The notes below the pieces were generated by a model, which saw only the letters and a program-made list of their open reading frames with translations, was not told the DNA's origin and did no database searches. A stretch of 64,000 bases of DNA from an uncultured Mediterraneibacter sp. (GTDB lineage: Bacteria; Bacillota; Clostridia; Lachnospirales; Lachnospiraceae). The translations under genes and the position numbers were made by a program. Shown piece by piece: positions 1 through 64,000 of the stretch. The stretch spans positions 62,001-126,000 of the forward strand of contig CALWQP010000001.1 of NCBI GenBank assembly GCA_944383695.1, written 5' to 3'. Every line of letters starts with the position of its first letter. The stretch's first letter is position 1.

Positions 1-41
1 GGAGTAATATCGAAAAAAATGCTGTCAATATCTTTCGCCAT
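1..41 (-). CDS. 5' end of an unidentified gene, cut by the window edge
   Basis: An ATG at 41 opens a frame reading MAKDIDSIFFDIT before the sequence ends. It is preceded by a strong Shine-Dalgarno (AAGGAGG, 8 bases upstream) and by a good promoter at 90-118, so this is very probably a real gene start. Thirteen residues are too few to name a family. It lies downstream of rsmA on the same strand but has its own promoter. Confidence 0.6.
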   Translation of the reverse strand, partial: MAKDIDSIFFDIT

Positions 42-89
42 GTGACCGTCCTCCTTCTTTTCCTTCTTTTTTCTCCGTATGATCTTTAT

Positions 90-118
90 ATTATACTAAA
101 AAACGCATAATTAAACAA
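90..118 (-). promoter_or_regulatory. sigma-A type promoter for the partial gene at the left edge
   Basis: On the minus strand TTGTTT (113-118) and TATAAT (90-95) are separated by 17 bases. It sits about 50 bases upstream of the ATG at 41. Confidence 0.7.
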
Positions 119-170
119 TAAACTGACTATTAAATATTTGTGAATGGCGCGTCAGATGATTTCCCCCTGC

Positions 171-1049
171 TCAGTCATGCATATGCTTTCCAAGTAGATC
201 TGACAGCCCGGCAAATTCAGAAAGCGTCAGCGCCTCGCCCCGAATACTCGCCCCTTTGCCCAGATTCAGGATGGCCTCCTCGATCTCTTCTTTTGTAAAA
301 TCAAGTTCCGCTGAATTCTTCAGCCCATTCGCCAGCGTCTTCCTTCTCTGATTAAAAGACGCGCGTATGATGCGGAACATCAGCTTCTCGTCGCGTACCT
401 GCACTGGTGGTTCCTCATGCCGATCCAACCGGATCACCGCCGACCCGACCTTCGGTCTGGGCATGAAACAGTTCGGAGGCACATTTGCCACGATATAAGG
501 CCTGGAGTAATACTGGACAGCCAAAGACAGAGCGCCGTAATCCTTTGATCCCGGGCCTGTCTGCATCCGGTCCGCCACCTCTTTCTGGACCATGACCGTG
601 ATGTTTTTGATGGGAACATGATTTTCAAAAAGCCCCATGATGATCGGCGTGGTGATATAGTAGGGCAGATTTGCCACCACCTTGATGGGTCTGCCCTGGT
701 TCTCCTCCTCTGCCAGCTTTGCGATATCCACCTTCAGCACGTCTGCATTGATGATCCTCACATTTTCATAACCATCCAGTGTATCCTCGAGGATGGGGAT
801 CAGCGCCCGGTCAATCTCTACTGCAATGACCCTGCGCGCCGCGCAGGCGAGATACTGGGTCATAGTCCCGATCCCCGGGCCGATTTCGAGCACGCAGTCA
901 TCCTCATTGATCTGCGCCGCCTGGATGATCTTGTCCAGCACGTGCGTATCGATCAGGAAATTCTGGCCGAACTTTTTCTGAAAAACAAAATTATATTTCT
1001 GCAGCACCGCGATGGTGTTCTGCGGATTTCCAAGAGTAGGCTGCTTCAT
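171..1049 (-). CDS. rsmA: 16S rRNA (adenine(1518)-N(6)/adenine(1519)-N(6))-dimethyltransferase RsmA/KsgA
   Basis: Dimethylates two adjacent adenines in the 3' terminal helix of 16S rRNA during small-subunit assembly, using S-adenosylmethionine. The 292-residue protein shows the family hallmarks: GQNFLID near residues 28-34, the SAM-binding loop EIGPGIG near 55-61, and the catalytic NLPYY near 127-131. An in-frame start exists 13 codons upstream (1088), but the ATG at 1049 has AAGGAGG just before it and gives MKQPTLGNPQNT, a normal family N-terminus. It is the last gene of the asnB-tatD-rsmA run. tatD-rsmA adjacency is common in Firmicutes. Confidence 0.96.
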   Translation of the reverse strand: MKQPTLGNPQNTIAVLQKYNFVFQKKFGQNFLIDTHVLDKIIQAAQINEDDCVLEIGPGIGTMTQYLACAARRVIAVEIDRALIPILEDTLDGYENVRIINADVLKVDIAKLAEEENQGRPIKVVANLPYYITTPIIMGLFENHVPIKNITVMVQKEVADRMQTGPGSKDYGALSLAVQYYSRPYIVANVPPNCFMPRPKVGSAVIRLDRHEEPPVQVRDEKLMFRIIRASFNQRRKTLANGLKNSAELDFTKEEIEEAILNLGKGASIRGEALTLSEFAGLSDLLGKHMHD

Positions 1050-1115
1050 GTGTTCCTCCTTTTCGGAATATTCAGACGGCTTAGGCAAAAGAAGACAGAC
1101 CCCTTCATAAATTTT

Positions 1116-1877
1116 TCACAAACAGTACAGTTCCCTGCTGTTCTTCTCGGCCTGCCGTATGACTTCTTCCACTGGTATTCCCTTCAGCTCTGCAACTTGT
1201 TCCGCTACATAGGGCAGATACAGGGAGCTGTTCCGTTTTCCTCTGTATGGAACAGGCGCGAGATATGGGCAGTCCGTCTCCAGTACAATGGACGTAAGCG
1301 GGATCTCTTCTACAACCTGCTTTAATTTCTTCGCGTTCTTAAAGGTGACCACACCGCCAACGCCGATATAGTATCCCATTTTTACATACTCCCGCGCCAT
1401 CTCGACGGAATAGGAATAGCAGTGGATGACCGCCTTCATTCCCACGGCGTGCTGCTTCATGATCTCAAAGGTATCAGCCGCCGCGTCCCGGCTGTGTATG
1501 ATGACGGGCATGTTCTTTTCCCTGGCAAGCTCAAGCTGCCGGATGAACCACTTTTTCTGGATGTCATGCTTTTCCTTATCCCAGTAATAGTCCAGACCGA
1601 TCTCTCCCACGGCAACGATCTTCTCCAGATCAAGCAGGTCTGACATCTTTGAAAACTGCTCTTCATCCATGTCCCCCACCTCATCGGGATGAATGCCGAT
1701 GGCTCCGTACATAAAAGAGTATGCTTCTGTCAGCTCCACGATCTTTTCCCAGGAATCGATAGTGGATCCCGCATTTACGATCAGGCCGATACCTCCCGCT
1801 TCCATACTCTTTAAGAGCTCGTCCCGGTCCGGATCAAACTGCTCGTCATCATAATGCGCATGTGTATCGATTATCAT
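1116..1877 (-). CDS. tatD: TatD family metal-dependent DNase
   Basis: A 253-residue TIM-barrel metallohydrolase of the TatD/YcfH group, implicated in 3'-5' DNA exonuclease and repair activity. Metal ligands expected for the family are present: HAH at residues 6-8, Glu in GEIGLDY near 91, His in IIHSRD near 127, His in VIHCYS, and Asp in ETDCPYLAP near 200. The start has GAGGTGAGG just upstream. It begins 9 bases after asnB and ends 66 bases before rsmA, so the three genes are probably co-transcribed. The exact cellular substrate is not deducible here. Confidence 0.93.
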   Translation of the reverse strand: MIIDTHAHYDDEQFDPDRDELLKSMEAGGIGLIVNAGSTIDSWEKIVELTEAYSFMYGAIGIHPDEVGDMDEEQFSKMSDLLDLEKIVAVGEIGLDYYWDKEKHDIQKKWFIRQLELAREKNMPVIIHSRDAAADTFEIMKQHAVGMKAVIHCYSYSVEMAREYVKMGYYIGVGGVVTFKNAKKLKQVVEEIPLTSIVLETDCPYLAPVPYRGKRNSSLYLPYVAEQVAELKGIPVEEVIRQAEKNSRELYCL

Positions 1878-1886
1878 AGCCTCACC

Positions 1887-3425
1887 TCAGCGCTTTACAA
1901 AATATTCTTCATACCATACAAGGAAGGTATAAATGGTCCACACTTTTCTCCAGTTGTCTGAATTGCCTCCCACGTAATCGTCGAAGATCGCATTGATCTC
2001 ATCTATATGGAAGAACTTCTCAGCCATCTCGCTGCGGAATTTAGCCCGCACGTCCTGGTTGTAGCGGTCGTCTGCCATCCAGATGCGGATGGGCACGATG
2101 AAGCCCAGCTTCTTGCGGAACGCGATCTCTTCCGGCAGCACTTTTGCCGCGGCAGTGCGCAGCGCCACCTTGTTCTGCTCTTCATTGACCTTATATTTCG
2201 AAGGCATCCTGGACGCAATGTCAAAAATCCTGCGGTCCGTCAGCGGCATCCGGATCTCAAGCCCTGCCGCAAGGCTCATCTTGTCCACGTTCAGATAAAT
2301 GTCGCCTTCCAGCCATATCTGGATATCCACATCCGACATCTTTGTCAGCGAGTCAAGCCCTTCTGTCTCCTCATAGACAGGACGCGCGATCTCAATGGGA
2401 AGGACATCCGGGTCGTATTTCTTCAGGATGCGCTTCTTCTCGTCTTCCTTCATGATATTTGTATTTCCCACGTAGAACGTCTTCAGATTCTCGCCGTAGC
2501 GTTCTGCGTTGCGGTACATATTGTATCCGCCGAAGAATTCGTCCGCTCCCTCGCCGGAATAACAGATCTTCGTGTGTTCCGCTGTTGCACGGCAGGCAAT
2601 GGCAAATGCGATCGCCGATGCGTCTCCCAGCGGCTGTTCCATGTTGTACATCACATACGGCACGATACCGAAGTATTCCTCCGGCGTGATCAGACACCGG
2701 GAGTTCTTTCTTCCCAAAATCTCAGCAGTCTGCTTTGCCAGCCCGGACTCATCGAAACGCTCCTCTTCATATCCGCAGGAATCCGTCATCTCCACATCAG
2801 ACATTGCCAGCACATAAGAGGAGTCCACGCCTCCGGACAGGAAAGCTTCCGCTCTCTCATCCGCCGTCTTGACCTCCGGCATGATCTCCTTCAGAGTGGT
2901 GTGGATCTCGTCCGCCCACTCCTCAAGGGTCCTGCTGTCGTCCGGGCGGAAAGTGGGCGTCCAGTATCTTTTTATACTCAGCTTCCCATCCTGCCAGATC
3001 AGATACCGTCCCGGCATAAGCTTCTTTAGTCCGCGGAAGAATGTATTCTCCCCCGCCACATAAGTAAGGCTCAGGTATAACTGCAGCATCTCTTCATTCA
3101 ATTTCTTTACAAATCCGGGCTGCTCCATGATCTGTCGGATCGTGGTGCCGTAGAGAAGGCCGCCGTCCTCTGTCTCATAATAATAGAATGGCTTTGTCCC
3201 GAAATGGTCTCTCAGGCAGAACAGTTTCTTCTCATCCTCATCCCACAGGGCAAACGCGAACATGCCGTGCATGTGGTCCGCCATCTCGCACCCCCATGTC
3301 TCGTACGCGCGGATGAGGATCTTTTCCTCCCGCACTTCTCTCGTAAGATCAAGCGGGATTCCCAGCCTCTCACAGAGTTCCTCCCAGTTGCGGATGTGCC
3401 CTCTGTATTCTTTTACTGTTATCAT
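1887..3425 (-). CDS. asparagine synthetase-like protein with a truncated glutaminase domain
   Basis: The C-terminal synthetase half is well preserved: the ATP-pyrophosphatase loop SGGVDSS near residues 195-201 and GEGADEFFGGY near 290, which in AsnB activate aspartate to beta-aspartyl-AMP. The N-terminal Ntn-hydrolase half is incomplete. The protein starts MITVKEYRGHIRNWEEL, which aligns to the internal NGEIYN-RELR region of AsnB. The catalytic Cys2 (MCGI) and the GHRRLSI strand that bind glutamine are absent, although HMHGMFAFALWD and RDHFGTKPFYYY remain. The ATG has an AGGAGG site 6 bases upstream and no upstream frame supplies the missing part. The total is 512 residues. I infer an ammonia-dependent enzyme or a different amide donor. 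Annotation pipelines would call this asnB. Confidence 0.85.
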   Translation of the reverse strand: MITVKEYRGHIRNWEELCERLGIPLDLTREVREEKILIRAYETWGCEMADHMHGMFAFALWDEDEKKLFCLRDHFGTKPFYYYETEDGGLLYGTTIRQIMEQPGFVKKLNEEMLQLYLSLTYVAGENTFFRGLKKLMPGRYLIWQDGKLSIKRYWTPTFRPDDSRTLEEWADEIHTTLKEIMPEVKTADERAEAFLSGGVDSSYVLAMSDVEMTDSCGYEEERFDESGLAKQTAEILGRKNSRCLITPEEYFGIVPYVMYNMEQPLGDASAIAFAIACRATAEHTKICYSGEGADEFFGGYNMYRNAERYGENLKTFYVGNTNIMKEDEKKRILKKYDPDVLPIEIARPVYEETEGLDSLTKMSDVDIQIWLEGDIYLNVDKMSLAAGLEIRMPLTDRRIFDIASRMPSKYKVNEEQNKVALRTAAAKVLPEEIAFRKKLGFIVPIRIWMADDRYNQDVRAKFRSEMAEKFFHIDEINAIFDDYVGGNSDNWRKVWTIYTFLVWYEEYFVKR

Positions 3426-3727
3426 ATGTGCTCCTCCTGTTTCTTATCGCCTTATTTCATATAACATAGTACTTTCCGATGATATATACCGCGGCGGTGA
3501 TATCAGGAAATTCGCAGCGATATGCCGGCGCGGTCCTTTTTGTATTTTAACATATCAGGTATCCGCTGTAAATCTGCATCACACTCCGGCCTGCGCGTCA
3601 CACTCTCATCCCATCCATCTGCGCCGGAAAATTGGAAAAAATGAAAAAAACTATTGTCTTTCCTGTCATTTATGCCTATTCTATTAAAGGAACTACTTAA
3701 ACTATGTAATAAGACGAGGTATACGAA
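3426..3727. other. divergent intergenic region between asnB-like gene and purC
   Basis: This 302-bp gap carries the purC promoter on its right side. At 3481-3504 there is an imperfect inverted repeat (GATAT-CCG / CGG-ATATC with short unequal spacers), about 56 bases upstream of the asnB-like start, which could be a regulatory site. No purine riboswitch consensus was seen before purC, and no small gene with a convincing ribosome-binding site. Confidence 0.5.
3654..3682 (+). promoter_or_regulatory. promoter of purC
   Basis: TTGTCT (3654-3659) and TATTCT (3677-3682) lie 17 bases apart, 45 bases before the purC ATG. Confidence 0.6.
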
Positions 3728-4591
3728 ATGAAACCGATCAAAGAAGGAAAAGTACGCGAAATCTATGACAACGGCGACAGTCTGATCCTTGTTGCCACTG
3801 ACAGGATCAGTTGTTTTGACGTGATCCTGAAAAACACTATTACTAAGAAAGGAACTGTTCTTACACAGATGTCCAAATTCTGGTTTGACATGACTTCCGA
3901 TATCCTGCCGAATCATATGATCTCGACAGATGTGAAAGATATGCCGGAATTTTTCCGTCAGCCTCAGTTCGACGGCAACAGCATGATGTGCCGGAAGCTG
4001 AACATGCTCCCCATCGAGTGTATCGTCCGCGGCTACATCACGGGAAGCGGCTGGGCAAGCTACCAGAAGGACGGCACTGTGTGCGGCATCACGCTGCCGG
4101 AAGGCCTCAGAGAGTCGGACAAGCTGCCTGAACCGATCTACACACCTTCTACAAAGGCAGAGATCGGCGATCATGACGAAAATATCTCTTATGAGCAGAG
4201 TATAGAACACCTGGAAAAAGCTTTCCCGGGGAAAGGTGAAGAATACGCCTCAAAGCTTCGCGACTACACCCTGGCGCTGTACAGGAAATGTGCGGATTAC
4301 GCCCTGACTCGCGGCATCATCATCGCTGACACGAAATTCGAGTTCGGTCTGGACGAGGATGGGAACATCGTGCTCGGAGACGAGATGCTCACACCGGACA
4401 GCTCCCGCTTCTGGCCGGCAGACGGATATGAGCCGGGACACGGACAGCCGTCCTTTGACAAACAGTTTGCGCGCGACTGGCTGAAAGCCAATCCGGACAA
4501 TGACTGGACACTGCCGGATGATATCGTACAGAAAACGATCGATATTTACCTGCAGGGGTATGAGATGCTCACAGGTAAGAAGCTGGACTGA
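3728..4591 (+). CDS. purC: phosphoribosylaminoimidazole-succinocarboxamide synthase (SAICAR synthase)
   Basis: Joins aspartate to CAIR with ATP in de novo purine synthesis. The 287-residue protein starts MKPIKEGKVREIYD as is typical of the family, has LPIECIVRGYITGSGW near residue 96-111, and ends the catalytic core with DTKFEFGLDEDGN near 200 and DSSRFWP. It stands alone here, not in a pur operon, transcribed from its own promoter and facing the ABC transporter genes. The stop codon abuts an 82-bp tandem repeat, so its transcript probably ends inside or after that repeat. Confidence 0.97.
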   Translation: MKPIKEGKVREIYDNGDSLILVATDRISCFDVILKNTITKKGTVLTQMSKFWFDMTSDILPNHMISTDVKDMPEFFRQPQFDGNSMMCRKLNMLPIECIVRGYITGSGWASYQKDGTVCGITLPEGLRESDKLPEPIYTPSTKAEIGDHDENISYEQSIEHLEKAFPGKGEEYASKLRDYTLALYRKCADYALTRGIIIADTKFEFGLDEDGNIVLGDEMLTPDSSRFWPADGYEPGHGQPSFDKQFARDWLKANPDNDWTLPDDIVQKTIDIYLQGYEMLTGKKLD

Positions 4592-4770
4592 GCGGGCTTT
4601 CGCGCTGTCAGACCTGTCGACTGAGGGGGCTTCGCCGTGCACAACTTCGATTCCGCTCCGCTCCATCTCAGTCGCGGGCTTTCGCCCTGTCAGACCTGTC
4701 GACCGGGGGAACGCCGCCGTGCACAACTTCGATTCCGCTCCGCTCCATCTCAGTCGCGGGCTTTCGCCCT
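4592..4770. repeat. 82-bp tandem repeat, two full copies and a partial third
   Basis: GCGGGCTTTCGC recurs at 4592, 4674 and 4756, an exact 82-base period. Copies 4592-4673 and 4674-4755 agree at about 75 of 82 positions; the third stops after 15 bases. The copies differ mainly in one 16-base block. The repeat starts directly after the purC stop codon and fills the gap between convergent purC and the ABC exporter operon. Each copy has small GC-rich hairpins and the phrase CTTCGATTCCGCTCC. No credible gene is present on either strand. Confidence 0.9.
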
Positions 4771-4809
4771 ATGTAGAAGCAGAAGGAGGGCTCATTGCCA
4801 TCGCGCACA

Positions 4810-6744
4810 TCACGAAAGCTCCAGCTTACCTGTGTATAACTGGTAGTAGGTGCCTTTGAGTTTGAGGAGGTCCTCGTGGGTTCCTCTTTCGATGATACGG
4901 CCGTGTTCCAGTACCATGATGGCGTCGCTGTTGCGGATGGTTGACAGCCTGTGGGCGATGACGAATACGGTGCGCCCTTTCATCAGGTTATCCATACCCT
5001 TCTGCACGATGCTCTCCGTCCTTGTATCAATGGAAGACGTTGCCTCATCGAGGATGAGCACCGGTGGATCAGCGATGGCTGCTCTGGCAATAGCAAGGAG
5101 CTGTCTCTGCCCCTGGGAAAGTTCTTCCCCATCGCCGCTTAAATGGGTGTCATATCCCTTTGGCAGCATCTTGATAAATCCATCTGCATGGGCGAGTTTT
5201 GCCGCCTTGTATACTTCTTCGTCCGTTGCGTCCAGCTTGCCGTAGCGGATATTTTCCTTGATCGTCCCTGTGAACAGATGGGTGTCCTGAAGTACGATAC
5301 CCAATGAACGCCTCAGGTCCGCTTTCTTAATTTTATTGATATTGATATCATCATAACGGATCTTTCCGTCAGCCACGTCATAGAACCGGTTGATCAGGTT
5401 CGTGATCGTTGTCTTCCCGGCTCCGGTGGACCCGACGAAGGCCAGCTTCTGCCCCGGCTTCGCATACAGGGTCAGGTCATGGAGCACCATATGATCCGGC
5501 GTGTACCCGAAAGTCATATCGTAGAATCTCACATCACCTTTCAACTCGGTATAAGTGACAGTTCCGTCCGCCTGATGCGGATGCTTCCAGGCCCACAGTC
5601 CGGTGCGCTCCTTACATTCCACGATATTGCCGTCTGCATCTTTCTTTGCGTTTACAAGTGTGACGTATCCATCGTCCACCTCCGGCTCTTCATCCATCAT
5701 GTTGAAAATACGCTCTGCTCCGGCAAGCGCCATGATGATGGAGTTGAACTGCTGGGCAATCTGCATGAACGGCTGGGTAAAGCTCTTTGTGAACTGCAGA
5801 TAGGAAGCCATGACGCCGAGCGTAATGTTTCCGATTCCCATTACAGAGAGGAAGCCGCCGAATACTGCTGTCAGAACGAACTGGAGATTTCCCAGGTTTC
5901 CGATGATGGGCCCCATCATGCTGGCAAATGTATGGGCGCGGGACGCGCTGGCGTACAGCCGCTCATTCAGCTCGTCGAACTCTCTCTCCGAAATCTTTTC
6001 ATGGTTGAACACTTTGACAACGCGCTGTCCGTTCATCCGCTCTTCCACAAATCCGGTGATATCCGCAAGGTCAAGCTGCTGCCGTATGAAATATTTTCCA
6101 CTGTTGCCCGCAACCTTCCTTGACACGAGAATCATGACAAGGATCATCAGCACCGCCAGCACCGTAAGGATCGGGCTCAGCACCAGCATGGAAATAAATG
6201 TTACGACTATGGTAAATGCTGACATCAGCACCTGCGGAATAGACTGGTTGATCATCTGGCGCAGGGTGTCCGTATCATTTGTATAAAGGCTCATGATCGA
6301 GCCGTTCGTATTCTGGTCAAAATAGCGGATGGGCAGTGTCTGCATATGCTCGAACATCTCGTCGCGGACACGCTTTAACACGCCCTGACCGATCACCACC
6401 ATCATCCTGCTGTATATAAACGTCGCGATGACTCCCAGCAGGAAGATCGTTCCCAGCACGGCCAGCGCCATGTACAGTTCTGTATAATCCGGGTTCTGCT
6501 GCCCGATAAGCGGGATGATAAAATCATCAAGAAGGAATTTCAGTGACAGCGACACAGAAATGGACGCTATGGAGCTCATCAGGATACAAATAAGTACAAT
6601 GATGAACTGCACTCTATATGTGCCGGTCACATAGCTCAGCAGACGCTTCGCTGTCCTGAGCGTGCCGCTGGTGATCGCCGGGCCGCCCTTATGTTTTCCC
6701 TTTCCGGCTGCCGGACCGCTGTTGTTATTCATCTGATCACTCAT
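4810..6744 (-). CDS. ABC transporter, fused permease and ATPase, canonical subunit of a heterodimeric exporter
   Basis: A 644-residue type IV ABC exporter half. The first 70 residues hold a Gly/Lys-rich cytosolic leader (MSDQMNNNSGPAAGKGKHKG). Six membrane helices extend to about residue 340. The nucleotide-binding domain has Walker A GSTGAGKTT near 435, signature LSQGQRQ near 538 and Walker B with catalytic glutamate LILDEATSSID near 561. The region between membrane and ATPase domains carries an insertion (about 360-400, DADGNIVECKERTGLW). It overlaps its upstream partner by 8 bases. The paired partner has a degenerate site, as in BmrCD/LmrCD-type multidrug exporters. The substrate is unknown; control by the neighbouring MarR protein suggests a toxic compound. 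Confidence 0.93.
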   Translation of the reverse strand: MSDQMNNNSGPAAGKGKHKGGPAITSGTLRTAKRLLSYVTGTYRVQFIIVLICILMSSIASISVSLSLKFLLDDFIIPLIGQQNPDYTELYMALAVLGTIFLLGVIATFIYSRMMVVIGQGVLKRVRDEMFEHMQTLPIRYFDQNTNGSIMSLYTNDTDTLRQMINQSIPQVLMSAFTIVVTFISMLVLSPILTVLAVLMILVMILVSRKVAGNSGKYFIRQQLDLADITGFVEERMNGQRVVKVFNHEKISEREFDELNERLYASASRAHTFASMMGPIIGNLGNLQFVLTAVFGGFLSVMGIGNITLGVMASYLQFTKSFTQPFMQIAQQFNSIIMALAGAERIFNMMDEEPEVDDGYVTLVNAKKDADGNIVECKERTGLWAWKHPHQADGTVTYTELKGDVRFYDMTFGYTPDHMVLHDLTLYAKPGQKLAFVGSTGAGKTTITNLINRFYDVADGKIRYDDININKIKKADLRRSLGIVLQDTHLFTGTIKENIRYGKLDATDEEVYKAAKLAHADGFIKMLPKGYDTHLSGDGEELSQGQRQLLAIARAAIADPPVLILDEATSSIDTRTESIVQKGMDNLMKGRTVFVIAHRLSTIRNSDAIMVLEHGRIIERGTHEDLLKLKGTYYQLYTGKLELS

Positions 6745-8470
6745 CCTCAGCGCCTCCTTTCACCTGTGATTCATACACTTCCCTGTAGATCGCATTGTTC
6801 TTCAGGAGCTCCTCTGAAGTGCCGATGCCGTTAATCTCACCGTTATCCATAACAATGATCATATCTGCATCCTCCACAGAGGAAATTCTCTGGGCGATAA
6901 TGATTTTTGTCGTGTCCGGGATTTCCTCGCGGAACGCCTGGCGGATCAGCGCGTCTGTCCTCGTATCCACCGCGCTGGTAGAATCATCCAGGATAAGGAT
7001 CTTCGGCTTCTTAAGCAGCGCCCTGGCAATACAGAGTCTCTGCTTCTGTCCTCCGGAGACGTTGTTTCCGCCTTCCACGATCATCGTGTCATACTTGGCC
7101 GGGAACTCCTGGATAAATCCGTCAGCCTGGGCCAGCTTACACACTCTCTGCACTTCCTCATCGCTGGCGTTCTCATCCCCCCAGCGCACATTGTCATAGA
7201 TGCTGCCTGTAAAAAGCACATTTTTCTGGAGCACCATGGATACCTGGTCGCGCAGCGCCTCCAGGTTGTAGTCACGCACATCCACACCGCCGACCTTCAC
7301 ACATCCTCCTGTCACGTCATACAGCCTCGGTATAAGCTGTACGAGCGTGGACTTGGCGCTTCCGGTACCGCCGATGACGCCCACGATCTGACCGCTCTTA
7401 ATATGAAGATCCACATCTTTGAGAGAAAGATTTCCTCCCTCTCCCGCGTAGCTGAAGTTCACATGTTCGAAGTCAATATCGCCGTTTGCCACTTCTCTGA
7501 CCGCATCCGCCTTATCCCGCATCTCAGGCACTTCGTCCAGCACCTCAGTGATACGGTCTGTGGAAGCTTCCGCGATCATGATCATGGTAAACACGAAGGT
7601 CACCATCATCAGGGACATCAGGATCTGAAGAGCGTACACGATCACGCTGGTCAGCTCTCCGGTCTGCATAGACCCTCCGATGATACTCTCGCCGCCGATC
7701 AGCACCATGACGATCACGACGGCGTATACCGCGAACTGCATGACCGGGGAGTTCCATGCCACTACCTTCTCCGCCTTTGTAAAAAGTTTGAACACTATGG
7801 TTGAAACTTTCCCGAACTTCTCCACCTCATGATCTCCGCGCACATAGGCTTTTACCACCCTTGCCGCATTTACATTTTCCTGCACCGTGTTGTTCAGCAC
7901 GTCGTACTCGTCAAACACCTGGACGAAATGGGGATGTGCTTTTTTGGCGATAAAGATCAGAGTCGCGCCCAAAATCGGCGCCACAACGAGCATAACAAGC
8001 GCGATGGGCATACTGATGGTCATCGTCATGACCAGCGACAGAACGATCATGATCGGCGCCCTTGCAAGCAGACGAATGGTAAACATATATGCCATCTGTA
8101 CGTTCGTGATGTCCGTTGTCATCCTGGTCACCAGGCTGGAAGTTGAAAAATGGTCGATATTTCCAAAAGAGAAATCCTGGATTTTATAAAAGATATCGTG
8201 GCGCAGGTTCTTTGCGTATCCTGATGAAGCGATCGCGCCGAGCTGCCCTGCCTTTGCGCCGAAAGCAAGCGCCAGCATAGCCATGGCGATGAGCAGAAGA
8301 CCCATCTTTATAATGTAAGCCATATCACCTTCCATGATCCCGACATCAATGATCCTCGCCATCAGCAGCGGGATCAGGACTTCCATCAGGACTTCCAGAC
8401 AAACAAGCACTGGTGTCAGGAAGGATTCACGTTTATATTCCCTGACGGAACGAAGTAGTTTTCTATTCAT
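6737..8470 (-). CDS. ABC transporter, fused permease and ATPase, degenerate-site subunit
   Basis: A 577-residue ABC exporter half with six membrane helices (about residues 15-300) and a nucleotide-binding domain: Walker A GGTGSAKST near 364, signature NVSGGQKQRL near 467, and Walker B LILDDSTSAVD near 492. Here the usual catalytic glutamate after Walker B is aspartate, which is typical of the non-hydrolytic site in heterodimeric exporters. Its start overlaps the marR stop (ATGAATAG) and its stop overlaps the next subunit, so the three genes are translationally coupled. Confidence 0.93.
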   Translation of the reverse strand: MNRKLLRSVREYKRESFLTPVLVCLEVLMEVLIPLLMARIIDVGIMEGDMAYIIKMGLLLIAMAMLALAFGAKAGQLGAIASSGYAKNLRHDIFYKIQDFSFGNIDHFSTSSLVTRMTTDITNVQMAYMFTIRLLARAPIMIVLSLVMTMTISMPIALVMLVVAPILGATLIFIAKKAHPHFVQVFDEYDVLNNTVQENVNAARVVKAYVRGDHEVEKFGKVSTIVFKLFTKAEKVVAWNSPVMQFAVYAVVIVMVLIGGESIIGGSMQTGELTSVIVYALQILMSLMMVTFVFTMIMIAEASTDRITEVLDEVPEMRDKADAVREVANGDIDFEHVNFSYAGEGGNLSLKDVDLHIKSGQIVGVIGGTGSAKSTLVQLIPRLYDVTGGCVKVGGVDVRDYNLEALRDQVSMVLQKNVLFTGSIYDNVRWGDENASDEEVQRVCKLAQADGFIQEFPAKYDTMIVEGGNNVSGGQKQRLCIARALLKKPKILILDDSTSAVDTRTDALIRQAFREEIPDTTKIIIAQRISSVEDADMIIVMDNGEINGIGTSEELLKNNAIYREVYESQVKGGAEDE

Positions 8471-8969
8471 GGTCTGTTATCTCCTCTCTCCTTTTTTCAT
8501 TACCTGCCAAATTCGCCGACATCTGTTCCAGCACATCCAGGCAGACCGAAAGCTTTTCTTCCGGGATGCCTTCTCTGAGCACAGCCTCCGCATAACGGAT
8601 ATTATCCAGAACATATTCTCTGATCCCTTCAGCTTTATCCGTTGGGACTACTTTTTTCAGCCGGGCGTCCCGCTCCACTGACTCCCTCCGGATGAGTCCC
8701 TTCCTTTCAAGAAGCTGGAGCGTTCCGGTCACTGTCGACCTGCGGACCTGGAACTCTTTCTCCACATCCCTCTGATAGATGTCACGTTTCAGTGACTCAA
8801 ACAGAATATAGTGCAGCACATGTCTCTGCATGTTCGTCAGGCTGTCCTCGGCTTCATGGGAGCACATCTGACGCTTAAGCTGGTGAGAAACAGTATTGAT
8901 CAGCTTTCCCGCATCTCGTTTGGACGCATAGGACGCGTTCGTTCCTTTCTGCAGCTCCTGTTTTCCCAT
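8463..8969 (-). CDS. MarR family transcriptional regulator
   Basis: A 168-residue winged-helix regulator. The middle of the protein reads MQRHVLHYILFES, then VEKEFQVRRSTVTGTLQLLERKGLIRRE, the recognition helix and wing of MarR proteins, followed by RDARLKKVVPT and a long dimerisation helix. The frame can be extended to 9014, but the ATG at 8969 has AAAAGGAG 9-10 bases upstream. First gene of an operon with two ABC exporter subunits; it probably represses its own promoter through the palindrome at 9029-9044 and is relieved by the exported compound. Confidence 0.92.
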   Translation of the reverse strand: MGKQELQKGTNASYASKRDAGKLINTVSHQLKRQMCSHEAEDSLTNMQRHVLHYILFESLKRDIYQRDVEKEFQVRRSTVTGTLQLLERKGLIRRESVERDARLKKVVPTDKAEGIREYVLDNIRYAEAVLREGIPEEKLSVCLDVLEQMSANLAGNEKRREEITDHE

Positions 8970-9028
8970 ACCGCATACACTCCTTTTCACAGCTTCCGTT
9001 CTGCTTCGGATCATAAAGATAATTATAA

Positions 9029-9044
9029 TTTGTTCGGTAACTAA
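9029..9044. promoter_or_regulatory. candidate MarR operator
   Basis: TTTGTT and AACTAA flank CGGT, an imperfect 16-bp palindrome just downstream of the -10 element of the marR-ABC promoter. That is where a repressor would block initiation. Confidence 0.5.
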
Positions 9045-9049
9045 CAGTC

Positions 9050-9078
9050 AGTATATGCGGATAAAAAATTATTGTCAA
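9050..9078 (-). promoter_or_regulatory. promoter of the marR-ABC exporter operon
   Basis: A consensus TTGACA (9073-9078) and TATACT (9050-9055) with a 17-base spacer on the minus strand. Confidence 0.85.
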
Positions 9079-9094
9079 CACCAAAAATACACAA

Positions 9095-9135
9095 AAGAAA
9101 AACTTCCTGGCGCCAAAAAACCGGAAGTTTTTCTT
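9095..9135 (-). terminator. intrinsic terminator of the pilus/sortase operon
   Basis: Perfect 13-bp arms at 9095-9107 and 9123-9135 with a 15-base loop, followed on the minus strand by a T-rich stretch. The A-rich left arm could also make it work in the other direction. Confidence 0.8.
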
Positions 9136-9159
9136 AAAAATTTCTATTGACTCCTTGTT

Positions 9160-10080
9160 TTACTTTCCCTCTCTGTCCCCTGTAAGACGCTTTTTCTTCT
9201 GGTCTTTCCTTCTCTGCACCAGCCACACGGCAGCAAGCGCCGCACACAGCGCAAAGCAGACAGACAACGCCACTGTATCAAACAGACGCTCCCTCTTGAT
9301 CTCTCCTTCTGAAGAGACGTATGCGATGCCTGTCCGTCCCCGGAGCAGGTCCTCTCCGCAGCTCTCTTCCCCCTGACGGTCATCCGGCACCCTGTGGCAG
9401 TAGACTACATACCGCTGATAATTTTGGGTGTAAGGATGGCAGGTGACAAGCGTCAGCATATCCTCACCGGGTACAATCCTGACCGCGTCAATGTCGTCCG
9501 GCCTGATCACGATACTCTTCACCACTTCATACTCCAGCGTATCCCACAGATTGTCCACTTCCACCCTGTCCCCCGGCGCCAGCGCCTCAATATCCCGAAA
9601 CATGGGAATCCCGCTGTATCCTCTGTGGGCCGCGATCACGCAATTCGTATTTTCACCGCCGACAGGCATACTTGTCTGACTCAGCACCGCCGCTCCTCTG
9701 CTCATATTTTCCTCGGAGGCCCCGATATACAGCGGCAGTTTCTGGTCCATGGCCTCGATGGTGATATATCCGACCATGTGTTCCGGCAGTTCCGCCGCAT
9801 CAAGATCAAACGGATTCTGTTCGTAACTCCATGCGTCTTTCAGTTCCTTCTGGTCATCCGCATAAATGCGGGCATTATAATCCTGCATACAGCGTAAGAG
9901 TTCTGCATACGGTTCAGCTTCCGAAGCCTCCTCCGCCTGCTGCCTTTCCTCCTGAAACCGAGTAATTATCTCCTTATTCTCGTGATCAGAGATCAGCTTC
10001 CGTACATCAGGGTAGGAAAAAATCCCGAACCCTGTCAAAAACAGGATTCCCGCCAGGATAATAAGCACTCCTCTCTTCAT
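9160..10080 (-). CDS. class C sortase (pilus-type), second copy
   Basis: A 306-residue membrane transpeptidase. An N-terminal signal anchor (about residues 4-24), the sortase barrel with catalytic His in AAHRGYSG near 147, Cys in TLVTCHPYTQN near 213 and Arg in QRYVVYCHR near 221, then a C-terminal membrane helix and a basic tail (QRRKDQKKKR), the arrangement of pilin-polymerising SrtC enzymes. The lid position where SrtC proteins usually have DPW/DPF reads NPF. The ATG at 10080 follows AAAGGA by 8 bases; a GTG one codon upstream is less likely. It lies 27 bases after the first sortase. The two sortases may split the work between backbone polymerisation and attachment of the tip or wall anchoring. 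Confidence 0.92.
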   Translation of the reverse strand: MKRGVLIILAGILFLTGFGIFSYPDVRKLISDHENKEIITRFQEERQQAEEASEAEPYAELLRCMQDYNARIYADDQKELKDAWSYEQNPFDLDAAELPEHMVGYITIEAMDQKLPLYIGASEENMSRGAAVLSQTSMPVGGENTNCVIAAHRGYSGIPMFRDIEALAPGDRVEVDNLWDTLEYEVVKSIVIRPDDIDAVRIVPGEDMLTLVTCHPYTQNYQRYVVYCHRVPDDRQGEESCGEDLLRGRTGIAYVSSEGEIKRERLFDTVALSVCFALCAALAAVWLVQRRKDQKKKRLTGDREGK

Positions 10081-10107
10081 CACACATATCCTTTCCGGAC
10101 ACAGGCG

Positions 10108-10983
10108 TCAATTACCCGGCCTGTGCTGTTTCACTGTTTTTACTGCCTTTCCGCGTCTCCGCCTCAAAATTCCTGCCCCCACGGCCAGCACGGTTATCCC
10201 GGCAGGGATCGCGGCGAGATATATGCCTATCCAGGCGCGGTCCGCCTCCACCGCGGAGCTGTAGGCCTGAGCAGCTTCCTCCTCATAAGGCACCCTTGTC
10301 CCCCGCACCAGCAGGCGATGCGTATTTACCGCGTAGGGCGTACATGTCAGAAGGGTCACCAGATCCTTTCCTTCTTCCGGCTGGAGGAGCGACAGTTCTT
10401 CCGGTTCTATCACCTTGATCTGATCCACCTCATATGCCAGCGTCCGGTCAAGAATATGGATATAGAACGGGTCTCCCTCCACCATCTCATCCAGGCGGGT
10501 AAACAGCTCCGCGCTGGGCAGTCCTCTGTGGGCGCTGATAACAGAATGACGGTTCTCCCCGCCGACAGGGAGGGCTGTCATCTCCAGATGCCCGGCCCCT
10601 TTGGCCAGCACCTCCTCGCCCGTTCCATGATAGACCGGGAGGTAGACACTGATCTTTGGGATATCGATATACCCCATCACGCCGTCGCCTCCGATATTCA
10701 GGACTTCCCCATAATTATCCGGGAGCACATAGCCGCTCCCCATGATAAACGGATCATGCACCGGGTCCCCTGCCAGGTTCTCATTATAAGTCTGCGCTTC
10801 CTCCCACGCGGCGTCCAGCTCCTCCTGATCCAGATTCTCCACCTCAGCCTCATAGGTGCGTATCACTTTCTGCTGGTTTTTCTCCGCCAGAAGATTACTC
10901 ACCGCCGGATAAAGGAAAATCCCGGCGCCCGCCGCAAAAAGCAGCAGGGGCGCCAGGAACAACAACAGGTTCTTCTTATTCAT
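10108..10983 (-). CDS. class C sortase (pilus-type), first copy
   Basis: A 291-residue pilin polymerase. Features in order: N-terminal membrane anchor (residues 5-25), a lid segment with DPFIM near residue 77, catalytic His in SAHRGLPSA near 148, Cys in TLLTCTPYAVN near 210, Arg in HRLLVRGTR near 221, and a C-terminal membrane helix (about 250-272) followed by RRRRGK. The start overlaps the backbone pilin stop (ATGA), so the enzyme is coupled to its substrate gene. By family knowledge it cleaves LPxTG-type signals and joins the threonine to a lysine of the next pilin subunit. Confidence 0.94.
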   Translation of the reverse strand: MNKKNLLLFLAPLLLFAAGAGIFLYPAVSNLLAEKNQQKVIRTYEAEVENLDQEELDAAWEEAQTYNENLAGDPVHDPFIMGSGYVLPDNYGEVLNIGGDGVMGYIDIPKISVYLPVYHGTGEEVLAKGAGHLEMTALPVGGENRHSVISAHRGLPSAELFTRLDEMVEGDPFYIHILDRTLAYEVDQIKVIEPEELSLLQPEEGKDLVTLLTCTPYAVNTHRLLVRGTRVPYEEEAAQAYSSAVEADRAWIGIYLAAIPAGITVLAVGAGILRRRRGKAVKTVKQHRPGN

Positions 10984-12635
10984 GCCTGGATGTTTCTCTT
11001 TCTTACAGCCACAATGACCAGTAAGACCGCTCCGCCCATGAGCAGGATTCCCGCGATCGTAAAGAGCGCGGTTCCCATACCGCCGGTTACAGGAAGGTCA
11101 AAACTGCCGTCCTCATCATAAAGTACGTTCGAGAATTGGAAGCTGACCACATTTTCGTTGATCACGACTTCGGAAACTTCTCCCGCATTGACTGCAGCGG
11201 ATGTATATGTGACCTCTGTTTTTCCCTGACCCTGATCAAGCACTCCAAGCTCCGGCTCTGTGTCTGTCAGCCGGACCTCGATGGCTTCATCGGGAAGGAC
11301 ATATCCGTCTGGAGCCACTGTTTCCTTCAGATAATATGTCCCCAGATCAAGGCCCTGGATCTTTAATCCCCAGCCGAGACCGCCGCCCAGCTCAGCCACT
11401 TCAAGGTCTGTTGTTTTCACAACTTCGGGATTTGCTCTCTCCTCTGCTGTGGGCAGTCTGTATATGCCGTTTTCCGATACAAATTCGACTGCGCTTCCGC
11501 CTTTCTCTTTGCTCAGATTGAATACAGCGCCTTCCGGAGTGTCACCTTTTTCCACAGTCTTGACCAGACTGATGCCATATGTGTAGACCTCCTCCTCTGT
11601 CTCTGTCTTGCTGTCGCTGTCATCATACGGATCGTTTGTGTATCCGACGAAAGCCTTGTTTCCCAGCGCATCCGCCTCAAACGCGTTTTCATTTACTGTC
11701 GCTGTATATTTTACAACGATTTCAGACGCATTCGCATAAGCTTCCGCGAGCTCTTTATAATGCGCTGTCATATCAATTGTAAATGAATTTTCCACGCTTG
11801 TGTCCAGACTATAATATTGAGAATCCATCTCATTTCCATCCACAAAGATCTTGATGCTGTCTTTATTTAACGTAAGTCCGTCTGACAGCGTATCGCCTAT
11901 GACAAATCTTGTCACAGTCGCATTTTCAGGATAGCGCGGAATATCAGCGGTCAGCCTGTAAGGAACCGTATCTCCCACAGCCACAGAGCCGTCGCTTTCA
12001 CCCTCGCCTTCTGCATCCAGCTCTTTATCGATATCAGGCGCGCTTCCTTTCAGCACTGCCGCGGCGTCGCTGACAGACCATTCTTCGCCGTCATAGCTGG
12101 GGAATACATTCGCCACTGACGGCTTATAGTTATTCACTCCTTCCTTCGGCTGTGCGCTCAAAAGATACTGACCCATCGGCACGGTGACAGAAGCTGTTCC
12201 CTGAGCATTGATCTCAGCTTTGCCCGCTGCCGTCAGCTCCGGTCCGTCCTGTCCGAGAACAGCCTGATAGAACGCGCTCAGTTCCGCCGCCGATGCTTTA
12301 AAATAAGCGTCTGTCACGGCATTGTCATTCTCTGTGTCAATGTAATGGCCGTATTCTTCCGCGCCATTGCCCATCAGATAATCCGCCATCTCCTCTGTCC
12401 ATGTATATACCGGCTCTGTGGGCTGCTGATTCTCATGATCAAAGTTGACTTCGATCACTTTATAAGCAGTGACCGTCGTCCCCGCATCTGTTGTAAGGCC
12501 ATTGATCGTAATGGTCCCTGTGTCCGTCGGCTGGATCGCGGCGGACACTGTCAGGCTCATGGTCATCATTGTCACAATTGAAAGGCACAATGCCATAAGC
12601 TTTGAAACTGTGGATCTTCTCCGTTTCCTTTTCAT
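10980..12635 (-). CDS. LPVTG-anchored backbone pilin with isopeptide-forming CnaB-type domains
   Basis: A 551-residue secreted surface protein. A signal peptide ends near residue 33 (MTMSLTVSAA). An N-terminal domain resembles FimA/SpaA pilin D1. A middle domain (about 200-350, VGDTVPYRLTADIPRYPENATV) is typical of isopeptide-stabilised fimbrial shafts. A C-terminal SpaA/CnaB domain carries the E-box-like YYLKETVAPDGY near 445. LPVTG near 513 is followed by a membrane helix and RKRN, the cell-wall sorting signal. At the place where fimbrial shafts usually read xVxVYPK, this one reads VANVFPS, so the lysine used for polymerisation is not obvious. The SD (AAAGAGGAGGAGAG) is strong, consistent with a major subunit. 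Confidence 0.9.
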   Translation of the reverse strand: MKRKRRRSTVSKLMALCLSIVTMMTMSLTVSAAIQPTDTGTITINGLTTDAGTTVTAYKVIEVNFDHENQQPTEPVYTWTEEMADYLMGNGAEEYGHYIDTENDNAVTDAYFKASAAELSAFYQAVLGQDGPELTAAGKAEINAQGTASVTVPMGQYLLSAQPKEGVNNYKPSVANVFPSYDGEEWSVSDAAAVLKGSAPDIDKELDAEGEGESDGSVAVGDTVPYRLTADIPRYPENATVTRFVIGDTLSDGLTLNKDSIKIFVDGNEMDSQYYSLDTSVENSFTIDMTAHYKELAEAYANASEIVVKYTATVNENAFEADALGNKAFVGYTNDPYDDSDSKTETEEEVYTYGISLVKTVEKGDTPEGAVFNLSKEKGGSAVEFVSENGIYRLPTAEERANPEVVKTTDLEVAELGGGLGWGLKIQGLDLGTYYLKETVAPDGYVLPDEAIEVRLTDTEPELGVLDQGQGKTEVTYTSAAVNAGEVSEVVINENVVSFQFSNVLYDEDGSFDLPVTGGMGTALFTIAGILLMGGAVLLVIVAVRKRNIQA

Positions 12636-12666
12636 AGAAACTCTCCTCCTCTTTCATAAATGATTT

Positions 12667-12715
12667 TTGAATATTGATATATAATATCTCAAGGGCTTTG
12701 GCGCCCAATATTCAA
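12667..12715 (-). promoter_or_regulatory. stem-loop between tip adhesin and backbone pilin
   Basis: TTGAATATTG (12667-12676) and its exact complement CAATATTCAA (12706-12715) enclose a 29-base loop that holds a second near-palindrome (12674-12692). It has no T-run, so it is not a classical terminator; an mRNA processing or stabilising structure upstream of the abundant pilin is plausible. Confidence 0.5.
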
Positions 12716-12736
12716 CCTGTTGATCCCCGGCGTATT

Positions 12737-15700
12737 TTACGGACTGCCTCCGGCTCTTTTTCTCCGGTTCACATACCACCATACACCGCCGCTGATCCCA
12801 ACGGCCATGAGGACTCCCCCCATGACCAGGAATAGCCTGATGCCGATGTTTCCGGAAAACGGCAGTTCGCCGGGCTCATAATTCCTGACTCTGTAAAAGA
12901 CCTTTTCGGTTCCCTCTATCGGGATTCCCTCCTTTACATATTCAAATGCTGGAGTGACTGCCGCCTTGACGGAGCCGCTGATTCCGAACGCCTTTTTATC
13001 CTTCTCATAAGTCAGGATCCACTGTCCTTTCGGAAGCACATAACCGCCGGGAGCCATGTATTCGACCAGCCGGTATTCCGATGAGATATCAAGGCCGTCA
13101 AAACTCACAAGTCCGGTTCCTTCTGCTGATCCTGCACCTGCCCCGGCTGCCTTCCAGCACGTCTCCTCTCCGTTCGTCACTCCGGTTATGATGCCCTTAC
13201 CGTCGATCACGAGCAGATCGTCTGAGTGTTTATGTTCACTGTTCTCACACACCAGCTCATACAGAGCGAACCGCGCTCCTCCAAGCCCCCGATCCTGCGC
13301 ATCTGTTTTCTGGAAAGAAAACCCTGACACCGGTTCGTAGGTGTTCACAAACTTCACGCTGACGCTTCCGGTATTGGTGATCGTAAGGGGATCTGTCTCA
13401 TTTCCATTCTGAAAGCCTCCGTCTCCTGTATCGTAGGCTGTGGAGTACCCTTCTTTTTCCGCTTCCGCCGCAGTGATCTCCGCTCCCTCCGGGAGCTCCA
13501 GTATGGTGATGCTCTCACCGTCCTGAAGTCTGATCTCTGCCTTCCCGCTGCTGTCAAACTCCACTTTTCCTGATTGCGGATTACCATTGCCTGGACTTTC
13601 AGACGTACGATACAGTCCCTGCAGCGCCACCCCATTTATTGTTCCTGTCAGCGTGAAGGTAAACTCCTCATCATCCGGAGCCGCGCTCATCTCATCAACG
13701 ACTTTCTTGCTGACAGTCAGGCTTCCGACCCTCTCATTGGTCACCTGCACGGTGACTGTACCGGAGAAAAGAGCGGTAAGGTCTCTGTCGCCCAAATTCT
13801 CTTTCAGACTCTGGCTTTCTTCACTTTCATGAGTAAAGCACTGACGGATCGCCAGCCGCGTCCATCCGCTCGAAGCCCTTAATGTCAGCGGATATACGGT
13901 TCCCCCGGCAGTTGCTTCGGGTCCATACTCCAGCGCCGCTCCTGCTGCCTGATACTGAAGATGTGTCTCATCACCGGGCCCTTCCCATTGAGTCCCATCG
14001 GCGTCCGGCAAGTCGGTTGTGCTTGTCAGAAGCTTTGCCCTGATATCATGGAGGGTCGTATCCACACCGTCATCAGCGGCAAACTGCACCATAGTCTTTA
14101 CGATGGAGCCTACGCCCCGCAGGACGTCCACGCCGTCACTGTCATTTCCCGCATCTGCATACACTCCCGTACTGTCCACAATGATCTTTGTCACAGTCTC
14201 ATTCCTCTTATACCCATCCGGCGCGTCTGTCTCCACCAGGTAATATGTTCCCGCCGGCAGCACATTGCCAGCCGCGTCCTCTGTAGGGAAGATCCCGCCC
14301 CCTGCCAGATCAATAGGATCCTGATTCTCTTTGCTCAGATTTCTCGTGATCAGTCGGTCCTTCACCTCCGGTTCGCTCCCGGTACCCGGCTCTTCCGAGT
14401 ATAGAGTAAATTCCGCTCCTTCCACAGGATTTCCCTGCTCATCCACCTTCTGCACCATCAGCTGATTCTTGATGTTCGGCACATAGAGCCGCGCCGCAAA
14501 CTCGCGGGAGAACTCTGTCCCGGCGTTTTCTTCTATATGCACGATATCTTCCGCACTGCCGATCTCCTCCAGACTGCCGGTCCCTTCTGCGTAAAAATAC
14601 ATGACCGTAAACATTGGCTTATCTTGACTTGCACTTCCGCTGTCCTGCATGAAATAATAATTCCTGATATCCCCCGGCATGTTCTCGATCTCCGCCTTGT
14701 AAGCGCCGCTGGAATCGATCTGAAAAAGATACGGATTTGCCTTCGCGGCAGCAAGGATGCTCTCCTTGCCCGAAGACTCCGCCACATGCCAGCCGGCCTT
14801 TACCGGGTCGCCCGAGACCGGGCGCCAGTCATCCAGGCTATTAGGGTTCGGAGTTCCTGAGCCAACATATTTCATCACCACCCCGAACATGGTGCCCCTG
14901 CCATCACTGATCGGATACTTTTTAACTACCTGATTGGGCGCTTTTGCCGTCAGCTTGGCGCTTGCATAGGAACCGGTATCCCAATGATTTGCTGACAGGA
15001 GGACGATATTTCCGTTTTTTTCGTACATATAAAGGTGCATCTCACCCGCCGAACGGTATCCCTGCGGAACCGTCCGCTCACGCAGCACCAGGTATTTTAC
15101 GCCCCGCTCATATAAATCATTCAGGCTGACCGTATATCCGTCTTTGTCCACAAGGATAAAACTCCCGGAGGAATCTGTAGTGCCCGAAGCGACAGCTTCC
15201 CCATCTGTCATGTAAGAGCAGTTCGCCTTATAAAGGTCAAACACTGCCCCCGGCACCGGGTCCCCTAGCTGGTCAACCTTGATGACGTCGCTTTCAGGTA
15301 CTGTAACCAGATTAAACTTAAGGGACATGTTGGAGGCGGTGTTGCCCCTCTCAAGATAATAAAATTTCAAGGTATGATATGTGTCATCGGCAAACGTCTT
15401 TCCTGCGAACCCGGATGTGTCTTTATCTGCGGCATCAAATTTATCCAAGAGCGTTCCAGCTGATTTACCCTGGATATAGATCTTTCCTGTCTGGAAGTTG
15501 ATGGACAGGGATGCCTTGTCATGGATCCCTCCTAGGTCAGCCACCAGCACATCGTCGATGAATACCCACACATCATCATCACCGGAAAATTCATATGTCA
15601 CAGCCTTGCTTTGATCGGGACTCGTATGCCCTCCATACTGCTGGATAAAACGAGTGCTCATGGTCACGCCGAAATAGTGGTTCTTGCCGTTATAACTCGT

Positions 15701-16984
15701 TCCGTTGTCCCAAATGTCGCCCCACCGCTCATTAAAAGCGTCTGTCGCGGCATTAAACGGAAAAAACTGCCCCGCTGTTATCAGATTACTACCGTTATAA
15801 TACGGCAGTCCTGCCTTTTTATAGAGCGCAAAGGCATTGGAGCCCGGATAAAACGCCGCGTAGTTTTTCTCGCTGTCGTAGTAATAATAGCCTTCATTAT
15901 CAACCTGGAGCAGACCGTCCACATCCGCATAGGCGATTTTTCCCTTATGCTCATAATCAGGGTCAAACAGATATCTCAGGGACTCCTCACCATCCCGCCC
16001 ATGCCATCCTGTATCCAGATCATTCAGGCGGGGATAGCCGTCCTCGCCGATTCGGTTTGCCACGATCCCCTGATACGGTCCGTTCCCGGTTCCTGTATAA
16101 TCATTCCATTCGCCCGGATAATCATTGCCGCCTTCCTTTCGAAAGTTGAGGGCATGCCCGGCATTGATCCCTTTGTCAGACACATTTCCGTCATCACTCC
16201 CATCATCTGTTTCCCGCTCGTATAACCAGTAATCAAACAGGTTGATCGCGGTCCCGGATGTATCTGCGTTGTTTTCAACGATATATTCTTTCAGCGCAGC
16301 ATTCTCCAGGGTGCCTGTGGGAAGTGTGAGCGTTTCCGCTCCTGCTGCTTCCACCGTTACCTCCAGCGGCGCGGCCTCTTCCCCCAGACAGTACTCGCCG
16401 CTGATATCCGCGGAAATCGTATATGTACCGTTGGTCATGCCCGCTTCCGGTATGGACGATACATCCCACAGGATATCGAGCGTCAGGGAGTCTCCCTCTG
16501 GAGTCACCGCGCTGATCCGCGCCGGAAGCATGTCCAGCAGCGACTCTCGCGTCACCGGGTTCTCCCCGCCGGCTCCCGGAACGGTGAGTATCCATCTGCC
16601 ATCCGCGTTCTGCAGAACGCCCTCTTCGTCTATCCAGCCCCAGTCCGAGATTTCTGCCAGCCCTGCTCCTTCCAGGTCCTCTGACACTCCTGATCCTTCC
16701 GATGCCACTGATGTTGCGATATCTTCCGGCTCCGGAGCTGTTTCTGTATCCTGCACATCTTCCGGCTCTAAGGCTGTTTCTGTCCCCTGCACATCTTCCG
16801 GCTCAGTCCCGGCATTCTCACCGTCTGAGTTCCGGATTTCTCCTCCCGCCTCAGCACTGCCGCCGGATGCCACCTCATAAGCCTGTCCCTGCGCGCCATC
16901 GGCAAAAGCGGAGATGCCGCCTGATGAGAAAATCAGAACCAGCGCCAGCGCCCCGGCAAAGATGCGCCCTCTTTTCCCATACAT
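12737..16984 (-). CDS. large LPxTG-type pilus tip adhesin with a fibro-slime/PA14-like domain
   Basis: A 1415-residue secreted protein and first gene of the pilus operon. Order: signal peptide (1-30); acidic linker with 12-residue repeats (EPEDVQ-TETA, about 55-95); a domain around 350-600 with DDDVWVFIDDVLVADLGGIH near 470, characteristic of fibro-slime/PA14-like adhesive domains; a SpaA/CnaB domain (VPGAVFDLYKA to LRERTVPQGYRS); a second one with YYLVETDAPDGY near 918; a Spy0128-like domain (GSLTVSKKVVDE to FVNTYEP); a third SpaA domain; then the sorting signal LPFSG near 1374, a membrane helix and RRKRAGG. The frame can begin at a GTG at 16996, but ATG 16984 is preferred. It likely provides host or mucin binding at the fibre tip. 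Confidence 0.9.
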   Translation of the reverse strand: MYGKRGRIFAGALALVLIFSSGGISAFADGAQGQAYEVASGGSAEAGGEIRNSDGENAGTEPEDVQGTETALEPEDVQDTETAPEPEDIATSVASEGSGVSEDLEGAGLAEISDWGWIDEEGVLQNADGRWILTVPGAGGENPVTRESLLDMLPARISAVTPEGDSLTLDILWDVSSIPEAGMTNGTYTISADISGEYCLGEEAAPLEVTVEAAGAETLTLPTGTLENAALKEYIVENNADTSGTAINLFDYWLYERETDDGSDDGNVSDKGINAGHALNFRKEGGNDYPGEWNDYTGTGNGPYQGIVANRIGEDGYPRLNDLDTGWHGRDGEESLRYLFDPDYEHKGKIAYADVDGLLQVDNEGYYYYDSEKNYAAFYPGSNAFALYKKAGLPYYNGSNLITAGQFFPFNAATDAFNERWGDIWDNGTSYNGKNHYFGVTMSTRFIQQYGGHTSPDQSKAVTYEFSGDDDVWVFIDDVLVADLGGIHDKASLSINFQTGKIYIQGKSAGTLLDKFDAADKDTSGFAGKTFADDTYHTLKFYYLERGNTASNMSLKFNLVTVPESDVIKVDQLGDPVPGAVFDLYKANCSYMTDGEAVASGTTDSSGSFILVDKDGYTVSLNDLYERGVKYLVLRERTVPQGYRSAGEMHLYMYEKNGNIVLLSANHWDTGSYASAKLTAKAPNQVVKKYPISDGRGTMFGVVMKYVGSGTPNPNSLDDWRPVSGDPVKAGWHVAESSGKESILAAAKANPYLFQIDSSGAYKAEIENMPGDIRNYYFMQDSGSASQDKPMFTVMYFYAEGTGSLEEIGSAEDIVHIEENAGTEFSREFAARLYVPNIKNQLMVQKVDEQGNPVEGAEFTLYSEEPGTGSEPEVKDRLITRNLSKENQDPIDLAGGGIFPTEDAAGNVLPAGTYYLVETDAPDGYKRNETVTKIIVDSTGVYADAGNDSDGVDVLRGVGSIVKTMVQFAADDGVDTTLHDIRAKLLTSTTDLPDADGTQWEGPGDETHLQYQAAGAALEYGPEATAGGTVYPLTLRASSGWTRLAIRQCFTHESEESQSLKENLGDRDLTALFSGTVTVQVTNERVGSLTVSKKVVDEMSAAPDDEEFTFTLTGTINGVALQGLYRTSESPGNGNPQSGKVEFDSSGKAEIRLQDGESITILELPEGAEITAAEAEKEGYSTAYDTGDGGFQNGNETDPLTITNTGSVSVKFVNTYEPVSGFSFQKTDAQDRGLGGARFALYELVCENSEHKHSDDLLVIDGKGIITGVTNGEETCWKAAGAGAGSAEGTGLVSFDGLDISSEYRLVEYMAPGGYVLPKGQWILTYEKDKKAFGISGSVKAAVTPAFEYVKEGIPIEGTEKVFYRVRNYEPGELPFSGNIGIRLFLVMGGVLMAVGISGGVWWYVNRRKRAGGSP
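16721..16804 (-). repeat. 36-bp in-frame tandem repeat in the adhesin gene
   Basis: ATCTTCCGGCTC recurs at 16721, 16757 and 16793, a 36-base period encoding a 12-residue acidic unit (EPEDVQ-TETA-x). The copy number could vary between strains without shifting the frame. Confidence 0.8.
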
Positions 16985-17082
16985 TCCTGTTATCACTCCC
17001 TTACATTTTTGTTCGGGTCATAGCTCACAACCACATACTAATAATTATGTGATGCATTTTTATATTATGATGGTTTACGTTC

Positions 17083-17102
17083 GCCCTGATTTTTGCCCTG
17101 AT
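17083..17102 (-). promoter_or_regulatory. direct-repeat candidate activator site upstream of the pilus operon
   Basis: Two copies of GCCCTGAT spaced 12 bases apart lie where the -35 region of the pilus promoter is expected. The poor -35 match and the repeat together suggest activator-dependent expression; the regulator is not identified. Confidence 0.4.
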
Positions 17103-17306
17103 ACAGGAAAATGAGGCGGGTTTTGTCAGGATATAACTTTTTTTATTTGATTTCGAAGAAAATTCCTGAATCATGGGAGACAATAAATACCAATCCTTCA
17201 AGGTGAGGAAATCTGAAATTATTTAATACATCCGCTTTCCATAATTTATGAATAATCTTTGAGGGATTTTTTAATCAGAATTGTAGAAAGTTTCCTCTAA
17301 AAAATG

Positions 17307-17312
17307 TATAAT
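17307..17312 (+). promoter_or_regulatory. -10 element of the glgC promoter
   Basis: A perfect TATAAT lies 33 bases before the glgC ATG. There is no good -35 at 17 bases (TAGAAA); TTGTAG is 20 bases upstream. Confidence 0.55.
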
Positions 17313-17344
17313 AAAGATATTAATAATGAAAGAGAGGGCTCATT

Positions 17345-18484
17345 ATGAAGCAAAATAACATGTTAGCCATGATTTTAGCCGGCGGCCGCGGTTCCCGTCT
17401 TCATGACCTGACGAAAAAAGTGGCAAAACCGGCTGTTTCATATGGCGGAAAATACCGCATCATTGATTTTCCCCTGAGCAACTGTGCCAACAGCGGAATC
17501 GATGTTGTGGGCGTTCTGACACAATATGAATCCATCCTTCTGAACAGCTATGTCGCAGCGGGCCGCCGCTGGGGACTTGACGCAAAGGACAGCGGGGTAT
17601 ATGTCCTCCCGCCGCGCGAGAAATCTGACGCCAACCTGGATGTATACAGAGGAACGGCCGATGCGATCTCACAGAATATAGATTTTATCGATACATATTC
17701 CCCTGAGTACCTTCTTATTCTTTCAGGTGACCACATCTATAAAATGAACTATGCCAAGATGCTTGCTTATCATAAAGAGTGCAAAGCGGATGCCACGATC
17801 GCGGTTATCGAGGTTCCGATGAGGGAGGCAAGCCGCTTCGGCATTATGAACACGAACGATACCGGACGTATCATAGAATTCGAGGAAAAGCCGGAACAGC
17901 CGAAGAGCAACCTCGCCTCCATGGGCATCTATATCTTCAACTGGAAGCTTTTACGCAAGATGCTCCTCGCTGATATGAAGGATCCGGAATCCAACCATGA
18001 CTTCGGCAAGGATATCATCCCCACAATGCTTAATGATGGAAAAAACCTGTACGCTTATAAATTCAAAGGCTATTGGAAAGACGTGGGTACGATCGACTCT
18101 CTCTGGGAAGCGAATATGGATCTCCTGGACAAAAATAATGAGCTTGACTTAAACGACAGCACCTGGAAGATTTACACCGAGGATGTGACCGCGCTTCCTC
18201 AGTATATCGGCTCTGAGGCGGTCATTGACCGTGCGTTCATCACGCAGGGCTGTGTCGTTAACGGTGAAGTTAAAAATTCCGTATTGTTCACCGGGGCAAA
18301 GGTGGCGGCCGGAGCAAAAGTCATCAACAGTGTGCTGATGCCGGACGCGGAAGTTGCGGAAGGCGCAGTCGTCACCCGCGCGCTTGTGGCCGATGGGATC
18401 AAGATCGGCAAAAACGCTGTTGTGGGCAGCGCTGACAGCAAGAACATCGAACTTGTGGCAAAACGTGTAAAGGGGGATGAATAA
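17345..18484 (+). CDS. glgC: glucose-1-phosphate adenylyltransferase, catalytic subunit
   Basis: Makes ADP-glucose from glucose 1-phosphate and ATP, the committed step of bacterial glycogen synthesis. The 379-residue protein has the nucleotide-binding loop LAGGRGSRL (residues 11-19), then [20 protein letters not shown], the Asp-containing [12 protein letters not shown], and a C-terminal left-handed beta-helix ([19 protein letters not shown]). It is followed after one base by glgD. In Firmicutes GlgC works with GlgD as a heterotetramer. No other glg genes are in the window. Confidence 0.97.
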
Positions 18485-18485
18485 T

Positions 18486-19601
18486 ATGAGCAAGGCATTT
18501 GGAATCATTAATTTTGCCGGGAATCACATCCAGGTAGACGGCCTTCAGGCATACCGCCCGGTAGGCGCCTTTTCCTTCCTCGGAAGATACCGCACGATCG
18601 ATTTCCCGATCTCCAACATGAGCAACAGCGGGATCGATAATATCGAAGTTTATGTCCGCAGACAGCCCCGCTCTCTGACCGAGCATCTGGGGACCGGGCG
18701 TCATTACAACATCAACTCAAAGCGCGGACAGCTTAACATCATGTACACAGAGCACAATCGGATCGGGGACATTTACAGCACGGACATTACAGCTTATATC
18801 GAAAATATGGACTGCATCGAAAGGATCCATCTGCCCTATGTTGTGCTGGCGCCGAGCTACATGATCTATACGGCAGATTACAGCACATTCCTTGAGGAAC
18901 ATATTGAATCCGGAGCTGACATCTCCATGATGTACCACTCCGTTGACAATGCAAAAGAAGCCTTCCTCAACTGTAATACACTTAACATCAACAAGCAGAA
19001 AGGCGTGCTCTCGATCGAGCCAAACCATGGGAATGCAAAGAATAAAAATATTTCTATGGATACATATGTGATGTCAAAGGAACTGTTCCTTGAACTGGTC
19101 AGGAAAGCACACAGCACATCCTCCATGTACACATTTGCCGATATTCTTAACGAAAAATGCGAGGACCTGGACATCCGCGCAGTCTCTCACCGAGGATATT
19201 TTGCAGCGATCTGTGATTTTAACAGCTATTATCACGCAAATATGGACCTGATCGACTTAAAAAATGCTTCCGGCCTCTTCAACCCGGACTGGCCGATCTA
19301 CACCCGTACGAACGATTCCTGCCCGACACAGTATTTTGAAGGCAGTAAGGTGACTTCTTCTGTTATATCCAACGGCTGTCTCATCGAGGGAACTGTTGAG
19401 AATTCCATCATTGGAAGAGGCTGCGTTATCAAGCCCGGCGCGATCGTAAAGAACTGCGTCATCTCTGCTGACGTGGTCATCGGAAAAGGCGTTCGCGTAG
19501 AAAACCTTGTTGTGGACAAACACGCGAGACTGATACGCGGCAAGCGGGTCATCGCGTCTCCGGAGAAACCCGGATATATCAGACGCGGAGATATGCTGTA
19601 A
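18486..19601 (+). CDS. glgD: glucose-1-phosphate adenylyltransferase, regulatory-type subunit GlgD
   Basis: A 371-residue GlgC paralogue. It keeps the overall fold (GAFSFLGRYRTIDFPISNMSNSG, C-terminal beta-helix with GCLIEGTVENSIIGRGC) but lacks the GGxGxRL nucleotide loop at its N-terminus, which reads MSKAFGIINFAGNHIQVDGL. This is the mark of the non-catalytic GlgD partner in Firmicutes. ATG 18486 is chosen over an ATG 9 bases upstream because AAGGGGG is correctly spaced for it. Translation is coupled to glgC (one base apart). Confidence 0.95.
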   Translation: MSKAFGIINFAGNHIQVDGLQAYRPVGAFSFLGRYRTIDFPISNMSNSGIDNIEVYVRRQPRSLTEHLGTGRHYNINSKRGQLNIMYTEHNRIGDIYSTDITAYIENMDCIERIHLPYVVLAPSYMIYTADYSTFLEEHIESGADISMMYHSVDNAKEAFLNCNTLNINKQKGVLSIEPNHGNAKNKNISMDTYVMSKELFLELVRKAHSTSSMYTFADILNEKCEDLDIRAVSHRGYFAAICDFNSYYHANMDLIDLKNASGLFNPDWPIYTRTNDSCPTQYFEGSKVTSSVISNGCLIEGTVENSIIGRGCVIKPGAIVKNCVISADVVIGKGVRVENLVVDKHARLIRGKRVIASPEKPGYIRRGDML

Positions 19602-19645
19602 TTCTGGATTCGCACGCTGGAGCCGTAACAGGTAAATCGTCTGAT

Positions 19646-19684
19646 AACTACAGATATCATTTCAAGACTACAAATATGATTTCA
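19646..19684. repeat. short tandem repeat downstream of glgD
   Basis: Two 19-base copies, each starting RACTACARATAT, at 19646-19664 and 19666-19684, differ at three positions. They lie between the glgD stop and its terminator. Confidence 0.6.
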
Positions 19685-19693
19685 GAACAGATT

Positions 19694-19766
19694 CGGAGCG
19701 GACAGAGACGCGGATTCGGCAAATTGTTTTAATCTGCCGGTTCCGTACCTCTGTCCGCTCCGTTTT
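19694..19766 (+). terminator. terminator of glgC-glgD
   Basis: Perfect 14-bp arms (19694-19707 and 19749-19762) are followed by TTTT. The 41-base interior forms a second imperfect stem (TTCGGCA / TGCCGG). It sits between convergent glgD and the argF-containing frame and may act in both directions. Confidence 0.75.
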
Positions 19767-19860
19767 GTGGATCTTATCGTTTATCCTATATCGCTTATCT
19801 TATATAGTTTATTTTGGAGTTTTTGCAGGCAAGGCCTGTCGCTTATCATAATCTCCTCGT

Positions 19861-20862
19861 TCAGGCCTGCTGCTCCATCCCCAGTGTGGCCATCATGACT
19901 GCCTTGATCGTGTGCATCCTGTTCTCCGCCTCGTCAAACACCTTTGACTGCTCAGATTCGAACACTTCATCCGTCACTTCCATATCTTCGATGCCGAACC
20001 TCTCGCCGACTTCTTTTCCAATCTTTGTCTTCAGATCATGGAACGCCGGCAGACAGTGCAGAAAGATCGCGTCTTTATTCGCGTTTGCCATCACGTCCCT
20101 GGTCACCTTGTAGGGAGTGAGCTCTTTTATCCGCTTCTCCCAGACTTCATCCGGCTCGCCCATGGATACCCACACGTCCGTGTAGATCACATCCGCGTTC
20201 TTCGTCCCTTCCTTCACATCAGAGGTGAGCGTGATCGTGGCGCCGGACTCCTTTGCATATTCCTCACATTGTGCTACAAGCTCTGCGTTCGGGAAATACG
20301 CTTCCGTGGTGCATGCCACGAAATGAAGTCCCAGCTTGGAGCAGGCGATCATCAGGGAATTCCCCATGTTATAGCGGGCGTCGCCCATGTAGACCAGCTT
20401 CAGTCCTTTCAGCTTCCCGAAGTTCTCCCGGATCGTCAACATATCCGCCAGCATCTGTGTGGGATGATACTCGTTGGTCAGCCCATTCCACACCGGGACG
20501 CCCGCATACCTGGCCAGTTCCTCCACGATCTCCTGTCCGAAGCCCCGGTATTCGATGCCGTCATACATCCGTCCCAGCACCCTTGCCGTGTCCTCGATGC
20601 TCTCTTTCTTGCCCATCTGGGAACCTGTTGGCCCAAGGTAAGTCGTGCCCATTCCCATATCATGCGCTGCCACTTCAAAGGAACAGCGGGTGCGGGTGCT
20701 GTCCTTCTCAAAGATCAGGGCGATATTTTTCCCCCGCCAGTGATCTACCGGAATCCCCTGTTTCTTTTTCTCCTTCACATCCGCTGCCAGATCGATCAGG
20801 TATGTGATCTCCTCCGGTGTAAAGTCCTTCAGTGTCAAAAAGTTCCTTCCTGTTAAATTCAT
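19861..20862 (-). CDS. argF: ornithine carbamoyltransferase (internal start within the fused frame)
   Basis: Transfers the carbamoyl group of carbamoyl phosphate to ornithine, giving citrulline. From the internal ATG at 20862 the protein is 333 residues, the normal family length, and starts [19 protein letters not shown]. Motifs: STRTR (carbamoyl-phosphate loop), HPTQ, DVWVSMG (ornithine-binding SMG loop), HCLPAFHD (catalytic Cys). GAGAGGGA lies about 8 bases before the ATG, so independent initiation is very likely whether or not the upstream lipase frame is fused to it. No other arginine genes are nearby, so a biosynthetic versus catabolic role cannot be decided. Confidence 0.93.
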
Positions 20863-21978
20863 GCTTCTGTCCCTCTCTATCTTTATTAATATATCCATGA
20901 ACCCCGGGAGTTCCTGTGGCCCCGGCGCAATGGCGCACAGACGTCCATATCTCTCAAGCACGATCCCACGCAGGTCATCTACCGTATAGATTTTATATTT
21001 CGGAATACGCAGAAACTTCGCTGCCGCCTCCAGCATCCCCATATACAGCTCCTTGTCCGTACTGGACACCGGTAGTTTCAGGACGATTGCCAGAGCCCGT
21101 TTCTCCAGTTCTGTCATATCCCGCATCCTGCGCTCATACCAGGCATCCAAATGCTCCTGCTCTATATAATAAATGATTCCTTCCAATCCGTAAAGCATCC
21201 GTTTTGCATCGTAGTACCCGATCTTCATATTCTGCCGGCTCCGCTCCCGATCGAACTCAATGATGCTCCCCAGCTTTACCCGGGGACCGATCCGGTACAT
21301 CTCACCGTCCTCCGGCAGTCTTACTTTTGGTTCTCTGCCCGGTCCGTAGATCCGTATTTCGATCAGGTCGGCATACCCTTTCTTCACAAGGACATCCGCA
21401 GGGACATTGTTGAATATCCCTCCGTCAATATACCGCTTGCCGTCTTCCATGGGCTCATTCTTAAAGCCCAGGAGATATGCGCTTGCCAGCAGGAAATCCT
21501 CCAGCCGTCCCTCCGGAATATCAGAGATGCTCAGCTCCAGCTCCTTCATGTCCGTCAGCGAAAATGTCACGATACAGAATTCTTTCCCACAGCTCCGTAT
21601 CTCCCCTTCATCTACAGTCTCATGGATCAGCTTCCTCAGCGGGGCAACGTCCACTCCCCCATCCCGGAATATCCGTGCCAGTTCCGTAAGGACATCACCA
21701 ATCTTGTGTTCCCCCTGAAAGAACTGTCTCATCCAGTCGTCATCCACTGACATCACATGGGAAAACTGCATCTCACTCCATATCTTCTCCGCCTTCTCCA
21801 TATCGTCCATGCAGATAAGGGCGCCGTTCAGCGCACCTACGGATGTACCTGCCACAGCAGATATCTTCACTCCTGCTTCCCTGAGCGCCTTCCACGCGCC
21901 GATCTGATAAGCGCCTCTGGCACCTCCGCCGTCGAGAACAAGTCCATATTCTTTTGTCAGGTCAAGTAATGGTCTCAT
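19861..21978 (-). CDS. continuous frame joining a patatin-like phospholipase to ornithine carbamoyltransferase
   Basis: One open frame of 705 residues. The first ~370 residues are a patatin-like acyl hydrolase: oxyanion loop [10 protein letters not shown], nucleophile elbow GTSVG near residue 46, catalytic DGG in [11 protein letters not shown] near 190, then a 160-residue extension. The last 333 are a complete ArgF. There is no stop between them. However, an internal ATG with its own Shine-Dalgarno opens argF, and stop codons TAATAA sit in the +1 frame at 20883-20888. Removing one base from the GGGG run (plus-strand 20902-20905) would end the lipase as PGSWIY. The fusion may therefore be a recent indel or a sequence error. 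The start chosen is ATG 21978 after GGGAG; GTG 21987 is the alternative. It begins 5 bases after the methyltransferase stop. Confidence 0.75.
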
Positions 21979-21983
21979 ACATT

Positions 21984-22787
21984 TCACTCCCGCCGCTGTC
22001 TGCTCACCTCAAATATGAGCACCGCCGCAGCCACCGCGGCGTTCAGCGACTCTGCCTTTCCCTGCATAGGAATACGTATCCGGCAGTCCGCGCACTCTGC
22101 CACTTCATTTCTGAGTCCATTCCCCTCATTGCCTATAAGAAATGCTGTTCCGCCGGAATAGTCTTCCTTGTCATAGGTATTCTCTCCTTCCAGGTGAGCG
22201 GCAAAGACACGGATGCCCTCTTTCTTTAATTCACTGACCGCTCCCGGCAGATCATCCACATACAGAAACGGCAGCCGGAACACCGCGCCCATCGTGGAGC
22301 GGGTCACCTTCGGGTTGTAGATATCCACGCAGTCCCGGCTCAGAAGGACCCCTGTAGCGCCCGCCGCCTCCGCAGTGCGGAAGATGGTGCCGAGATTGCC
22401 GGGGTCCTGGAGCTGATCCAGAACGATCACAAGAGAACGCTCCGGCGCTCCGCCTGTGATGTCCTTCAGGTCATACTCCCTCCGCTTCGCAACCGCAAGG
22501 ATCCCCTGGGGCGTTTTCGTGTCCGACACATGGGCAAACACGTTATCCGCCAGAATCTCCATCCGGCATGCCTTTCGTATCTGATCTGTTTCCTCTTTAT
22601 GTTTCCCTACATAGCTCTCTGACAGATACACCCGGTCGATCCGCTCCCGCCATGCCGGGTCATCCACAAGCTCTCCCGCCATACGCGGTCCCTCCACGAT
22701 AAATACGCCTGCAACTTCCCGCGCACGGCTCTTCTTCATCAGCCTGACCAGTTCTTTTACCTGTGCATTTGCTGTACTTGTGATCAT
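21984..22787 (-). CDS. SpoU/TrmH family RNA 2'-O-ribose methyltransferase
   Basis: A 267-residue SPOUT-class methyltransferase. An N-terminal substrate-binding domain ([27 protein letters not shown]) precedes the knotted SAM-binding domain: [22 protein letters not shown] (motif 1), [14 protein letters not shown] (motif 2) and [19 protein letters not shown] (motif 3). The closest described groups are 23S rRNA ribose methyltransferases of the RlmB/TsnR type; the exact target is unknown. It is followed 5 bases later by the patatin-argF frame and preceded by cstA. Confidence 0.92.
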
Positions 22788-22894
22788 TTTCTGTTTCCTC
22801 TCCTCATCACAGTCTTATGACCGTATAATATTTCTCATTCTTACTCTGAGGCTTCTCCGGCCCCCTTCTTTTTCACCCTTCCATAAGCAGCGGA

Positions 22895-24583
22895 TCAGTT
22901 CACTGCTTTCTTCCTCACAAGCTCTTTTCCTGACGTAACTACGATCGTCACTCCCAACACCATCAGCAGCACTGCCACGATGAGCTGCAGCCCTTCGACC
23001 ATGAACACGCCTGTTCCCGCTGAAAATGCTTTGACCAGTGAGACAAATCTCTGCACCAGTGCGGAGAACGTCACGATCAGCATGATCACGAACGGAGGAA
23101 CCAGCGTCTTCATTGTCCTTCCTGTCACTTTCAGGAACACGCACAGCGTAATCAGAACAAGCGCGCTCAGCAGCTGGTTAGCGCTTCCAAACAGTGGCCA
23201 GATGTTGGAATATCCTACCTGGGTCAGGATGTAGCCGAATACCAGTGTGATGACTGTTGCGAAATATTTGTTGCACAGGACCTTTCTCCAGCCCTCCGCA
23301 TGGTCCATATCATCCACGCTGAACAGCTCCTGGAATGACATCCTGCCAATGCGGGCAACGGAATCCAGAGTCGTAAATGCCAGAGCAGATACACACATTG
23401 TCATAAAACTCTGCGCCACATAGACCGGAATGCCGAACATCTCAAGGAATCCTGCCACTCCCGAGGAGAAGACCTGGAACGGCGTCCCCACTGCCGCTGT
23501 CCCATCCGCTCCTGCTGCCGCGCCTGCCACGCAGAGAGCGATGACAGCCAGAAGACTTTCCAGTACCATAGCTCCATATCCCACCTTCAGCATATCCTTT
23601 TCGTTAGAGATCGTCTTGGATGAAGTGCCGGAAGATACCAGGCTGTGGAATCCGGACACCGCGCCGCAGGCAACAGTCACGAACAGGATCGGGAAGAGGG
23701 TTCCCATACTCTCATTCTGGAATCCTGTAAATACCGGAAGGTTCATGGGCGGATGTGCAAGTATCAGACCAAGCACCGCGCCCGCGATCATGCCGACAAA
23801 CATAAACGTGGACATGTAATCCCTTGGCTGCATCACGAACCACATAGGCAGGACCGCCGCAAGGAATATGTAGATGAATGCAATATACACCCACATGTCC
23901 TTGCCCAGGATCACCGGGAAATTCATGCCAAATACAAAAGCCAGCACCGTGCATACGAGCCCCAGTACAACTTCCTTCCATCCGGTAAATTTTACTTTAT
24001 GCTGGACTACGCCGAATACGACGGCAAACAGGATGAAGAACAGGGAAATACTTCCGGCTGCTCCGTTTACTTTCGCATTTTCGGAAAGTGTCTGCACGCC
24101 GTCCGTCACCACATATGCGTTGAATGTATCTGCCACCATGTCGGCGAATGCTGCGATGACAATGAGACAGAACAGCCAGCAGAAGCCGAGGAACAGCTTT
24201 CTTCCTGCTTTTCCGATGTATTTTTCGATCAGAAGGCCCATGGACTTTCCATCGTTCTTCACGCTGGCATACAATGCTCCGAAGTCTGTCACCGCCCCAA
24301 AGAATATGCCCCCAAGAATGATCCACAGAAGGACCGGAAGCCAGCCGAATGCAGCCGCCTGAATTGCTCCGGTGACCGGGCCTGCACCCGCGATAGATGA
24401 AAATTGATGGGCAAAGACTGTCCATCCGTCCGTGGGTACATAATCCTGTCCGTCATTATGCAGGACCGCCGGCGTCTTTGCCTTCGGATCGATCCCCCAT
24501 TTCTTTGCCAGCCAGCGTCCGTACAGCGCATATGCAGCGATCAGACACACAGCGGCAATCAGTACGATTACTAATGTGTTCAT
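22895..24583 (-). CDS. cstA: CstA family carbon starvation permease
   Basis: A 562-residue polytopic membrane protein with about 16-18 hydrophobic segments, starting MNTLVIVLIAAVCLIAAYALYGRWLAKKWGIDP and containing the family block VFAHQFSSIAGAGPVTGAIQAAAFGWLP near residues 57-85. Members import peptides or pyruvate when carbon is scarce. This is the shorter form, 562 rather than about 700 residues. Transcription starts from a strong promoter at 24773-24800, about 190 bases upstream, and the leader contains a terminator-like hairpin, so expression is probably controlled by attenuation or a riboswitch-like element. Confidence 0.94.
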   Translation of the reverse strand: MNTLVIVLIAAVCLIAAYALYGRWLAKKWGIDPKAKTPAVLHNDGQDYVPTDGWTVFAHQFSSIAGAGPVTGAIQAAAFGWLPVLLWIILGGIFFGAVTDFGALYASVKNDGKSMGLLIEKYIGKAGRKLFLGFCWLFCLIVIAAFADMVADTFNAYVVTDGVQTLSENAKVNGAAGSISLFFILFAVVFGVVQHKVKFTGWKEVVLGLVCTVLAFVFGMNFPVILGKDMWVYIAFIYIFLAAVLPMWFVMQPRDYMSTFMFVGMIAGAVLGLILAHPPMNLPVFTGFQNESMGTLFPILFVTVACGAVSGFHSLVSSGTSSKTISNEKDMLKVGYGAMVLESLLAVIALCVAGAAAGADGTAAVGTPFQVFSSGVAGFLEMFGIPVYVAQSFMTMCVSALAFTTLDSVARIGRMSFQELFSVDDMDHAEGWRKVLCNKYFATVITLVFGYILTQVGYSNIWPLFGSANQLLSALVLITLCVFLKVTGRTMKTLVPPFVIMLIVTFSALVQRFVSLVKAFSAGTGVFMVEGLQLIVAVLLMVLGVTIVVTSGKELVRKKAVN

Positions 24584-24682
24584 AATCCTCTACTCTCCTT
24601 TGCAATATAAAACATTGACCTGCTTCATGGATGCCGGTGCATCCCGGAATGTAAAAGTCGCTGAAAGCTCTCTCCGAAATGC

Positions 24683-24719
24683 AAAAACGTCTTCCGACAG
24701 ATCACTCTGCCAGAAGACG
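24683..24719 (-). promoter_or_regulatory. terminator-like hairpin in the cstA leader
   Basis: CGTCTTC...GAAGACG arms (24688-24719, about 14 bp with two mismatches) are followed on the transcript by UUUUUGC. It lies about 55 bases after the predicted start of transcription and 100 bases before cstA. Flanking sequences GCUGAGA (upstream) and UUUCAGC (downstream) could pair across it, a possible competing structure. Confidence 0.6.
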
Positions 24720-24772
24720 AAATAGGAAAGTTCTGTCCTGTTCTCAGCATTATTCTTTTACAGTTCCATTTT

Positions 24773-24800
24773 ATTATATCGCAGAATTTCAGATTGTCAA
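24773..24800 (-). promoter_or_regulatory. promoter of cstA
   Basis: TTGACA (24795-24800) and TATAAT (24773-24778) with a 16-base spacer on the minus strand. Confidence 0.8.
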
Positions 24801-24871
24801 CAAAAAATGGATTGCACTCTGTTTTTTGTTATTATAAATGCTCTTTGCTAATAAATGCTCCTTGTTTTCTG

Positions 24872-26824
24872 TCAGATCGCCGTAAAATCAAACGGTTCGG
24901 GAATCTCTGTATCTTCATAGCCCAGTCTGTCCCTGAGCGTCTTCCACAGCTCTGCCAGCGATACTTCCCCTTCTCTTATATCATCCACCCGGAGACCACC
25001 GTTTTCCATCAGCAGGCGGTATGCCTCCTCATACCTGCCGCGGCCTGTGAGCGCCTGGATATGATAAAACCGGATCCTCCCCTCGTTCCGGATGGGTTCT
25101 TCCAGCTCCTGCCGGATCTCGATCACCTTTTCATAACCGCCGTTTATGACCAGCAGGCGGAATCCTTCTTTTACATAAGACAGGTCGTGCATCCGAAGGC
25201 GTATTCCGCTTACCATGGCACTGCATGCCTTCTCCTTTTCCGCGGTCACGGTGTACAGAGAAGCGATGCCGTGATATGCCCAGGCATTCTCTGCGTCAGC
25301 CAGCGAAGCATCCAACTGCTCTTCCGCTTTCTCATAGTCCCCTTCCTGAAAATAAAAGAGTCCCAGCTGATAATGGGCATACCATCCTGCCCGGTCTCCC
25401 ATCCCATCCACATATTTCCTGAGCCGTTCGTAGAAATATTTCCCTGTCACGAACACCATCGGCTGCCGCGCCGGGTCAGGAGTGTCCAGTCTGCCTGTGT
25501 CCAGAAATGTCTTCCACAGTTCTTCTTCCTCTCCTCCGCAGGTAAAGTCAAGATGTGTTTCCATAGGTCTTTCTCCGCCCATACGGCGCGCCAGTCTCTC
25601 CAGCCCGCCATATCCGCTTCCAGTCTGCACGACCTGGTCTGCTTCAGTCCGCGCTCTCTCCCTTGTTCCGGCAAGCACATCCTCCATCTCACGGAACTGG
25701 GGCATCTGTACGATCTTCTGGGTGAGCCCGTCTCTGAGTGCTTCGAATGCTCCTCTGTTCTCTTCCTCTGTGAGCCGGACCGCCCCATATCTCTCCAGCC
25801 ATTCCCATGCCGTATGAGGTGCCATTGGCAGGCAGCCGTACTGTGTCTTGCCCAGTCCTGCCTGGATCTCCACATATTTTCCCGCGTCCTTTGTCAGGAA
25901 TTGCTGCCAGTGGTCACCACCTTTTTTATTTCCCCATACGAACAGTTTCCTGGAGCGCAGCCGCGCCGTGGACATCTGAAGGAGTCCAAAGCCGCTGCTG
26001 TCCACATTTGCGATGTACTTCGGCTTCTCCGGAGGAATATCAAAGAAATAGTCAACCGATGCCGGAATATTCTCGTATTGGGTGACATCCGTTCCGTCTA
26101 CCATGGGAATGTCTACCTTATACACGCCCCCATCCCGGAACGTGAAGGCCTTCGATGCGGGAACAATGATCCTGCCTCCGTCATATTCAGGAACTGCGAT
26201 GTTGCTCCACCAGTACATGGGGACCACTTCCGAGGTGTCGTTCTTAACCCTCATCCTCGCATTCAGGAACCGGTCCTCCTCTCCCAGCCAGAAATCCATC
26301 TGGTAAGTCACGCCCCGGATCCGCTCATACTCATACATCCTCAGGACAGGCACGCCGCCGTCATCCATCATGGCAGTAAAAAGCGGCTCTGTCGTAAACG
26401 GAGAGTGGCCGATGACACCGATATTCCACTCCACGCCGCCGCTGAACCATGCGTTGCACACAGCAAGGTTGCTGAATCGGAGGATATCATTGGTATAGAG
26501 CAGCTCCCTTCCGCTGTCCTTATCCAAGAGCTCCCACAGCCGCCCTCCATACTCTGTCAAAAACACTGCTTTCAGGTGATCATTTTCCAGGACCGCTGTC
26601 CTGACGCTGCTCTGACTCAGTTCCCTCGTGTAGCAGGAGCGCTGACGATACGGATAAGAATTAAAACATCTGCCGTAACCTTCATAAACCTCGTCGTCTT
26701 CATCCAGATGGAACTCCAGGTTGTTCTGGAGGATCAGGCCTCCCGCCAGATCCGGCACGGATGACTTCACTCCGAGCGGGGCTGTTTCCATGTTCTTGTC
26801 TTCAAAATATAATGTCGGTCTCAT
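24872..26824 (-). CDS. DUF5107 domain protein with tetratricopeptide-like repeats
   Basis: A 650-residue soluble protein without a signal peptide. Residues 20-330 form a DUF5107 domain, a beta-sandwich related to glycoside-processing folds (AVFLTEYGGRLWELLDKDSGRELLYTN, ...VEWNIGVIGHSPFTTEPLF). The rest is helical with TPR-like stretches (GWYAHYQLGLFYFQEGDYEKAEEQLDASLADAENAWAY is the clearest). In other genomes such proteins sit beside carbohydrate genes and AraC regulators, and here it is divergent from an AraC regulator. A role in handling oligosaccharides or as an unrecognised glycoside hydrolase is inference. The SD AGGAGG and the ATG at 26824 are clear. Confidence 0.85.
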   Translation of the reverse strand: MRPTLYFEDKNMETAPLGVKSSVPDLAGGLILQNNLEFHLDEDDEVYEGYGRCFNSYPYRQRSCYTRELSQSSVRTAVLENDHLKAVFLTEYGGRLWELLDKDSGRELLYTNDILRFSNLAVCNAWFSGGVEWNIGVIGHSPFTTEPLFTAMMDDGGVPVLRMYEYERIRGVTYQMDFWLGEEDRFLNARMRVKNDTSEVVPMYWWSNIAVPEYDGGRIIVPASKAFTFRDGGVYKVDIPMVDGTDVTQYENIPASVDYFFDIPPEKPKYIANVDSSGFGLLQMSTARLRSRKLFVWGNKKGGDHWQQFLTKDAGKYVEIQAGLGKTQYGCLPMAPHTAWEWLERYGAVRLTEEENRGAFEALRDGLTQKIVQMPQFREMEDVLAGTRERARTEADQVVQTGSGYGGLERLARRMGGERPMETHLDFTCGGEEEELWKTFLDTGRLDTPDPARQPMVFVTGKYFYERLRKYVDGMGDRAGWYAHYQLGLFYFQEGDYEKAEEQLDASLADAENAWAYHGIASLYTVTAEKEKACSAMVSGIRLRMHDLSYVKEGFRLLVINGGYEKVIEIRQELEEPIRNEGRIRFYHIQALTGRGRYEEAYRLLMENGGLRVDDIREGEVSLAELWKTLRDRLGYEDTEIPEPFDFTAI

Positions 26825-26915
26825 GTCTTCCTCCTATAGAGTTATTATACCGTATATCTCTGCTGAAATCATTATCCATAATTGCCGTATTATTATAAAA
26901 AATTGCTTTCCTGTC

Positions 26916-26944
26916 TTGTATTTTCCTGCCAGGTTTCCTACAAT
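26916..26944 (+). promoter_or_regulatory. promoter of the AraC-type regulator
   Basis: TTGTAT (26916-26921) and TACAAT (26939-26944) with 17-base spacing, about 70 bases before the ATG. Confidence 0.6.
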
Positions 26945-27016
26945 ATCAGTAAGAATTATCTGTCCGGGATTCTTGTTTCAGTACGCCGCGGTCCCGGCTG
27001 TTATAAGGAGAATGCC

Positions 27017-27874
27017 ATGTATATCCAGGAACCCGGGATCGCCCCCGGATCAGAATACTACATTTACAGTCCCGGAAGACTCGCGCGCGAGCTGTATTTC
27101 AGCCCTCTCTCGGCCGGAGTCTACAGCTATATGCCGGGATATCTTGTCAGCAGAAACCGTTTCGACAGCTATCTTGTCATGTACATAAAAAAGGGAAGCT
27201 GTGAAGTAAAAAACGGAGACTTCTCCGCAATCGGAAAGGAAGGGGATTTTGTCCTTCTGGACTGCTACTGTCCTCACAGCTATAGAAGCAGCGAGGGCTG
27301 GGAGGCGCTCTGGCTTCATTTCGATGGTCCTCTGGCAAAAGCTTATTTTGACGAAATCTCCGGCCGAAATGGGCAGATTTTCTCGAATCCTGCCCCATCC
27401 TCTCTCCTGTCACTGGAGAATATCCTGCATGTCTTCCGCACGTCTTCACCGGTGCGAGAAGCAGATCTTTCACGAAATATAACAACGATGCTGGATTCCT
27501 TTCTTGCCGCAAACGAAAAAAAAGAGAGCGCCGGACTCCACAGCGCTCTGATCTGGAAAACGGCGTCCTATATCAGCCGCCGCTTCCATGAAAATATATC
27601 TCTTGAGACGCTTGCGTCTCAAGCGGGTCTAAGCCCCTATTACTTTCTCAGGCTCTTTGCCTCAGAAACCGGATTTACTCCGCATCAGTATCTGGTCAAC
27701 ACAAGGATCGACGCGGCAAAATTTCTCCTGAGATCACCTGAGATTCCTATAAAGGATATCTCCGTACGCACAGGATTTTCCAGTGAAGGCACTTTCTGCT
27801 CCTGCTTTAAGAAAAGCGAAGGCATAACTCCCGGCCAGTACCGTAAGGCGGTCCTGCAAGAAAAAAAGGACTGA
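27017..27874 (+). CDS. AraC family transcriptional regulator
   Basis: A 285-residue activator. The N-terminal half is a cupin-like sensor (SYLVMYIKKGSCEV...KEGDFVLLDCYCPHSY...WLHFDGP). The C-terminal 100 residues hold two helix-turn-helix motifs (ISLETLASQAGLSPYYFLRLFASETGFTPHQYL and IPIKDISVRTGFSSEGTFCSCFKKSEGITPGQYR). The frame is open further upstream, but the ATG at 27017 has AAGGAG 8 bases before it. It is divergent from the DUF5107 gene, which it probably controls. The ligand is unknown; the cupin pocket suggests a sugar. Confidence 0.92.
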   Translation: MYIQEPGIAPGSEYYIYSPGRLARELYFSPLSAGVYSYMPGYLVSRNRFDSYLVMYIKKGSCEVKNGDFSAIGKEGDFVLLDCYCPHSYRSSEGWEALWLHFDGPLAKAYFDEISGRNGQIFSNPAPSSLLSLENILHVFRTSSPVREADLSRNITTMLDSFLAANEKKESAGLHSALIWKTASYISRRFHENISLETLASQAGLSPYYFLRLFASETGFTPHQYLVNTRIDAAKFLLRSPEIPIKDISVRTGFSSEGTFCSCFKKSEGITPGQYRKAVLQEKKD

Positions 27875-27878
27875 CTGC

Positions 27879-27914
27879 TTCCCTGCAGGGGCTGCACGCC
27901 GGCAGGGAGTTTTG
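27879..27914 (+). terminator. terminator of the AraC-type gene
   Basis: TTCCCTGC (27879-27886) pairs with GCAGGGAG (27902-27909), followed by TTTTG; it lies 5 bases after the stop codon. Confidence 0.65.
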
Positions 27915-27924
27915 CATCCCTCTC

Positions 27925-28584
27925 CTACAGCCTCCTCTTTGAATCAAATCTCTCCAGCACATCGTTCGAGCCGATCACGATCAGGATACTGCCCTCCGGA
28001 AGAGGTTTCTGCGGATCAGGCGTCACATCGATCTTGCCGTTCACTATGATTCCCACAACATTGATTCCGAGCCGCTCACGCGCGTTCACCTCGGCAAGGC
28101 TCTGTCCTGCCCATTTAGCCGGCACCGCGATCTCCACCATGCTGTAATCATTGGAAAGCTCGATCCAGTCCATAAACTCCCTGGACACCAGGCTTTTTGC
28201 CACCCGGCTTCCCATCTCTATCTCCGGGTAGACGATCCGGTCCGCTCCGACCCTTTTCAGGATCGCGCCCTGAAGCTCGTTCTTTGCCTTTGCAATAACA
28301 AGAGGGATGCCCATCTCTTTGCAGAGCATCGTCGCCATGATGCCCGCCTCCAGATTCTCGGAGACCGCCACAACGACTCCGTCCAGGTTTTTCCCTCCAA
28401 GAGCCTGGAGCGCATCGGGATCAGCCACATCACCCTTCATCGCATAAGAAACTTTATCTGATATATCCTGGATCTTCTCATAGGAATCATCCATCACCAG
28501 TACATCGCACCCCATATTTTCCAGCGTAAGCGCCACGCTCTCTCCGAAACTTCCCAGTCCCAGCACAGCATACTGTTTTTCCAT
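27925..28584 (-). CDS. TrkA/KtrA-type potassium channel regulatory subunit
   Basis: A 219-residue cytosolic RCK protein that gates a Trk/Ktr potassium channel. The Rossmann RCK_N domain starts with GLGSFGESVALTLENMGCDVLVMDD; the C-terminal RCK_C domain (about 135-219) ends EGSILIVIGSNDVLERFD. Start ATG 28584 with GGAGG 8 bases upstream; a TTG five codons earlier is unlikely. It follows the membrane subunit by 44 bases, so together they form a complete Ktr-like K+ uptake system. Confidence 0.93.
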   Translation of the reverse strand: MEKQYAVLGLGSFGESVALTLENMGCDVLVMDDSYEKIQDISDKVSYAMKGDVADPDALQALGGKNLDGVVVAVSENLEAGIMATMLCKEMGIPLVIAKAKNELQGAILKRVGADRIVYPEIEMGSRVAKSLVSREFMDWIELSNDYSMVEIAVPAKWAGQSLAEVNARERLGINVVGIIVNGKIDVTPDPQKPLPEGSILIVIGSNDVLERFDSKRRL

Positions 28585-28628
28585 GATTTTTTCCTCCAAC
28601 TGATTTATTGTTTTTCAAATACTGTTTT

Positions 28629-30017
28629 TTATCCAAGCATTACTTTCTCTTCCGGCAATTCCCTGAACTGTGCGCTCCTGTCGCTCTTTCCTGCAAATAC
28701 GAGCGCCATGGTCAGAGGACCGATACGTCCTATGTACATCATGATCATCAGCACCACATGGCTGGCACTTGTCAGGCTCGGCGTCAGATCAGCAGACAGT
28801 CCTACCGTACCTATGGCGGATGCTGCTTCATACATCAGATCCAGGACATCTGTCCCGGGCTCAAAGACCGTCAGCGCCATAATACCCGCAAACAAGACAA
28901 GGAAGGTGATGAGCGCGATGGTGACGCCGGATTTGATAGACTCCGTGTCGATCTTCCGGTCAAAGCATTCCGTATCCCTGCGGTTCCTCAGTACACAGAT
29001 GACGGTCAGCAGGAGCATCGCCGCTGTGGTCGTCTTGATACCGCCGGCCGTACCTGCCGGGGAACCTCCGACAAACATCAGGATGCAGCCGAGCAATTTG
29101 GAACTTTCCTCCAGCCCTGACTGTGATACCGTGGCATATCCCGCTGTTCTCGTAGTCACCGACTGGAACATGGACGCCATCAGCTTCTCAAATACATTCA
29201 TATCCTTCATAGTCGCCGGGTTCTCAAATTCTATGATGAAGAAGCACACAGTGCCGAAAAGGATCAGGCCCACCGTCATCATGATCACGATCCGGCTCTG
29301 GAGCGTGAGCCGGGTAAACAGCCGCCTCAACGGACGTTTGCGCTCTTTTCCGGCTTTCCGCACATTCGTGGCAATGTCATGCCATACCGGAAATCCGAGG
29401 CCGCCCATCACGATCAGGAACATGGTCGTGAAGTTGATCAGCGGAGATCCCACATACTGCTGGAAACTGGTGTCTCCGATAATATCGATCCCCGCATTGC
29501 AGAAGGCGGATATAGAATGGAACACCGAATATCCGATCCCGGTAATGACTCCGTACTCCGGTATAAACTTAAAGGCAAAAAGCACGGCGCCGATGCCTTC
29601 CACAAGAAACGTCCCCTTCAGTATCCGTATCACAAACTTTACCATTCCGGAAAGCGTATCCAGCCCATATGCCTGCTGGATTGTAATTCTTCGCTTCATG
29701 GATATCCGCTTTCCCACCATCAGATAGAATGCTGAGATACACGCAATGATCCCCAGCCCTCCGATCTGTATCAGAAGCATCAGTATCACCTTACCGACCA
29801 CAGTAAACTGCTCCGCCGGAACGACCGTCACAAGTCCGGTCACGCACACACTGGTCACAGAAGTAAACAGTGCGTCGATAAACGTGATCGGCTGCTGATT
29901 ACTGAACGGAAGCCACAGGAGCACCCCGCCCAGAAAAATTACCCCAAAAAATCCAAGTGCAATGAGCTGCATCGTATTGAGACGCACACGCCTTGCACTT
30001 TTTTTCTGTTCATCCAT
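28629..30017 (-). CDS. TrkH/KtrB-type potassium uptake membrane subunit
   Basis: A 462-residue membrane channel with repeated membrane-pore-membrane units. The four selectivity-loop regions include SVTSVCVTGLVTV, SISAFCNAGIDI, SVTTRTAGYATV and EAASAIGTVGLSADL, each with the central glycine that coordinates K+. The frame is open to 30086, but the predicted transcript starts about there, so ATG 30017 (MDEQKKSARRVRLNTMQLI) is chosen; its Shine-Dalgarno (GGGAG) is 12 bases away and only fair. The TrkA-type subunit is directly downstream. Confidence 0.92.
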   Translation of the reverse strand: MDEQKKSARRVRLNTMQLIALGFFGVIFLGGVLLWLPFSNQQPITFIDALFTSVTSVCVTGLVTVVPAEQFTVVGKVILMLLIQIGGLGIIACISAFYLMVGKRISMKRRITIQQAYGLDTLSGMVKFVIRILKGTFLVEGIGAVLFAFKFIPEYGVITGIGYSVFHSISAFCNAGIDIIGDTSFQQYVGSPLINFTTMFLIVMGGLGFPVWHDIATNVRKAGKERKRPLRRLFTRLTLQSRIVIMMTVGLILFGTVCFFIIEFENPATMKDMNVFEKLMASMFQSVTTRTAGYATVSQSGLEESSKLLGCILMFVGGSPAGTAGGIKTTTAAMLLLTVICVLRNRRDTECFDRKIDTESIKSGVTIALITFLVLFAGIMALTVFEPGTDVLDLMYEAASAIGTVGLSADLTPSLTSASHVVLMIMMYIGRIGPLTMALVFAGKSDRSAQFRELPEEKVMLG

Positions 30018-30095
30018 ATGTAATTCTTTCTCCCATTTATACTTTCCCGCCGGCACACAGGCAGATTTCTCTGAGGCGGGAGTCATTTCCCATCT

Positions 30096-30124
30096 AATAT
30101 ATCACGCTCTATATGGATTGACAA
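30096..30124 (-). promoter_or_regulatory. promoter of the trkH-trkA operon
   Basis: TTGTCA (30119-30124) and TATATT (30096-30101) with a 17-base spacer on the minus strand. Confidence 0.65.
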
Positions 30125-30156
30125 TAGAAGCGCCTGTAAAGAAAGAGCTAAGTTTA

Positions 30157-30849
30157 TTATACTTTAAAGCGATACCCCACGCCCCATATCGTCTCGATAT
30201 ACTGTGGATGCGAAGTGTCGTACTCGATCTTCTCCCGGATCTTCTTGATATGCACGGTCACCGTGGCGATATCCCCGATGGACTCCATGTCCCATATCTC
30301 CCGGAACAACTCTTCCTTCGTATACACGTGGTTCGGATGGCTCGCCAAAAAGGTCAGCAGGTCAAACTCCTTTGTCGTAAAGGAACGCTCCTCGCCTCCC
30401 ACCCACACGCGCCGCGCGGTGGTGTCGATCTTCAGCCCGCGGATCTCGATCACCTTGTTCTCTTCCACATTACTTCCAATCAGCCGCTCGTAACGCGCCA
30501 AGTGCGCTTTCACACGGGCAACCAGCTCGCTCGGGCTGAACGGCTTTGTCATATAATCATCCGCGCCCAGGCCAAGCCCCCTGATCTTATCGATATCATC
30601 CTTCTTTGCCGACACCATGATGATCGGGGTATTTTTATTGTCCCTGATCTGGCGGCAGATCTCAAAGCCGTCCACTCCGGGGAGCATCAGGTCCAGGATG
30701 ATCAGGTCAAAATCTTCCTCCAGACCTTTCCTGAGCCCGATTTCTCCGTCATTTGCCACTTCCACTTCAAAATTACTCAGCTCGAGATAATCTTTCTCCA
30801 GATCAGCAATGCTCTCTTCGTCTTCCACGATCAAAATACGCTTACTCAT
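30157..30849 (-). CDS. OmpR/PhoB family response regulator
   Basis: A 230-residue two-domain regulator. Receiver domain: acidic pair EDEE near residues 9-12, phospho-acceptor Asp in LIILDLMLPGVDGFE near 52, Thr/Ser switch VSAKKDD and Lys in TKPFSP near 104. The C-terminal winged helix (about 132-230) ends IETIWGVGYRFKV, typical of OmpR-like DNA binding. Its start overlaps the kinase stop by 8 bases, so the pair is translationally coupled. The target genes are unknown. Confidence 0.95.
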   Translation of the reverse strand: MSKRILIVEDEESIADLEKDYLELSNFEVEVANDGEIGLRKGLEEDFDLIILDLMLPGVDGFEICRQIRDNKNTPIIMVSAKKDDIDKIRGLGLGADDYMTKPFSPSELVARVKAHLARYERLIGSNVEENKVIEIRGLKIDTTARRVWVGGEERSFTTKEFDLLTFLASHPNHVYTKEELFREIWDMESIGDIATVTVHIKKIREKIEYDTSHPQYIETIWGVGYRFKV

Positions 30850-31897
30850 CGATCGGTACCTCCTGATATTTTCTGATTACAATATACATTGTCGTACCAG
30901 CGCCCTCTTCACTGGTGGCCCAGATATTTCCTCCGTGCTCCTCCACGATCTTCTTTACAATGGAAAGTCCGATGCCGCTTCCTCCCTTGGAAGAATTCCG
31001 CGAGGCATCCGTGCGGTAAAACCTGTCAAAAATGAACGGCAGGTCCTTTGCCGCGATTCCTTTCCCATTATCACCCATCTCAACCTGGATGAAATCTCCC
31101 ACATCCTTAACCTCCATCGTGATCCGCGTCTGCGGCTTATCCACATACTTCAGGGAATTGGACACGATGTTGTTGATAACACGCCTGAGCTGCTCCGGGT
31201 CCACGATCACCTTACAGTCCTTGTCCATCCAGTTCCGGTAGGAAAACTCCACGCCTTTTGCCTCCAGCTCCATGCGCAGGTCATCCGCACAGTCCTCGAA
31301 ATACCCTTTGGCGGAGATTGTCGTAAAGTTATATGGGATTCTGTTCGTATCAATCTTCGAATACAGAGTCAGCTCATTAATGAGAAGATCCATCTCATTA
31401 GCCTTATTATAAATGGTCTTGATATATCTGTCCATCTTTTCCGGTGTATCCGCGACCCCATCCATGATTCCTTCCACATAGCCCTTGATCGCAGTGATGG
31501 GAGTCTTCAGGTCATGGGAAATATTACTGATGAGCTCCTTATTTTCCTTGTCAAAGGCCACCTTCTCCTCCGCGTTCGCCTTCAGGCGCAGACGCATCTC
31601 CTCAAAATCCTGACAAAGCTGCCCGATCTCATCATCTGATTCCTGCTGGATCTCAAAATCCAGATTCCCCTCGCGGATATTGCGCGCCGCTTTCTGAAGC
31701 TTTGCCAGAGGCACGGAAATCCCCCGGTATATCCAGTATATCAGGAGTCCGGTGGTCAGAAACACAACCATCAGGTACATCTGCTGGATTTCATTCACCC
31801 TCTCCGGAGCAAACGTATGCATTGCCACAGAAGTAAAGATCGTCGGAAGAATCATGACTGAAATAAAAACAATGAGAAGTTTCGTCCTGAGTTTCAT
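30842..31897 (-). CDS. membrane sensor histidine kinase
   Basis: A 351-residue kinase paired with the following OmpR-type regulator. Two membrane helices (about residues 7-26 and 42-62) enclose only a short extracellular loop, so it probably senses the membrane or an internal signal. Then a HAMP linker, HisKA with the phospho-His in SNISHDLKTPITAIKGYVEG near 146, N-box NNIVSNSLKYVDK, G1 DNGKGIAAKDLPFIFDRFYR and G2 GGSGIGLSIVKKIVEEHGG. Start ATG 31897 has AAAGGGG 6 bases upstream; the frame extends further but without a better start. Confidence 0.94.
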   Translation of the reverse strand: MKLRTKLLIVFISVMILPTIFTSVAMHTFAPERVNEIQQMYLMVVFLTTGLLIYWIYRGISVPLAKLQKAARNIREGNLDFEIQQESDDEIGQLCQDFEEMRLRLKANAEEKVAFDKENKELISNISHDLKTPITAIKGYVEGIMDGVADTPEKMDRYIKTIYNKANEMDLLINELTLYSKIDTNRIPYNFTTISAKGYFEDCADDLRMELEAKGVEFSYRNWMDKDCKVIVDPEQLRRVINNIVSNSLKYVDKPQTRITMEVKDVGDFIQVEMGDNGKGIAAKDLPFIFDRFYRTDASRNSSKGGSGIGLSIVKKIVEEHGGNIWATSEEGAGTTMYIVIRKYQEVPIDE

Positions 31898-31958
31898 GTA
31901 AAGCCCCTTTCTTTCAGAATATTCCCTATATAAAATTTCTGTAAAACAGCCGCAGTAT

Positions 31959-33260
31959 TCACAGGCAGAACGCCGCATAAAGCGGGACCGACAGCATCCC
32001 CGATGCATCCGTGCCGAAATTCCTCGCTGTAAGCCGGACTGCCCGTTCCGGATGATACTGATCAACAAAACGCTTCATGCTCCTTGCATGTACATTCTGC
32101 CCATATTTTACTTCTATTGGTATAACTTTCCCCTCCTTCTGAATCACAAAGTCTACTTCTGCCTGCGGCGAATCTGATGTCCAATAATACAGGTCATACC
32201 CATTTCCTTTCAATGACTGGGCGGCAAAATTCTCCGCCAGCGCGCCTTTGTATACGTCAGACAGGTCATCCCGGATGATATTCTCGGGCATGATTCCTGC
32301 AAACGCGGACAAAAGCCCAGTATCCGCCATATACAGTTTAAACGCGGATACATCTCTGAAAATCCTGACCGGTATCTCTCCTCTGGTCACACGGTCTGCC
32401 TCCAGAGCAACTCCCGCCGTTACAAGCCATGCGATCGAGTCCCCAAACAAACCTGCCGTTGCCCCTTTTCTTATCAGTTTATACTGGAACTTTTTATTGT
32501 CTTTTGCCAGCTGCGCCGGAAGCGAACGAAATGCATTCTGTATTTTTGTACTCTCACCCGGCTCTGCATATTTTGCCATGTCCGCGGTATATGCACTCAG
32601 GATCATCATCTGAAGCTCCGGCACATTGATCAGTGAGCCTTCTTCTATATATTTCTTCACCACTGCCGGCATCCCGCCCACGAGCATATATCTTCTCAGC
32701 CATGTCAAAAGCTCCTTGTGCGTTTGCTCCGGCATCTCTTTCATTTGTTCATAATGCTCCCGGATCACAGACACAAAATGACCGCTGCCCACCGCTTCCA
32801 AAAACTCATCAAATTGGAGCGGATACATTGTCTTTGTGATCACCTTGCCCACTGGAAATGAATATTTATCACGGTGGACCGCCACTCCAAGCAGGCTGCC
32901 TGCTGCAGCCACATGATATTCCGGAGCTTCTTCCGCAAAATATTTCAACGATGTCAGCGCCCTCTCGCACGCCTGAATCTCATCAAATATGAGCAGTGTC
33001 TGCCCCGGAATGATCTTCTCAGTAAAGTATTCTTCAAAGAAACGGATCAGCCGGTCCGGGTTCAAATCCCCATCAAAATATTCCGCGATTACCGGCATCC
33101 TTTCAAAATTAATATAAATACAGTTTTTATAATAATCTCTTCCAAACCTCTGCAGCGTATAGGTCTTCCCGACCTGTCTTGCCCCATGCAGAATCAGGGG
33201 CATACGGTCTTTCTCCATTTTTTTCCATTGAAGCATTTCCCGGATAATGTTTCTTTTCAT
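31959..33260 (-). CDS. AAA-type ATPase with DUF4143 domain
   Basis: A 433-residue ATPase of the large DUF4143 group. Walker A HGARQVGKTYTLQRFG near residues 25-40, Walker B LLIFDEIQACERALTSLKYFAEE near 88, and a C-terminal DUF4143 region with nuclease-like PEVDFVIQKEGKVIPIEVKYG (the D-EVK motif of the PD-(D/E)XK fold). The biological role of this family is not settled. Such genes often move between genomes and are found singly. Start ATG 33260 is preceded by AAAGGGGG. It is probably transcribed on its own; two palindromic sites lie upstream. Confidence 0.9.
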   Translation of the reverse strand: MKRNIIREMLQWKKMEKDRMPLILHGARQVGKTYTLQRFGRDYYKNCIYINFERMPVIAEYFDGDLNPDRLIRFFEEYFTEKIIPGQTLLIFDEIQACERALTSLKYFAEEAPEYHVAAAGSLLGVAVHRDKYSFPVGKVITKTMYPLQFDEFLEAVGSGHFVSVIREHYEQMKEMPEQTHKELLTWLRRYMLVGGMPAVVKKYIEEGSLINVPELQMMILSAYTADMAKYAEPGESTKIQNAFRSLPAQLAKDNKKFQYKLIRKGATAGLFGDSIAWLVTAGVALEADRVTRGEIPVRIFRDVSAFKLYMADTGLLSAFAGIMPENIIRDDLSDVYKGALAENFAAQSLKGNGYDLYYWTSDSPQAEVDFVIQKEGKVIPIEVKYGQNVHARSMKRFVDQYHPERAVRLTARNFGTDASGMLSVPLYAAFCL

Positions 33261-33352
33261 TGGAGCCCCCTTTGTTTCACTGGTCAATTCCATAATAAGA
33301 TAGCTGCTATCATATACAGATTAGCAGAACGGCAATATTATTTCAATGAAAT

Positions 33353-33400
33353 ATCACTTTAAAATGATTTTTTCTCTATTTTTTATCATTCTAGAATGAT
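33353..33400. promoter_or_regulatory. pair of 16-bp palindromes between metK and the DUF4143 gene
   Basis: ATCACTTTAAAATGAT (33353-33368) and the perfect palindrome ATCATTCTAGAATGAT (33385-33400) are spaced exactly 32 bases apart and each is followed by TTTTTTC on the plus strand. The second overlaps the metK stop codon. Confidence 0.55.
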
Positions 33401-34578
33401 TTTTTCAGCCCATCAACCTTATCCAGCTTCTCCCACGGCAAGTCCAGGTCATGGCGCCCAAAGTGACCATAAGCCGCTGTCTGCCTGTAAATCGGTCTGC
33501 GCAGGTCGAGCATCTGAATGATCCCCGCCGGGCGAAGATCAAAATTCTCCCTGATGATCTCCACCAGTTTTCCATCGGATACTTTGCCCGTGCCGAATGT
33601 CTCCACAGAAATCGATGTGGGCTGCGCCACTCCGATGGCATAGGAAAGCTGGATCTCACATCTTTTCGCCAGCCCTGCCGCCACAATATTCTTCGCTGCG
33701 TAGCGTGCCGCGTATGCTGCGGAACGGTCCACCTTTGTGCAGTCTTTCCCGGAAAACGCGCCGCCGCCATGACGCGCCATGCCGCCATAGGTATCCACGA
33801 TGATCTTGCGTCCTGTAAGACCGCTGTCGCCATGGGGTCCGCCGATCACAAAACGTCCGGTCGGATTGATAAAAAACTTTGTCTGGTCATCTACCATTTC
33901 ACCGGGGATGATCTCATCAAATACATATTTCCTGATATCCGCGTGAATCTGCTCCTGTGTCACCTCCGGATCATGCTGGGTGGATAGCACTACCGCGTCC
34001 AGTCTCCTGGGCGTGCCGTTTTCATCGTACTCTACTGTCACCTGCGTCTTCCCATCCGGACGGAGATACGGAAGCGTCCCATCTTTCCGCACCTTGGTCA
34101 GCCGGCGTGACAGTTTGTGCGCCATTGCGATCGGGTATGGCATATATTCCTCAGTCTCATCGGACGCATAGCCGAACATCATGCCCTGGTCTCCGGCGCC
34201 AATCGCCTCGATGTCATCCTCAGACATTTTATTTTCCTTTGCCTCCAGCGCCTTGTCAACGCCCAGCGCGATATCCGCGGACTGCTCGTCGATCGTTGTG
34301 ATCACGCCGCAGGTATCCGCGTCAAATCCATATTTGCCTCTCGTGTAACCGATTTCCCGCACGGTATCGCGCACGATCTTCGGGATATCCACATACGCCT
34401 TTGTCGTTATCTCTCCCATGACCATGACCACACCCGTCGTACAGCATGTCTCGCAGGCCACGCGGCTCATGGGGTCCTGCTCCATCAGCGCGTCCAGGAT
34501 CGCGTCTGATATCTGGTCGCACATCTTATCCGGATGTCCCTCTGTCACTGATTCTGATGTAAATAATAATTTCTCCAT
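33391..34578 (-). CDS. metK: S-adenosylmethionine synthetase
   Basis: Makes S-adenosylmethionine from methionine and ATP. The 395-residue protein has the standard family features: [20 protein letters not shown] near the N-terminus, [12 protein letters not shown] near 116, and [19 protein letters not shown] near 250. Start ATG 34578 follows AAAGGAG by 6-7 bases. Expression is controlled by the SAM-I riboswitch in its leader, so its product shuts off its own transcript. Confidence 0.98.
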
Positions 34579-34598
34579 CTGTATCTCCTTTCCAAATC

Positions 34599-34624
34599 AA
34601 AAACAGCCCGCATAAGCGGACTGT
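34599..34624 (-). terminator. expression-platform terminator of the metK riboswitch
   Basis: ACAGTCCGC and GCGGGCTGT form a stem (34603-34624) followed by a U-run on the transcript, between the SAM aptamer and the metK ribosome-binding site. Confidence 0.85.
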
Positions 34625-34642
34625 CACTCTGTCACAACAATC

Positions 34643-34740
34643 CTCTTATTGTTCGATCGCTCGCTCAGGTTGGCACCTTCCTTACAAGGGGTTGCCGCGG
34701 CTTCACAGATCCTTTGTATCTCCACCGCTCTGAATAAGAG
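34643..34740 (-). ncRNA. SAM-I (S-box) riboswitch aptamer upstream of metK
   Basis: The closing stem is CTCTTATT (34733-34740) with AATAAGAG (34643-34650). Inside, on the minus strand, the conserved S-box words appear in order: CAGAGCGGTGGAG, then GCCGCGGCAACC and AAGGTGCCAACC, then GAGCGA. A terminator follows, so SAM binding should end transcription before metK. Confidence 0.93.
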
Positions 34741-34779
34741 AAAGTCTGGTTATTCAATTAATTTCTGTTTCTTTAAAAG

Positions 34780-34808
34780 ACCTTACAACATCAGCATACA
34801 AATGTCAA
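34780..34808 (-). promoter_or_regulatory. promoter of the metK riboswitch transcript
   Basis: A perfect TTGACA (34803-34808) lies 17 bases from TAAGGT (34780-34785), a weak -10. Confidence 0.5.
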
Positions 34809-34833
34809 TAGAATTCCCGCTATTTATAAATAC

Positions 34834-34860
34834 AAAAGGCAGAACCCATCCGGCTCTGCC
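34834..34860 (-). terminator. terminator of murA
   Basis: On the minus strand GGCAGAGCC pairs with GGTTCTGCC (34838-34860, one G-U) with a GGATG-like loop, followed by TTTTG. It begins 14 bases after the murA stop. Confidence 0.8.
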
Positions 34861-34873
34861 CACGGTCTGTCAT

Positions 34874-36166
34874 TTATCCTACTTTTAATATAAACTTCTG
34901 GATTTCTTTTTCACTGGACACTTTCTCGATCATGCCGCCCAGGCTCTGGAGCTTCTCCTCGAACCGCTCATACCCTCTCTGGATGTATACGATATCATCC
35001 ACGATGGTGATTCCATCTGCCGCAAGTCCTGCGATACAGAGCGCCGCGCCCGCTCTCAGATCCGGCGCGCTCACTCTTGCCGATGAAAACTTCTCCACAC
35101 CTTCGATGGTTGCTGAATTCCCTTCCACCTTTACCTGTGCGCCCATGCGCGCCAGCTCTCCGAGATATTTAAACCGGTTTTCAAAAATACTCTCCGTGAT
35201 CGTGCTCGTTCCGTTTGCCAGGGCAAGGACAACGCCGATCTGAGGCTGCATGTCAGTCGGATACCCCGGATAAGGCAGGGTCTTGACCTGCGTGCATCTG
35301 AGGCGCCCTTTTGCAACCACGCGGACAGCATCGTCGAACTCTTCCACTTCGCATCCGATATCCACCAGCTTGGAGATCGTAGCGTCCAGGTGCTTCGGAA
35401 TCACATTCAGCACTGTGACATCCCCTTTTGTGGCTGCCGCCGCAAACATAAACGTTCCTGCCTCGATCTGGTCCGGGATGATTGAATATTCCGTCTTGTG
35501 AAGGGATTTCACGCCGCGGATCTTGATCACGTCAGTACCGGCTCCTCTGATATTCGCACCCATGCTGTTCAGGAAGTTCGCCACGTCAACTACATGAGGC
35601 TCTTTTGCCACATTTTCCATGATCGTCAGGCCGTCAGCCATGGCCGCAGCCATCATAACATTGATGGTAGCGCCTACTGTGACCACGTCGAAATAGAGAT
35701 GCGTCCCTTTCAGCTTTTCAGCCTCGGCTACGATCTTCCCATGCTCAATGTCCACATCCGCGCCCAGCGCCCGGAATCCCTTCAGATGCTGGTCAATAGG
35801 CCGGCTGCCGATATTGCATCCTCCCGGGAGCGCCACCTCAGCGCGCCTGTACTTCCCGAGCAGCGCGCCCAGCAGATAGTATGACGCCCTTATCTTCTTG
35901 ATATAATCATACTCTATATTGAAGTCACTGATCGTGCCGCCGTTGATCTTCACTGTGTGCCGGTCAATGCGCTGCACCATTGCTCCGATGCCGTCGATTG
36001 CCTCGAGCATGACATTGACGTCATTGACATCCGGCAGATTTTCGATCAGAACTGTCTCATCTGTCATGATCGCTGCCGCCAGGATTGCAAGAGCCGCATT
36101 TTTGGCGCCGCCGATCTCCACTTCCCCTACCAGCGGATTCCCGCCTTTGATGATATATTGCTCCAT
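34874..36166 (-). CDS. murA: UDP-N-acetylglucosamine 1-carboxyvinyltransferase
   Basis: First committed step of peptidoglycan synthesis: adds enolpyruvate from PEP to UDP-GlcNAc. The 430-residue protein has KNAALAILAAAIMTDE near the N-terminus, the catalytic Cys in LPGGCNIGSRPIDQHL near residue 116, the hinge GATINVMMAAAMADG and GYPTDMQPQ. Firmicutes often carry two paralogues (MurA and MurZ); which this is cannot be fixed here. The start follows GAGGTG. It is preceded by the aroK-like gene and its terminator. Confidence 0.96.
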   Translation of the reverse strand: MEQYIIKGGNPLVGEVEIGGAKNAALAILAAAIMTDETVLIENLPDVNDVNVMLEAIDGIGAMVQRIDRHTVKINGGTISDFNIEYDYIKKIRASYYLLGALLGKYRRAEVALPGGCNIGSRPIDQHLKGFRALGADVDIEHGKIVAEAEKLKGTHLYFDVVTVGATINVMMAAAMADGLTIMENVAKEPHVVDVANFLNSMGANIRGAGTDVIKIRGVKSLHKTEYSIIPDQIEAGTFMFAAAATKGDVTVLNVIPKHLDATISKLVDIGCEVEEFDDAVRVVAKGRLRCTQVKTLPYPGYPTDMQPQIGVVLALANGTSTITESIFENRFKYLGELARMGAQVKVEGNSATIEGVEKFSSARVSAPDLRAGAALCIAGLAADGITIVDDIVYIQRGYERFEEKLQSLGGMIEKVSSEKEIQKFILKVG

Positions 36167-36231
36167 TTCGCACCTCGATTAAGATTCTGTTATCATGTCT
36201 GTATTTTATTCTGCCGCAACCATTGTACCAT

Positions 36232-36253
36232 AAAAACGGCTTTTCCCAAAGCC
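36232..36253 (-). terminator. terminator of the shikimate-kinase-like gene
   Basis: GGCTTT and AAAGCC arms with a GGGA loop (36238-36253) followed by GTTTTTA on the minus strand, directly after the stop codon. A possible murA -10 (TACAAT, 36222-36227) follows at once. Confidence 0.75.
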
Positions 36254-36814
36254 TTATTTTAATTTGGGCCTTGTACCTTTGTCAAGTTTTTTGCGCATAC
36301 GACCTTTTTTCCTGCGTTTTTTCACTGCGTTCAGGACGTTTTCTATAGTTTCCTCGATACGGCATCCGTCCTCACAGACTGTAATATCCGCATATTTTTC
36401 AAAATACGGTACGCGCTCCTCATACAGATCCTTAAAGGTCTGCCCTTCCCGCAGCACGACCCCGCGCCGCTTCGGATTTCTTATCCTCCTCCTTATTGTC
36501 TGATAAGAAACCTTTAAATATACGACCGTTCCGATCTTTTTATAATGCTCCATGGCTTCCTTGCAGTAGATCACGCTTCCGCCTGGCGATATGACCGCAT
36601 TCTCAGCGTTTACGGAGGCATTCACCCGGTTCTCTATTTCCAGGAATCCGTCCTCCCCTGCCTCGGCGATGATCTCCCTGAGCAATTTTCCTTCCTGCTC
36701 CTGGATCAGCAGGTCAGTATCGATAAACTGCATTCCGAGGCGCTTTGCCACCACGATGCCCACTGTACTCTTCCCCACTGCCGGCATGCCGATAAATATA
36801 AGGTTTTTCTTCAT
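36254..36814 (-). CDS. shikimate kinase-like P-loop kinase with a basic tail
   Basis: A 186-residue small kinase. P-loop GMPAVGKSTVG (residues 9-19) and FIDTDLLIQEQEGKLLREII match shikimate kinase, which phosphorylates shikimate in aromatic amino acid synthesis, and PGGSVIYCKEAM matches its GG substrate motif. However, the GExxFRxxE motif reads GEDGFLEIEN: the arginine that binds shikimate is leucine. The C-terminus (KKRRKKGRMRKKLDKGTRPKLK region) is unusually basic. It is far from other aro genes. It is annotatable as aroK, but another small substrate is possible. The upstream promoter is TTTACT-17-TATACT. Confidence 0.8.
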   Translation of the reverse strand: MKKNLIFIGMPAVGKSTVGIVVAKRLGMQFIDTDLLIQEQEGKLLREIIAEAGEDGFLEIENRVNASVNAENAVISPGGSVIYCKEAMEHYKKIGTVVYLKVSYQTIRRRIRNPKRRGVVLREGQTFKDLYEERVPYFEKYADITVCEDGCRIEETIENVLNAVKKRRKKGRMRKKLDKGTRPKLK

Positions 36815-36896
36815 AAGTTTTTCTCTCTTATCTCTTATTCAGGAAAACAGCCGGTATATACACATCCTCTGCTCATACACGGAAATTTCCCACGAC

Positions 36897-36925
36897 AGTA
36901 TAACATGTTTTTCCCAATTAGTAAA
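36897..36925 (-). promoter_or_regulatory. promoter of the shikimate-kinase-like gene
   Basis: TTTACT (36920-36925) and TATACT (36897-36902) with 17-base spacing; it overlaps the stop of the upstream cysteine-rich gene. Confidence 0.6.
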
Positions 36926-37376
36926 ATCTCCTGCATCTTCTGCGGTGATCGCACCTGCGTCTGTACAGTTCCTGAAAGAGCATCACTTCCACCAGATCCC
37001 GGAGTATTCCTTTGTCAGAACCTCTGCATGAGCAGCCGGCGCCCCTGCATGAGCAGGCAGAACCTGACACAGCGCTCTCTTCGTTTTCTTCCTGGTCAAA
37101 GGCCTCGCCCCATTCTGACAGCCGCTCATGCCTGCGCACATTGTCGCAGACCCGCCTGCACATCATCTTAAGCTGGAGTTTGTCAGGATACTGGTCATAC
37201 ATCATGCTGTTTTCGTATTCCATGCGGTCGCACTCCTCCTCCACATAGGGCAGGATGCGTTTGGGCAGCTCAGGATACATACTCTTCAAATATTCAAAAT
37301 CCATCCGCTCCGTCCTCTCATCGTCAAAAGAGAAGGGCGTCGGGTAAGCCATATAATAAGGCATTCTTTCATTCAT
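36918..37376 (-). CDS. small cysteine-rich protein of unknown function
   Basis: A 152-residue protein I do not recognise by name. It has no signal peptide or membrane helix. The N-terminal half (YLKSMYPELPKRILPYVEEECDRMEYENSMMYDQYPDK) is acidic and tyrosine-rich. A central tandem motif CSCRGAGCSCRG supplies four cysteines in twelve residues. The C-terminal tail is His/Arg/Cys-rich (YRRRCDHRRRCRRFY). The Tyr/Cys/Arg pattern resembles small spore-coat or crust proteins, but that is inference. The frame is well supported by codon use and by its position between two minus-strand genes. Confidence 0.7.
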   Translation of the reverse strand: MNERMPYYMAYPTPFSFDDERTERMDFEYLKSMYPELPKRILPYVEEECDRMEYENSMMYDQYPDKLQLKMMCRRVCDNVRRHERLSEWGEAFDQEENEESAVSGSACSCRGAGCSCRGSDKGILRDLVEVMLFQELYRRRCDHRRRCRRFY

Positions 37377-37438
37377 GCGGTGTTCACTCCCAGACAGACA
37401 TTATATGTACACTATATGCGGGGGAGCCGGGATTGGTG

Positions 37439-37505
37439 AAAAATGCTCTAAGTGACCGCTTCATTGACCATAGCAGGACCATGGTCGTAAAGTCACTTAG
37501 AGCAT
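37439..37505 (-). terminator. long hairpin terminator of the disaccharide phosphorylase operon
   Basis: Perfect 14-bp arms ATGCTCTAAGTGAC (37443-37456) and GTCACTTAGAGCAT (37492-37505) enclose a second stem GACCAT/ATGGTC (37466-37471, 37481-37486). On the minus strand it is followed by TTTTC. It lies 44 bases after the pgmB stop. Confidence 0.8.
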
Positions 37506-37548
37506 CTCCTTTTTATAATGCTTTTGTTCGTATGCTTTGCGCTATGTT

Positions 37549-38181
37549 CTACGCGATCTGCGTCACTTCCGCCGCTGACTTCAGCTCAAACTCCGACTTT
37601 TGGGGCCATGGCCCCTGCCCGATCACCGCGCAGTCCATCCCCGCGGCTTTGGCAGCTTCCAGCCCCGCGGGCGCGTCCTCAACGACCAGACACTCCCCGG
37701 GTTCAAGTCCCAGCGCCTGCGCCGCCTTCAAGAACACCTCAGGATGCGGCTTGCTGTGTGTGATCATCGTGCCGTCGCAGACAGCGTCAAATGCCTTTTC
37801 CGCACCCAGACGCTCTATGATAAAAGGGGCATTCTTACTGGAGGAGCCCACCGCGATCTGGATGCCCTGCGCCCGGAGTTCCTGGAGCATCTCCCTTACA
37901 GGCGGCTCCATATCTGCCGGAGTCATCTCTGAGAGAAGTGTCCTGTAATATGTATTTTTTTCCTCAGCAAGCTGCTCCTTCTGTTCCTCTGAGAACGTCT
38001 CCCTGCTCTTCTCAAGAATGATCTCAAGGCTTTCCAGCCTGCTCACGCCCCGGAGTCTCCGGTTGACTGTCTCGTCAAAGGGAACTCCGATCTCATCCGC
38101 CACTTTCTTCCATGCCCGGTAATGGAACCGGTCCGTATGGCACAGGACTCCATCCAGATCAAAAATCACTCCTTTATACAT
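37549..38181 (-). CDS. pgmB: beta-phosphoglucomutase
   Basis: Converts beta-glucose 1-phosphate to glucose 6-phosphate. This 210-residue HAD hydrolase-fold enzyme starts MYKGVIFDLDGVLCHTD, with nucleophile Asp8 and general acid/base Asp10, cap residues HYRAWKKVADEIG, GVSRLESLEIIL, the Ser of VGSSSKNAPFIIERLG, Lys in THSKPHPEVFLKAA, and VVEDAPAGLEAA. The ATG at 38181 lies within the last codons of the GH65 gene (8-base overlap) behind AAGGAGG. GH65 phosphorylase plus PgmB is a well-known pairing for inverting disaccharide phosphorolysis. Confidence 0.95.
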   Translation of the reverse strand: MYKGVIFDLDGVLCHTDRFHYRAWKKVADEIGVPFDETVNRRLRGVSRLESLEIILEKSRETFSEEQKEQLAEEKNTYYRTLLSEMTPADMEPPVREMLQELRAQGIQIAVGSSSKNAPFIIERLGAEKAFDAVCDGTMITHSKPHPEVFLKAAQALGLEPGECLVVEDAPAGLEAAKAAGMDCAVIGQGPWPQKSEFELKSAAEVTQIA

Positions 38182-40540
38182 CCTGCACTCCTCCTTTTCG
38201 TCCTTTGTCTGACACAGCTTTCCCCTGCTCCAGAACATACTCCCTGCCATTGAGGATAAGTGCGAGTTCCGGTCCTGACAGATGTTCCGCCATAATCTGC
38301 TCCCCTGTCAGGCTTACCCGGATCCAGGTCCCTCTCCAGCAGATTTTAAATGTCATGGACTTCCACTCCGCGGGCAGGTTATTCTCCAGCGCAAGGCGTC
38401 CGCCTTCCCACCGAAGCCCGGCGAACCCGCACACGTCACACTGCCAGATACCGCCCATTGCCGCACTGTGGATGCCTTCATTGGATGAGCCTGGGTTGGG
38501 CCCCAGGTCAATGTCCACTGCATGTCTGTACATGTCCAGGGCCATCTGGTCCATTCCCATCCACGCTGCCACAACGCAGTGCTGCCCATGACTTAAGGAA
38601 GAATCATGGAGGGTCCGCGACTCATAGAACAGGAAGTTCTTCTTCCTTGTCTCCTCGTCAAAGAGCTCAGGCATGATCCTGAGCAGCATCACAAGATCCG
38701 CCTGCTTGGACACCATGAACCTGTTCATCTGCATGGGGCTGTAATCCTCATAGATGGAGGACACGCCCTGCTGTGTCTTATATTTTGTCAGGTCAATCTT
38801 TTCCAGGCGCAGATACTCGTCATTCTGGGGCACAAGCCCATCTGCGCCGGGCATTGGCAGGTAGACCTGGTCCGCTTTTTCTGCGAACTCTTTTCCCAGC
38901 TTTTCCAGATCAAACTTTCTGCCAAGCCGCGTATACGCCTTCTTCCACTTTTGCTCAAGCTGTCCTATCACCTCCCCGGCAATCCGCAGATTGTAGACTG
39001 CCAGATAGTTGGTGAAGGCGTTGTTATCCACATCCTCCTTATATTCGTCCGGACCGATAACGCCGCAAATTTCATACCGTTTTGCCTCATCGTTCCACTC
39101 CAGACGGCTGCTCCAGAAGCGGGCAGTCTCCAGGATGAGTTCACAGCCGTATTTTTCCATGAAGTCATCATCCCCGGTGGCATTGTAGTAAAGCCATACC
39201 GCCCATGCCACGTCCGCTGTGATGTGATGCTCCCTGATTCCCGTATAGATCAGTATGCTCTCTCCTGTGACGACATCGGCAGCACCGTAGAGCGGAGTGA
39301 CTTCTCCGTCATCCATCCAGGCGCTCTCCCATGGGAACATCGCGCCCTCATATCCGTTCTCCTCTGCCTTCCGGTACGCCCCGCTCATGCTCCGGTAGCG
39401 GTACTCGAGAAGGGTCCGGGCAGCCGCCGGGTCTGTGAGCAGGTAATGGGGCAGGAGAAACATTTCCGTATCCCAGAAGGAATGTCCTTTGTATCCTTCC
39501 CCTGTCATTCCCTTTGCTCCGATACCCACACGATTGTCTTTGCGCTGGATCATGATATTCAGATGATAGAGGGCGAACCGGACGCCGAGCTGATCCATCG
39601 GATTGGGGCTGTCGATGGCAACATCCATCTTTTCCCAGTACGCGTTCCACAGGCGGGAGGATTCTTCCAGAAGGACTCCATATCCCAGCTTACTGCACTC
39701 CTCGATGCAGGCATCCCCCGCATTGCTGACAGGTTCTGTCTGGTACGTGCCATCCGGGCTGTCCGGCTGTTCGTACACCTTGTCCCTGCCTGTGTGCCAG
39801 CACGCGGTTTTATCCATGCGCAGCGTTTCCTCTGCTTCCATCAGGAAGCGGAACCGCTTCACAAGCCTTCTTCTCTCGATCACAGGCAGTTCTGACGCGC
39901 ACTCTTTATTAAAACTGTGGGCACAGTGGACTGCCACCGGGATATTTGACTGAGCTGTACGGGTGGTCAGACGGAGGATCCCCCCATTCAGCATCCGTTT
40001 TTCCCCGTCCAGGCAATGCTGGGCGCCGGTGTTGGAACTTCGGGAGCTGATCCCGCTTTCCAGAACGATTTCCAGAGGCCCTGACAACGGAGTGATCTCC
40101 ATCTGGAAGGCTGCCACATGCTCTCTTTTCAAAGAGACAAACCTGCGGAAGCAGAACTTTGCCCTGCTGCCCGAAGGGCTCTCCCATGTAACTTCCCTGA
40201 CGCACTCTCCTGTGCGCAGGTCCAGTCTCCGGGAATAAGCGTGGACCTTCCCTCTGTCCATAGAAAACCGTTCTCCGTTAAGAGCGATCACCATCTGAGC
40301 CGCATCCGGCAGATTTGGGAGCTCTGTCACCTCGTCCGGCATTGCCTTGTTAAATGTACCTGTGACAAACGTATCTCTGCACTGACCTACATAGTCTTCC
40401 TCCAGTGCGCATCGTATGTTCATATATCCGTTTCCCTGTGCAAAGATGGACTCACATTTTGCCATGCAGCGGGAATCAAATCCCGCCTCCTCGATGACCC
40501 ATCCGAGAGGGAGCGGGCTATAATTCATATGAAAATTCAT
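38174..40540 (-). CDS. glycoside hydrolase family 65 disaccharide phosphorylase
   Basis: A 788-residue inverting phosphorylase that splits an alpha-glucosyl disaccharide with phosphate, releasing beta-glucose 1-phosphate. The N-terminal beta-sandwich (MNYSPLPLGWVIEEAGFD, GNGYMNIRCALEE) precedes an (alpha/alpha)6 barrel with FWDTEMFLLPHYL, the catalytic Glu in VIGPDEYKEDVDNNAF near residue 496, and phosphate-site residues DSSLSHGQHCV. The family covers maltose, trehalose, kojibiose and nigerose; sequence inspection alone does not decide which. It sits between the ABC importer and pgmB in one operon. SD AAAGGAG precedes ATG 40540. Confidence 0.94.
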   Translation of the reverse strand: MNFHMNYSPLPLGWVIEEAGFDSRCMAKCESIFAQGNGYMNIRCALEEDYVGQCRDTFVTGTFNKAMPDEVTELPNLPDAAQMVIALNGERFSMDRGKVHAYSRRLDLRTGECVREVTWESPSGSRAKFCFRRFVSLKREHVAAFQMEITPLSGPLEIVLESGISSRSSNTGAQHCLDGEKRMLNGGILRLTTRTAQSNIPVAVHCAHSFNKECASELPVIERRRLVKRFRFLMEAEETLRMDKTACWHTGRDKVYEQPDSPDGTYQTEPVSNAGDACIEECSKLGYGVLLEESSRLWNAYWEKMDVAIDSPNPMDQLGVRFALYHLNIMIQRKDNRVGIGAKGMTGEGYKGHSFWDTEMFLLPHYLLTDPAAARTLLEYRYRSMSGAYRKAEENGYEGAMFPWESAWMDDGEVTPLYGAADVVTGESILIYTGIREHHITADVAWAVWLYYNATGDDDFMEKYGCELILETARFWSSRLEWNDEAKRYEICGVIGPDEYKEDVDNNAFTNYLAVYNLRIAGEVIGQLEQKWKKAYTRLGRKFDLEKLGKEFAEKADQVYLPMPGADGLVPQNDEYLRLEKIDLTKYKTQQGVSSIYEDYSPMQMNRFMVSKQADLVMLLRIMPELFDEETRKKNFLFYESRTLHDSSLSHGQHCVVAAWMGMDQMALDMYRHAVDIDLGPNPGSSNEGIHSAAMGGIWQCDVCGFAGLRWEGGRLALENNLPAEWKSMTFKICWRGTWIRVSLTGEQIMAEHLSGPELALILNGREYVLEQGKAVSDKGRKGGVQDV

Positions 40541-40565
40541 AAGTTTTCTCCTTTATTCTGTCATA

Positions 40566-41399
40566 TCATCCTTTGATCCCTGTTGAAGCCATACTTGTCT
40601 GAACCTGTTCCTGAGCAAAAATGTACAGAATGATACCCGGCAGGACAACAATGGTAAGAGCCGCAAACAGTTGGGTGTAGTTGTAAGAGAATTCACTCGT
40701 AAAGTAGCTCAGCGCGACCGGAAGCGTCCGTTGGGAGTCCGACATGGTGAGCAGTGATGCAAAATAATATTCGTTCCAGTTGCTTAAGAACATGAGGATG
40801 CCCGCCGTCGCCAGCGCGCCTTTTGCCAGCGGCAGGTTTATGGACCAGAAAATGCGCAAAAATCCCGCGCCGTCCACGATCGCCGCCTCATCCAGCGACT
40901 TGGGGATCGAGAGAAACCCTGCTCTCAGGATAAAAATGGACATGGCCATGCCCGTGGAGAGATAGACAAGGGTCACTCCCAACAGCTTATCGTACAGCCC
41001 CATCTCCATGATCAGATTGAAGATTGGCTGGGTCTTGCTGTGCGCCGGCACAAGGAGCGTCACAGTAAAGAGGGTGAATAAAAGCGTGCGCCCCGGAAAT
41101 TTGTACTTTGCCAGCACATATCCTCCCATGGCATAGAACAGAAGGGATACCACCGTGGACGCTCCTGCTGCCAGCAGGGAATTGAGAAAGTACCGCGGGA
41201 AATTGTATTCCTCAAACAACTGGGCAAACGTGTCAAACGACAGGGAGGACGGGAGCGCCAGAGGGCTGCTCAGTATCTCTCCGTTCGTCTTAAAAGCCGA
41301 CATGATCACCCACAGGATAGGGAATATGGAAATCACGATAACAAAAATTTCAATAAAATATATGAGTCCCCTGCTCATTCCTTTTTTCAGTTTCAGCAT
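40566..41399 (-). CDS. sugar ABC transporter permease (MalG/type II)
   Basis: A 277-residue membrane protein with six hydrophobic segments and the cytoplasmic EAA loop (SLDEAAIVDGAGFLRIFWSINLPLAKGALAT) that docks on the ATPase. The N-terminal part LIYFIEIFVIVISIFPILWVIMSAFKT is typical of CUT1 permeases. It is partner of the permease directly upstream (12 bases). There is no ATPase gene in this operon, so a shared MsmK-type ATPase elsewhere is expected. Confidence 0.94.
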   Translation of the reverse strand: MLKLKKGMSRGLIYFIEIFVIVISIFPILWVIMSAFKTNGEILSSPLALPSSLSFDTFAQLFEEYNFPRYFLNSLLAAGASTVVSLLFYAMGGYVLAKYKFPGRTLLFTLFTVTLLVPAHSKTQPIFNLIMEMGLYDKLLGVTLVYLSTGMAMSIFILRAGFLSIPKSLDEAAIVDGAGFLRIFWSINLPLAKGALATAGILMFLSNWNEYYFASLLTMSDSQRTLPVALSYFTSEFSYNYTQLFAALTIVVLPGIILYIFAQEQVQTSMASTGIKG

Positions 41400-41411
41400 A
41401 TACCCACCTCC

Positions 41412-42323
41412 TTAATAATCTGTCTCGTTTATGCGAAATGCCTTGTTTATCACGACCATCATGATCAAACCGATCACGAACATGAGCACTCCGATGGCGT
41501 TGGCATATCCATATCTATAATCCGTTACCGCGTTTACGAGCAGGATGGGAAGGCTCATGGTGTCATTTCCCGGTCCGCCCGCCGTTGTCAGGGATATCTG
41601 CTCATACATGGTAATCCTCGATGTGAGGGAACAGATCACGCCGGTAGCGATGGCGCCGCGGCACAGCGGAAGCTGGATATAGCGGATCAGCTGCCAGCCG
41701 CCTGCTCCGTCGATGATCGCCGCTTCATTTAACTCCTGAGGAATGTTCATCAGGTCGCCCAGTACGAGCAGTGTCACGATGACCGCGTAGAACAGCCATG
41801 TGAGTGTGACCGCCCAGAACGCCCACGGCGACTGGTAAAGCCACTGTACGTCAAAATCCGGGTCGATCGTGCGTATGATGGAATTGAGGATTCCAAAATT
41901 ATTGTTGAAAAAGAACCGGTAGATCATTGCCCACGCCGCTGCGCTGATCACGTTCGGTATCATAAATACCGCTCTTGTCACTTTCCAGCCTCTTTTTCGC
42001 TGATACAGCACAAAGGCGACCAGCGTGCCGAATCCCACATGGAAGAACATGGCGATCAGCGCCCAGAGAAGCAGATTTTTCAGTGAGACCAGGAACGCAC
42101 TGCTCGTAAACAGATTCTGGTAATTGCGTATCCCATTGAACACCGGGTCATTAAAACCATCCCACTGCGTAAATGATGTGACAAACACCTGGACGATCGG
42201 CACAAGATAGAACATGAGAAAGATCACGGTCGTGGGGAGCAGGAACAGGTAGATCCATTTGTAGTTCCTGCGCTCCCAGTGGTTCTTTGACATTCGGTTC
42301 GGTTTTGTGACTTTTTTTAGCAT
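41412..42323 (-). CDS. sugar ABC transporter permease (MalF/type I)
   Basis: A 303-residue CUT1 permease with six membrane segments and the EAA loop ELNEAAIIDGAGGWQLIRYIQLPLCRGAIAT. ATG 42323 (MLKKVTKPNRMSKNHWERR) is chosen because AAAGGAAATGG precedes it. The hairpin at 42347-42374 lies between it and the binding-protein gene. Confidence 0.94.
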   Translation of the reverse strand: MLKKVTKPNRMSKNHWERRNYKWIYLFLLPTTVIFLMFYLVPIVQVFVTSFTQWDGFNDPVFNGIRNYQNLFTSSAFLVSLKNLLLWALIAMFFHVGFGTLVAFVLYQRKRGWKVTRAVFMIPNVISAAAWAMIYRFFFNNNFGILNSIIRTIDPDFDVQWLYQSPWAFWAVTLTWLFYAVIVTLLVLGDLMNIPQELNEAAIIDGAGGWQLIRYIQLPLCRGAIATGVICSLTSRITMYEQISLTTAGGPGNDTMSLPILLVNAVTDYRYGYANAIGVLMFVIGLIMMVVINKAFRINETDY

Positions 42324-42346
42324 AAAACCATTTCCTTTCTTAATAC

Positions 42347-42374
42347 ACACGCCCGTCTGAAACGGCGGGCGTGT
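42347..42374 (-). promoter_or_regulatory. intercistronic hairpin after the binding-protein gene
   Basis: ACACGCCCG (42347-42355) and CGGGCGTGT (42366-42374) are exact complements. There is no downstream U-run on the minus strand, so it is more likely an mRNA-stabilising or partial-termination structure that keeps binding protein in excess over the permeases. Confidence 0.6.
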
Positions 42375-42402
42375 AAAAAGCTGTTTATTCTGCTGTCCGG
42401 TC

Positions 42403-43737
42403 TTATTCTGCCGTTGCTTCCTGTGCCGCAGTTGTCAGAAGCTCGCAGAATTCTTCTGCTGTATATGTGCCGTCTGCCAGTGAAGGAAGCAGTCTGCTCA
42501 GGTCTGAGCTGGCAACAGAGGATGGGATCACATCCAGGATACACGGAGCGAATACAGTCTCCTCTGAAGTATCAGCCGCAAGATCTGCCAGAACCTGTGT
42601 CTCTCCCTGCTGGGCAGTGAAGCTTTCACTGTACTCCAGGTTCGGAGCGTCACCGCCTTCTGCGAGCAGGTATGCCTCCAGCTCCTCCGGTGAATAGATG
42701 AACTCAAGGAATGCCTCTGCCAGCGCGATCTCATCTTCTGTGGCGTCAGCGGAAATCCACCATTCTCCATAGCTGCGTGTCTGAGCAATGCCGACCTGTC
42801 CCGGGAAGAGGGATGCCCTCACATCAGCTCCGTTAAAGCCGTTGCTCCAGTTTGCTGAGTTTGTCTCCTCAAAATCTGTTGACATCCACGGTCCGTTGGA
42901 TATGATGGACGCCTGTCCGCTCATGAATGCGTTGGCCGCGTCCGGATAAGCTGCTCCCACAGAGTTTGCAGACGCATTGTTCTGGAGAAGGCTCTGGAGT
43001 TTCTCCACTGCCGTTACAATGATGGGCTGGTTAAAGTCGGTGATCTTCTCTTCGATCCCGCTGTTAAGGAGTTCGACACCGCCCTCCTGGTCCGCGATAA
43101 GCGCGGTCAGGAACAGTGCGCTCACCCATGCGTTTTCTGCTGTTGAGAAAGCAATCTTCTGGTCTCCGATCAGGCTGATGAACTCATCCATTGTAAGGCT
43201 GCTCAGGTCTTCTGTCGGATTCCACATAGCGCTGTTGTAGAAGAAGCCCGTAGGTCTGACTGTTGCCAGAGGCACGCTGTAGATCGCGCCGTCATCCTCT
43301 GTACAGTAGTCAATGGCATCCTCCAGCATGAGCGCCTTGATATCCGGGTTCTCATCCAGCCAGCCGCTGATGTCATGGGCCATTCCGTTGGGGAAAACAA
43401 CGGTACGGAGCCATTCTTTGTCTCCTCCCTGTACAAGCGGCGGAAGTGCTTTCTGCTGTGCCAGCTGTTTCATCTGGTCGTTGAACACATCCTCTGTCAC
43501 GTTCTCAAGCTCAATGTGGTACTGGCCTTCATATTTCTGGTTAAAACGCTCTACCTGGGGCTCAAAGAAAACAGCTCCCACGTTCTGTCCTGTCTTGTAA
43601 GATGGGATCGTTATGGTGATTTCCCCGGAATCCCCGCCGTCTGATGTGCTGCCGCCACCGCCGCCGGAAGCCCCGCATCCGGCAGACACAAGCATAAGCC
43701 CTGCTGTTAATGCCGCCAAAAGTCTTTTCTTTTTCAT
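42403..43737 (-). CDS. sugar ABC transporter substrate-binding lipoprotein
   Basis: A 444-residue extracellular solute-binding protein (family 1). Signal peptide with lipobox LMLVSAGC, Cys near residue 20, followed by a Gly/Ser linker (GASGGGGGSTSDGG). The mature part has the two-lobe fold of CUT1 binding proteins (FFEPQVERFNQKYEGQYHIELENV...). Start ATG 43737 with AAAGGAG upstream. It binds the disaccharide later cleaved by the GH65 enzyme; the ligand identity is unknown. Confidence 0.94.
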   Translation of the reverse strand: MKKKRLLAALTAGLMLVSAGCGASGGGGGSTSDGGDSGEITITIPSYKTGQNVGAVFFEPQVERFNQKYEGQYHIELENVTEDVFNDQMKQLAQQKALPPLVQGGDKEWLRTVVFPNGMAHDISGWLDENPDIKALMLEDAIDYCTEDDGAIYSVPLATVRPTGFFYNSAMWNPTEDLSSLTMDEFISLIGDQKIAFSTAENAWVSALFLTALIADQEGGVELLNSGIEEKITDFNQPIIVTAVEKLQSLLQNNASANSVGAAYPDAANAFMSGQASIISNGPWMSTDFEETNSANWSNGFNGADVRASLFPGQVGIAQTRSYGEWWISADATEDEIALAEAFLEFIYSPEELEAYLLAEGGDAPNLEYSESFTAQQGETQVLADLAADTSEETVFAPCILDVIPSSVASSDLSRLLPSLADGTYTAEEFCELLTTAAQEATAE

Positions 43738-43783
43738 AATTACTGCTCCTTTCATCATTTAATATTTGATCTGGGCAAGATTG

Positions 43784-43799
43784 CCGAAAACGTTTTTGG
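43784..43799. promoter_or_regulatory. LacI-type operator in front of the binding-protein gene
   Basis: CCGAAAACGTTTTTGG, centred on the palindrome AAAACGTTTT, lies 47-62 bases upstream of the binding-protein start and matches the core of the site before lacI. Confidence 0.7.
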
Positions 43800-43845
43800 T
43801 CATGTGTATAAAAAAGTGGAAATCCTGCTGTATTCTTTTTGCGAA

Positions 43846-44871
43846 TCAGATTTCCAACCTCTTTACACTGTCCCGAATCTCCAGTTTATGCGGGAGGATC
43901 AGCCTCTGCGCGGAGCGCCTGCCCTCGATCATGTCGAACAGCAGATGAGCCGCTTCATAGCCTTTATCCTTTATGTTCTGGTCCACAGTAGTAAGTCTCG
44001 GATCTGTGTATTCCGTCACATAAAGTCCGTCATACCCTACCACAGAATAGTCATCAGGCACCCTGCATCCTGCCTCTTTGAGCGCTTCCACCGTCCCGAT
44101 CGCCAGCATATCGCTCATGCACAAAAATGCTGTTACTTCTTGATCCTGATGCTCTTTCAGAAACCCGGCAACTCCGTCGGTCGCTTCCTCCTTCAAAAAG
44201 TTTGTGTAGATGACAAAATCCGCGGGTGGTCTCAGCCCATTGCGCTCCAGCGCCCGCATTGCCCCATCCATCCGCTGCGCGGTGACTGTGGCGTTCTTTC
44301 TGCCGCATACGAGTGCGATCCTGCGGTGTCCCTGGTCGATCAGATACTGCGTCAGCTCATCAAACGCAGCCATATGGTCGTTGGTCACGCTGCTCACATT
44401 CTTTCCGCTGACTTCCACGTCAATGGTCACACACGGATTCTTGCTCTCTGCAAGGGATGTGAAATAGGGGTCCGTGCTCTTGATGCCAAAGATGATGCCC
44501 CCGGCGATGTTGTGTTCGTAGCATAGCTGCTCGTAACTTTTCTCCTCCTGAGTCCGGCTGTTGATCACATACATCGAGATGTCAAGCCCATGTTCAAAAG
44601 CGAACTGGTAGCATCCCTTCATCAGCATGGTCTCAAAGTCATTGAACATCGCATCCTCAAGAAATCCCGACAGGATCAGGGCAATATCCCTTGAGTGTTT
44701 GGACGACAGGCTCTTCGCCACAAGATTGGGCCGGTATTTCAACTCTTCCGCGACTTTCAGGATACGTTCTCTGGTCTTGGCGCTGATGTCGGGGTAATTA
44801 TTCATTGCTCTTGACACTGTCCCTACGGACACGCCTGCCGCTCTTGCCACATCCTGAATTGTCGCTGCCAT
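43846..44871 (-). CDS. LacI family transcriptional repressor
   Basis: A 341-residue repressor. Residues 2-24 form the helix-turn-helix ATIQDVARAAGVSVGTVSRAMNN, followed by the hinge helix region KYRPNLVAKSLSS and a periplasmic-binding-protein-like effector domain (RDIALILSGFLEDAMFNDFETMLMKG...). It precedes the sugar operon on the same strand, and matching palindromes lie in front of both its own gene and the binding-protein gene, so local autoregulation and control of disaccharide use are likely. Confidence 0.95.
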   Translation of the reverse strand: MAATIQDVARAAGVSVGTVSRAMNNYPDISAKTRERILKVAEELKYRPNLVAKSLSSKHSRDIALILSGFLEDAMFNDFETMLMKGCYQFAFEHGLDISMYVINSRTQEEKSYEQLCYEHNIAGGIIFGIKSTDPYFTSLAESKNPCVTIDVEVSGKNVSSVTNDHMAAFDELTQYLIDQGHRRIALVCGRKNATVTAQRMDGAMRALERNGLRPPADFVIYTNFLKEEATDGVAGFLKEHQDQEVTAFLCMSDMLAIGTVEALKEAGCRVPDDYSVVGYDGLYVTEYTDPRLTTVDQNIKDKGYEAAHLLFDMIEGRRSAQRLILPHKLEIRDSVKRLEI

Positions 44872-44894
44872 GTCTACACTGCCTCCTATGTTTA

Positions 44895-44908
44895 CAAAAA
44901 CGTTTTTG
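44895..44908. promoter_or_regulatory. LacI-type operator upstream of the lacI-like gene
   Basis: CAAAAACGTTTTTG is a perfect 14-bp palindrome located between the promoter -10 and the start codon. Confidence 0.75.
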
Positions 44909-44916
44909 ATACTTTA

Positions 44917-44945
44917 GTTTTAACATAATCGGTGATTTCCGTCAA
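44917..44945 (-). promoter_or_regulatory. promoter of the lacI-like gene
   Basis: TTGACG (44940-44945) and TAAAAC (44917-44922), 17-base spacer; the operator lies just downstream. Confidence 0.5.
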
Positions 44946-44983
44946 TTTATTTCTGCAAAGAAAAATCTTTTTGGCATAATTAG

Positions 44984-45020
44984 ACAAAAAAATCGCCGCC
45001 ACAATCTCTTGACGACGATT
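44984..45020 (-). terminator. terminator of the FHA-domain gene
   Basis: AATCGTCGTC and GGCGGCGATT (45011-45020 and 44991-45000, with G-U pairs) followed by a run of T on the minus strand. Confidence 0.75.
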
Positions 45021-45048
45021 ATTTTTATACACTTTTTCTTTCCCGGCG

Positions 45049-45606
45049 TTACTCGCTCTCCCTGAGGATCCTCTGCACCTCAAGACGTGTCTCTCCCACC
45101 CCGATAATGTCATCCCGCTGTATGACCGCGGGGGAATCCAGTCTCTCACCATTTAAGTATGTGCCGTTTCTAGATCCTTCATCCTTCAGATAAAGCCTGT
45201 CGCCCCTGTGGATGATGACACAGTGTATCTTGGAGACTCTTCCATCACCTGTCACCGGAAGATATTTTTCATACATGCTGCCATCTTTTCCCCGTCCGAT
45301 GCCGACAGTGTCATAAAATGTAAACGTATATTTATCCCAGCTGTCAATATCCTCCAGGACGATCTTCCACAGCCTTCTCTTCTTCCCACGCGGACGTTCC
45401 TCTCTTTCCTGCGGATATGCCTCTTCGCGCCCGCGTCTCCTCCGGGGCGTATCGTAATCATCCTCTTCATCGTCATACGCGCGGCTGCTTCTTCCGCTGC
45501 CCGCGTACACTGCTCTGTCATTTCTTTTCTTTATACTGACAAATGATACCGCCAGCATGGCAATACTGCCAGCCGCCAGCACAAACATCACGATCCAGTA
45601 CCACAT
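45049..45606 (-). CDS. membrane-anchored FHA-domain protein
   Basis: A 185-residue protein with one N-terminal membrane helix (MWYWIVMFVLAAGSIAMLAVSFV), a strongly charged linker (DDEEDDYDTPRRRRGREEAYPQEREERPRGKKRR) and a C-terminal forkhead-associated domain: GIGRG, GRVSKIHCVI (the Ser/His phosphothreonine pocket), GDRLYLKDEGSRNGTYLNG and GDIIGVGE-like end. FHA domains bind phosphothreonine, so a partner Ser/Thr kinase elsewhere is expected. ATG 45606 is chosen; GTG 45618 overlaps the SD. Confidence 0.9.
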   Translation of the reverse strand: MWYWIVMFVLAAGSIAMLAVSFVSIKKRNDRAVYAGSGRSSRAYDDEEDDYDTPRRRRGREEAYPQEREERPRGKKRRLWKIVLEDIDSWDKYTFTFYDTVGIGRGKDGSMYEKYLPVTGDGRVSKIHCVIIHRGDRLYLKDEGSRNGTYLNGERLDSPAVIQRDDIIGVGETRLEVQRILRESE

Positions 45607-45631
45607 AATATTTATCACTCCTTAAGTCTTA

Positions 45632-45660
45632 ATACTACTATACTTTTTACCGGCGGGCAA
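45632..45660 (-). promoter_or_regulatory. possible promoter of the FHA-domain gene
   Basis: TTGCCC (45655-45660) and TAGTAT (45632-45637), 17-base spacer on the minus strand. Confidence 0.4.
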
Positions 45661-45801
45661 GTAGAAATAACGGTTTTTGTCGAATCGCGCGGTGGCGTAC
45701 AGGGAATTTCTGTGTTAGAATATCTCTGGTACTTATAGATTAAAATACTGGGGCATCCGAATGCAGACGTCCTGCATCTGTGTCCATGAAAGGAGACTGT
45801 T

Positions 45802-47037
45802 ATGAGTATCATACGACCGTTCCGGGGGATACGCCCGAAAAAAGAGCTCGCCGCTTCCATCGCTGCGCTCCCCTATGACGTATACAGCAGCGGAGAGGCG
45901 CGGCAGATCGTCCGCGACAACCCTCTGTCATTTCTGAAAATAGACCGTGCAGAAACACTGCTTCCCGAGGGAACTGATATGTACTCCGCACCGGTCTATG
46001 AAACGGCCCGGGACACACTCAATGAAATGATCCGGGAGGGTTCTTTTATCCAGGACGATACTGACTGTTACTATATATATGCCCTCACTATGAACGGAAG
46101 GACTCAGACCGGACTGGTAGGCTGCGCCTCTATTGACGATTATATGAACGGCGTGATCTTAAGGCATGAAAATACCCTTGAGGCAAAGGAGCAGGACCGC
46201 ATCCGCCACATCGACACATGCAGCGCCCATACAGGTCCCATCTTCCTTACCCACCGTCCGAACGAGCGGCTGCGCCAGGTCACAGACCGGATAAAAACGC
46301 AAAAAGCAGTGTATGATTTTACCAGCGAGGACAATATCCGCCATCAGGTATGGAAGATCAACAGCCCGGAAGACATTGAAAATATTTCCCATATTTACGC
46401 TCAGACGCCCCATCTGTACATCGCGGACGGACATCACAGGGCGGCATCCGCCGTGAAAGTCGGTCTGGCGAGAAGAGCCGCGGATGTGGGCTTTTCCGGC
46501 ACTGAGGAATACAACTTTTTCCTCAGCGTGCTCTTTCCTTCGGATGAACTTCATATCTATGGCTATGACCGTGTAGTCACTGACAAGAATGGGTATACAT
46601 TTGCTTCATTTCTTGATAAGATAAAAGACGGCTTTGATGTCACCTGTATCGGAACCGGGCCGTGCCGTCCTTCACACAAGGGTGAATTCGGCATTTACAG
46701 CGATGGAACATGGTACATGGCAAAGGCATACTCCCGCCTGTTGTCAGATGATCCGGTCCGCGGGCTTGATGTATCGATCCTTCAGGACCACATCCTTGCA
46801 CCCATTCTCGGAATCCATGATCCGAAAACTGACCCGCGCATCCGTTTTGTCGGGGAGATCAAAGGAGCTGCCGCTCTGGAACAGGCAGCTGACATATCGG
46901 GCGGGATCGCATTTTCCATGCATCCCACATCCATGGAGGAGCTGCTGCGGATTTCAGACTCAGGAAAGCTCATGCCGCCCAAATCCACCTGGTTCGAGCC
47001 AAAGCTCCGGAGCGGACTGTTCATACACCGATTCTGA
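45802..47037 (+). CDS. DUF1015 family protein
   Basis: A 411-residue cytosolic protein of the DUF1015 (HTH/SerB-associated) family. It shows the conserved start IRPFRGIRPKKELAASIAALPYDVYSSGEAR, the central VILRHENTLEAKEQDRIRHI and LYIADGHHRAASA, a possible metal-binding His pair. The biochemical function is not known; in Clostridia homologues often lie beside serine biosynthesis genes, but none is present here. The SD AAAGGAG lies 8 bases upstream. The gene is 80 bases from map. Confidence 0.9.
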   Translation: MSIIRPFRGIRPKKELAASIAALPYDVYSSGEARQIVRDNPLSFLKIDRAETLLPEGTDMYSAPVYETARDTLNEMIREGSFIQDDTDCYYIYALTMNGRTQTGLVGCASIDDYMNGVILRHENTLEAKEQDRIRHIDTCSAHTGPIFLTHRPNERLRQVTDRIKTQKAVYDFTSEDNIRHQVWKINSPEDIENISHIYAQTPHLYIADGHHRAASAVKVGLARRAADVGFSGTEEYNFFLSVLFPSDELHIYGYDRVVTDKNGYTFASFLDKIKDGFDVTCIGTGPCRPSHKGEFGIYSDGTWYMAKAYSRLLSDDPVRGLDVSILQDHILAPILGIHDPKTDPRIRFVGEIKGAAALEQAADISGGIAFSMHPTSMEELLRISDSGKLMPPKSTWFEPKLRSGLFIHRF

Positions 47038-47117
47038 GCAGGCATATCATAGCCTGAATAATCAATATTCTATTGAGTGATTTATATATATTATATTTTA
47101 TAGAGGAGATGTAATTC

Positions 47118-47981
47118 ATGGAAAGAAATGACCTTTGCTGGTGCGGCAGTGGAAAGAAATACAAAAAATGCCACATGCCGATCGAAGAAAAAATGCTCAT
47201 GCACGCAGAAAAAGGAGAGATCGTGCCAACGCGCAAGCTCCTTAAGACACCGGCTCAGATAGAGAAGATCAAAGTAAGCGCCGCCCTTAACACTGCTGTC
47301 CTTGACGAGGTGGCAAAGCATATCCATATCGGAATGAGCACCGCGGAGATCGACGAGATCGTCCACCGCTTCACAGTAGAACACGGCGGCATACCCGCTC
47401 CCCTGGACTATCAGGGTTTTCCGAAAAGCGTGTGCACGTCCATCAATAATGAGATCTGCCACGGCATACCGGATGAAAACGTCATTCTCAAAGAAGGCGA
47501 CATCATCAATGTAGACGTGTCCACCATCCTTGACGGATATTTCTCGGACGCTTCCCGCATGTTCAAGATGGGAAAGGTTTCCGAACGCGCCGAGCGCCTC
47601 GTCCGCGTGACTGAAGAATGCGTGGAACTGGGGCTCGCTGCCGCCAGACCGTGGGGACATCTGGGCGATATCGCTGACGCGATCAACACCCACGCCAGGG
47701 CAAACGGCTACTCCGTCGTGGAAGAGATCGGCGGTCACGGCATCGGACTCGCCTTCCACGAAGACCCCTTTGTAAGCTATGTGACGCCGAAGGGAAGCGA
47801 AATGCTCCTTGTCCCGGGCATGATGTTCACCATCGAACCTATGATCAACGAAGGCAGCCCGGATTTCTTCGTGGATGAAGACAACGGCTGGACCGTGTAT
47901 ACCATAGACGACGGACTGTCTGCACAGATTGAGTATATGGTGCTTGTTAAAGAAGACGGGATTGAAGTATTGACGAAATAA
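47118..47981 (+). CDS. map: methionine aminopeptidase type I with N-terminal SEC-C zinc motif
   Basis: Removes the initiator methionine from nascent proteins. The 287-residue enzyme carries an N-terminal SEC-C zinc-binding segment (DLCWCGSGKKYKKCH; Cys7, Cys9, Cys18, His19), thought to dock at the ribosome or SecA, then the pita-bread catalytic domain. Dinuclear metal ligands: Asp in NVDVS, Asp in FSDASRMF, His in GGHGIGLAFHE, Glu in FTIEPMI, Glu in QIEYMVL. The stop codon coincides with the first bases of the large palindromic element that follows. Confidence 0.97.
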   Translation: MERNDLCWCGSGKKYKKCHMPIEEKMLMHAEKGEIVPTRKLLKTPAQIEKIKVSAALNTAVLDEVAKHIHIGMSTAEIDEIVHRFTVEHGGIPAPLDYQGFPKSVCTSINNEICHGIPDENVILKEGDIINVDVSTILDGYFSDASRMFKMGKVSERAERLVRVTEECVELGLAAARPWGHLGDIADAINTHARANGYSVVEEIGGHGIGLAFHEDPFVSYVTPKGSEMLLVPGMMFTIEPMINEGSPDFFVDEDNGWTVYTIDDGLSAQIEYMVLVKEDGIEVLTK

Positions 47982-48585
47982 ATCTGAATTTGTCAAGGAC
48001 CTTTGTCTGAAGCAAAGCGTCCGAAAACAGAGGAGCAATATGTTGAAGACGTATTCAGCGCGTGGGTATGGCTGGCTTCGGTTCCGCTCCATAGAGCAAG
48101 AAGAACTAAAAAATCTGCAAGTACGCTAAAAACAAAACTGTGCATCGGACAACTCAACTTCGTCTCAAACAATTCCGATGCACAGTTTAACGCGTACTTG
48201 CAGATTTTAAGTTCTTCTAAGCCCTGTCCCGAAGTCACCTCAGCCAGCCATACCCCCGCACTGAAAGACATTCGAAAAGGCGCTCCGCTGTTTTCTGGTT
48301 TTGCTCAAGTATGAAAGTTTCCCCAGAAAATACAGATTTCGGAAAAAGAACGTGCAGCTTCACGGTATCAACTACGGGAAGGAAGCTTTGTTTTGCCGTT
48401 GAAGTTCCCTTTTCATTTTATTTTGAAAATCCTGAATTTTCTTCTGGAAACTGCCGATCAGATGAGCGCAGAAAACCGCAGACCTATTTCAAGAGTCTTT
48501 CGCGGCGGGCGGGGATACATCTTAAAAAAGGCTGCGGTTTTCGGACGCTTTACATGCACGCAGTTCCTGAAACAAATTCAGATTT
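47980..48585. repeat. compound nested palindrome between map and pdxK
   Basis: Six pairs of inverted arms occur in the same order on both sides of a 24-base loop (48150-48173). From outside in: 47980-47993 with 48572-48585 (14 bp); 48014-48028 with 48537-48551 (15 bp); 48023-48036 with 48282-48295 (13 of 14); 48064-48077 with 48242-48255 (14 bp); 48110-48126 with 48192-48208 (17 bp, flanked by a further 9 bp); 48135-48149 with 48174-48188 (15 bp). Spacers between arms are nearly equal on both sides, except for a roughly 240-bp insert at 48296-48536. No transposase or convincing gene is inside. The left end is the map stop codon and the right end lies in the last codons of pdxK. Confidence 0.92.
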
Positions 48586-49473
48586 CATAAGTAATGGGAG
48601 GTATTTTTCGTACTCTGCCCCTTCATCCCTTGGCACTCCCTCCCGGACGGCATCCCATATTGCCTGCTCGATCATTTTTCCTGCCAGCTCCACATCGTCT
48701 GCGAGCTCATCGCCCCGCGCTTTCCCGCCTGCGATCACGGAAGCAAACAGGTCTCCTGTTCCTGAATAGCCTTCCCCGATAAACGGATGCGCGCGGAACT
48801 CTGTCCTGTCTTTTGTGACAACAAGATTTCCCACCTTTTCCCTGCCGTCTGCACTGTCCAGAAAGCGTATTCCGGTGACGACTACCTCCGACGGTCCGTC
48901 CCGCATCACATGCCGGGCAAGTTTTTCTGCTGTTTCCACCATCTTTTTCCCATCCCGGAAGATTCCCACGCTCTCATGCGCGCTCTCCGTTCCCGCTGTT
49001 TTTACGATCTGGCCGGGATCTGCATCTGTCAGCAGACACAGCTCGGTCAGGTTCGGGGTAAGGATATCCGCCCGCTTTGCCAGCCGTTTCATCTCCTCCT
49101 GAAACTCTGGAGAGAAAATAGAGAACCTTTCGCCATTGTCGCCCATGATCGGATCAACAAGGAGAAAGGTATCCTCTCTGTGAAATGCATCCAGAAAATC
49201 AATGGCCCTCTCGATCTGACGGCAGCCTGACATAAATCCCATGTAGATTCCGTCAAACCGGACCTTCATCTTTTCCCATTCCCTCTGGATTTCCCCCATC
49301 TTATCTGTATAGTCGTCGTAGAAATAGCTGGGATAGCCGGTCTGCGCGCTCAAAACAGCGGTCGGCAGAGGACAGGGCTGTACTCCCATGGCAGCGATCA
49401 CTGAGACCGCCGCCGTGAGGGAACACCGTCCGAAACCGGACAGGTCATTTATCACTGCAATCTTTTTTGTCAT
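48550..49473 (-). CDS. pdxK: pyridoxal/pyridoxamine kinase (PdxK/PdxY-like)
   Basis: Phosphorylates B6 vitamers to give pyridoxal phosphate in the salvage route. This 307-residue ribokinase-fold protein starts MTKKIAVINDLSGFGRCSLTAA; VDPIMGDNG near residue 105, TPNLTEL near 140, and the anion-hole/catalytic GYSGTGDLFAS near 232 are typical. The final eleven residues (KSEFVSGTACM) are encoded by the outer arm of the adjoining palindromic element, so the natural C-terminus may have been altered. SD GGGAG precedes ATG 49473. It lies downstream of the GH13 gene on the same strand. Confidence 0.93.
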   Translation of the reverse strand: MTKKIAVINDLSGFGRCSLTAAVSVIAAMGVQPCPLPTAVLSAQTGYPSYFYDDYTDKMGEIQREWEKMKVRFDGIYMGFMSGCRQIERAIDFLDAFHREDTFLLVDPIMGDNGERFSIFSPEFQEEMKRLAKRADILTPNLTELCLLTDADPGQIVKTAGTESAHESVGIFRDGKKMVETAEKLARHVMRDGPSEVVVTGIRFLDSADGREKVGNLVVTKDRTEFRAHPFIGEGYSGTGDLFASVIAGGKARGDELADDVELAGKMIEQAIWDAVREGVPRDEGAEYEKYLPLLMKSEFVSGTACM

Positions 49474-49486
49474 ACTTTTCTCCCAT

Positions 49487-49505
49487 AAAGGGGCTGACCC
49501 CTTTT
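49487..49505 (-). promoter_or_regulatory. hairpin in the pdxK leader
   Basis: AAAGGGG and CCCCTTT arms with a 4-base loop lie 14-32 bases upstream of the pdxK ATG, immediately before its Shine-Dalgarno. No T-run follows. Confidence 0.5.
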
Positions 49506-49525
49506 ACCGCTGTTTTCAGAATATT

Positions 49526-51577
49526 CTAAATCTTCGTCTTGTTGATCGGCTTTAATACGGCTGCGGAATGCCGCCCCATATTGATCACGATCTCGCCGTT
49601 TTCCACGATATACTCGTCATAAGCGGTCGTATAACCATTCTCATACGTATATATGAGCCGTTTCATCCTGCCTTCTTTCGGCACGCCGGACAGCCAGACA
49701 GGGATCGTCACCTCTTTTAAATCCTTGCTGTTGTTAAGGACGACAACGATCTGTTCATCCCCCTGGAATCTTGCGTAGGCGAGGATATTATAGTCCGCGG
49801 TCAGGAGCTTGATGGAGCCCTTTCTCAGCGGTGTTTCTTTTTTATGGATGCGGATCATCTCTTTGTGGAATTCGAGCAGTTCTTTATCTTCATTTCCCCA
49901 TGGAAATGTACGCCTGTTGTCGGGGTCTGTGAATCCGCACACTCCGACTTCATCCCCATAGTAGATCGTGGGCGCGCCCACCCAGGTCATCTGCACTGTC
50001 ACCGCTTCCCGCATGACCGCATGGTTTACGCCTTCCTCCGCTGCCTTTGAGCCTACGTGCTCCACGCGTCCCACGATGTGGTTCGTGCGTGTGAGGAATC
50101 TGGAGTGATCGTGGTTGGACAGTTCATTCATGGCTACCTGAAGAGACGGCGTGAGCATACTCGCCATAAAATGCCGCATGGCCCCTACAAAGTTGTCCGG
50201 ATTGCCCCACAGGTCAGTACGCCGTTCGTCGCTGTGCTTTTCCATTCCCGTGAGAAACCATGTCAGAGGCTCCATGAAGGCGTCATAATTCATAACGCTG
50301 TCCCACTCGTCTCCCTGAAGCCATTCGGCAGGATCGCCGTAGTGCTCTGCCAGTATGACGGCCTCCGGATTCGCTGCTTTTACTTCCTTGCGGAAGCGTT
50401 TCCAGAACATATGGTTATACTCATTGCTGCAGCCCAGATCCGCCGCAACATCAAGACGCCAGCCGTCAACATTGTAGGGCGGAGAAACCCATTTCTTTCC
50501 AATGTCTATTATATATTGCTCAAGCTCCGGCGAATCTTCATACGCCAGCTTAGGGAGGGTGTCATGCCCCCACCATCCGTCATAACTTCTATTATAAGGC
50601 CATGCCTCGTCCCGGTTGTCCGAGAAATGGAAAAATTCCCTGTACGGACTGGCCGCGCTTACATATGCGCCCTTCGGATATTCCGGCTGCTGCTCGTAGA
50701 TACGTTCCCGGTCCATCCACTTATTAAACGAGCCGCAGTGATTGAACACTCCGTCCAGGATCACCCGCATTCCTCTCTTGTGCATCTCTTCCACCAGGCG
50801 CGCAAACAGCTCATTGCTCGCCTCGAGATTCCGGATATCGCCTGTCCGTTTCTGGTACTTTGTGGCATGGACATTGTCTCCGGCGCCTTCCGGAAGCGTT
50901 TCCCCGCCGTCCTCGACGATCTTCCCATAATGGGGATCGATATAGTCATAGTCCTGGATATCATATTTATGATTGGACGGCGACACGAACAGTGGGTTGA
51001 AGTAGATCACCTCCACTCCCAGATCCTGGAGATAGTCCAGCTTTTCCATAACGCCCTGGAGGTCACCTCCGTAGAAATTATGGATATCCCGCACTGCGGG
51101 CATCTGGTTCCAGTCCCTGACCCTGGCGCTTGGCTCTCCGATATAAATATATTCCCTGTCCTCCACGTCATTGGAGGGATCTCCATTACAGAAACGGTCC
51201 ACAAAAATCTGGTACATGACCGCTCCCTTTGCCCAGTCAGGGGTGGAAAATCCGGGCACAATGGTAAATGCATAGTAATCTTCCCTGTGGTCCGACACCC
51301 CATACCGGTTAAAATAGCAAATCTGTTCACCCTTTTTTACTTCAAATGAATAGCGGAAAGGCTCTGTCCCGAGCTGCCATTCGATCTCATAGAAATCAAA
51401 TTCATCTCCCGAGCGCTCTTTCCACATGGGATGGCTGGATTCCCCGGCAAGAAGATTCACCTCTTCTACATCATTATGTGCCGTACGGAAGCGCAGGCGC
51501 ACCACTGCGTTTGCCTCCGGCTCAGCCGGAATGACGTAGTCCTGCGTTCCGTCACAGAACAGCGCGTCTCTGTTCAT
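49526..51577 (-). CDS. GH13 alpha-glucosidase/neopullulanase-type enzyme
   Basis: A 683-residue intracellular amylolytic enzyme (no signal peptide). An N-terminal starch-binding-like beta domain (about 1-120) resembles CBM34 of cyclomaltodextrinases. The catalytic barrel has DGVFNHCG, nucleophile Asp in VDGWRLDVAADLG near residue 376, acid Glu in VILAEHYGD near 411 and the third carboxylate in NELSNHDHSRF near 487. A C-terminal beta domain follows. It degrades linear or cyclic alpha-glucans. It begins 3 bases after the ftsH stop, in the same operon direction. Confidence 0.94.
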   Translation of the reverse strand: MNRDALFCDGTQDYVIPAEPEANAVVRLRFRTAHNDVEEVNLLAGESSHPMWKERSGDEFDFYEIEWQLGTEPFRYSFEVKKGEQICYFNRYGVSDHREDYYAFTIVPGFSTPDWAKGAVMYQIFVDRFCNGDPSNDVEDREYIYIGEPSARVRDWNQMPAVRDIHNFYGGDLQGVMEKLDYLQDLGVEVIYFNPLFVSPSNHKYDIQDYDYIDPHYGKIVEDGGETLPEGAGDNVHATKYQKRTGDIRNLEASNELFARLVEEMHKRGMRVILDGVFNHCGSFNKWMDRERIYEQQPEYPKGAYVSAASPYREFFHFSDNRDEAWPYNRSYDGWWGHDTLPKLAYEDSPELEQYIIDIGKKWVSPPYNVDGWRLDVAADLGCSNEYNHMFWKRFRKEVKAANPEAVILAEHYGDPAEWLQGDEWDSVMNYDAFMEPLTWFLTGMEKHSDERRTDLWGNPDNFVGAMRHFMASMLTPSLQVAMNELSNHDHSRFLTRTNHIVGRVEHVGSKAAEEGVNHAVMREAVTVQMTWVGAPTIYYGDEVGVCGFTDPDNRRTFPWGNEDKELLEFHKEMIRIHKKETPLRKGSIKLLTADYNILAYARFQGDEQIVVVLNNSKDLKEVTIPVWLSGVPKEGRMKRLIYTYENGYTTAYDEYIVENGEIVINMGRHSAAVLKPINKTKI

Positions 51578-51580
51578 AGC

Positions 51581-53425
51581 TTAAGCCCCCTCTGTCTCGC
51601 TGTCCTCATCAAATAATGCCTCAAATTCGCTCCTTGTTATCTTTTCCTTCTCTAACAGGAGTTTTGCGCATGCCTCCAGAACATCATGGTGTTCCTGGAT
51701 GATCCTGCGCGCTCTCGCATAACACTCATCGATGATCCGTTTTACTTCTTCATCAATCGTTCCTGCCACCTTCTCGCCATATCCGCGGGAAGTGTGTCCG
51801 AAATCTCTTCCGATGAATACTTCGTCGCTGTCATTGTCATAATTGATCAGTCCAAGGCGCTCGGACATGCCGAACCTGGTGATCATGGATTTGGCGATTG
51901 CCGTGGCCTGCCTGATATCCTGGGAAGCGCCTGTGGTGATGTCATCGAATACTTCCTCTTCCGCCACACGGCCGCCCAGTGACACAGTGATCTCCTGGAG
52001 CATGTGTCCCTTTGTATTAAACATATCGTCCTTCTCCGGCAGAGGCATGGTATATCCGCCTGCTCCTCCGGTAGGGATAATGGATACGCTGTACACCGGT
52101 CCCACGTCAGGAAGCACATGGAACAGGATCGCGTGTCCCGCCTCATGGTAAGCTGTAATACGCCGCTCCTTTTCAGAGACGATACGGCTCTTCTTCTCTG
52201 GTCCGATACCGACCTTTACAAAGGCATGGCGGATATCCGCCTGCTGGATGAACACCCGGTTGTCCTTTGCCGCCAGGATGGCAGCCTCATTTAACAGATT
52301 CTCAAGATCCGCTCCGGTAAACCCTGCGGTTGTCTGCGCGATCTGGCGCAGGTCCACGTCATCCCCCAGGGGCTTGTTCTTTGCGTGTACCTTCAGAATT
52401 TCTTCTCTTCCGCCCACATCGGGACGCCCTACGATAACATTCCGGTCAAAGCGGCCCGGACGCAGGATCGCCGGGTCGAGGATATCCTTCCGGTTCGTCG
52501 CCGCCATGACGATAATGCCTTCATTCACGCCAAAACCGTCCATCTCCACGAGAAGCTGGTTCAGCGTCTGCTCTCTCTCATCATGTCCGCCACCGAGACC
52601 GCTTCCCCGCCGTCTCGCCACCGCGTCGATCTCATCGATAAACACGATGCACGGAGCGTTCTTCTTCGCATCCTGGAACAGATCGCGCACCCGGGACGCA
52701 CCCACACCCACAAACATTTCCACGAAATCCGAACCCGAAATGCTGAAAAACGGCACGCCTGCCTCACCTGCCACAGCCTTCGCCAGCAGCGTCTTTCCGG
52801 TTCCCGGCGGGCCCTCCAGAAGCACGCCCTTCGGGATTCTCGCCCCGAGCTGTACATATTTCTTCGGAGCTTTCAGGAAATCCACGATTTCCTCCAGCTC
52901 TTCTTTTTCTTCCTTCAGACCTGCCACATCTGCAAATGTGACCTTTATCTCATCCTGCCCCGCCATCCTTGCGCGGCTTTTTCCAAAGTTCATCGCCTTG
53001 GCATTTGCCCCGCCGTTCTGGCGGTTCATCAGATAAAAGATGAGGAAGACTCCCGCCAGCGTCACCAGCAGGGGAAGAAAGACAGTTGTAAGCACAGAGT
53101 CCTCAGGTATCGCAGAGATGTCATACTCTACATCGTATTTATCAAACAGGCTCTTTACCTCTTCCACATCAGAGACATTGACCGTCCTCGCCCCATCTTC
53201 GCTTTTCAGCATGAAGGACACCGTACCTGTCGGCACGGCGCGGTTCAGGTCTATATACACATCTGTCACATTGTCCTGCTCTACCTGAGTGACAAACTCC
53301 GTATAAGGCATCTCCTGCCGGTGCATCTGCATCCTGCCCGCCATCCAGAGAGCCGCTGCCACGATCACAATGAACATCAGGACCGTGGATATATTTATGC
53401 TACTGTATTTCCTGTTATTATCCAA
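51581..53425 (-). CDS. ftsH: ATP-dependent zinc metalloprotease FtsH
   Basis: Membrane-bound hexameric protease that extracts and degrades membrane and regulatory proteins. The 614-residue protein has two N-terminal membrane helices (about 12-30 and 112-130), an AAA domain with Walker A GPPGTGKT near 209, Walker [15 protein letters not shown] near 262, the second region of homology [11 protein letters not shown], and the zinc site HEAGH near 425 with the third ligand Asp downstream. It is 14 bases downstream of hpt, as in Bacillus. Confidence 0.97.
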
Positions 53426-53439
53426 GATTTTGCTCCTTC

Positions 53440-53967
53440 CTATACCACGCCTTCCACTACTCCGATGTAAGGAAGGTTTCTATATTTCTGGGCATAATCA
53501 AGCCCATACCCGACCACGAATTCATCCGGGATCTCAAATCCGCAGTAATCCACCTTCACGTCCTTCATTCTGCGCTCCGGTTTGTCCAGAAGCGTGCAAA
53601 GCTGCATGCTGGCCGGATTTCTCTTCTTAAGGACATCCATGAGATAATACAGTGTATTTCCGGAATCAATGATGTCCTCTACGATCAGCACTTCTTTGTT
53701 CTCGATCGATTCGTCCAGATCCTTCGCGATACGCACAACGCCGCTTGAAGTCGTCCCATTGCCGTAGCTCCCTACACACATAAAATCCATGGATACCGGC
53801 ACTGTGATCCTCTTCGCCAGCTCGCACATAAAGAAGACGCCGCCTTTTAACACGCAGATAAGATGAACCTGCTTTCCGGCATAATCCGCACTGATCCGTT
53901 CTCCCAGTTCCCTGATCCTCTCATCAACCTTGTCTTCGGGAATCAGCACCCTGATCGTCTCTGCCAT
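53440..53967 (-). CDS. hpt: hypoxanthine phosphoribosyltransferase
   Basis: Salvages hypoxanthine and guanine with PRPP. The 175-residue protein has the PRPP-binding [21 protein letters not shown] near residues 93-113 and the base-binding end [20 protein letters not shown]. The start ATG 53967 has GGAGGAGAAAG upstream, inside the end of tilS, which overlaps by 44 bases in another frame. Confidence 0.97.
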
Positions 53968-55462
53968 TTTCTTTCTCCTCCGTTATCTTTATCTCAAGAA
54001 CTGTTTTTGTCCTGCTGCTGATATGACAAGCGCGGCTCATCCTGTACCCGGGGATCCAGATGATGTGTTCCCCATCGGCAATGAGCAGCATGCGCTTTCT
54101 CTCTTCCCGCGGGATCTTCTCATTGACAAAAAAGGATTTCAGCTTCTGCCTGCTCCCCTTCTCATCGATGATGAGATAATCGCCGCTTTGCCGCGTCCTC
54201 GCGGAAAGACCGTATTTTATTATATCATAATCAAACCATTTCGTGTAACTTTTTTGCGGGATCTCTTCTGCCTCTGAAATGTCCGCATTTTCGATGATCC
54301 GGCAGACAATGCTCTGTCCCGTATCGGGGATTTTCGCCTTTCCCGGAACTTTCAGAGGAATCATAAAGCCGCCCCCATTATCCGGTTCCTGCATGTTCCC
54401 TCCGGCTTTGGAACACTGTTTGAGCCTCACGCCGTCATATGTCCGTTCTGCTTTTATGCCTCCCGGCAGATCGAGCGCGCGTCCGGCCTGCCTGTGAAAA
54501 AGCTCCGCCAGGGCCGCGATATGGACCACCCCGATGTCGCGCTCCTGGCCTCTTACATATGCGAGGCATCTCCGAATGAGCTGTTTCTGCACGGCCGGCG
54601 CCTCCTTCCGAAACGCCTCCCCGTTTATCTCCAGTGCCCATGCTTCTCCAGTGTATGCAGCGTCTCCGCCATCTCCGACAGTTCCGCACCCGGCGCTCCG
54701 CCCGATGTTTCCACCTTCCACGCAGTTCTCCCACGCCCGGTCCACGCCCTGCTCCAGATAATCCCATACCTCCCGCGCCTGCCGGGACAGTTCGTCCAGA
54801 TGCCGCGCCGCACCCGGATTGACCTGTTCCTCAAGAACAGGCAGAATATTGTGCCTGATACGGTTCCTTGTGTAATCATCCCCACTGTTTGTGGCGTCCT
54901 CGCACCAGGAAATCCCCTTTGCCCTGAGATAGCCCTCTGTCTGCGCCCGGGTGAGCGCGAGGAGCGGGCGTATCCATTTTCCCGCTGCGGGGCGGATGCC
55001 TCCCAGACCCTTCAGCCCTGTTCCCCGGGCCATATTCCAGAGCACAGTCTCCGCATTGTCATCCCTGTGGTGCGCGGTCGCGATCTTCGTGCCCCCATCC
55101 TCGCGGCACATCAGGCCGAACGCCTCCCTGCGCGCTGTGCGCCCCGCCTCCTCAGGAGATTGTTTCCGGTTTCTGGCGATTAATTCCACATCTTTGTGAA
55201 AAACCCGGCAGGGCACTTCCAGTTCCCGGCACAGTTGTCTCACATACGCCTCGTCCGCATCTGCATCCACGCCCCGCAGCCCATGATTCACATGACATGC
55301 CTTTATCTGAAATCCCAGCCTTTCACGCAGGGCGCAGAGCACAAAAAGCAGGCATACCGAGTCTGCTCCGCCCGATACACCTGCGATCACCACGTCACCC
55401 TTCCCGATCATGCCGTGTTTCCTGATAAATCGTTCCACTTCTCGCTCTTCATTTCTCATCAT
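53924..55462 (-). CDS. tilS: tRNA(Ile)-lysidine synthase
   Basis: Converts C34 of the CAU-anticodon isoleucine tRNA to lysidine with ATP and lysine. The 512-residue protein has the PP-loop SGGADSV at residues 30-36, KIATAHHRDDNAETVLWNMARGTGLKGLGGI and R-x-x-x-P-L-L-AL, then the TilS C-terminal domains, ending in a low-complexity charged tail. No Shine-Dalgarno precedes the ATG at 55462. The promoter TTTACT-17-TATAGT places the transcript start at or within a base or two of that ATG, so the mRNA may be leaderless. M2 at 55459 is equally possible. Confidence 0.94.
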   Translation of the reverse strand: MMRNEEREVERFIRKHGMIGKGDVVIAGVSGGADSVCLLFVLCALRERLGFQIKACHVNHGLRGVDADADEAYVRQLCRELEVPCRVFHKDVELIARNRKQSPEEAGRTARREAFGLMCREDGGTKIATAHHRDDNAETVLWNMARGTGLKGLGGIRPAAGKWIRPLLALTRAQTEGYLRAKGISWCEDATNSGDDYTRNRIRHNILPVLEEQVNPGAARHLDELSRQAREVWDYLEQGVDRAWENCVEGGNIGRSAGCGTVGDGGDAAYTGEAWALEINGEAFRKEAPAVQKQLIRRCLAYVRGQERDIGVVHIAALAELFHRQAGRALDLPGGIKAERTYDGVRLKQCSKAGGNMQEPDNGGGFMIPLKVPGKAKIPDTGQSIVCRIIENADISEAEEIPQKSYTKWFDYDIIKYGLSARTRQSGDYLIIDEKGSRQKLKSFFVNEKIPREERKRMLLIADGEHIIWIPGYRMSRACHISSRTKTVLEIKITEEKENGRDDQGADSRRQG

Positions 55463-55468
55463 ATGTAA

Positions 55469-55497
55469 ACTATAACCAATTCATTCCTAAAAGTAAA
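55469..55497 (-). promoter_or_regulatory. promoter of tilS, apparently leaderless
   Basis: TTTACT (55492-55497) and TATAGT (55469-55474) with a 17-base spacer; the expected start of transcription is about 55462, the A of the tilS ATG. Confidence 0.55.
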
Positions 55498-55499
55498 GA

Positions 55500-55536
55500 G
55501 GCTGCGCAGACGCGTCCCACATTCTTCTTCGCAGCC
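55500..55536 (-). terminator. terminator of the spoIIE-like gene
   Basis: GGCTGCG (55500-55506) pairs with CGCAGCC (55530-55536); on the minus strand TCTTTACTTTT follows. The tilS promoter begins inside this U-rich tail. Confidence 0.6.
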
Positions 55537-55562
55537 GCGTCCCTCATTTTTCCGGGGCAGCG

Positions 55563-56960
55563 CTATGCCTCCCACAATCCCACCGCCAGCACTGTCATGT
55601 CGTCCGCCGGCTCTTTTCCGGTCCACGCCAGCACCTGTTCCAGTATATGATGCGCCATTTCTTTCGGATTGGTGATGGCGCTCCCCTGTATGATCGTCTC
55701 CAGGAGGATGTCCTGCTCCCCTACTGGCAGCGCGTCCAGCACGCCGTCCGTCACCATGATCACAAAATCGCCGTCCTCCAGCTTCCGTTTTACGGAGTCG
55801 ATCTCAATATGGTTCATCACGCCGATGGGAAGGCTGGTGGAGCTTAAATGCTCCACACTGTCCTTTTTCTTGATAAATGTGGATGATGCCCCTGCTTTTA
55901 TGATCTCGCACTCTCCGGTGTAGAGATCGAACACCGTCATATCCACCGTGGAGTAGTGGATTTCCTCCCGCCCCATGACAAGCGTTGTGTTGATCATCTG
56001 GATGGCTGTCTTCTCGGGGAACCCAGCAGCCAGCAGCTCTTCCAGAAGCTCGATTACCAGCGTGCTTTCCCGGCACGCTTCCTCCCCGGATCCCATTCCG
56101 TCAGAGAGCACAACGCCCTTTCTGCCTCCGGACATGTCCATCATGGAAAAATTATCCCCTGAGATATTGGAACAGCCTTTGCCGATGCGCGCAGTCCCCT
56201 GCATCGTGTAAAACGCGGGGCCCTCCCTGCACACGATGGTCATATACCTGGCGCCCAGCATCTGCGCGCTGTCCCCCGGAAGCACGAACCGCCTCCCTGC
56301 CGCCTCTGACACGGCCCGCACCACTTCTTTTACTGAAGTCTTCTGCTTCCTCATGCTCCGCGCGGTCACATGAATCTCATACTTGCCTTCTCCGTTCATA
56401 AAGAAATGGGTATACAGGACACGGATGTCTTTTTTCTTCAGGGCGGAAGCGATCTTCTTCTCCAGCCGCTCGTCCGTAAAGATGCTGTTCTCCAGCTCTT
56501 TCGCCGTGTGCTGCATCATATCGGCGAACGTATCCAACTGGATGGCGCAGCTCTCCCTGCTCCTCGCCATCCGGTTGACCCAGATGATATTCTGCCTTGC
56601 GCCGTGAAATCCTTCGAGCATCTCGCGCAGGAATCTGGGCGCCATGATACACCGCTGCATCAGCTTCCTCTTAGTCTCTGTGTTGAGTTCATTCCCATAC
56701 TTGTCCACTGCGGAAAGCACGTCATATCCCATCTGGTAAGTATGTACGAAATTCTCTCCCCAGCACCAGCCGCATTTCTCGCACTTGCCGCATACGTTTT
56801 CCCGCACCCTGGAAAATATTTCGTCGATTTCTTCTGAAGAAAATGCCTGCCGCTTCTCCTCCAGCCCAAGAAATGTGCGGGAGAGCTGCCGCAGGGAATG
56901 CGCGAATTTTTCTATCTGTTCCACATATGGGCTGCCGTGCAGTGCCTGTCCCTCATTCAT
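55563..56960 (-). CDS. SpoIIE-like PP2C phosphatase lacking the membrane domain
   Basis: In Bacillus SpoIIE dephosphorylates SpoIIAA to activate sigma-F in the forespore. This 465-residue homologue has the central regulatory region (with Cys57, Cys60, Cys63 and Cys66 in CGKCEKCGWCW, a possible metal site) and a PP2C domain with SGDNFSMMDMSGGRKGVVLSDGMGSGEEA near 270-295, MVTDGVLDAL and ADDMTVLAV near the end. It starts directly in a soluble segment; the ten-helix N-terminal membrane region of the classic 820-residue protein is missing, and no such frame lies upstream. Its position between divIC and tilS matches spoIIE elsewhere. Confidence 0.88.
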   Translation of the reverse strand: MNEGQALHGSPYVEQIEKFAHSLRQLSRTFLGLEEKRQAFSSEEIDEIFSRVRENVCGKCEKCGWCWGENFVHTYQMGYDVLSAVDKYGNELNTETKRKLMQRCIMAPRFLREMLEGFHGARQNIIWVNRMARSRESCAIQLDTFADMMQHTAKELENSIFTDERLEKKIASALKKKDIRVLYTHFFMNGEGKYEIHVTARSMRKQKTSVKEVVRAVSEAAGRRFVLPGDSAQMLGARYMTIVCREGPAFYTMQGTARIGKGCSNISGDNFSMMDMSGGRKGVVLSDGMGSGEEACRESTLVIELLEELLAAGFPEKTAIQMINTTLVMGREEIHYSTVDMTVFDLYTGECEIIKAGASSTFIKKKDSVEHLSSTSLPIGVMNHIEIDSVKRKLEDGDFVIMVTDGVLDALPVGEQDILLETIIQGSAITNPKEMAHHILEQVLAWTGKEPADDMTVLAVGLWEA

Positions 56961-57013
56961 AATATCTGCTCCCTTTCTGTATCAGATGCGGCGGATTGCC
57001 GCTGACATAAACA

Positions 57014-57043
57014 AAGACCCCGGGGAATCTCTCCCGGAGTCTT
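57014..57043 (-). terminator. terminator of the yabP-yabQ-divIC run
   Basis: AAGACTCCGGG and CCCGGGGTCTT-type arms (57033-57043 and 57014-57024) followed by TTTGTTT on the minus strand. Confidence 0.75.
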
Positions 57044-57083
57044 CATTCGTAAATATCTGTCTTCAAATTAAAATCCACGCCGC

Positions 57084-57422
57084 TTACTCCGCCGGTTTAA
57101 ACACGATCTCATTCGGATCGACAAGTCCCAGCTTCTCTTCTGCGGTCTCTTTAATATAATCGTCTGTTGTAACGTACTCTTTAAACTCTTCTACTTCTTC
57201 GGCGCGCTGCTCTTCTTTTTTGATCTGCGCCTCCAGCTCTTCTTCCTGTGCCTTGTACTGTGCATTTTTTGCATGCAGCTTCACGGAACTGACCGCGAGC
57301 ACGCCTGTGAGCACCACAAGGATCATGCAGATCAGAAGAACGCTTCGCTTATGCTGCCCGAGCCTGTGATTTCTCTTTCTGGTCTTCTTCCTCTCCGCCG
57401 TACGTTGTCTCATCTTATTCAT
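57084..57422 (-). CDS. divIC: septum formation initiator DivIC/FtsB family
   Basis: A 112-residue bitopic membrane protein. Basic cytosolic head (RTAERKKTRKRNHRLGQHKR), one membrane helix (about 28-48), then a coiled coil (KNAQYKAQEEELEAQIKKEEQRAEEVEEFKEYVTTDDYI) and the conserved end AEEKLGLVDPNEIVF. It acts with DivIB/FtsL in the division septum. It lies 69 bases downstream of yabQ, the Bacillus order. Confidence 0.93.
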   Translation of the reverse strand: MNKMRQRTAERKKTRKRNHRLGQHKRSVLLICMILVVLTGVLAVSSVKLHAKNAQYKAQEEELEAQIKKEEQRAEEVEEFKEYVTTDDYIKETAEEKLGLVDPNEIVFKPAE

Positions 57423-57491
57423 CTATACTCACCCTGCTTATCAATTTGTATTTTATGCTCCCCATTATTAAACATTATTTTATCTGCTTTC

Positions 57492-57833
57492 TTATTTTTT
57501 TTCAAGGCTTTTCTTCTTTCCAGAAAATTTTTTCTCTATCCTGGAAAAAAGCTTTTTCACAGAGCGCAGGAAAACATACCCTGTCCCCGCTCCGCACGCC
57601 AGGCCGAGCAGAAAAAACCACCGGATGCTCCCGAATGTTGTCTCATACATTCTGCTGAAGATATAACCGCTGGTCCCAATCCAGAACAGGAAATCCTCCG
57701 CAGCCACCACCCGGGGGATATGGGGAATCAGCTTCCTCAGACAGCACAGGAGTTCATATGCAAACATCACGGTCATGCCCGACAGCCCGGCATAGAGAAA
57801 AATACCTGCCTCCGTTCCGATCCCCAGTATCAT
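57492..57833 (-). CDS. yabQ: spore cortex biosynthesis protein YabQ
   Basis: A 113-residue membrane protein with three to four hydrophobic segments (GIFLYAGLSGMTVMFAYELLCCLRKLI, FLFWIGTSGYIFSRMYETTFGSIRWFFLLGLACGAGTGYVFL) and a Lys-rich tail. In Bacillus YabQ is required for cortex formation. It is 8 bases after yabP. Confidence 0.92.
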   Translation of the reverse strand: MILGIGTEAGIFLYAGLSGMTVMFAYELLCCLRKLIPHIPRVVAAEDFLFWIGTSGYIFSRMYETTFGSIRWFFLLGLACGAGTGYVFLRSVKKLFSRIEKKFSGKKKSLEKK

Positions 57834-57841
57834 GCCCGCGC

Positions 57842-58126
57842 CTACTTGAACAGTTTTGACAGGAAGTTTTCATTGGGCTTCCCCACCTGCGAGACGGCGG
57901 AATATGCGATGCTGTCGATGCTTCCCGAGAGGTCTACCTCTCCTTTTTCCACACTGAGCCTGTTCACATGCAGGTCTGTCCCCTTGACCATCAGCATCCC
58001 CTGCTCTGTCTCCAGCAGGATTTCGTTCAGATCAAAGGAAAGGACATCGAGCACTCCTGTCACCATAGCTGTTTTCCTGTTATTGACCACCAGTTTATGC
58101 GTCTTCGCAATACGCTGTTCTTCCAT
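57842..58126 (-). CDS. yabP: sporulation protein YabP
   Basis: A 94-residue soluble protein: HKLVVNNRKTAMVTGVLDVLSFDLNEILLETEQGMLMVKGTDLHVNRLSVEKGEVDLSGSIDSIAYS is the typical YabP/YqfC beta domain. The frame is open 35 codons upstream (to 58231), but the ATG at 58126 has GGGAGGGAG before it. Together with YabQ it belongs to the late sporulation, sigma-E type group. Confidence 0.93.
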   Translation of the reverse strand: MEEQRIAKTHKLVVNNRKTAMVTGVLDVLSFDLNEILLETEQGMLMVKGTDLHVNRLSVEKGEVDLSGSIDSIAYSAVSQVGKPNENFLSKLFK

Positions 58127-58181
58127 CCACACTCCCTCCCACTCTGCTTTTAAATATATGAGAGGTTGTTTCTGTTTATTC

Positions 58182-58421
58182 CTAAAGATATTTGAACAGG
58201 TCCTTCGCGTCCTCTTTTTTCGTTGTCTCACGGACGTCCAGCACTTCCACTTTCACCGTCTTTGTGCCGAATCCGATCTCGATCACATCCCCTGCCTTTA
58301 CCTGCGCCGATGCTTTTGCCGGTCTGCCGTTGACCATGACGCGCCCTGCGTCGCACGCTTCGTTTGCCACAGTCCTCCGCTTTATGAGGCGTGATATTTT
58401 CAGAAATTTATCCAAACGCAT
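58182..58421 (-). CDS. rqcP: RqcP/YabO-type S4-domain RNA-binding protein
   Basis: A 79-residue S4-domain protein (MRLDKFLKISRLIKRRTVANEACDAGRVMVNGRPAKASAQVKAGD) related to Hsp15. In Bacillus RqcP helps RqcH extend stalled peptides with alanine tails in ribosome quality control. ATG 58421 has GGAGGAAAAG upstream, preferred over 58463. It lies 55 bases before yabP and after the hup terminator. Confidence 0.92.
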   Translation of the reverse strand: MRLDKFLKISRLIKRRTVANEACDAGRVMVNGRPAKASAQVKAGDVIEIGFGTKTVKVEVLDVRETTKKEDAKDLFKYL

Positions 58422-58470
58422 TTTCTTTTCCTCCTTCCAGGACTGGCGCCCTATCGTTCCCATACATCAG

Positions 58471-58508
58471 AAAAAGCACCTGCGATGCGTTTTCTGCATC
58501 GCAAGTGC
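58471..58508 (-). terminator. terminator of the hup gene
   Basis: GCACTTGCGATGC and GCATCGCAGGTGC arms (13 bp with one G-U) around a 7-base loop, followed by TTTTTC on the minus strand. Confidence 0.88.
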
Positions 58509-58540
58509 CTGTCCGTTTTTACCCTGAATGTGAGACAGGA

Positions 58541-58813
58541 TTAGTTGATAGCATCCTTTAATGCTTTTCCTGCTTTGAACTTCGGAGCCTTGCAGGCTGC
58601 GATCTTCATAGTCTTACCTGTCTGCGGGTTTCTTCCCTCTCTTGCTGCTCTCTTGCTTACCTCGAATGTTCCGAAACCGACAAGCTGAACTTTATCGTCC
58701 TTCTTAAGCTGCTCTGTTACAACGTCGATGAAAGCCTTTAATGCTTTCTCAGAGTCTTTCTTGGAAATCTCTGCTTTTTCTGCGATTGCTGCGATAAGTT
58801 CTGTTTTGTTCAT
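58541..58813 (-). CDS. hup: HU family DNA-binding protein
   Basis: A 90-residue nucleoid protein: [90 protein letters not shown] is the full HU pattern with the beta-arm GRNPQTG that intercalates into bent DNA. It has a strong promoter, strong SD and a strong terminator, consistent with high expression as a monocistronic gene. Confidence 0.97.
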
Positions 58814-58910
58814 AGGTAAATCCTCCTCTTTATTGTACCTGAATACAATGTTATTCTGATTTCAAAGGGAAATATGCCCTGTCGGCCGCAATATTCCGCC
58901 TTTATGTACT

Positions 58911-58939
58911 GTTATAACGTTTTCAGCAGGCTTTGTCAA
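58911..58939 (-). promoter_or_regulatory. promoter of hup
   Basis: TTGACA (58934-58939) and TATAAC (58911-58916) with 17-base spacing. Confidence 0.85.
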
Positions 58940-59004
58940 GATTTTTCATCGTTTTTTACCGCTTTTCCCGCTTTTCTCTCGTCTTATACCTGAATGCGGT
59001 GAGT

Positions 59005-60687
59005 TTATGCCAATACCGGCTTCAGCGCCTCTGCCAGTTTCTCTTTCTCAGCCTGCGCCTCTGCCAGATCCCTGCCAAGCGTTGTATAATAAATCTTAAT
59101 CTTTGGCTCGGTTCCCGAAGGCCGTATGATCACCGTCGCGTTGTTCTCCAGTTTGTAGATCAGCACATCTGACGGCGGGAGCCCCGTCTCTTCCGGCTTC
59201 TTGTAATCTGTCGCCGCCGCCACTTTGTATCCCGCGATCTCTGTCAACGGTTCGCTGCGGAGTTTCTGCATGATCCCCGCCATCTTGTCCATCCCGCTCA
59301 GTCCCGGGAACTCAAAGCTGTCCACTTTATTGAGATAACGCCCATACTGCGCGTAGATCTCTTCCATGCGCTGCTTTAAGGAGCTTCCGATGCTTCTGTA
59401 ATAAGCCGCCATCTCACAGATCAGCATGGAGCCGATAACAGCATCCTTGTCACGCACATACGGTCCTGCAAGATATCCGTAACTCTCCTCGAACCCAAAG
59501 ATAAAGCGGTCCACCTCTCCCGCCTGCTCCAGCTGCGCGATCTGGTCTCCGATCCACTTAAATCCGGTCAGTACACTGCGAAGCTCTACGCCATAGTTCT
59601 CCGCCACTGCGTCAGCAAGCGGCGTAGACACGATCGACTTCACTGCCACAGGGTTCTCCGGCATCGTACCCTTCTCGATACGTCCCGCGCAGATATAATC
59701 CAGAAGCAGTACGCCCGCTTCATTTCCGCTCACCAGCTCATAGGAGCCATCCGGGCACTTCATGGCAATGCCCACGCGGTCCGCATCCGGGTCCGTCGCC
59801 AGCATCAGGTCCGCTCCCGTCTCTTTTGCCAGATTCAGGCCCAGCTCAAGCGCCTCGAAAATCTCCGGGTTCGGATAACTGCATGTAGTAAAGTATCCGT
59901 TCGGGTACTCCTGTTCCGGAACAATAGTGATATCCGTTATCCCGATATCCTTTAATACCTGTGTCACCGGGACAAGGCCGGAACCGTTCAGGGGGCTGTA
60001 CACCAGCTTCAGTCCCGCGGTCCTGCACAGTCCGGGACGCACCTGTCGGGACTCGATAGAGTCATAGAGAGCTCTCTTACAGTCGTCTCCAACAAAGCGG
60101 ATCAGCCCATCCTCTACGCCCTGCGCGAAAGATATGTATTTTGCGCCTGTCAGCACATCTGTCTTCTGGATCTCGTCATATACGATCGCCGCCGCGTCGT
60201 CCGTCATCTGGCACCCATCCGGTCCATATGCCTTATATCCGTTATATTTTGCCGGGTTATGGGAAGCAGTCACCATGATCCCGGCATTACAGTTATAATA
60301 TCGCGTTGCAAAGGAAAGCGCCGGTACAGGCATGAGGGCGTCGTAAATCCTCACCTTGATCCCATTCGCTGCCAGCACGCCTGCCGCTGTCTTTGCAAAT
60401 ACATCGCTCTTCAGGCGGCTGTCGTAGCTGATGGCTACCGTCTGTGTGCCTCCCTGTGTTTTCACCCAGTTTGCAAGGCCCTGTGTCGCCTGGCGCACCA
60501 CATAGATGTTCATGCGGTTCGTACCCGCGCCGAGCACGCCGCGCAGCCCCGCTGTTCCAAACTTCAGCGCCACCGCAAAGCGTTCTTTTATCTCGTCGTC
60601 TTTCCCTTCGATCTTCGCCAGTTCCGGTTTCAGATCTGCGTCTTCCAGATCTGCTTCCAGCCAGCGCTTATACTCTTCCTGATACAT
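59005..60687 (-). CDS. phosphoglucomutase/phosphomannomutase (alpha-phosphohexomutase)
   Basis: Interconverts glucose 1-phosphate and glucose 6-phosphate, linking glycolysis to glycogen and cell-wall sugars. The 560-residue protein has the phosphoserine loop TASHNPAKYNGYKAYGP near residue 140, the metal loop ATDPDADRVGIAM near 300, the sugar loop FGFEESYGYLAG near 400 and the phosphate loop RPSGTEPKIKIYY near 520. ATG 60687 with AGGAG is used; the frame opens 31 codons earlier without a ribosome-binding site. It would supply substrate to GlgC. Confidence 0.95.
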   Translation of the reverse strand: MYQEEYKRWLEADLEDADLKPELAKIEGKDDEIKERFAVALKFGTAGLRGVLGAGTNRMNIYVVRQATQGLANWVKTQGGTQTVAISYDSRLKSDVFAKTAAGVLAANGIKVRIYDALMPVPALSFATRYYNCNAGIMVTASHNPAKYNGYKAYGPDGCQMTDDAAAIVYDEIQKTDVLTGAKYISFAQGVEDGLIRFVGDDCKRALYDSIESRQVRPGLCRTAGLKLVYSPLNGSGLVPVTQVLKDIGITDITIVPEQEYPNGYFTTCSYPNPEIFEALELGLNLAKETGADLMLATDPDADRVGIAMKCPDGSYELVSGNEAGVLLLDYICAGRIEKGTMPENPVAVKSIVSTPLADAVAENYGVELRSVLTGFKWIGDQIAQLEQAGEVDRFIFGFEESYGYLAGPYVRDKDAVIGSMLICEMAAYYRSIGSSLKQRMEEIYAQYGRYLNKVDSFEFPGLSGMDKMAGIMQKLRSEPLTEIAGYKVAAATDYKKPEETGLPPSDVLIYKLENNATVIIRPSGTEPKIKIYYTTLGRDLAEAQAEKEKLAEALKPVLA

Positions 60688-60748
60688 GCTTACCACTCCT
60701 ACTGTCTTTTTATTGATTTTATGCAAAATCACAAATAAAACCAGTACT

Positions 60749-60777
60749 AATATATCATGTTTCCGCCCGGGCATCAA
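60749..60777 (-). promoter_or_regulatory. promoter of the phosphoglucomutase gene
   Basis: TTGATG (60772-60777) and TATATT (60749-60754), 17-base spacer. Confidence 0.65.
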
Positions 60778-60799
60778 CAAAACTATTCTATATCTTCCG

Positions 60800-61813
60800 T
60801 TATATTTTCAGAGAAAACACTTCTTCCAGGAAATGATTCTTTTCCTCAGCCTGGCGCACTGCTACTTTAAGTTTTTCTACATATTTTTCCGGCAGCCATG
60901 CTTTGTTGGAACGGTAGTAGCTTCCGGCAGTCTTCCAGAACTTCTCCGGATATGCCAGGGAAAGGCCAAGATATTCCCTTTCTTCCGGGGTGAGAGCACG
61001 TTCTTCTTCATATGCTTCAAGGAGCTTCTGTCCAGTTTTTTGTTTCCAATGATGCTTTTCCATAGCTTTTCTGATAAAATAATATAAATCATTCATCTGG
61101 ATATCTGTCCTCATGCTTTCAAATCCTGTCACGGCGATCCCGTCTTTCAGCATGATGAGATTGTGATAATTATAATCTCCGTGGATCAGACGCCCCTGTC
61201 CTATGCTCTCTCTGTACAGTTTCTTACAGCCGGAGGCCTGCATTTTGCTCAGAACGTTCTCAGCCATGCCGAACATTTTTTCAAAACTCTCCAGATAAAG
61301 ATACTCGAATTCATTTTTCGCTGTCCGTGCCCGGATGAAGGAACGCACCTTTTTCAGTTCACGGTTATGGCGCAGGATTTCTTCCACAGGGTCTTTTCCT
61401 GATGGGAACATCTCCGCGGGGGGAACCGGACGCCATTCCGTCAGCAGCGCGTCCAGCTCTCTGTGCAGGGAACCCAGCAGACCTGCCGCCCGCAGGACTT
61501 CACTCTCCTGCCGGATATCGCACTCCCGCCCCGGATACCACTTTTTGAGCATATACACCGTGCCTTCCCCGGATGTGACAAGCAGATTCCCATCTTCCGT
61601 GAACACTGGTGTGTCAACTTTTATGTTTCCTCTCTTTTCTATGCGGCTGAGGACTTCATACAACAAAGGGGCGCGCCGCCCGGATATCCTGGTCTCCTTC
61701 AGCAGCATCGTCCCTTCATTTGTATCGCAAAAAAACGCACCCCTTATCCTTCGGGTGCCTTTTACTTCTATATGATACTGTTCCAATACTTCCAGTTCGT
61801 ATTCCTCTCTCAT
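60800..61813 (-). CDS. CotS-like spore coat protein with kinase-like fold
   Basis: A 337-residue protein of the CotS/aminoglycoside-phosphotransferase superfamily used in spore coats. The Brenner-type motif HGDYNYHNLIML lies near residue 211. The following metal-binding motif, usually DFD or NFD in this group, reads VTGFESMRTDI, so the magnesium-binding aspartate is replaced. Then comes the CotS-typical DLYYFIRKAMEKHHW. The N-terminal lobe has a plausible lysine in GTMLLKETRISG. It may be structural or inactive. It precedes the phosphoglucomutase gene by about 110 bases. Confidence 0.88.
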   Translation of the reverse strand: MREEYELEVLEQYHIEVKGTRRIRGAFFCDTNEGTMLLKETRISGRRAPLLYEVLSRIEKRGNIKVDTPVFTEDGNLLVTSGEGTVYMLKKWYPGRECDIRQESEVLRAAGLLGSLHRELDALLTEWRPVPPAEMFPSGKDPVEEILRHNRELKKVRSFIRARTAKNEFEYLYLESFEKMFGMAENVLSKMQASGCKKLYRESIGQGRLIHGDYNYHNLIMLKDGIAVTGFESMRTDIQMNDLYYFIRKAMEKHHWKQKTGQKLLEAYEEERALTPEEREYLGLSLAYPEKFWKTAGSYYRSNKAWLPEKYVEKLKVAVRQAEEKNHFLEEVFSLKI

Positions 61814-61936
61814 AGCCGCCCCCTGTCAGACACTTTTTCGTCGCAACAGCCAGCCGCGCCGGATTGCCGGAGCTGTTTCCGGCAGGGCACGCCTGAACTG
61901 TTATTCTAATCTATGAGAGGAGAGGCCCAAGTATGA

Positions 61937-63271
61937 TTACAGGCCGAGTTTTTCTTTCACATAACCGCAGAGTATCTCCTTTTTATTTCTCCCGGGGTCG
62001 TCGATCACATACTCCAGAAGCTCGCTCAGCATACTTCCAAGCTCCCTTCCCGGCTGCATGCCCAGCTCCATGAGCTCTCTTCCGCCGACCGCGAGCTGGC
62101 GGAGCGTGATGCACTCTTTCTTCTGGATGATCTCCTGATACAGCTCCCGCATCGCCACGATATTCTCGATCTTTTCCCTCTTTCTGTACGCGCTCTGCGC
62201 CTTCACATCCGCCATTCGCACGGCCAGATAATAGGGGAAGAGCTCCACACCGATCCGGTTCATGGCGCGGCGGACGTTTTTCGGGGTCGCCTCCACTCGG
62301 TAATCATGATAGCAGACAAGGCGTGCCACCTTTTTGATGGTGTCGTTGTCAAACTTAAGCCTTCGCATGACTTTCCTCGCGATCTCTTCACTGACGAGCG
62401 CATGGCCTTTGAAATGGTCCCTGCCGTGCTCATCCGTTGTCCGCATGGCAGGTTTCCCCATATCGTGGAACAGCATGGTAAGGCGCAGGATCTTATCCCG
62501 CTTGACATTCTTCAGGGCGTGCAGAGTGTGCTGCGCCACATCATATTTGTGATGGGATGTATTTTGCTCTACCCCCACCATGGCATCCCACTCCGGCAGG
62601 ATGATCTTCGTGAGTCCCAAATCATACGCGTCCTGGATCCGCTCCGGATGGGGAGATACAAGGAGCTTGACAAGCTCTGTCTGGATCCGCTCCTCACTGA
62701 TCCTTTCCAGCGTGGGCGCGAGCTCCCTCACCGCCTGCGCGGTTTCTTCCTCAATGGGGAAATCAAGCTGCGCGGAAAACCTCACCGCCCGCAGGATGCG
62801 CAGCGCATCCTCGGAAAACCGCTCCTTCGGGTCCCCCACACATCGGATGAGATGATGATTTAAGTCCTTCATTCCTCCAAACACATCCACAAGCCGCACA
62901 TCATCATTATACGCCATCGCGTTGATCGTAAAATCCCGGCGGCGCAGGTCCTCTTCCAGCCGGCTGGTGAACTGGACCTGCTTCGGATGCCGGCTGTCTT
63001 CGTATGCGCCGTCGATGCGGTAAGTCGTCACCTCATAGGCATCTTTTCCGATGAGCACAGTGACCGTGCCGTGTTCGATCCCGGTATCCACTGTCCTGCG
63101 GAAAAGCTTCTTTATCTCCTCCGGGCGCGCCGATGTGGTAATATCCCAGTCCTCCGGGCGTCTCGCCAGGATCGAATCCCGCACGCATCCGCCCACGGCA
63201 TATGCCTCGTATCCGTGGAGCTGGAGATTATTAATGATCATCATTACTTTCCTTGGCAATGTTATCTTCAT
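61937..63271 (-). CDS. cca: CCA-adding enzyme / tRNA nucleotidyltransferase with HD domain
   Basis: Adds or repairs the 3'-CCA end of tRNA. This 444-residue class II enzyme has the nucleotidyltransferase core YAVGGCVRDSILARRPEDWDI near residues 25-45, the nucleotide-selecting EEDLRRRDFTINAMAYN, GDPKERFSEDALRILRAVRFSA and an HD domain MLFHDMGKP typical of phosphohydrolase-bearing versions. ATG 63271 (MKITLPRKVMMIINNLQ) follows GAGGAT. It overlaps the stop of the upstream ATPase (ATGA). Confidence 0.96.
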   Translation of the reverse strand: MKITLPRKVMMIINNLQLHGYEAYAVGGCVRDSILARRPEDWDITTSARPEEIKKLFRRTVDTGIEHGTVTVLIGKDAYEVTTYRIDGAYEDSRHPKQVQFTSRLEEDLRRRDFTINAMAYNDDVRLVDVFGGMKDLNHHLIRCVGDPKERFSEDALRILRAVRFSAQLDFPIEEETAQAVRELAPTLERISEERIQTELVKLLVSPHPERIQDAYDLGLTKIILPEWDAMVGVEQNTSHHKYDVAQHTLHALKNVKRDKILRLTMLFHDMGKPAMRTTDEHGRDHFKGHALVSEEIARKVMRRLKFDNDTIKKVARLVCYHDYRVEATPKNVRRAMNRIGVELFPYYLAVRMADVKAQSAYRKREKIENIVAMRELYQEIIQKKECITLRQLAVGGRELMELGMQPGRELGSMLSELLEYVIDDPGRNKKEILCGYVKEKLGL

Positions 63272-64000
63272 GAGCAAACTATCCTCTTTACTATCTCTTC
63301 TTCTCTTTTATGACAGGTAAATATTATAACCTGTTTTCCCTGTCTGCTCAACCATTTTAATGCAGACTCCAGCCTTTTGTCATCATAAAATGCAAAAACA
63401 TCGTCCAGTATGATCGGCACAGATTCCTCAAGAAGCACGTCCGCTGCCCCAAGCCGTACTGCAAGATATATCTGTTCGATAGTTCCGCGGCTTAAGCGCT
63501 CCGCAGGGATGTTCCTGGCGCCGTCCCATACAGACAGATGTCTCTCCTCATCCATCCTGAGCGACTTGTACGCTCCGTCTGTAATGGCCGAAAAAATCTC
63601 AGAGGCTCTCCTGTTCACAGTCCTGGCCGTGAGATCCCCCATCTCCCTCGCCGCGCTTTTCAGCTCATTTTCCGCCAGAGCCAGCGCTTCCAGCCTTCTT
63701 CCCAGCTTTTTCCGGGCGTCTCCTGGTTCATACTCTTCACACTGTTCCCTCAGATTACCGCAGCGGATTTCCTTGTCCTTCCACACGGAGCGGATATGAT
63801 CCAGCTCTCCCTGGATCCGTCTCTCTGCGTCGCGGATTTCTGCATCGTGGATTTCTGCGCTGCGAATCTCGCTGAGATGTTCCCTCCCGGAGTTCCGCTG
63901 CACTGGCCCACCTGCGGCCGCCCTCTCCCTCGTCCTGCTGCCGCGTGATCCGGCGTCCCGCCTTTCCCGGGACCGCGTGTATATCCCTGCCAGCAGAAGG
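63268..64000 (-). CDS. 3' part of a large YhaN/SMC-like AAA ATPase, cut by the window edge
   Basis: The frame is open to the right edge without a stop. The visible 244 codons begin LLLAGIYTRSRERR, probably the end of a membrane helix, continue through an Arg/Glu coiled coil with short AEIRD repeats, and end in the ATPase head: the ABC signature LSRGTIEQIYLAVRLGAADVL, Walker B VPIILDDVFAFYDD and the switch His in VIIFTCHKREEE. This is the C-terminal head of the RecN/SbcC/YhaN group, associated with DNA repair or structural maintenance. The exact member cannot be decided from the tail. Its stop overlaps the cca start (ATGA). Confidence 0.85.
   Translation of the reverse strand, partial: LLLAGIYTRSRERRDAGSRGSRTRERAAAGGPVQRNSGREHLSEIRSAEIHDAEIRDAERRIQGELDHIRSVWKDKEIRCGNLREQCEEYEPGDARKKLGRRLEALALAENELKSAAREMGDLTARTVNRRASEIFSAITDGAYKSLRMDEERHLSVWDGARNIPAERLSRGTIEQIYLAVRLGAADVLLEESVPIILDDVFAFYDDKRLESALKWLSRQGKQVIIFTCHKREEEIVKRIVCS
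63827..63871 (-). repeat. 15-bp tandem repeats in the ATPase coiled coil
   Basis: Three units (63827-63841, 63842-63856, 63857-63871) sharing GC-TCG-GGATTTCT encode the five-residue repeat AEIRD/AEIHD/SAEIR. They suggest slippage-driven length change in the coiled coil. Confidence 0.65.

Follow-up and report, generated by a model that had tools for sequence, protein, structure and literature searches.

Why should two convergent genes, which we take to be map and pdxK (the name map comes from the initial annotation), be joined in an uncultured Mediterraneibacter sp. by a palindrome of several hundred base pairs? The initial annotation of the DNA analyzed here (64,000 nucleotides of contig CALWQP010000001.1, referred to as the window) described six pairs of arms in mirror order around a 24-base loop, and a repeat search recovered all six, nested around that loop, as well as a seventh pair in the right-hand portion of the element (Table 1). 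The region is more structured than expected by chance: both strands folded far better than their shuffled versions, with z-scores of -14.6 (plus strand) and -18.7 (minus strand), and none of 20 shuffles of either strand reached the same value. The segment at ~48266-48536, previously regarded as an insert on the right, turned out to belong to the element: it bears further hairpins in the predicted fold, and copies of 956-966 bp exist in a relative. In the window, the pdxK frame enters the element, which supplies the final codons and the stop codon of the gene (48550-48585); in L117 and L149, two versions of this site in relatives, a stop codon is found immediately beyond the end of the element.

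Table 1. Features of the map-pdxK palindrome and its neighbours, in window coordinates
Feature	Position	Strand	Basis or remark
Whole element, from the map stop codon to inside the end of pdxK	47980..48585		arm pairs and copies elsewhere
Left terminal inverted repeat, AAATCTGAATTTGT	47980..47993	+	repeat search, end pattern
Right terminal inverted repeat (pairs with the left one over 14 nt, 100%)	48572..48585	-	repeat search, end pattern
Closing stem, second arm, left, AAAGCGTCCGAAAAC	48014..48028	+	repeat search
Closing stem, second arm, right (pairs with the left one over 15 nt, 100%)	48537..48551	-	repeat search
Hairpin 1, the inner four arm pairs	48054..48265	-	repeat search and predicted folds
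Inner arm pair, 29 nt, 86%	48054-48082/48237-48265		repeat search
Inner arm pair, 14 nt, 93%	48099-48112/48205-48218		repeat search
Inner arm pair, 24 nt, 88%	48110-48133/48185-48208		repeat search
Inner arm pair, 15 nt, 100%	48135-48149/48174-48188		repeat search
Conserved tip hairpin (model R1)	48105..48214	-	118.8 bits, sole R1 match in the window
Conserved apical loop	48150..48173	-	repeat search and tip alignment
Offset internal loop, GUUAA side	48187..48191	-	sequence and alignment
Offset internal loop, UGUUUUUAG side	48126..48134	-	sequence and alignment
Middle hairpin, approximate limits	48317..48446		predicted fold and related copies
Hairpin 3	48471..48542		repeat search and copies; tip shorter in the window than in L055 and L057
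Seventh arm pair	48471-48489/48524-48542		repeat search
map, left neighbour	47118..47981	+	open reading frame; stop codon (47979-47981) overlapped by the left end of the element
pdxK, right neighbour	48550..49473	-	last codons and stop inside the element

The element is not confined to this locus. BLAST against the 2.84-Mb genome of origin returned 24 rows representing 18 places, the window's own counted in, and across 61 genomes there were matches in 12, own included (12 of the 37 from the genus, none of the 24 from elsewhere in the order). The own-genome copies (13 aligned) have in common a terminal repeat like AAATCTGAATTTG; allowing up to one mismatch, the end pattern matched 109 times in this genome and its reversed form twice. 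Copy size ranges from ~365 bp with a single hairpin up to elements with several hairpins, individual tips being variably present or absent among the own-genome copies. One relative, G360, has eight full copies of 956-966 bp at different loci, which are 80-94% identical (mean 87%). Their longest stop-free stretches span 95-184 codons, and shuffles of three of them gave means of 103-113 and maxima of 148-190 codons; open frames in the copies are no longer than in shuffles, the copies are non-coding, and no protein is encoded by the element. A covariance model of the tip hairpin (R1) matched 48 of 58 Mediterraneibacter genomes, with 114 match rows under looser filters in G025, some of them possibly the opposite strand of the same hairpin; G360, G370 and G379 are rich in R1 matches, and G001, G017, G027 and G034 are R1-negative. 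The search for copies with the same ends, proposed in the initial annotation, thus found many in this genome and in the genus. That annotation had also named restriction to a single locus and uncompensated divergence of the arms as arguments against a mobile or RNA element, and neither was observed. An inverted duplication of the 3' end of pdxK, another of its suggestions, is not supported, because the same element adjoins many other genes.

At the map-pdxK site itself, relatives contain a ~105 bp version (L117) or a ~340 bp version (L149) of the element, other hairpin elements, or ordinary hairpins within gaps of ~10-181 nt. In other Mediterraneibacter species (L116, L131, L147, L152 and L153), the same intergenic site 3' of map is occupied by a different long hairpin family, with a GGATGTAACG / CTAACATCC stem and another apical loop. 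The flanks of 13 G000 loci were compared with those of 24 others. Both flanks were shared at three sites, map (L117, L149), degV (L055/L291) and nfo (L062/L288), between species, and therefore old, stable copies exist; the degV junctions agree within two bases. (The names degV, metC, nfo, uvrC, ptsI, RAYT and P2-like are tentative assignments from the sequences, PF01797 being the exception.) Four G000 loci (L054, L056, L061 and L065) shared one flank only, and the two flanks of L064 adjoin two different G360 elements. Copies from the same genome were the most alike, more so than copies at the same site elsewhere, in a ranking by bit score, which favours long copies. The G360 degV copy, for example, matches another G360 copy at 91% over 963 nt and the G000 degV copy at 77% over 147 nt; the exception is the close pair G025/G005, with 97.6% at a hemerythrin gene. 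Judged from these alignments, the likeness of same-genome copies at old sites reads as concerted evolution or replacement. The flanks of one G360 element lie less than 1 kb apart in three of 58 genomes (956 nt in G360, 851 nt in G375, 383 nt in G013) and were never joined gaplessly, as at an empty site, in any of the 58. In G371 and G017 a single contig carries both flanks at a great distance from each other; in most other genomes they fall on different contigs and may or may not be adjacent. Elements often mark gene-order breakpoints in the genus. No constant target duplication was seen by eye among the inspected copies.

Beyond the genus, R1 matched 20 of 299 genomes of the family Lachnospiraceae, taken one per genus and own included. 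The distant copies form hairpins whose arms measure ~90-145 bases (by eye). Their stems are unrelated, but they have the same loops at similar spacing plus a CUUAG/CUUAG mismatch farther out. A second, broader model (R2) matched 41 of 391 Clostridia genomes, belonging to 30 of 223 genera, and 17 of 398 Bacillota genomes, from 13 of 267 genera; both counts include the own genome. The exact tip TGTYTGAGCNNNGCGAGTT occurred at 111 places, summed over 17 of the 398 Bacillota genomes and counted as plain sequence matches; the reversed control gave none, and the own genome lacks the exact pattern because its loops differ. Very long, near-perfect arms (-224 to -278 kcal/mol) were observed in G075 (L222 and L232, with mutually unrelated base stems) and G106 (L221). 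In G958, a relative in the phylum, there are 37 exact tip matches, several less than 70 bases from a contig start, a pattern suggestive of a recent expansion at which the assembly breaks.

Viral contigs contained at least 120 tips in the forward search and 73 in the reversed control. At least 8 of the 14 flanking bases were paired across the loop in 26 of the 120 listed tips, several of which are near-identical relatives, and in none of the 73 reversed ones. At least 10 enclosing pairs were present in 51 of the 120 listed and in 42 of the 73 control tips, and this count is therefore a weak measure. R1 matches on the 120 listed viral loci were weak (13 at E <= 0.1, 22.7-34.1 bits), and two viral hairpins compared by BLAST with phage and plasmid collections had no match. 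A hairpin that sits between one and the same pair of phage genes in five related viral contigs (L306, L308, L313, L321 and L337) has the apical loop unchanged and the sides of the internal loop swapped.

Two alignments describe what is maintained among the copies. In the first (A1, 39 tips), 32 of 35 pairs had changed on both sides with pairing retained. Paired cells amounted to 95.7%, compared with 33-47% when the partner was slid by 1-3 columns; since the rows had been picked by loop motif and folding energy, this percentage holds partly by construction, and more weight belongs to the both-side changes and to the comparison with slid partners. Of the 13 invariant columns, the model leaves nine unpaired, and the remaining four fall within a two-pair mini-stem or a U-G pair. 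The conserved parts of the tip alignment are the apical loop UUGUYUGAG...CGAGUU and the offset internal loop GUUAA / UUUUAG. For the second model, 28 loci were scanned and 27 references were obtained, L217 yielding none; alignment A2 (29 sequences) combines 21 of these with eight genus sequences and omits the five viral references together with L231, which nearly duplicates L220. Here 39 of 43 pairs had changed on both sides with pairing retained. Summed both-side changes outnumbered one-side changes 357 to 78 in A1 and 356 to 61 in A2; the covariation controls were clearly lower in both alignments. This excess looks like the result of arms being copied from one another, as opposed to stepwise change. 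The conserved unpaired positions are probably selected, because they survive such copying.

Taken together, we consider it probable, if well short of certain, that this palindrome exemplifies a non-coding and non-autonomous kind of mobile DNA, MITE- or REPIN-like and recognised by its hairpin, whose copies are made by a putative enzyme acting in trans. The observed basis is the dispersal, the similar ends, the covariation, the conserved loops, the intergenic placement in either orientation, the likeness within genomes and the breakpoints. MITEs have terminal inverted repeats, lack coding capacity and occur as dispersed copies, and of the possibilities raised in the initial annotation a MITE-like element fits best: the copies are dispersed in this genome and its relatives, share terminal inverted repeats and have no coding capacity. 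It differs from a MITE in that its hairpins are nested and their internal and apical loops conserved, and neither a parent transposon nor, by eye, a target duplication was found; a search of the own genome with the end pattern, in which a minority of places were inspected for genes, revealed no transposase or autonomous relative. In the mechanism we propose, the terminal inverted repeats would bracket at least one hairpin, each tip bearing a conserved code of unpaired bases. A putative enzyme would recognise the folded single strand or a cruciform through the tip, and would copy or move the element. Gene conversion, from arm to arm and from copy to copy, may keep the arms paired and the copies alike. 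Where an element spans the interval from one stop codon to another, it would form a 3' boundary common to the two genes, perhaps also their terminator. Against mobility stand the three sites with both flanks shared between species and the results, in the searches above, that no empty site, constant target duplication or transposase was found; the conserved loops could equally serve an RNA.

The latter alternative, anticipated in the initial annotation as an RNA with a very long stem, would make the tips binding motifs in a transcript (e.g. for 3' end stability or regulation), with the stems kept paired by selection on the RNA. In its favour, the stems covary with pairing retained in both alignments and unpaired columns are conserved; the lower z-score of the minus strand also agrees with it. 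Against it stands the mixed orientation to neighbouring genes. A set of 79 distinct hairpins, nearly all from other genera, included 2 located deep within open frames and 6 at contig edges; the other 71 were classified, with the longest open frames taken as genes and same-genome near-copies counted separately, and lie between codirectional (48), convergent (15) or divergent (8) frames. Those between codirectional frames are antisense in 30 cases and sense in 18, which does not support a fixed 3'UTR orientation. The great excess of both-side over one-side changes also resembles arm copying more than stepwise change, and a scan of 47700-48900 found no promoter-like sites. Rfam searches of the window, of 15 further loci (distant or related) and of 8 viral loci yielded no family: the window gave MIR1878 (33.5 bits, gathering threshold 70) and MIR4240, both far below threshold, and the searched stretches otherwise matched T-box, weak SRP and sRNA-Xcc1. 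We regard a structured RNA as rather unlikely.

The elements could also be overgrown terminators, i.e. immobile palindromes that template switching lengthened between convergent genes and that arm correction keeps paired. The placement within the genus is suggestive: in 24 elements with recognisable ends (8 from G000, 12 from G360 and 4 from G025, orthologous ones counted apart), 39 of 48 ends face the 3' end of a gene, 30 of them at most 9 nt from the stop codon and 16 directly after it. The ordinary hairpins in the map-pdxK gap of some relatives fit as well, and the filling of a stop-to-stop gap between convergent genes is reminiscent of bidirectional intrinsic terminators. However, the element is much larger than these, homologous copies with the same ends occur at many loci, the loops are conserved across genera, and 48 of the 71 classified hairpins, nearly all in other genera, have codirectional frames on either side. 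A scan of 47700-48900 for intrinsic terminators (short GC-rich hairpins with a T run after them), which is blind to large hairpins, found none (mean in shuffles 1.5). This origin appears quite improbable.

That the element is a REPIN mobilised by a transposase of the RAYT (Y1) type is highly improbable within the genus. Long Y1 proteins (~255-309 aa; PF01797) are present in many of its genomes, and REPINs are likewise hairpin-forming, non-autonomous and intergenic (PMC3116915), but R1 had no match at 20 long-Y1 loci. Another short palindrome, with GGGACGTAG, lies on the flanks of the gene at 12 loci of a single type. R1 matched seven of the nine genus genomes that lack a Y1 match (among them G370, 100% complete with 39 R1 matches, and G372, 98% with 12), and a long Y1 gene is present in five genomes that R1 did not match. 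In the distant genome G409, two R2 hairpins flank a RAYT-like gene (L463, 2267-3695), which counts against this rejection, and a RAYT link may hold there; the case is given little weight, because GTAGGGGCGACC (GTAG-type) repeats, identified by eye, adjoin the gene too. Separately, a single-copy RAYT-like gene at L266 2050-3040 (G000:C11) has a short palindrome, GGGACGTAGT...ACTACGTCCC, on its flanks, and the arrangement is orthologous in L267, L273-L278, L280, L281, L283 and L284; a similar palindrome follows map in L133, L134, L141 and L142. This has the look of a standard RAYT-REP system, distinct from the giant hairpins.

The hairpin-recognised mobile DNA that we favour can be set beside known systems. 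Integron attC sites vary in stem sequence but retain their fold and a small number of unpaired positions, as the element does; attC sites proper also go with a cassette arrangement, an integron integrase and R/L boxes. 'Skipping-rope' was considered as a candidate lead. A search of open-licence papers found nothing on this element, which is no proof of its being undescribed. The nearest described kind, as far as the excerpts of PMC3116915 and PMC3733652 go, are REPINs and the GTAG- or CGTC-tagged REP repeats, which are also intergenic, non-coding, palindromic and multicopy, fold into hairpins and lack a transposase gene of their own. REP stems are reported as 5-13 bp (PMC3733652), whereas the arms here measure ~90-145 bases (by eye); in place of a GTAG or CGTC foot there is a conserved apical loop, and no RAYT lies beside the tested copies. 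In the portion seen of a stem-loop family survey (PMC2267715), we noticed nothing similar.

As a possibility that we hold only tentatively, the element may belong to a distinct, phylum-spanning class of hairpin-recognised mobile DNA, with the tip UGUYUGAGC-NNN-GCGAGUU and the offset GUUAA/UUUUAG stem loop, moved by an enzyme other than the known hairpin transposases and present on chromosomes and phages; in Mediterraneibacter it would have been enlarged to nested elements that replace whole intergenic regions and reshuffle gene order. Should the tip prove to be a recognition code for an enzyme, common gut bacteria would presumably possess a DNA-mobilising or hairpin-processing activity that has so far gone unrecognised. 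Apart from this, the family provides a test system for the survival of giant palindromes in bacteria and the upkeep of arm pairing, for the homogenisation of copies within a genome, and for the repeat-driven breaking and rejoining of gene order.
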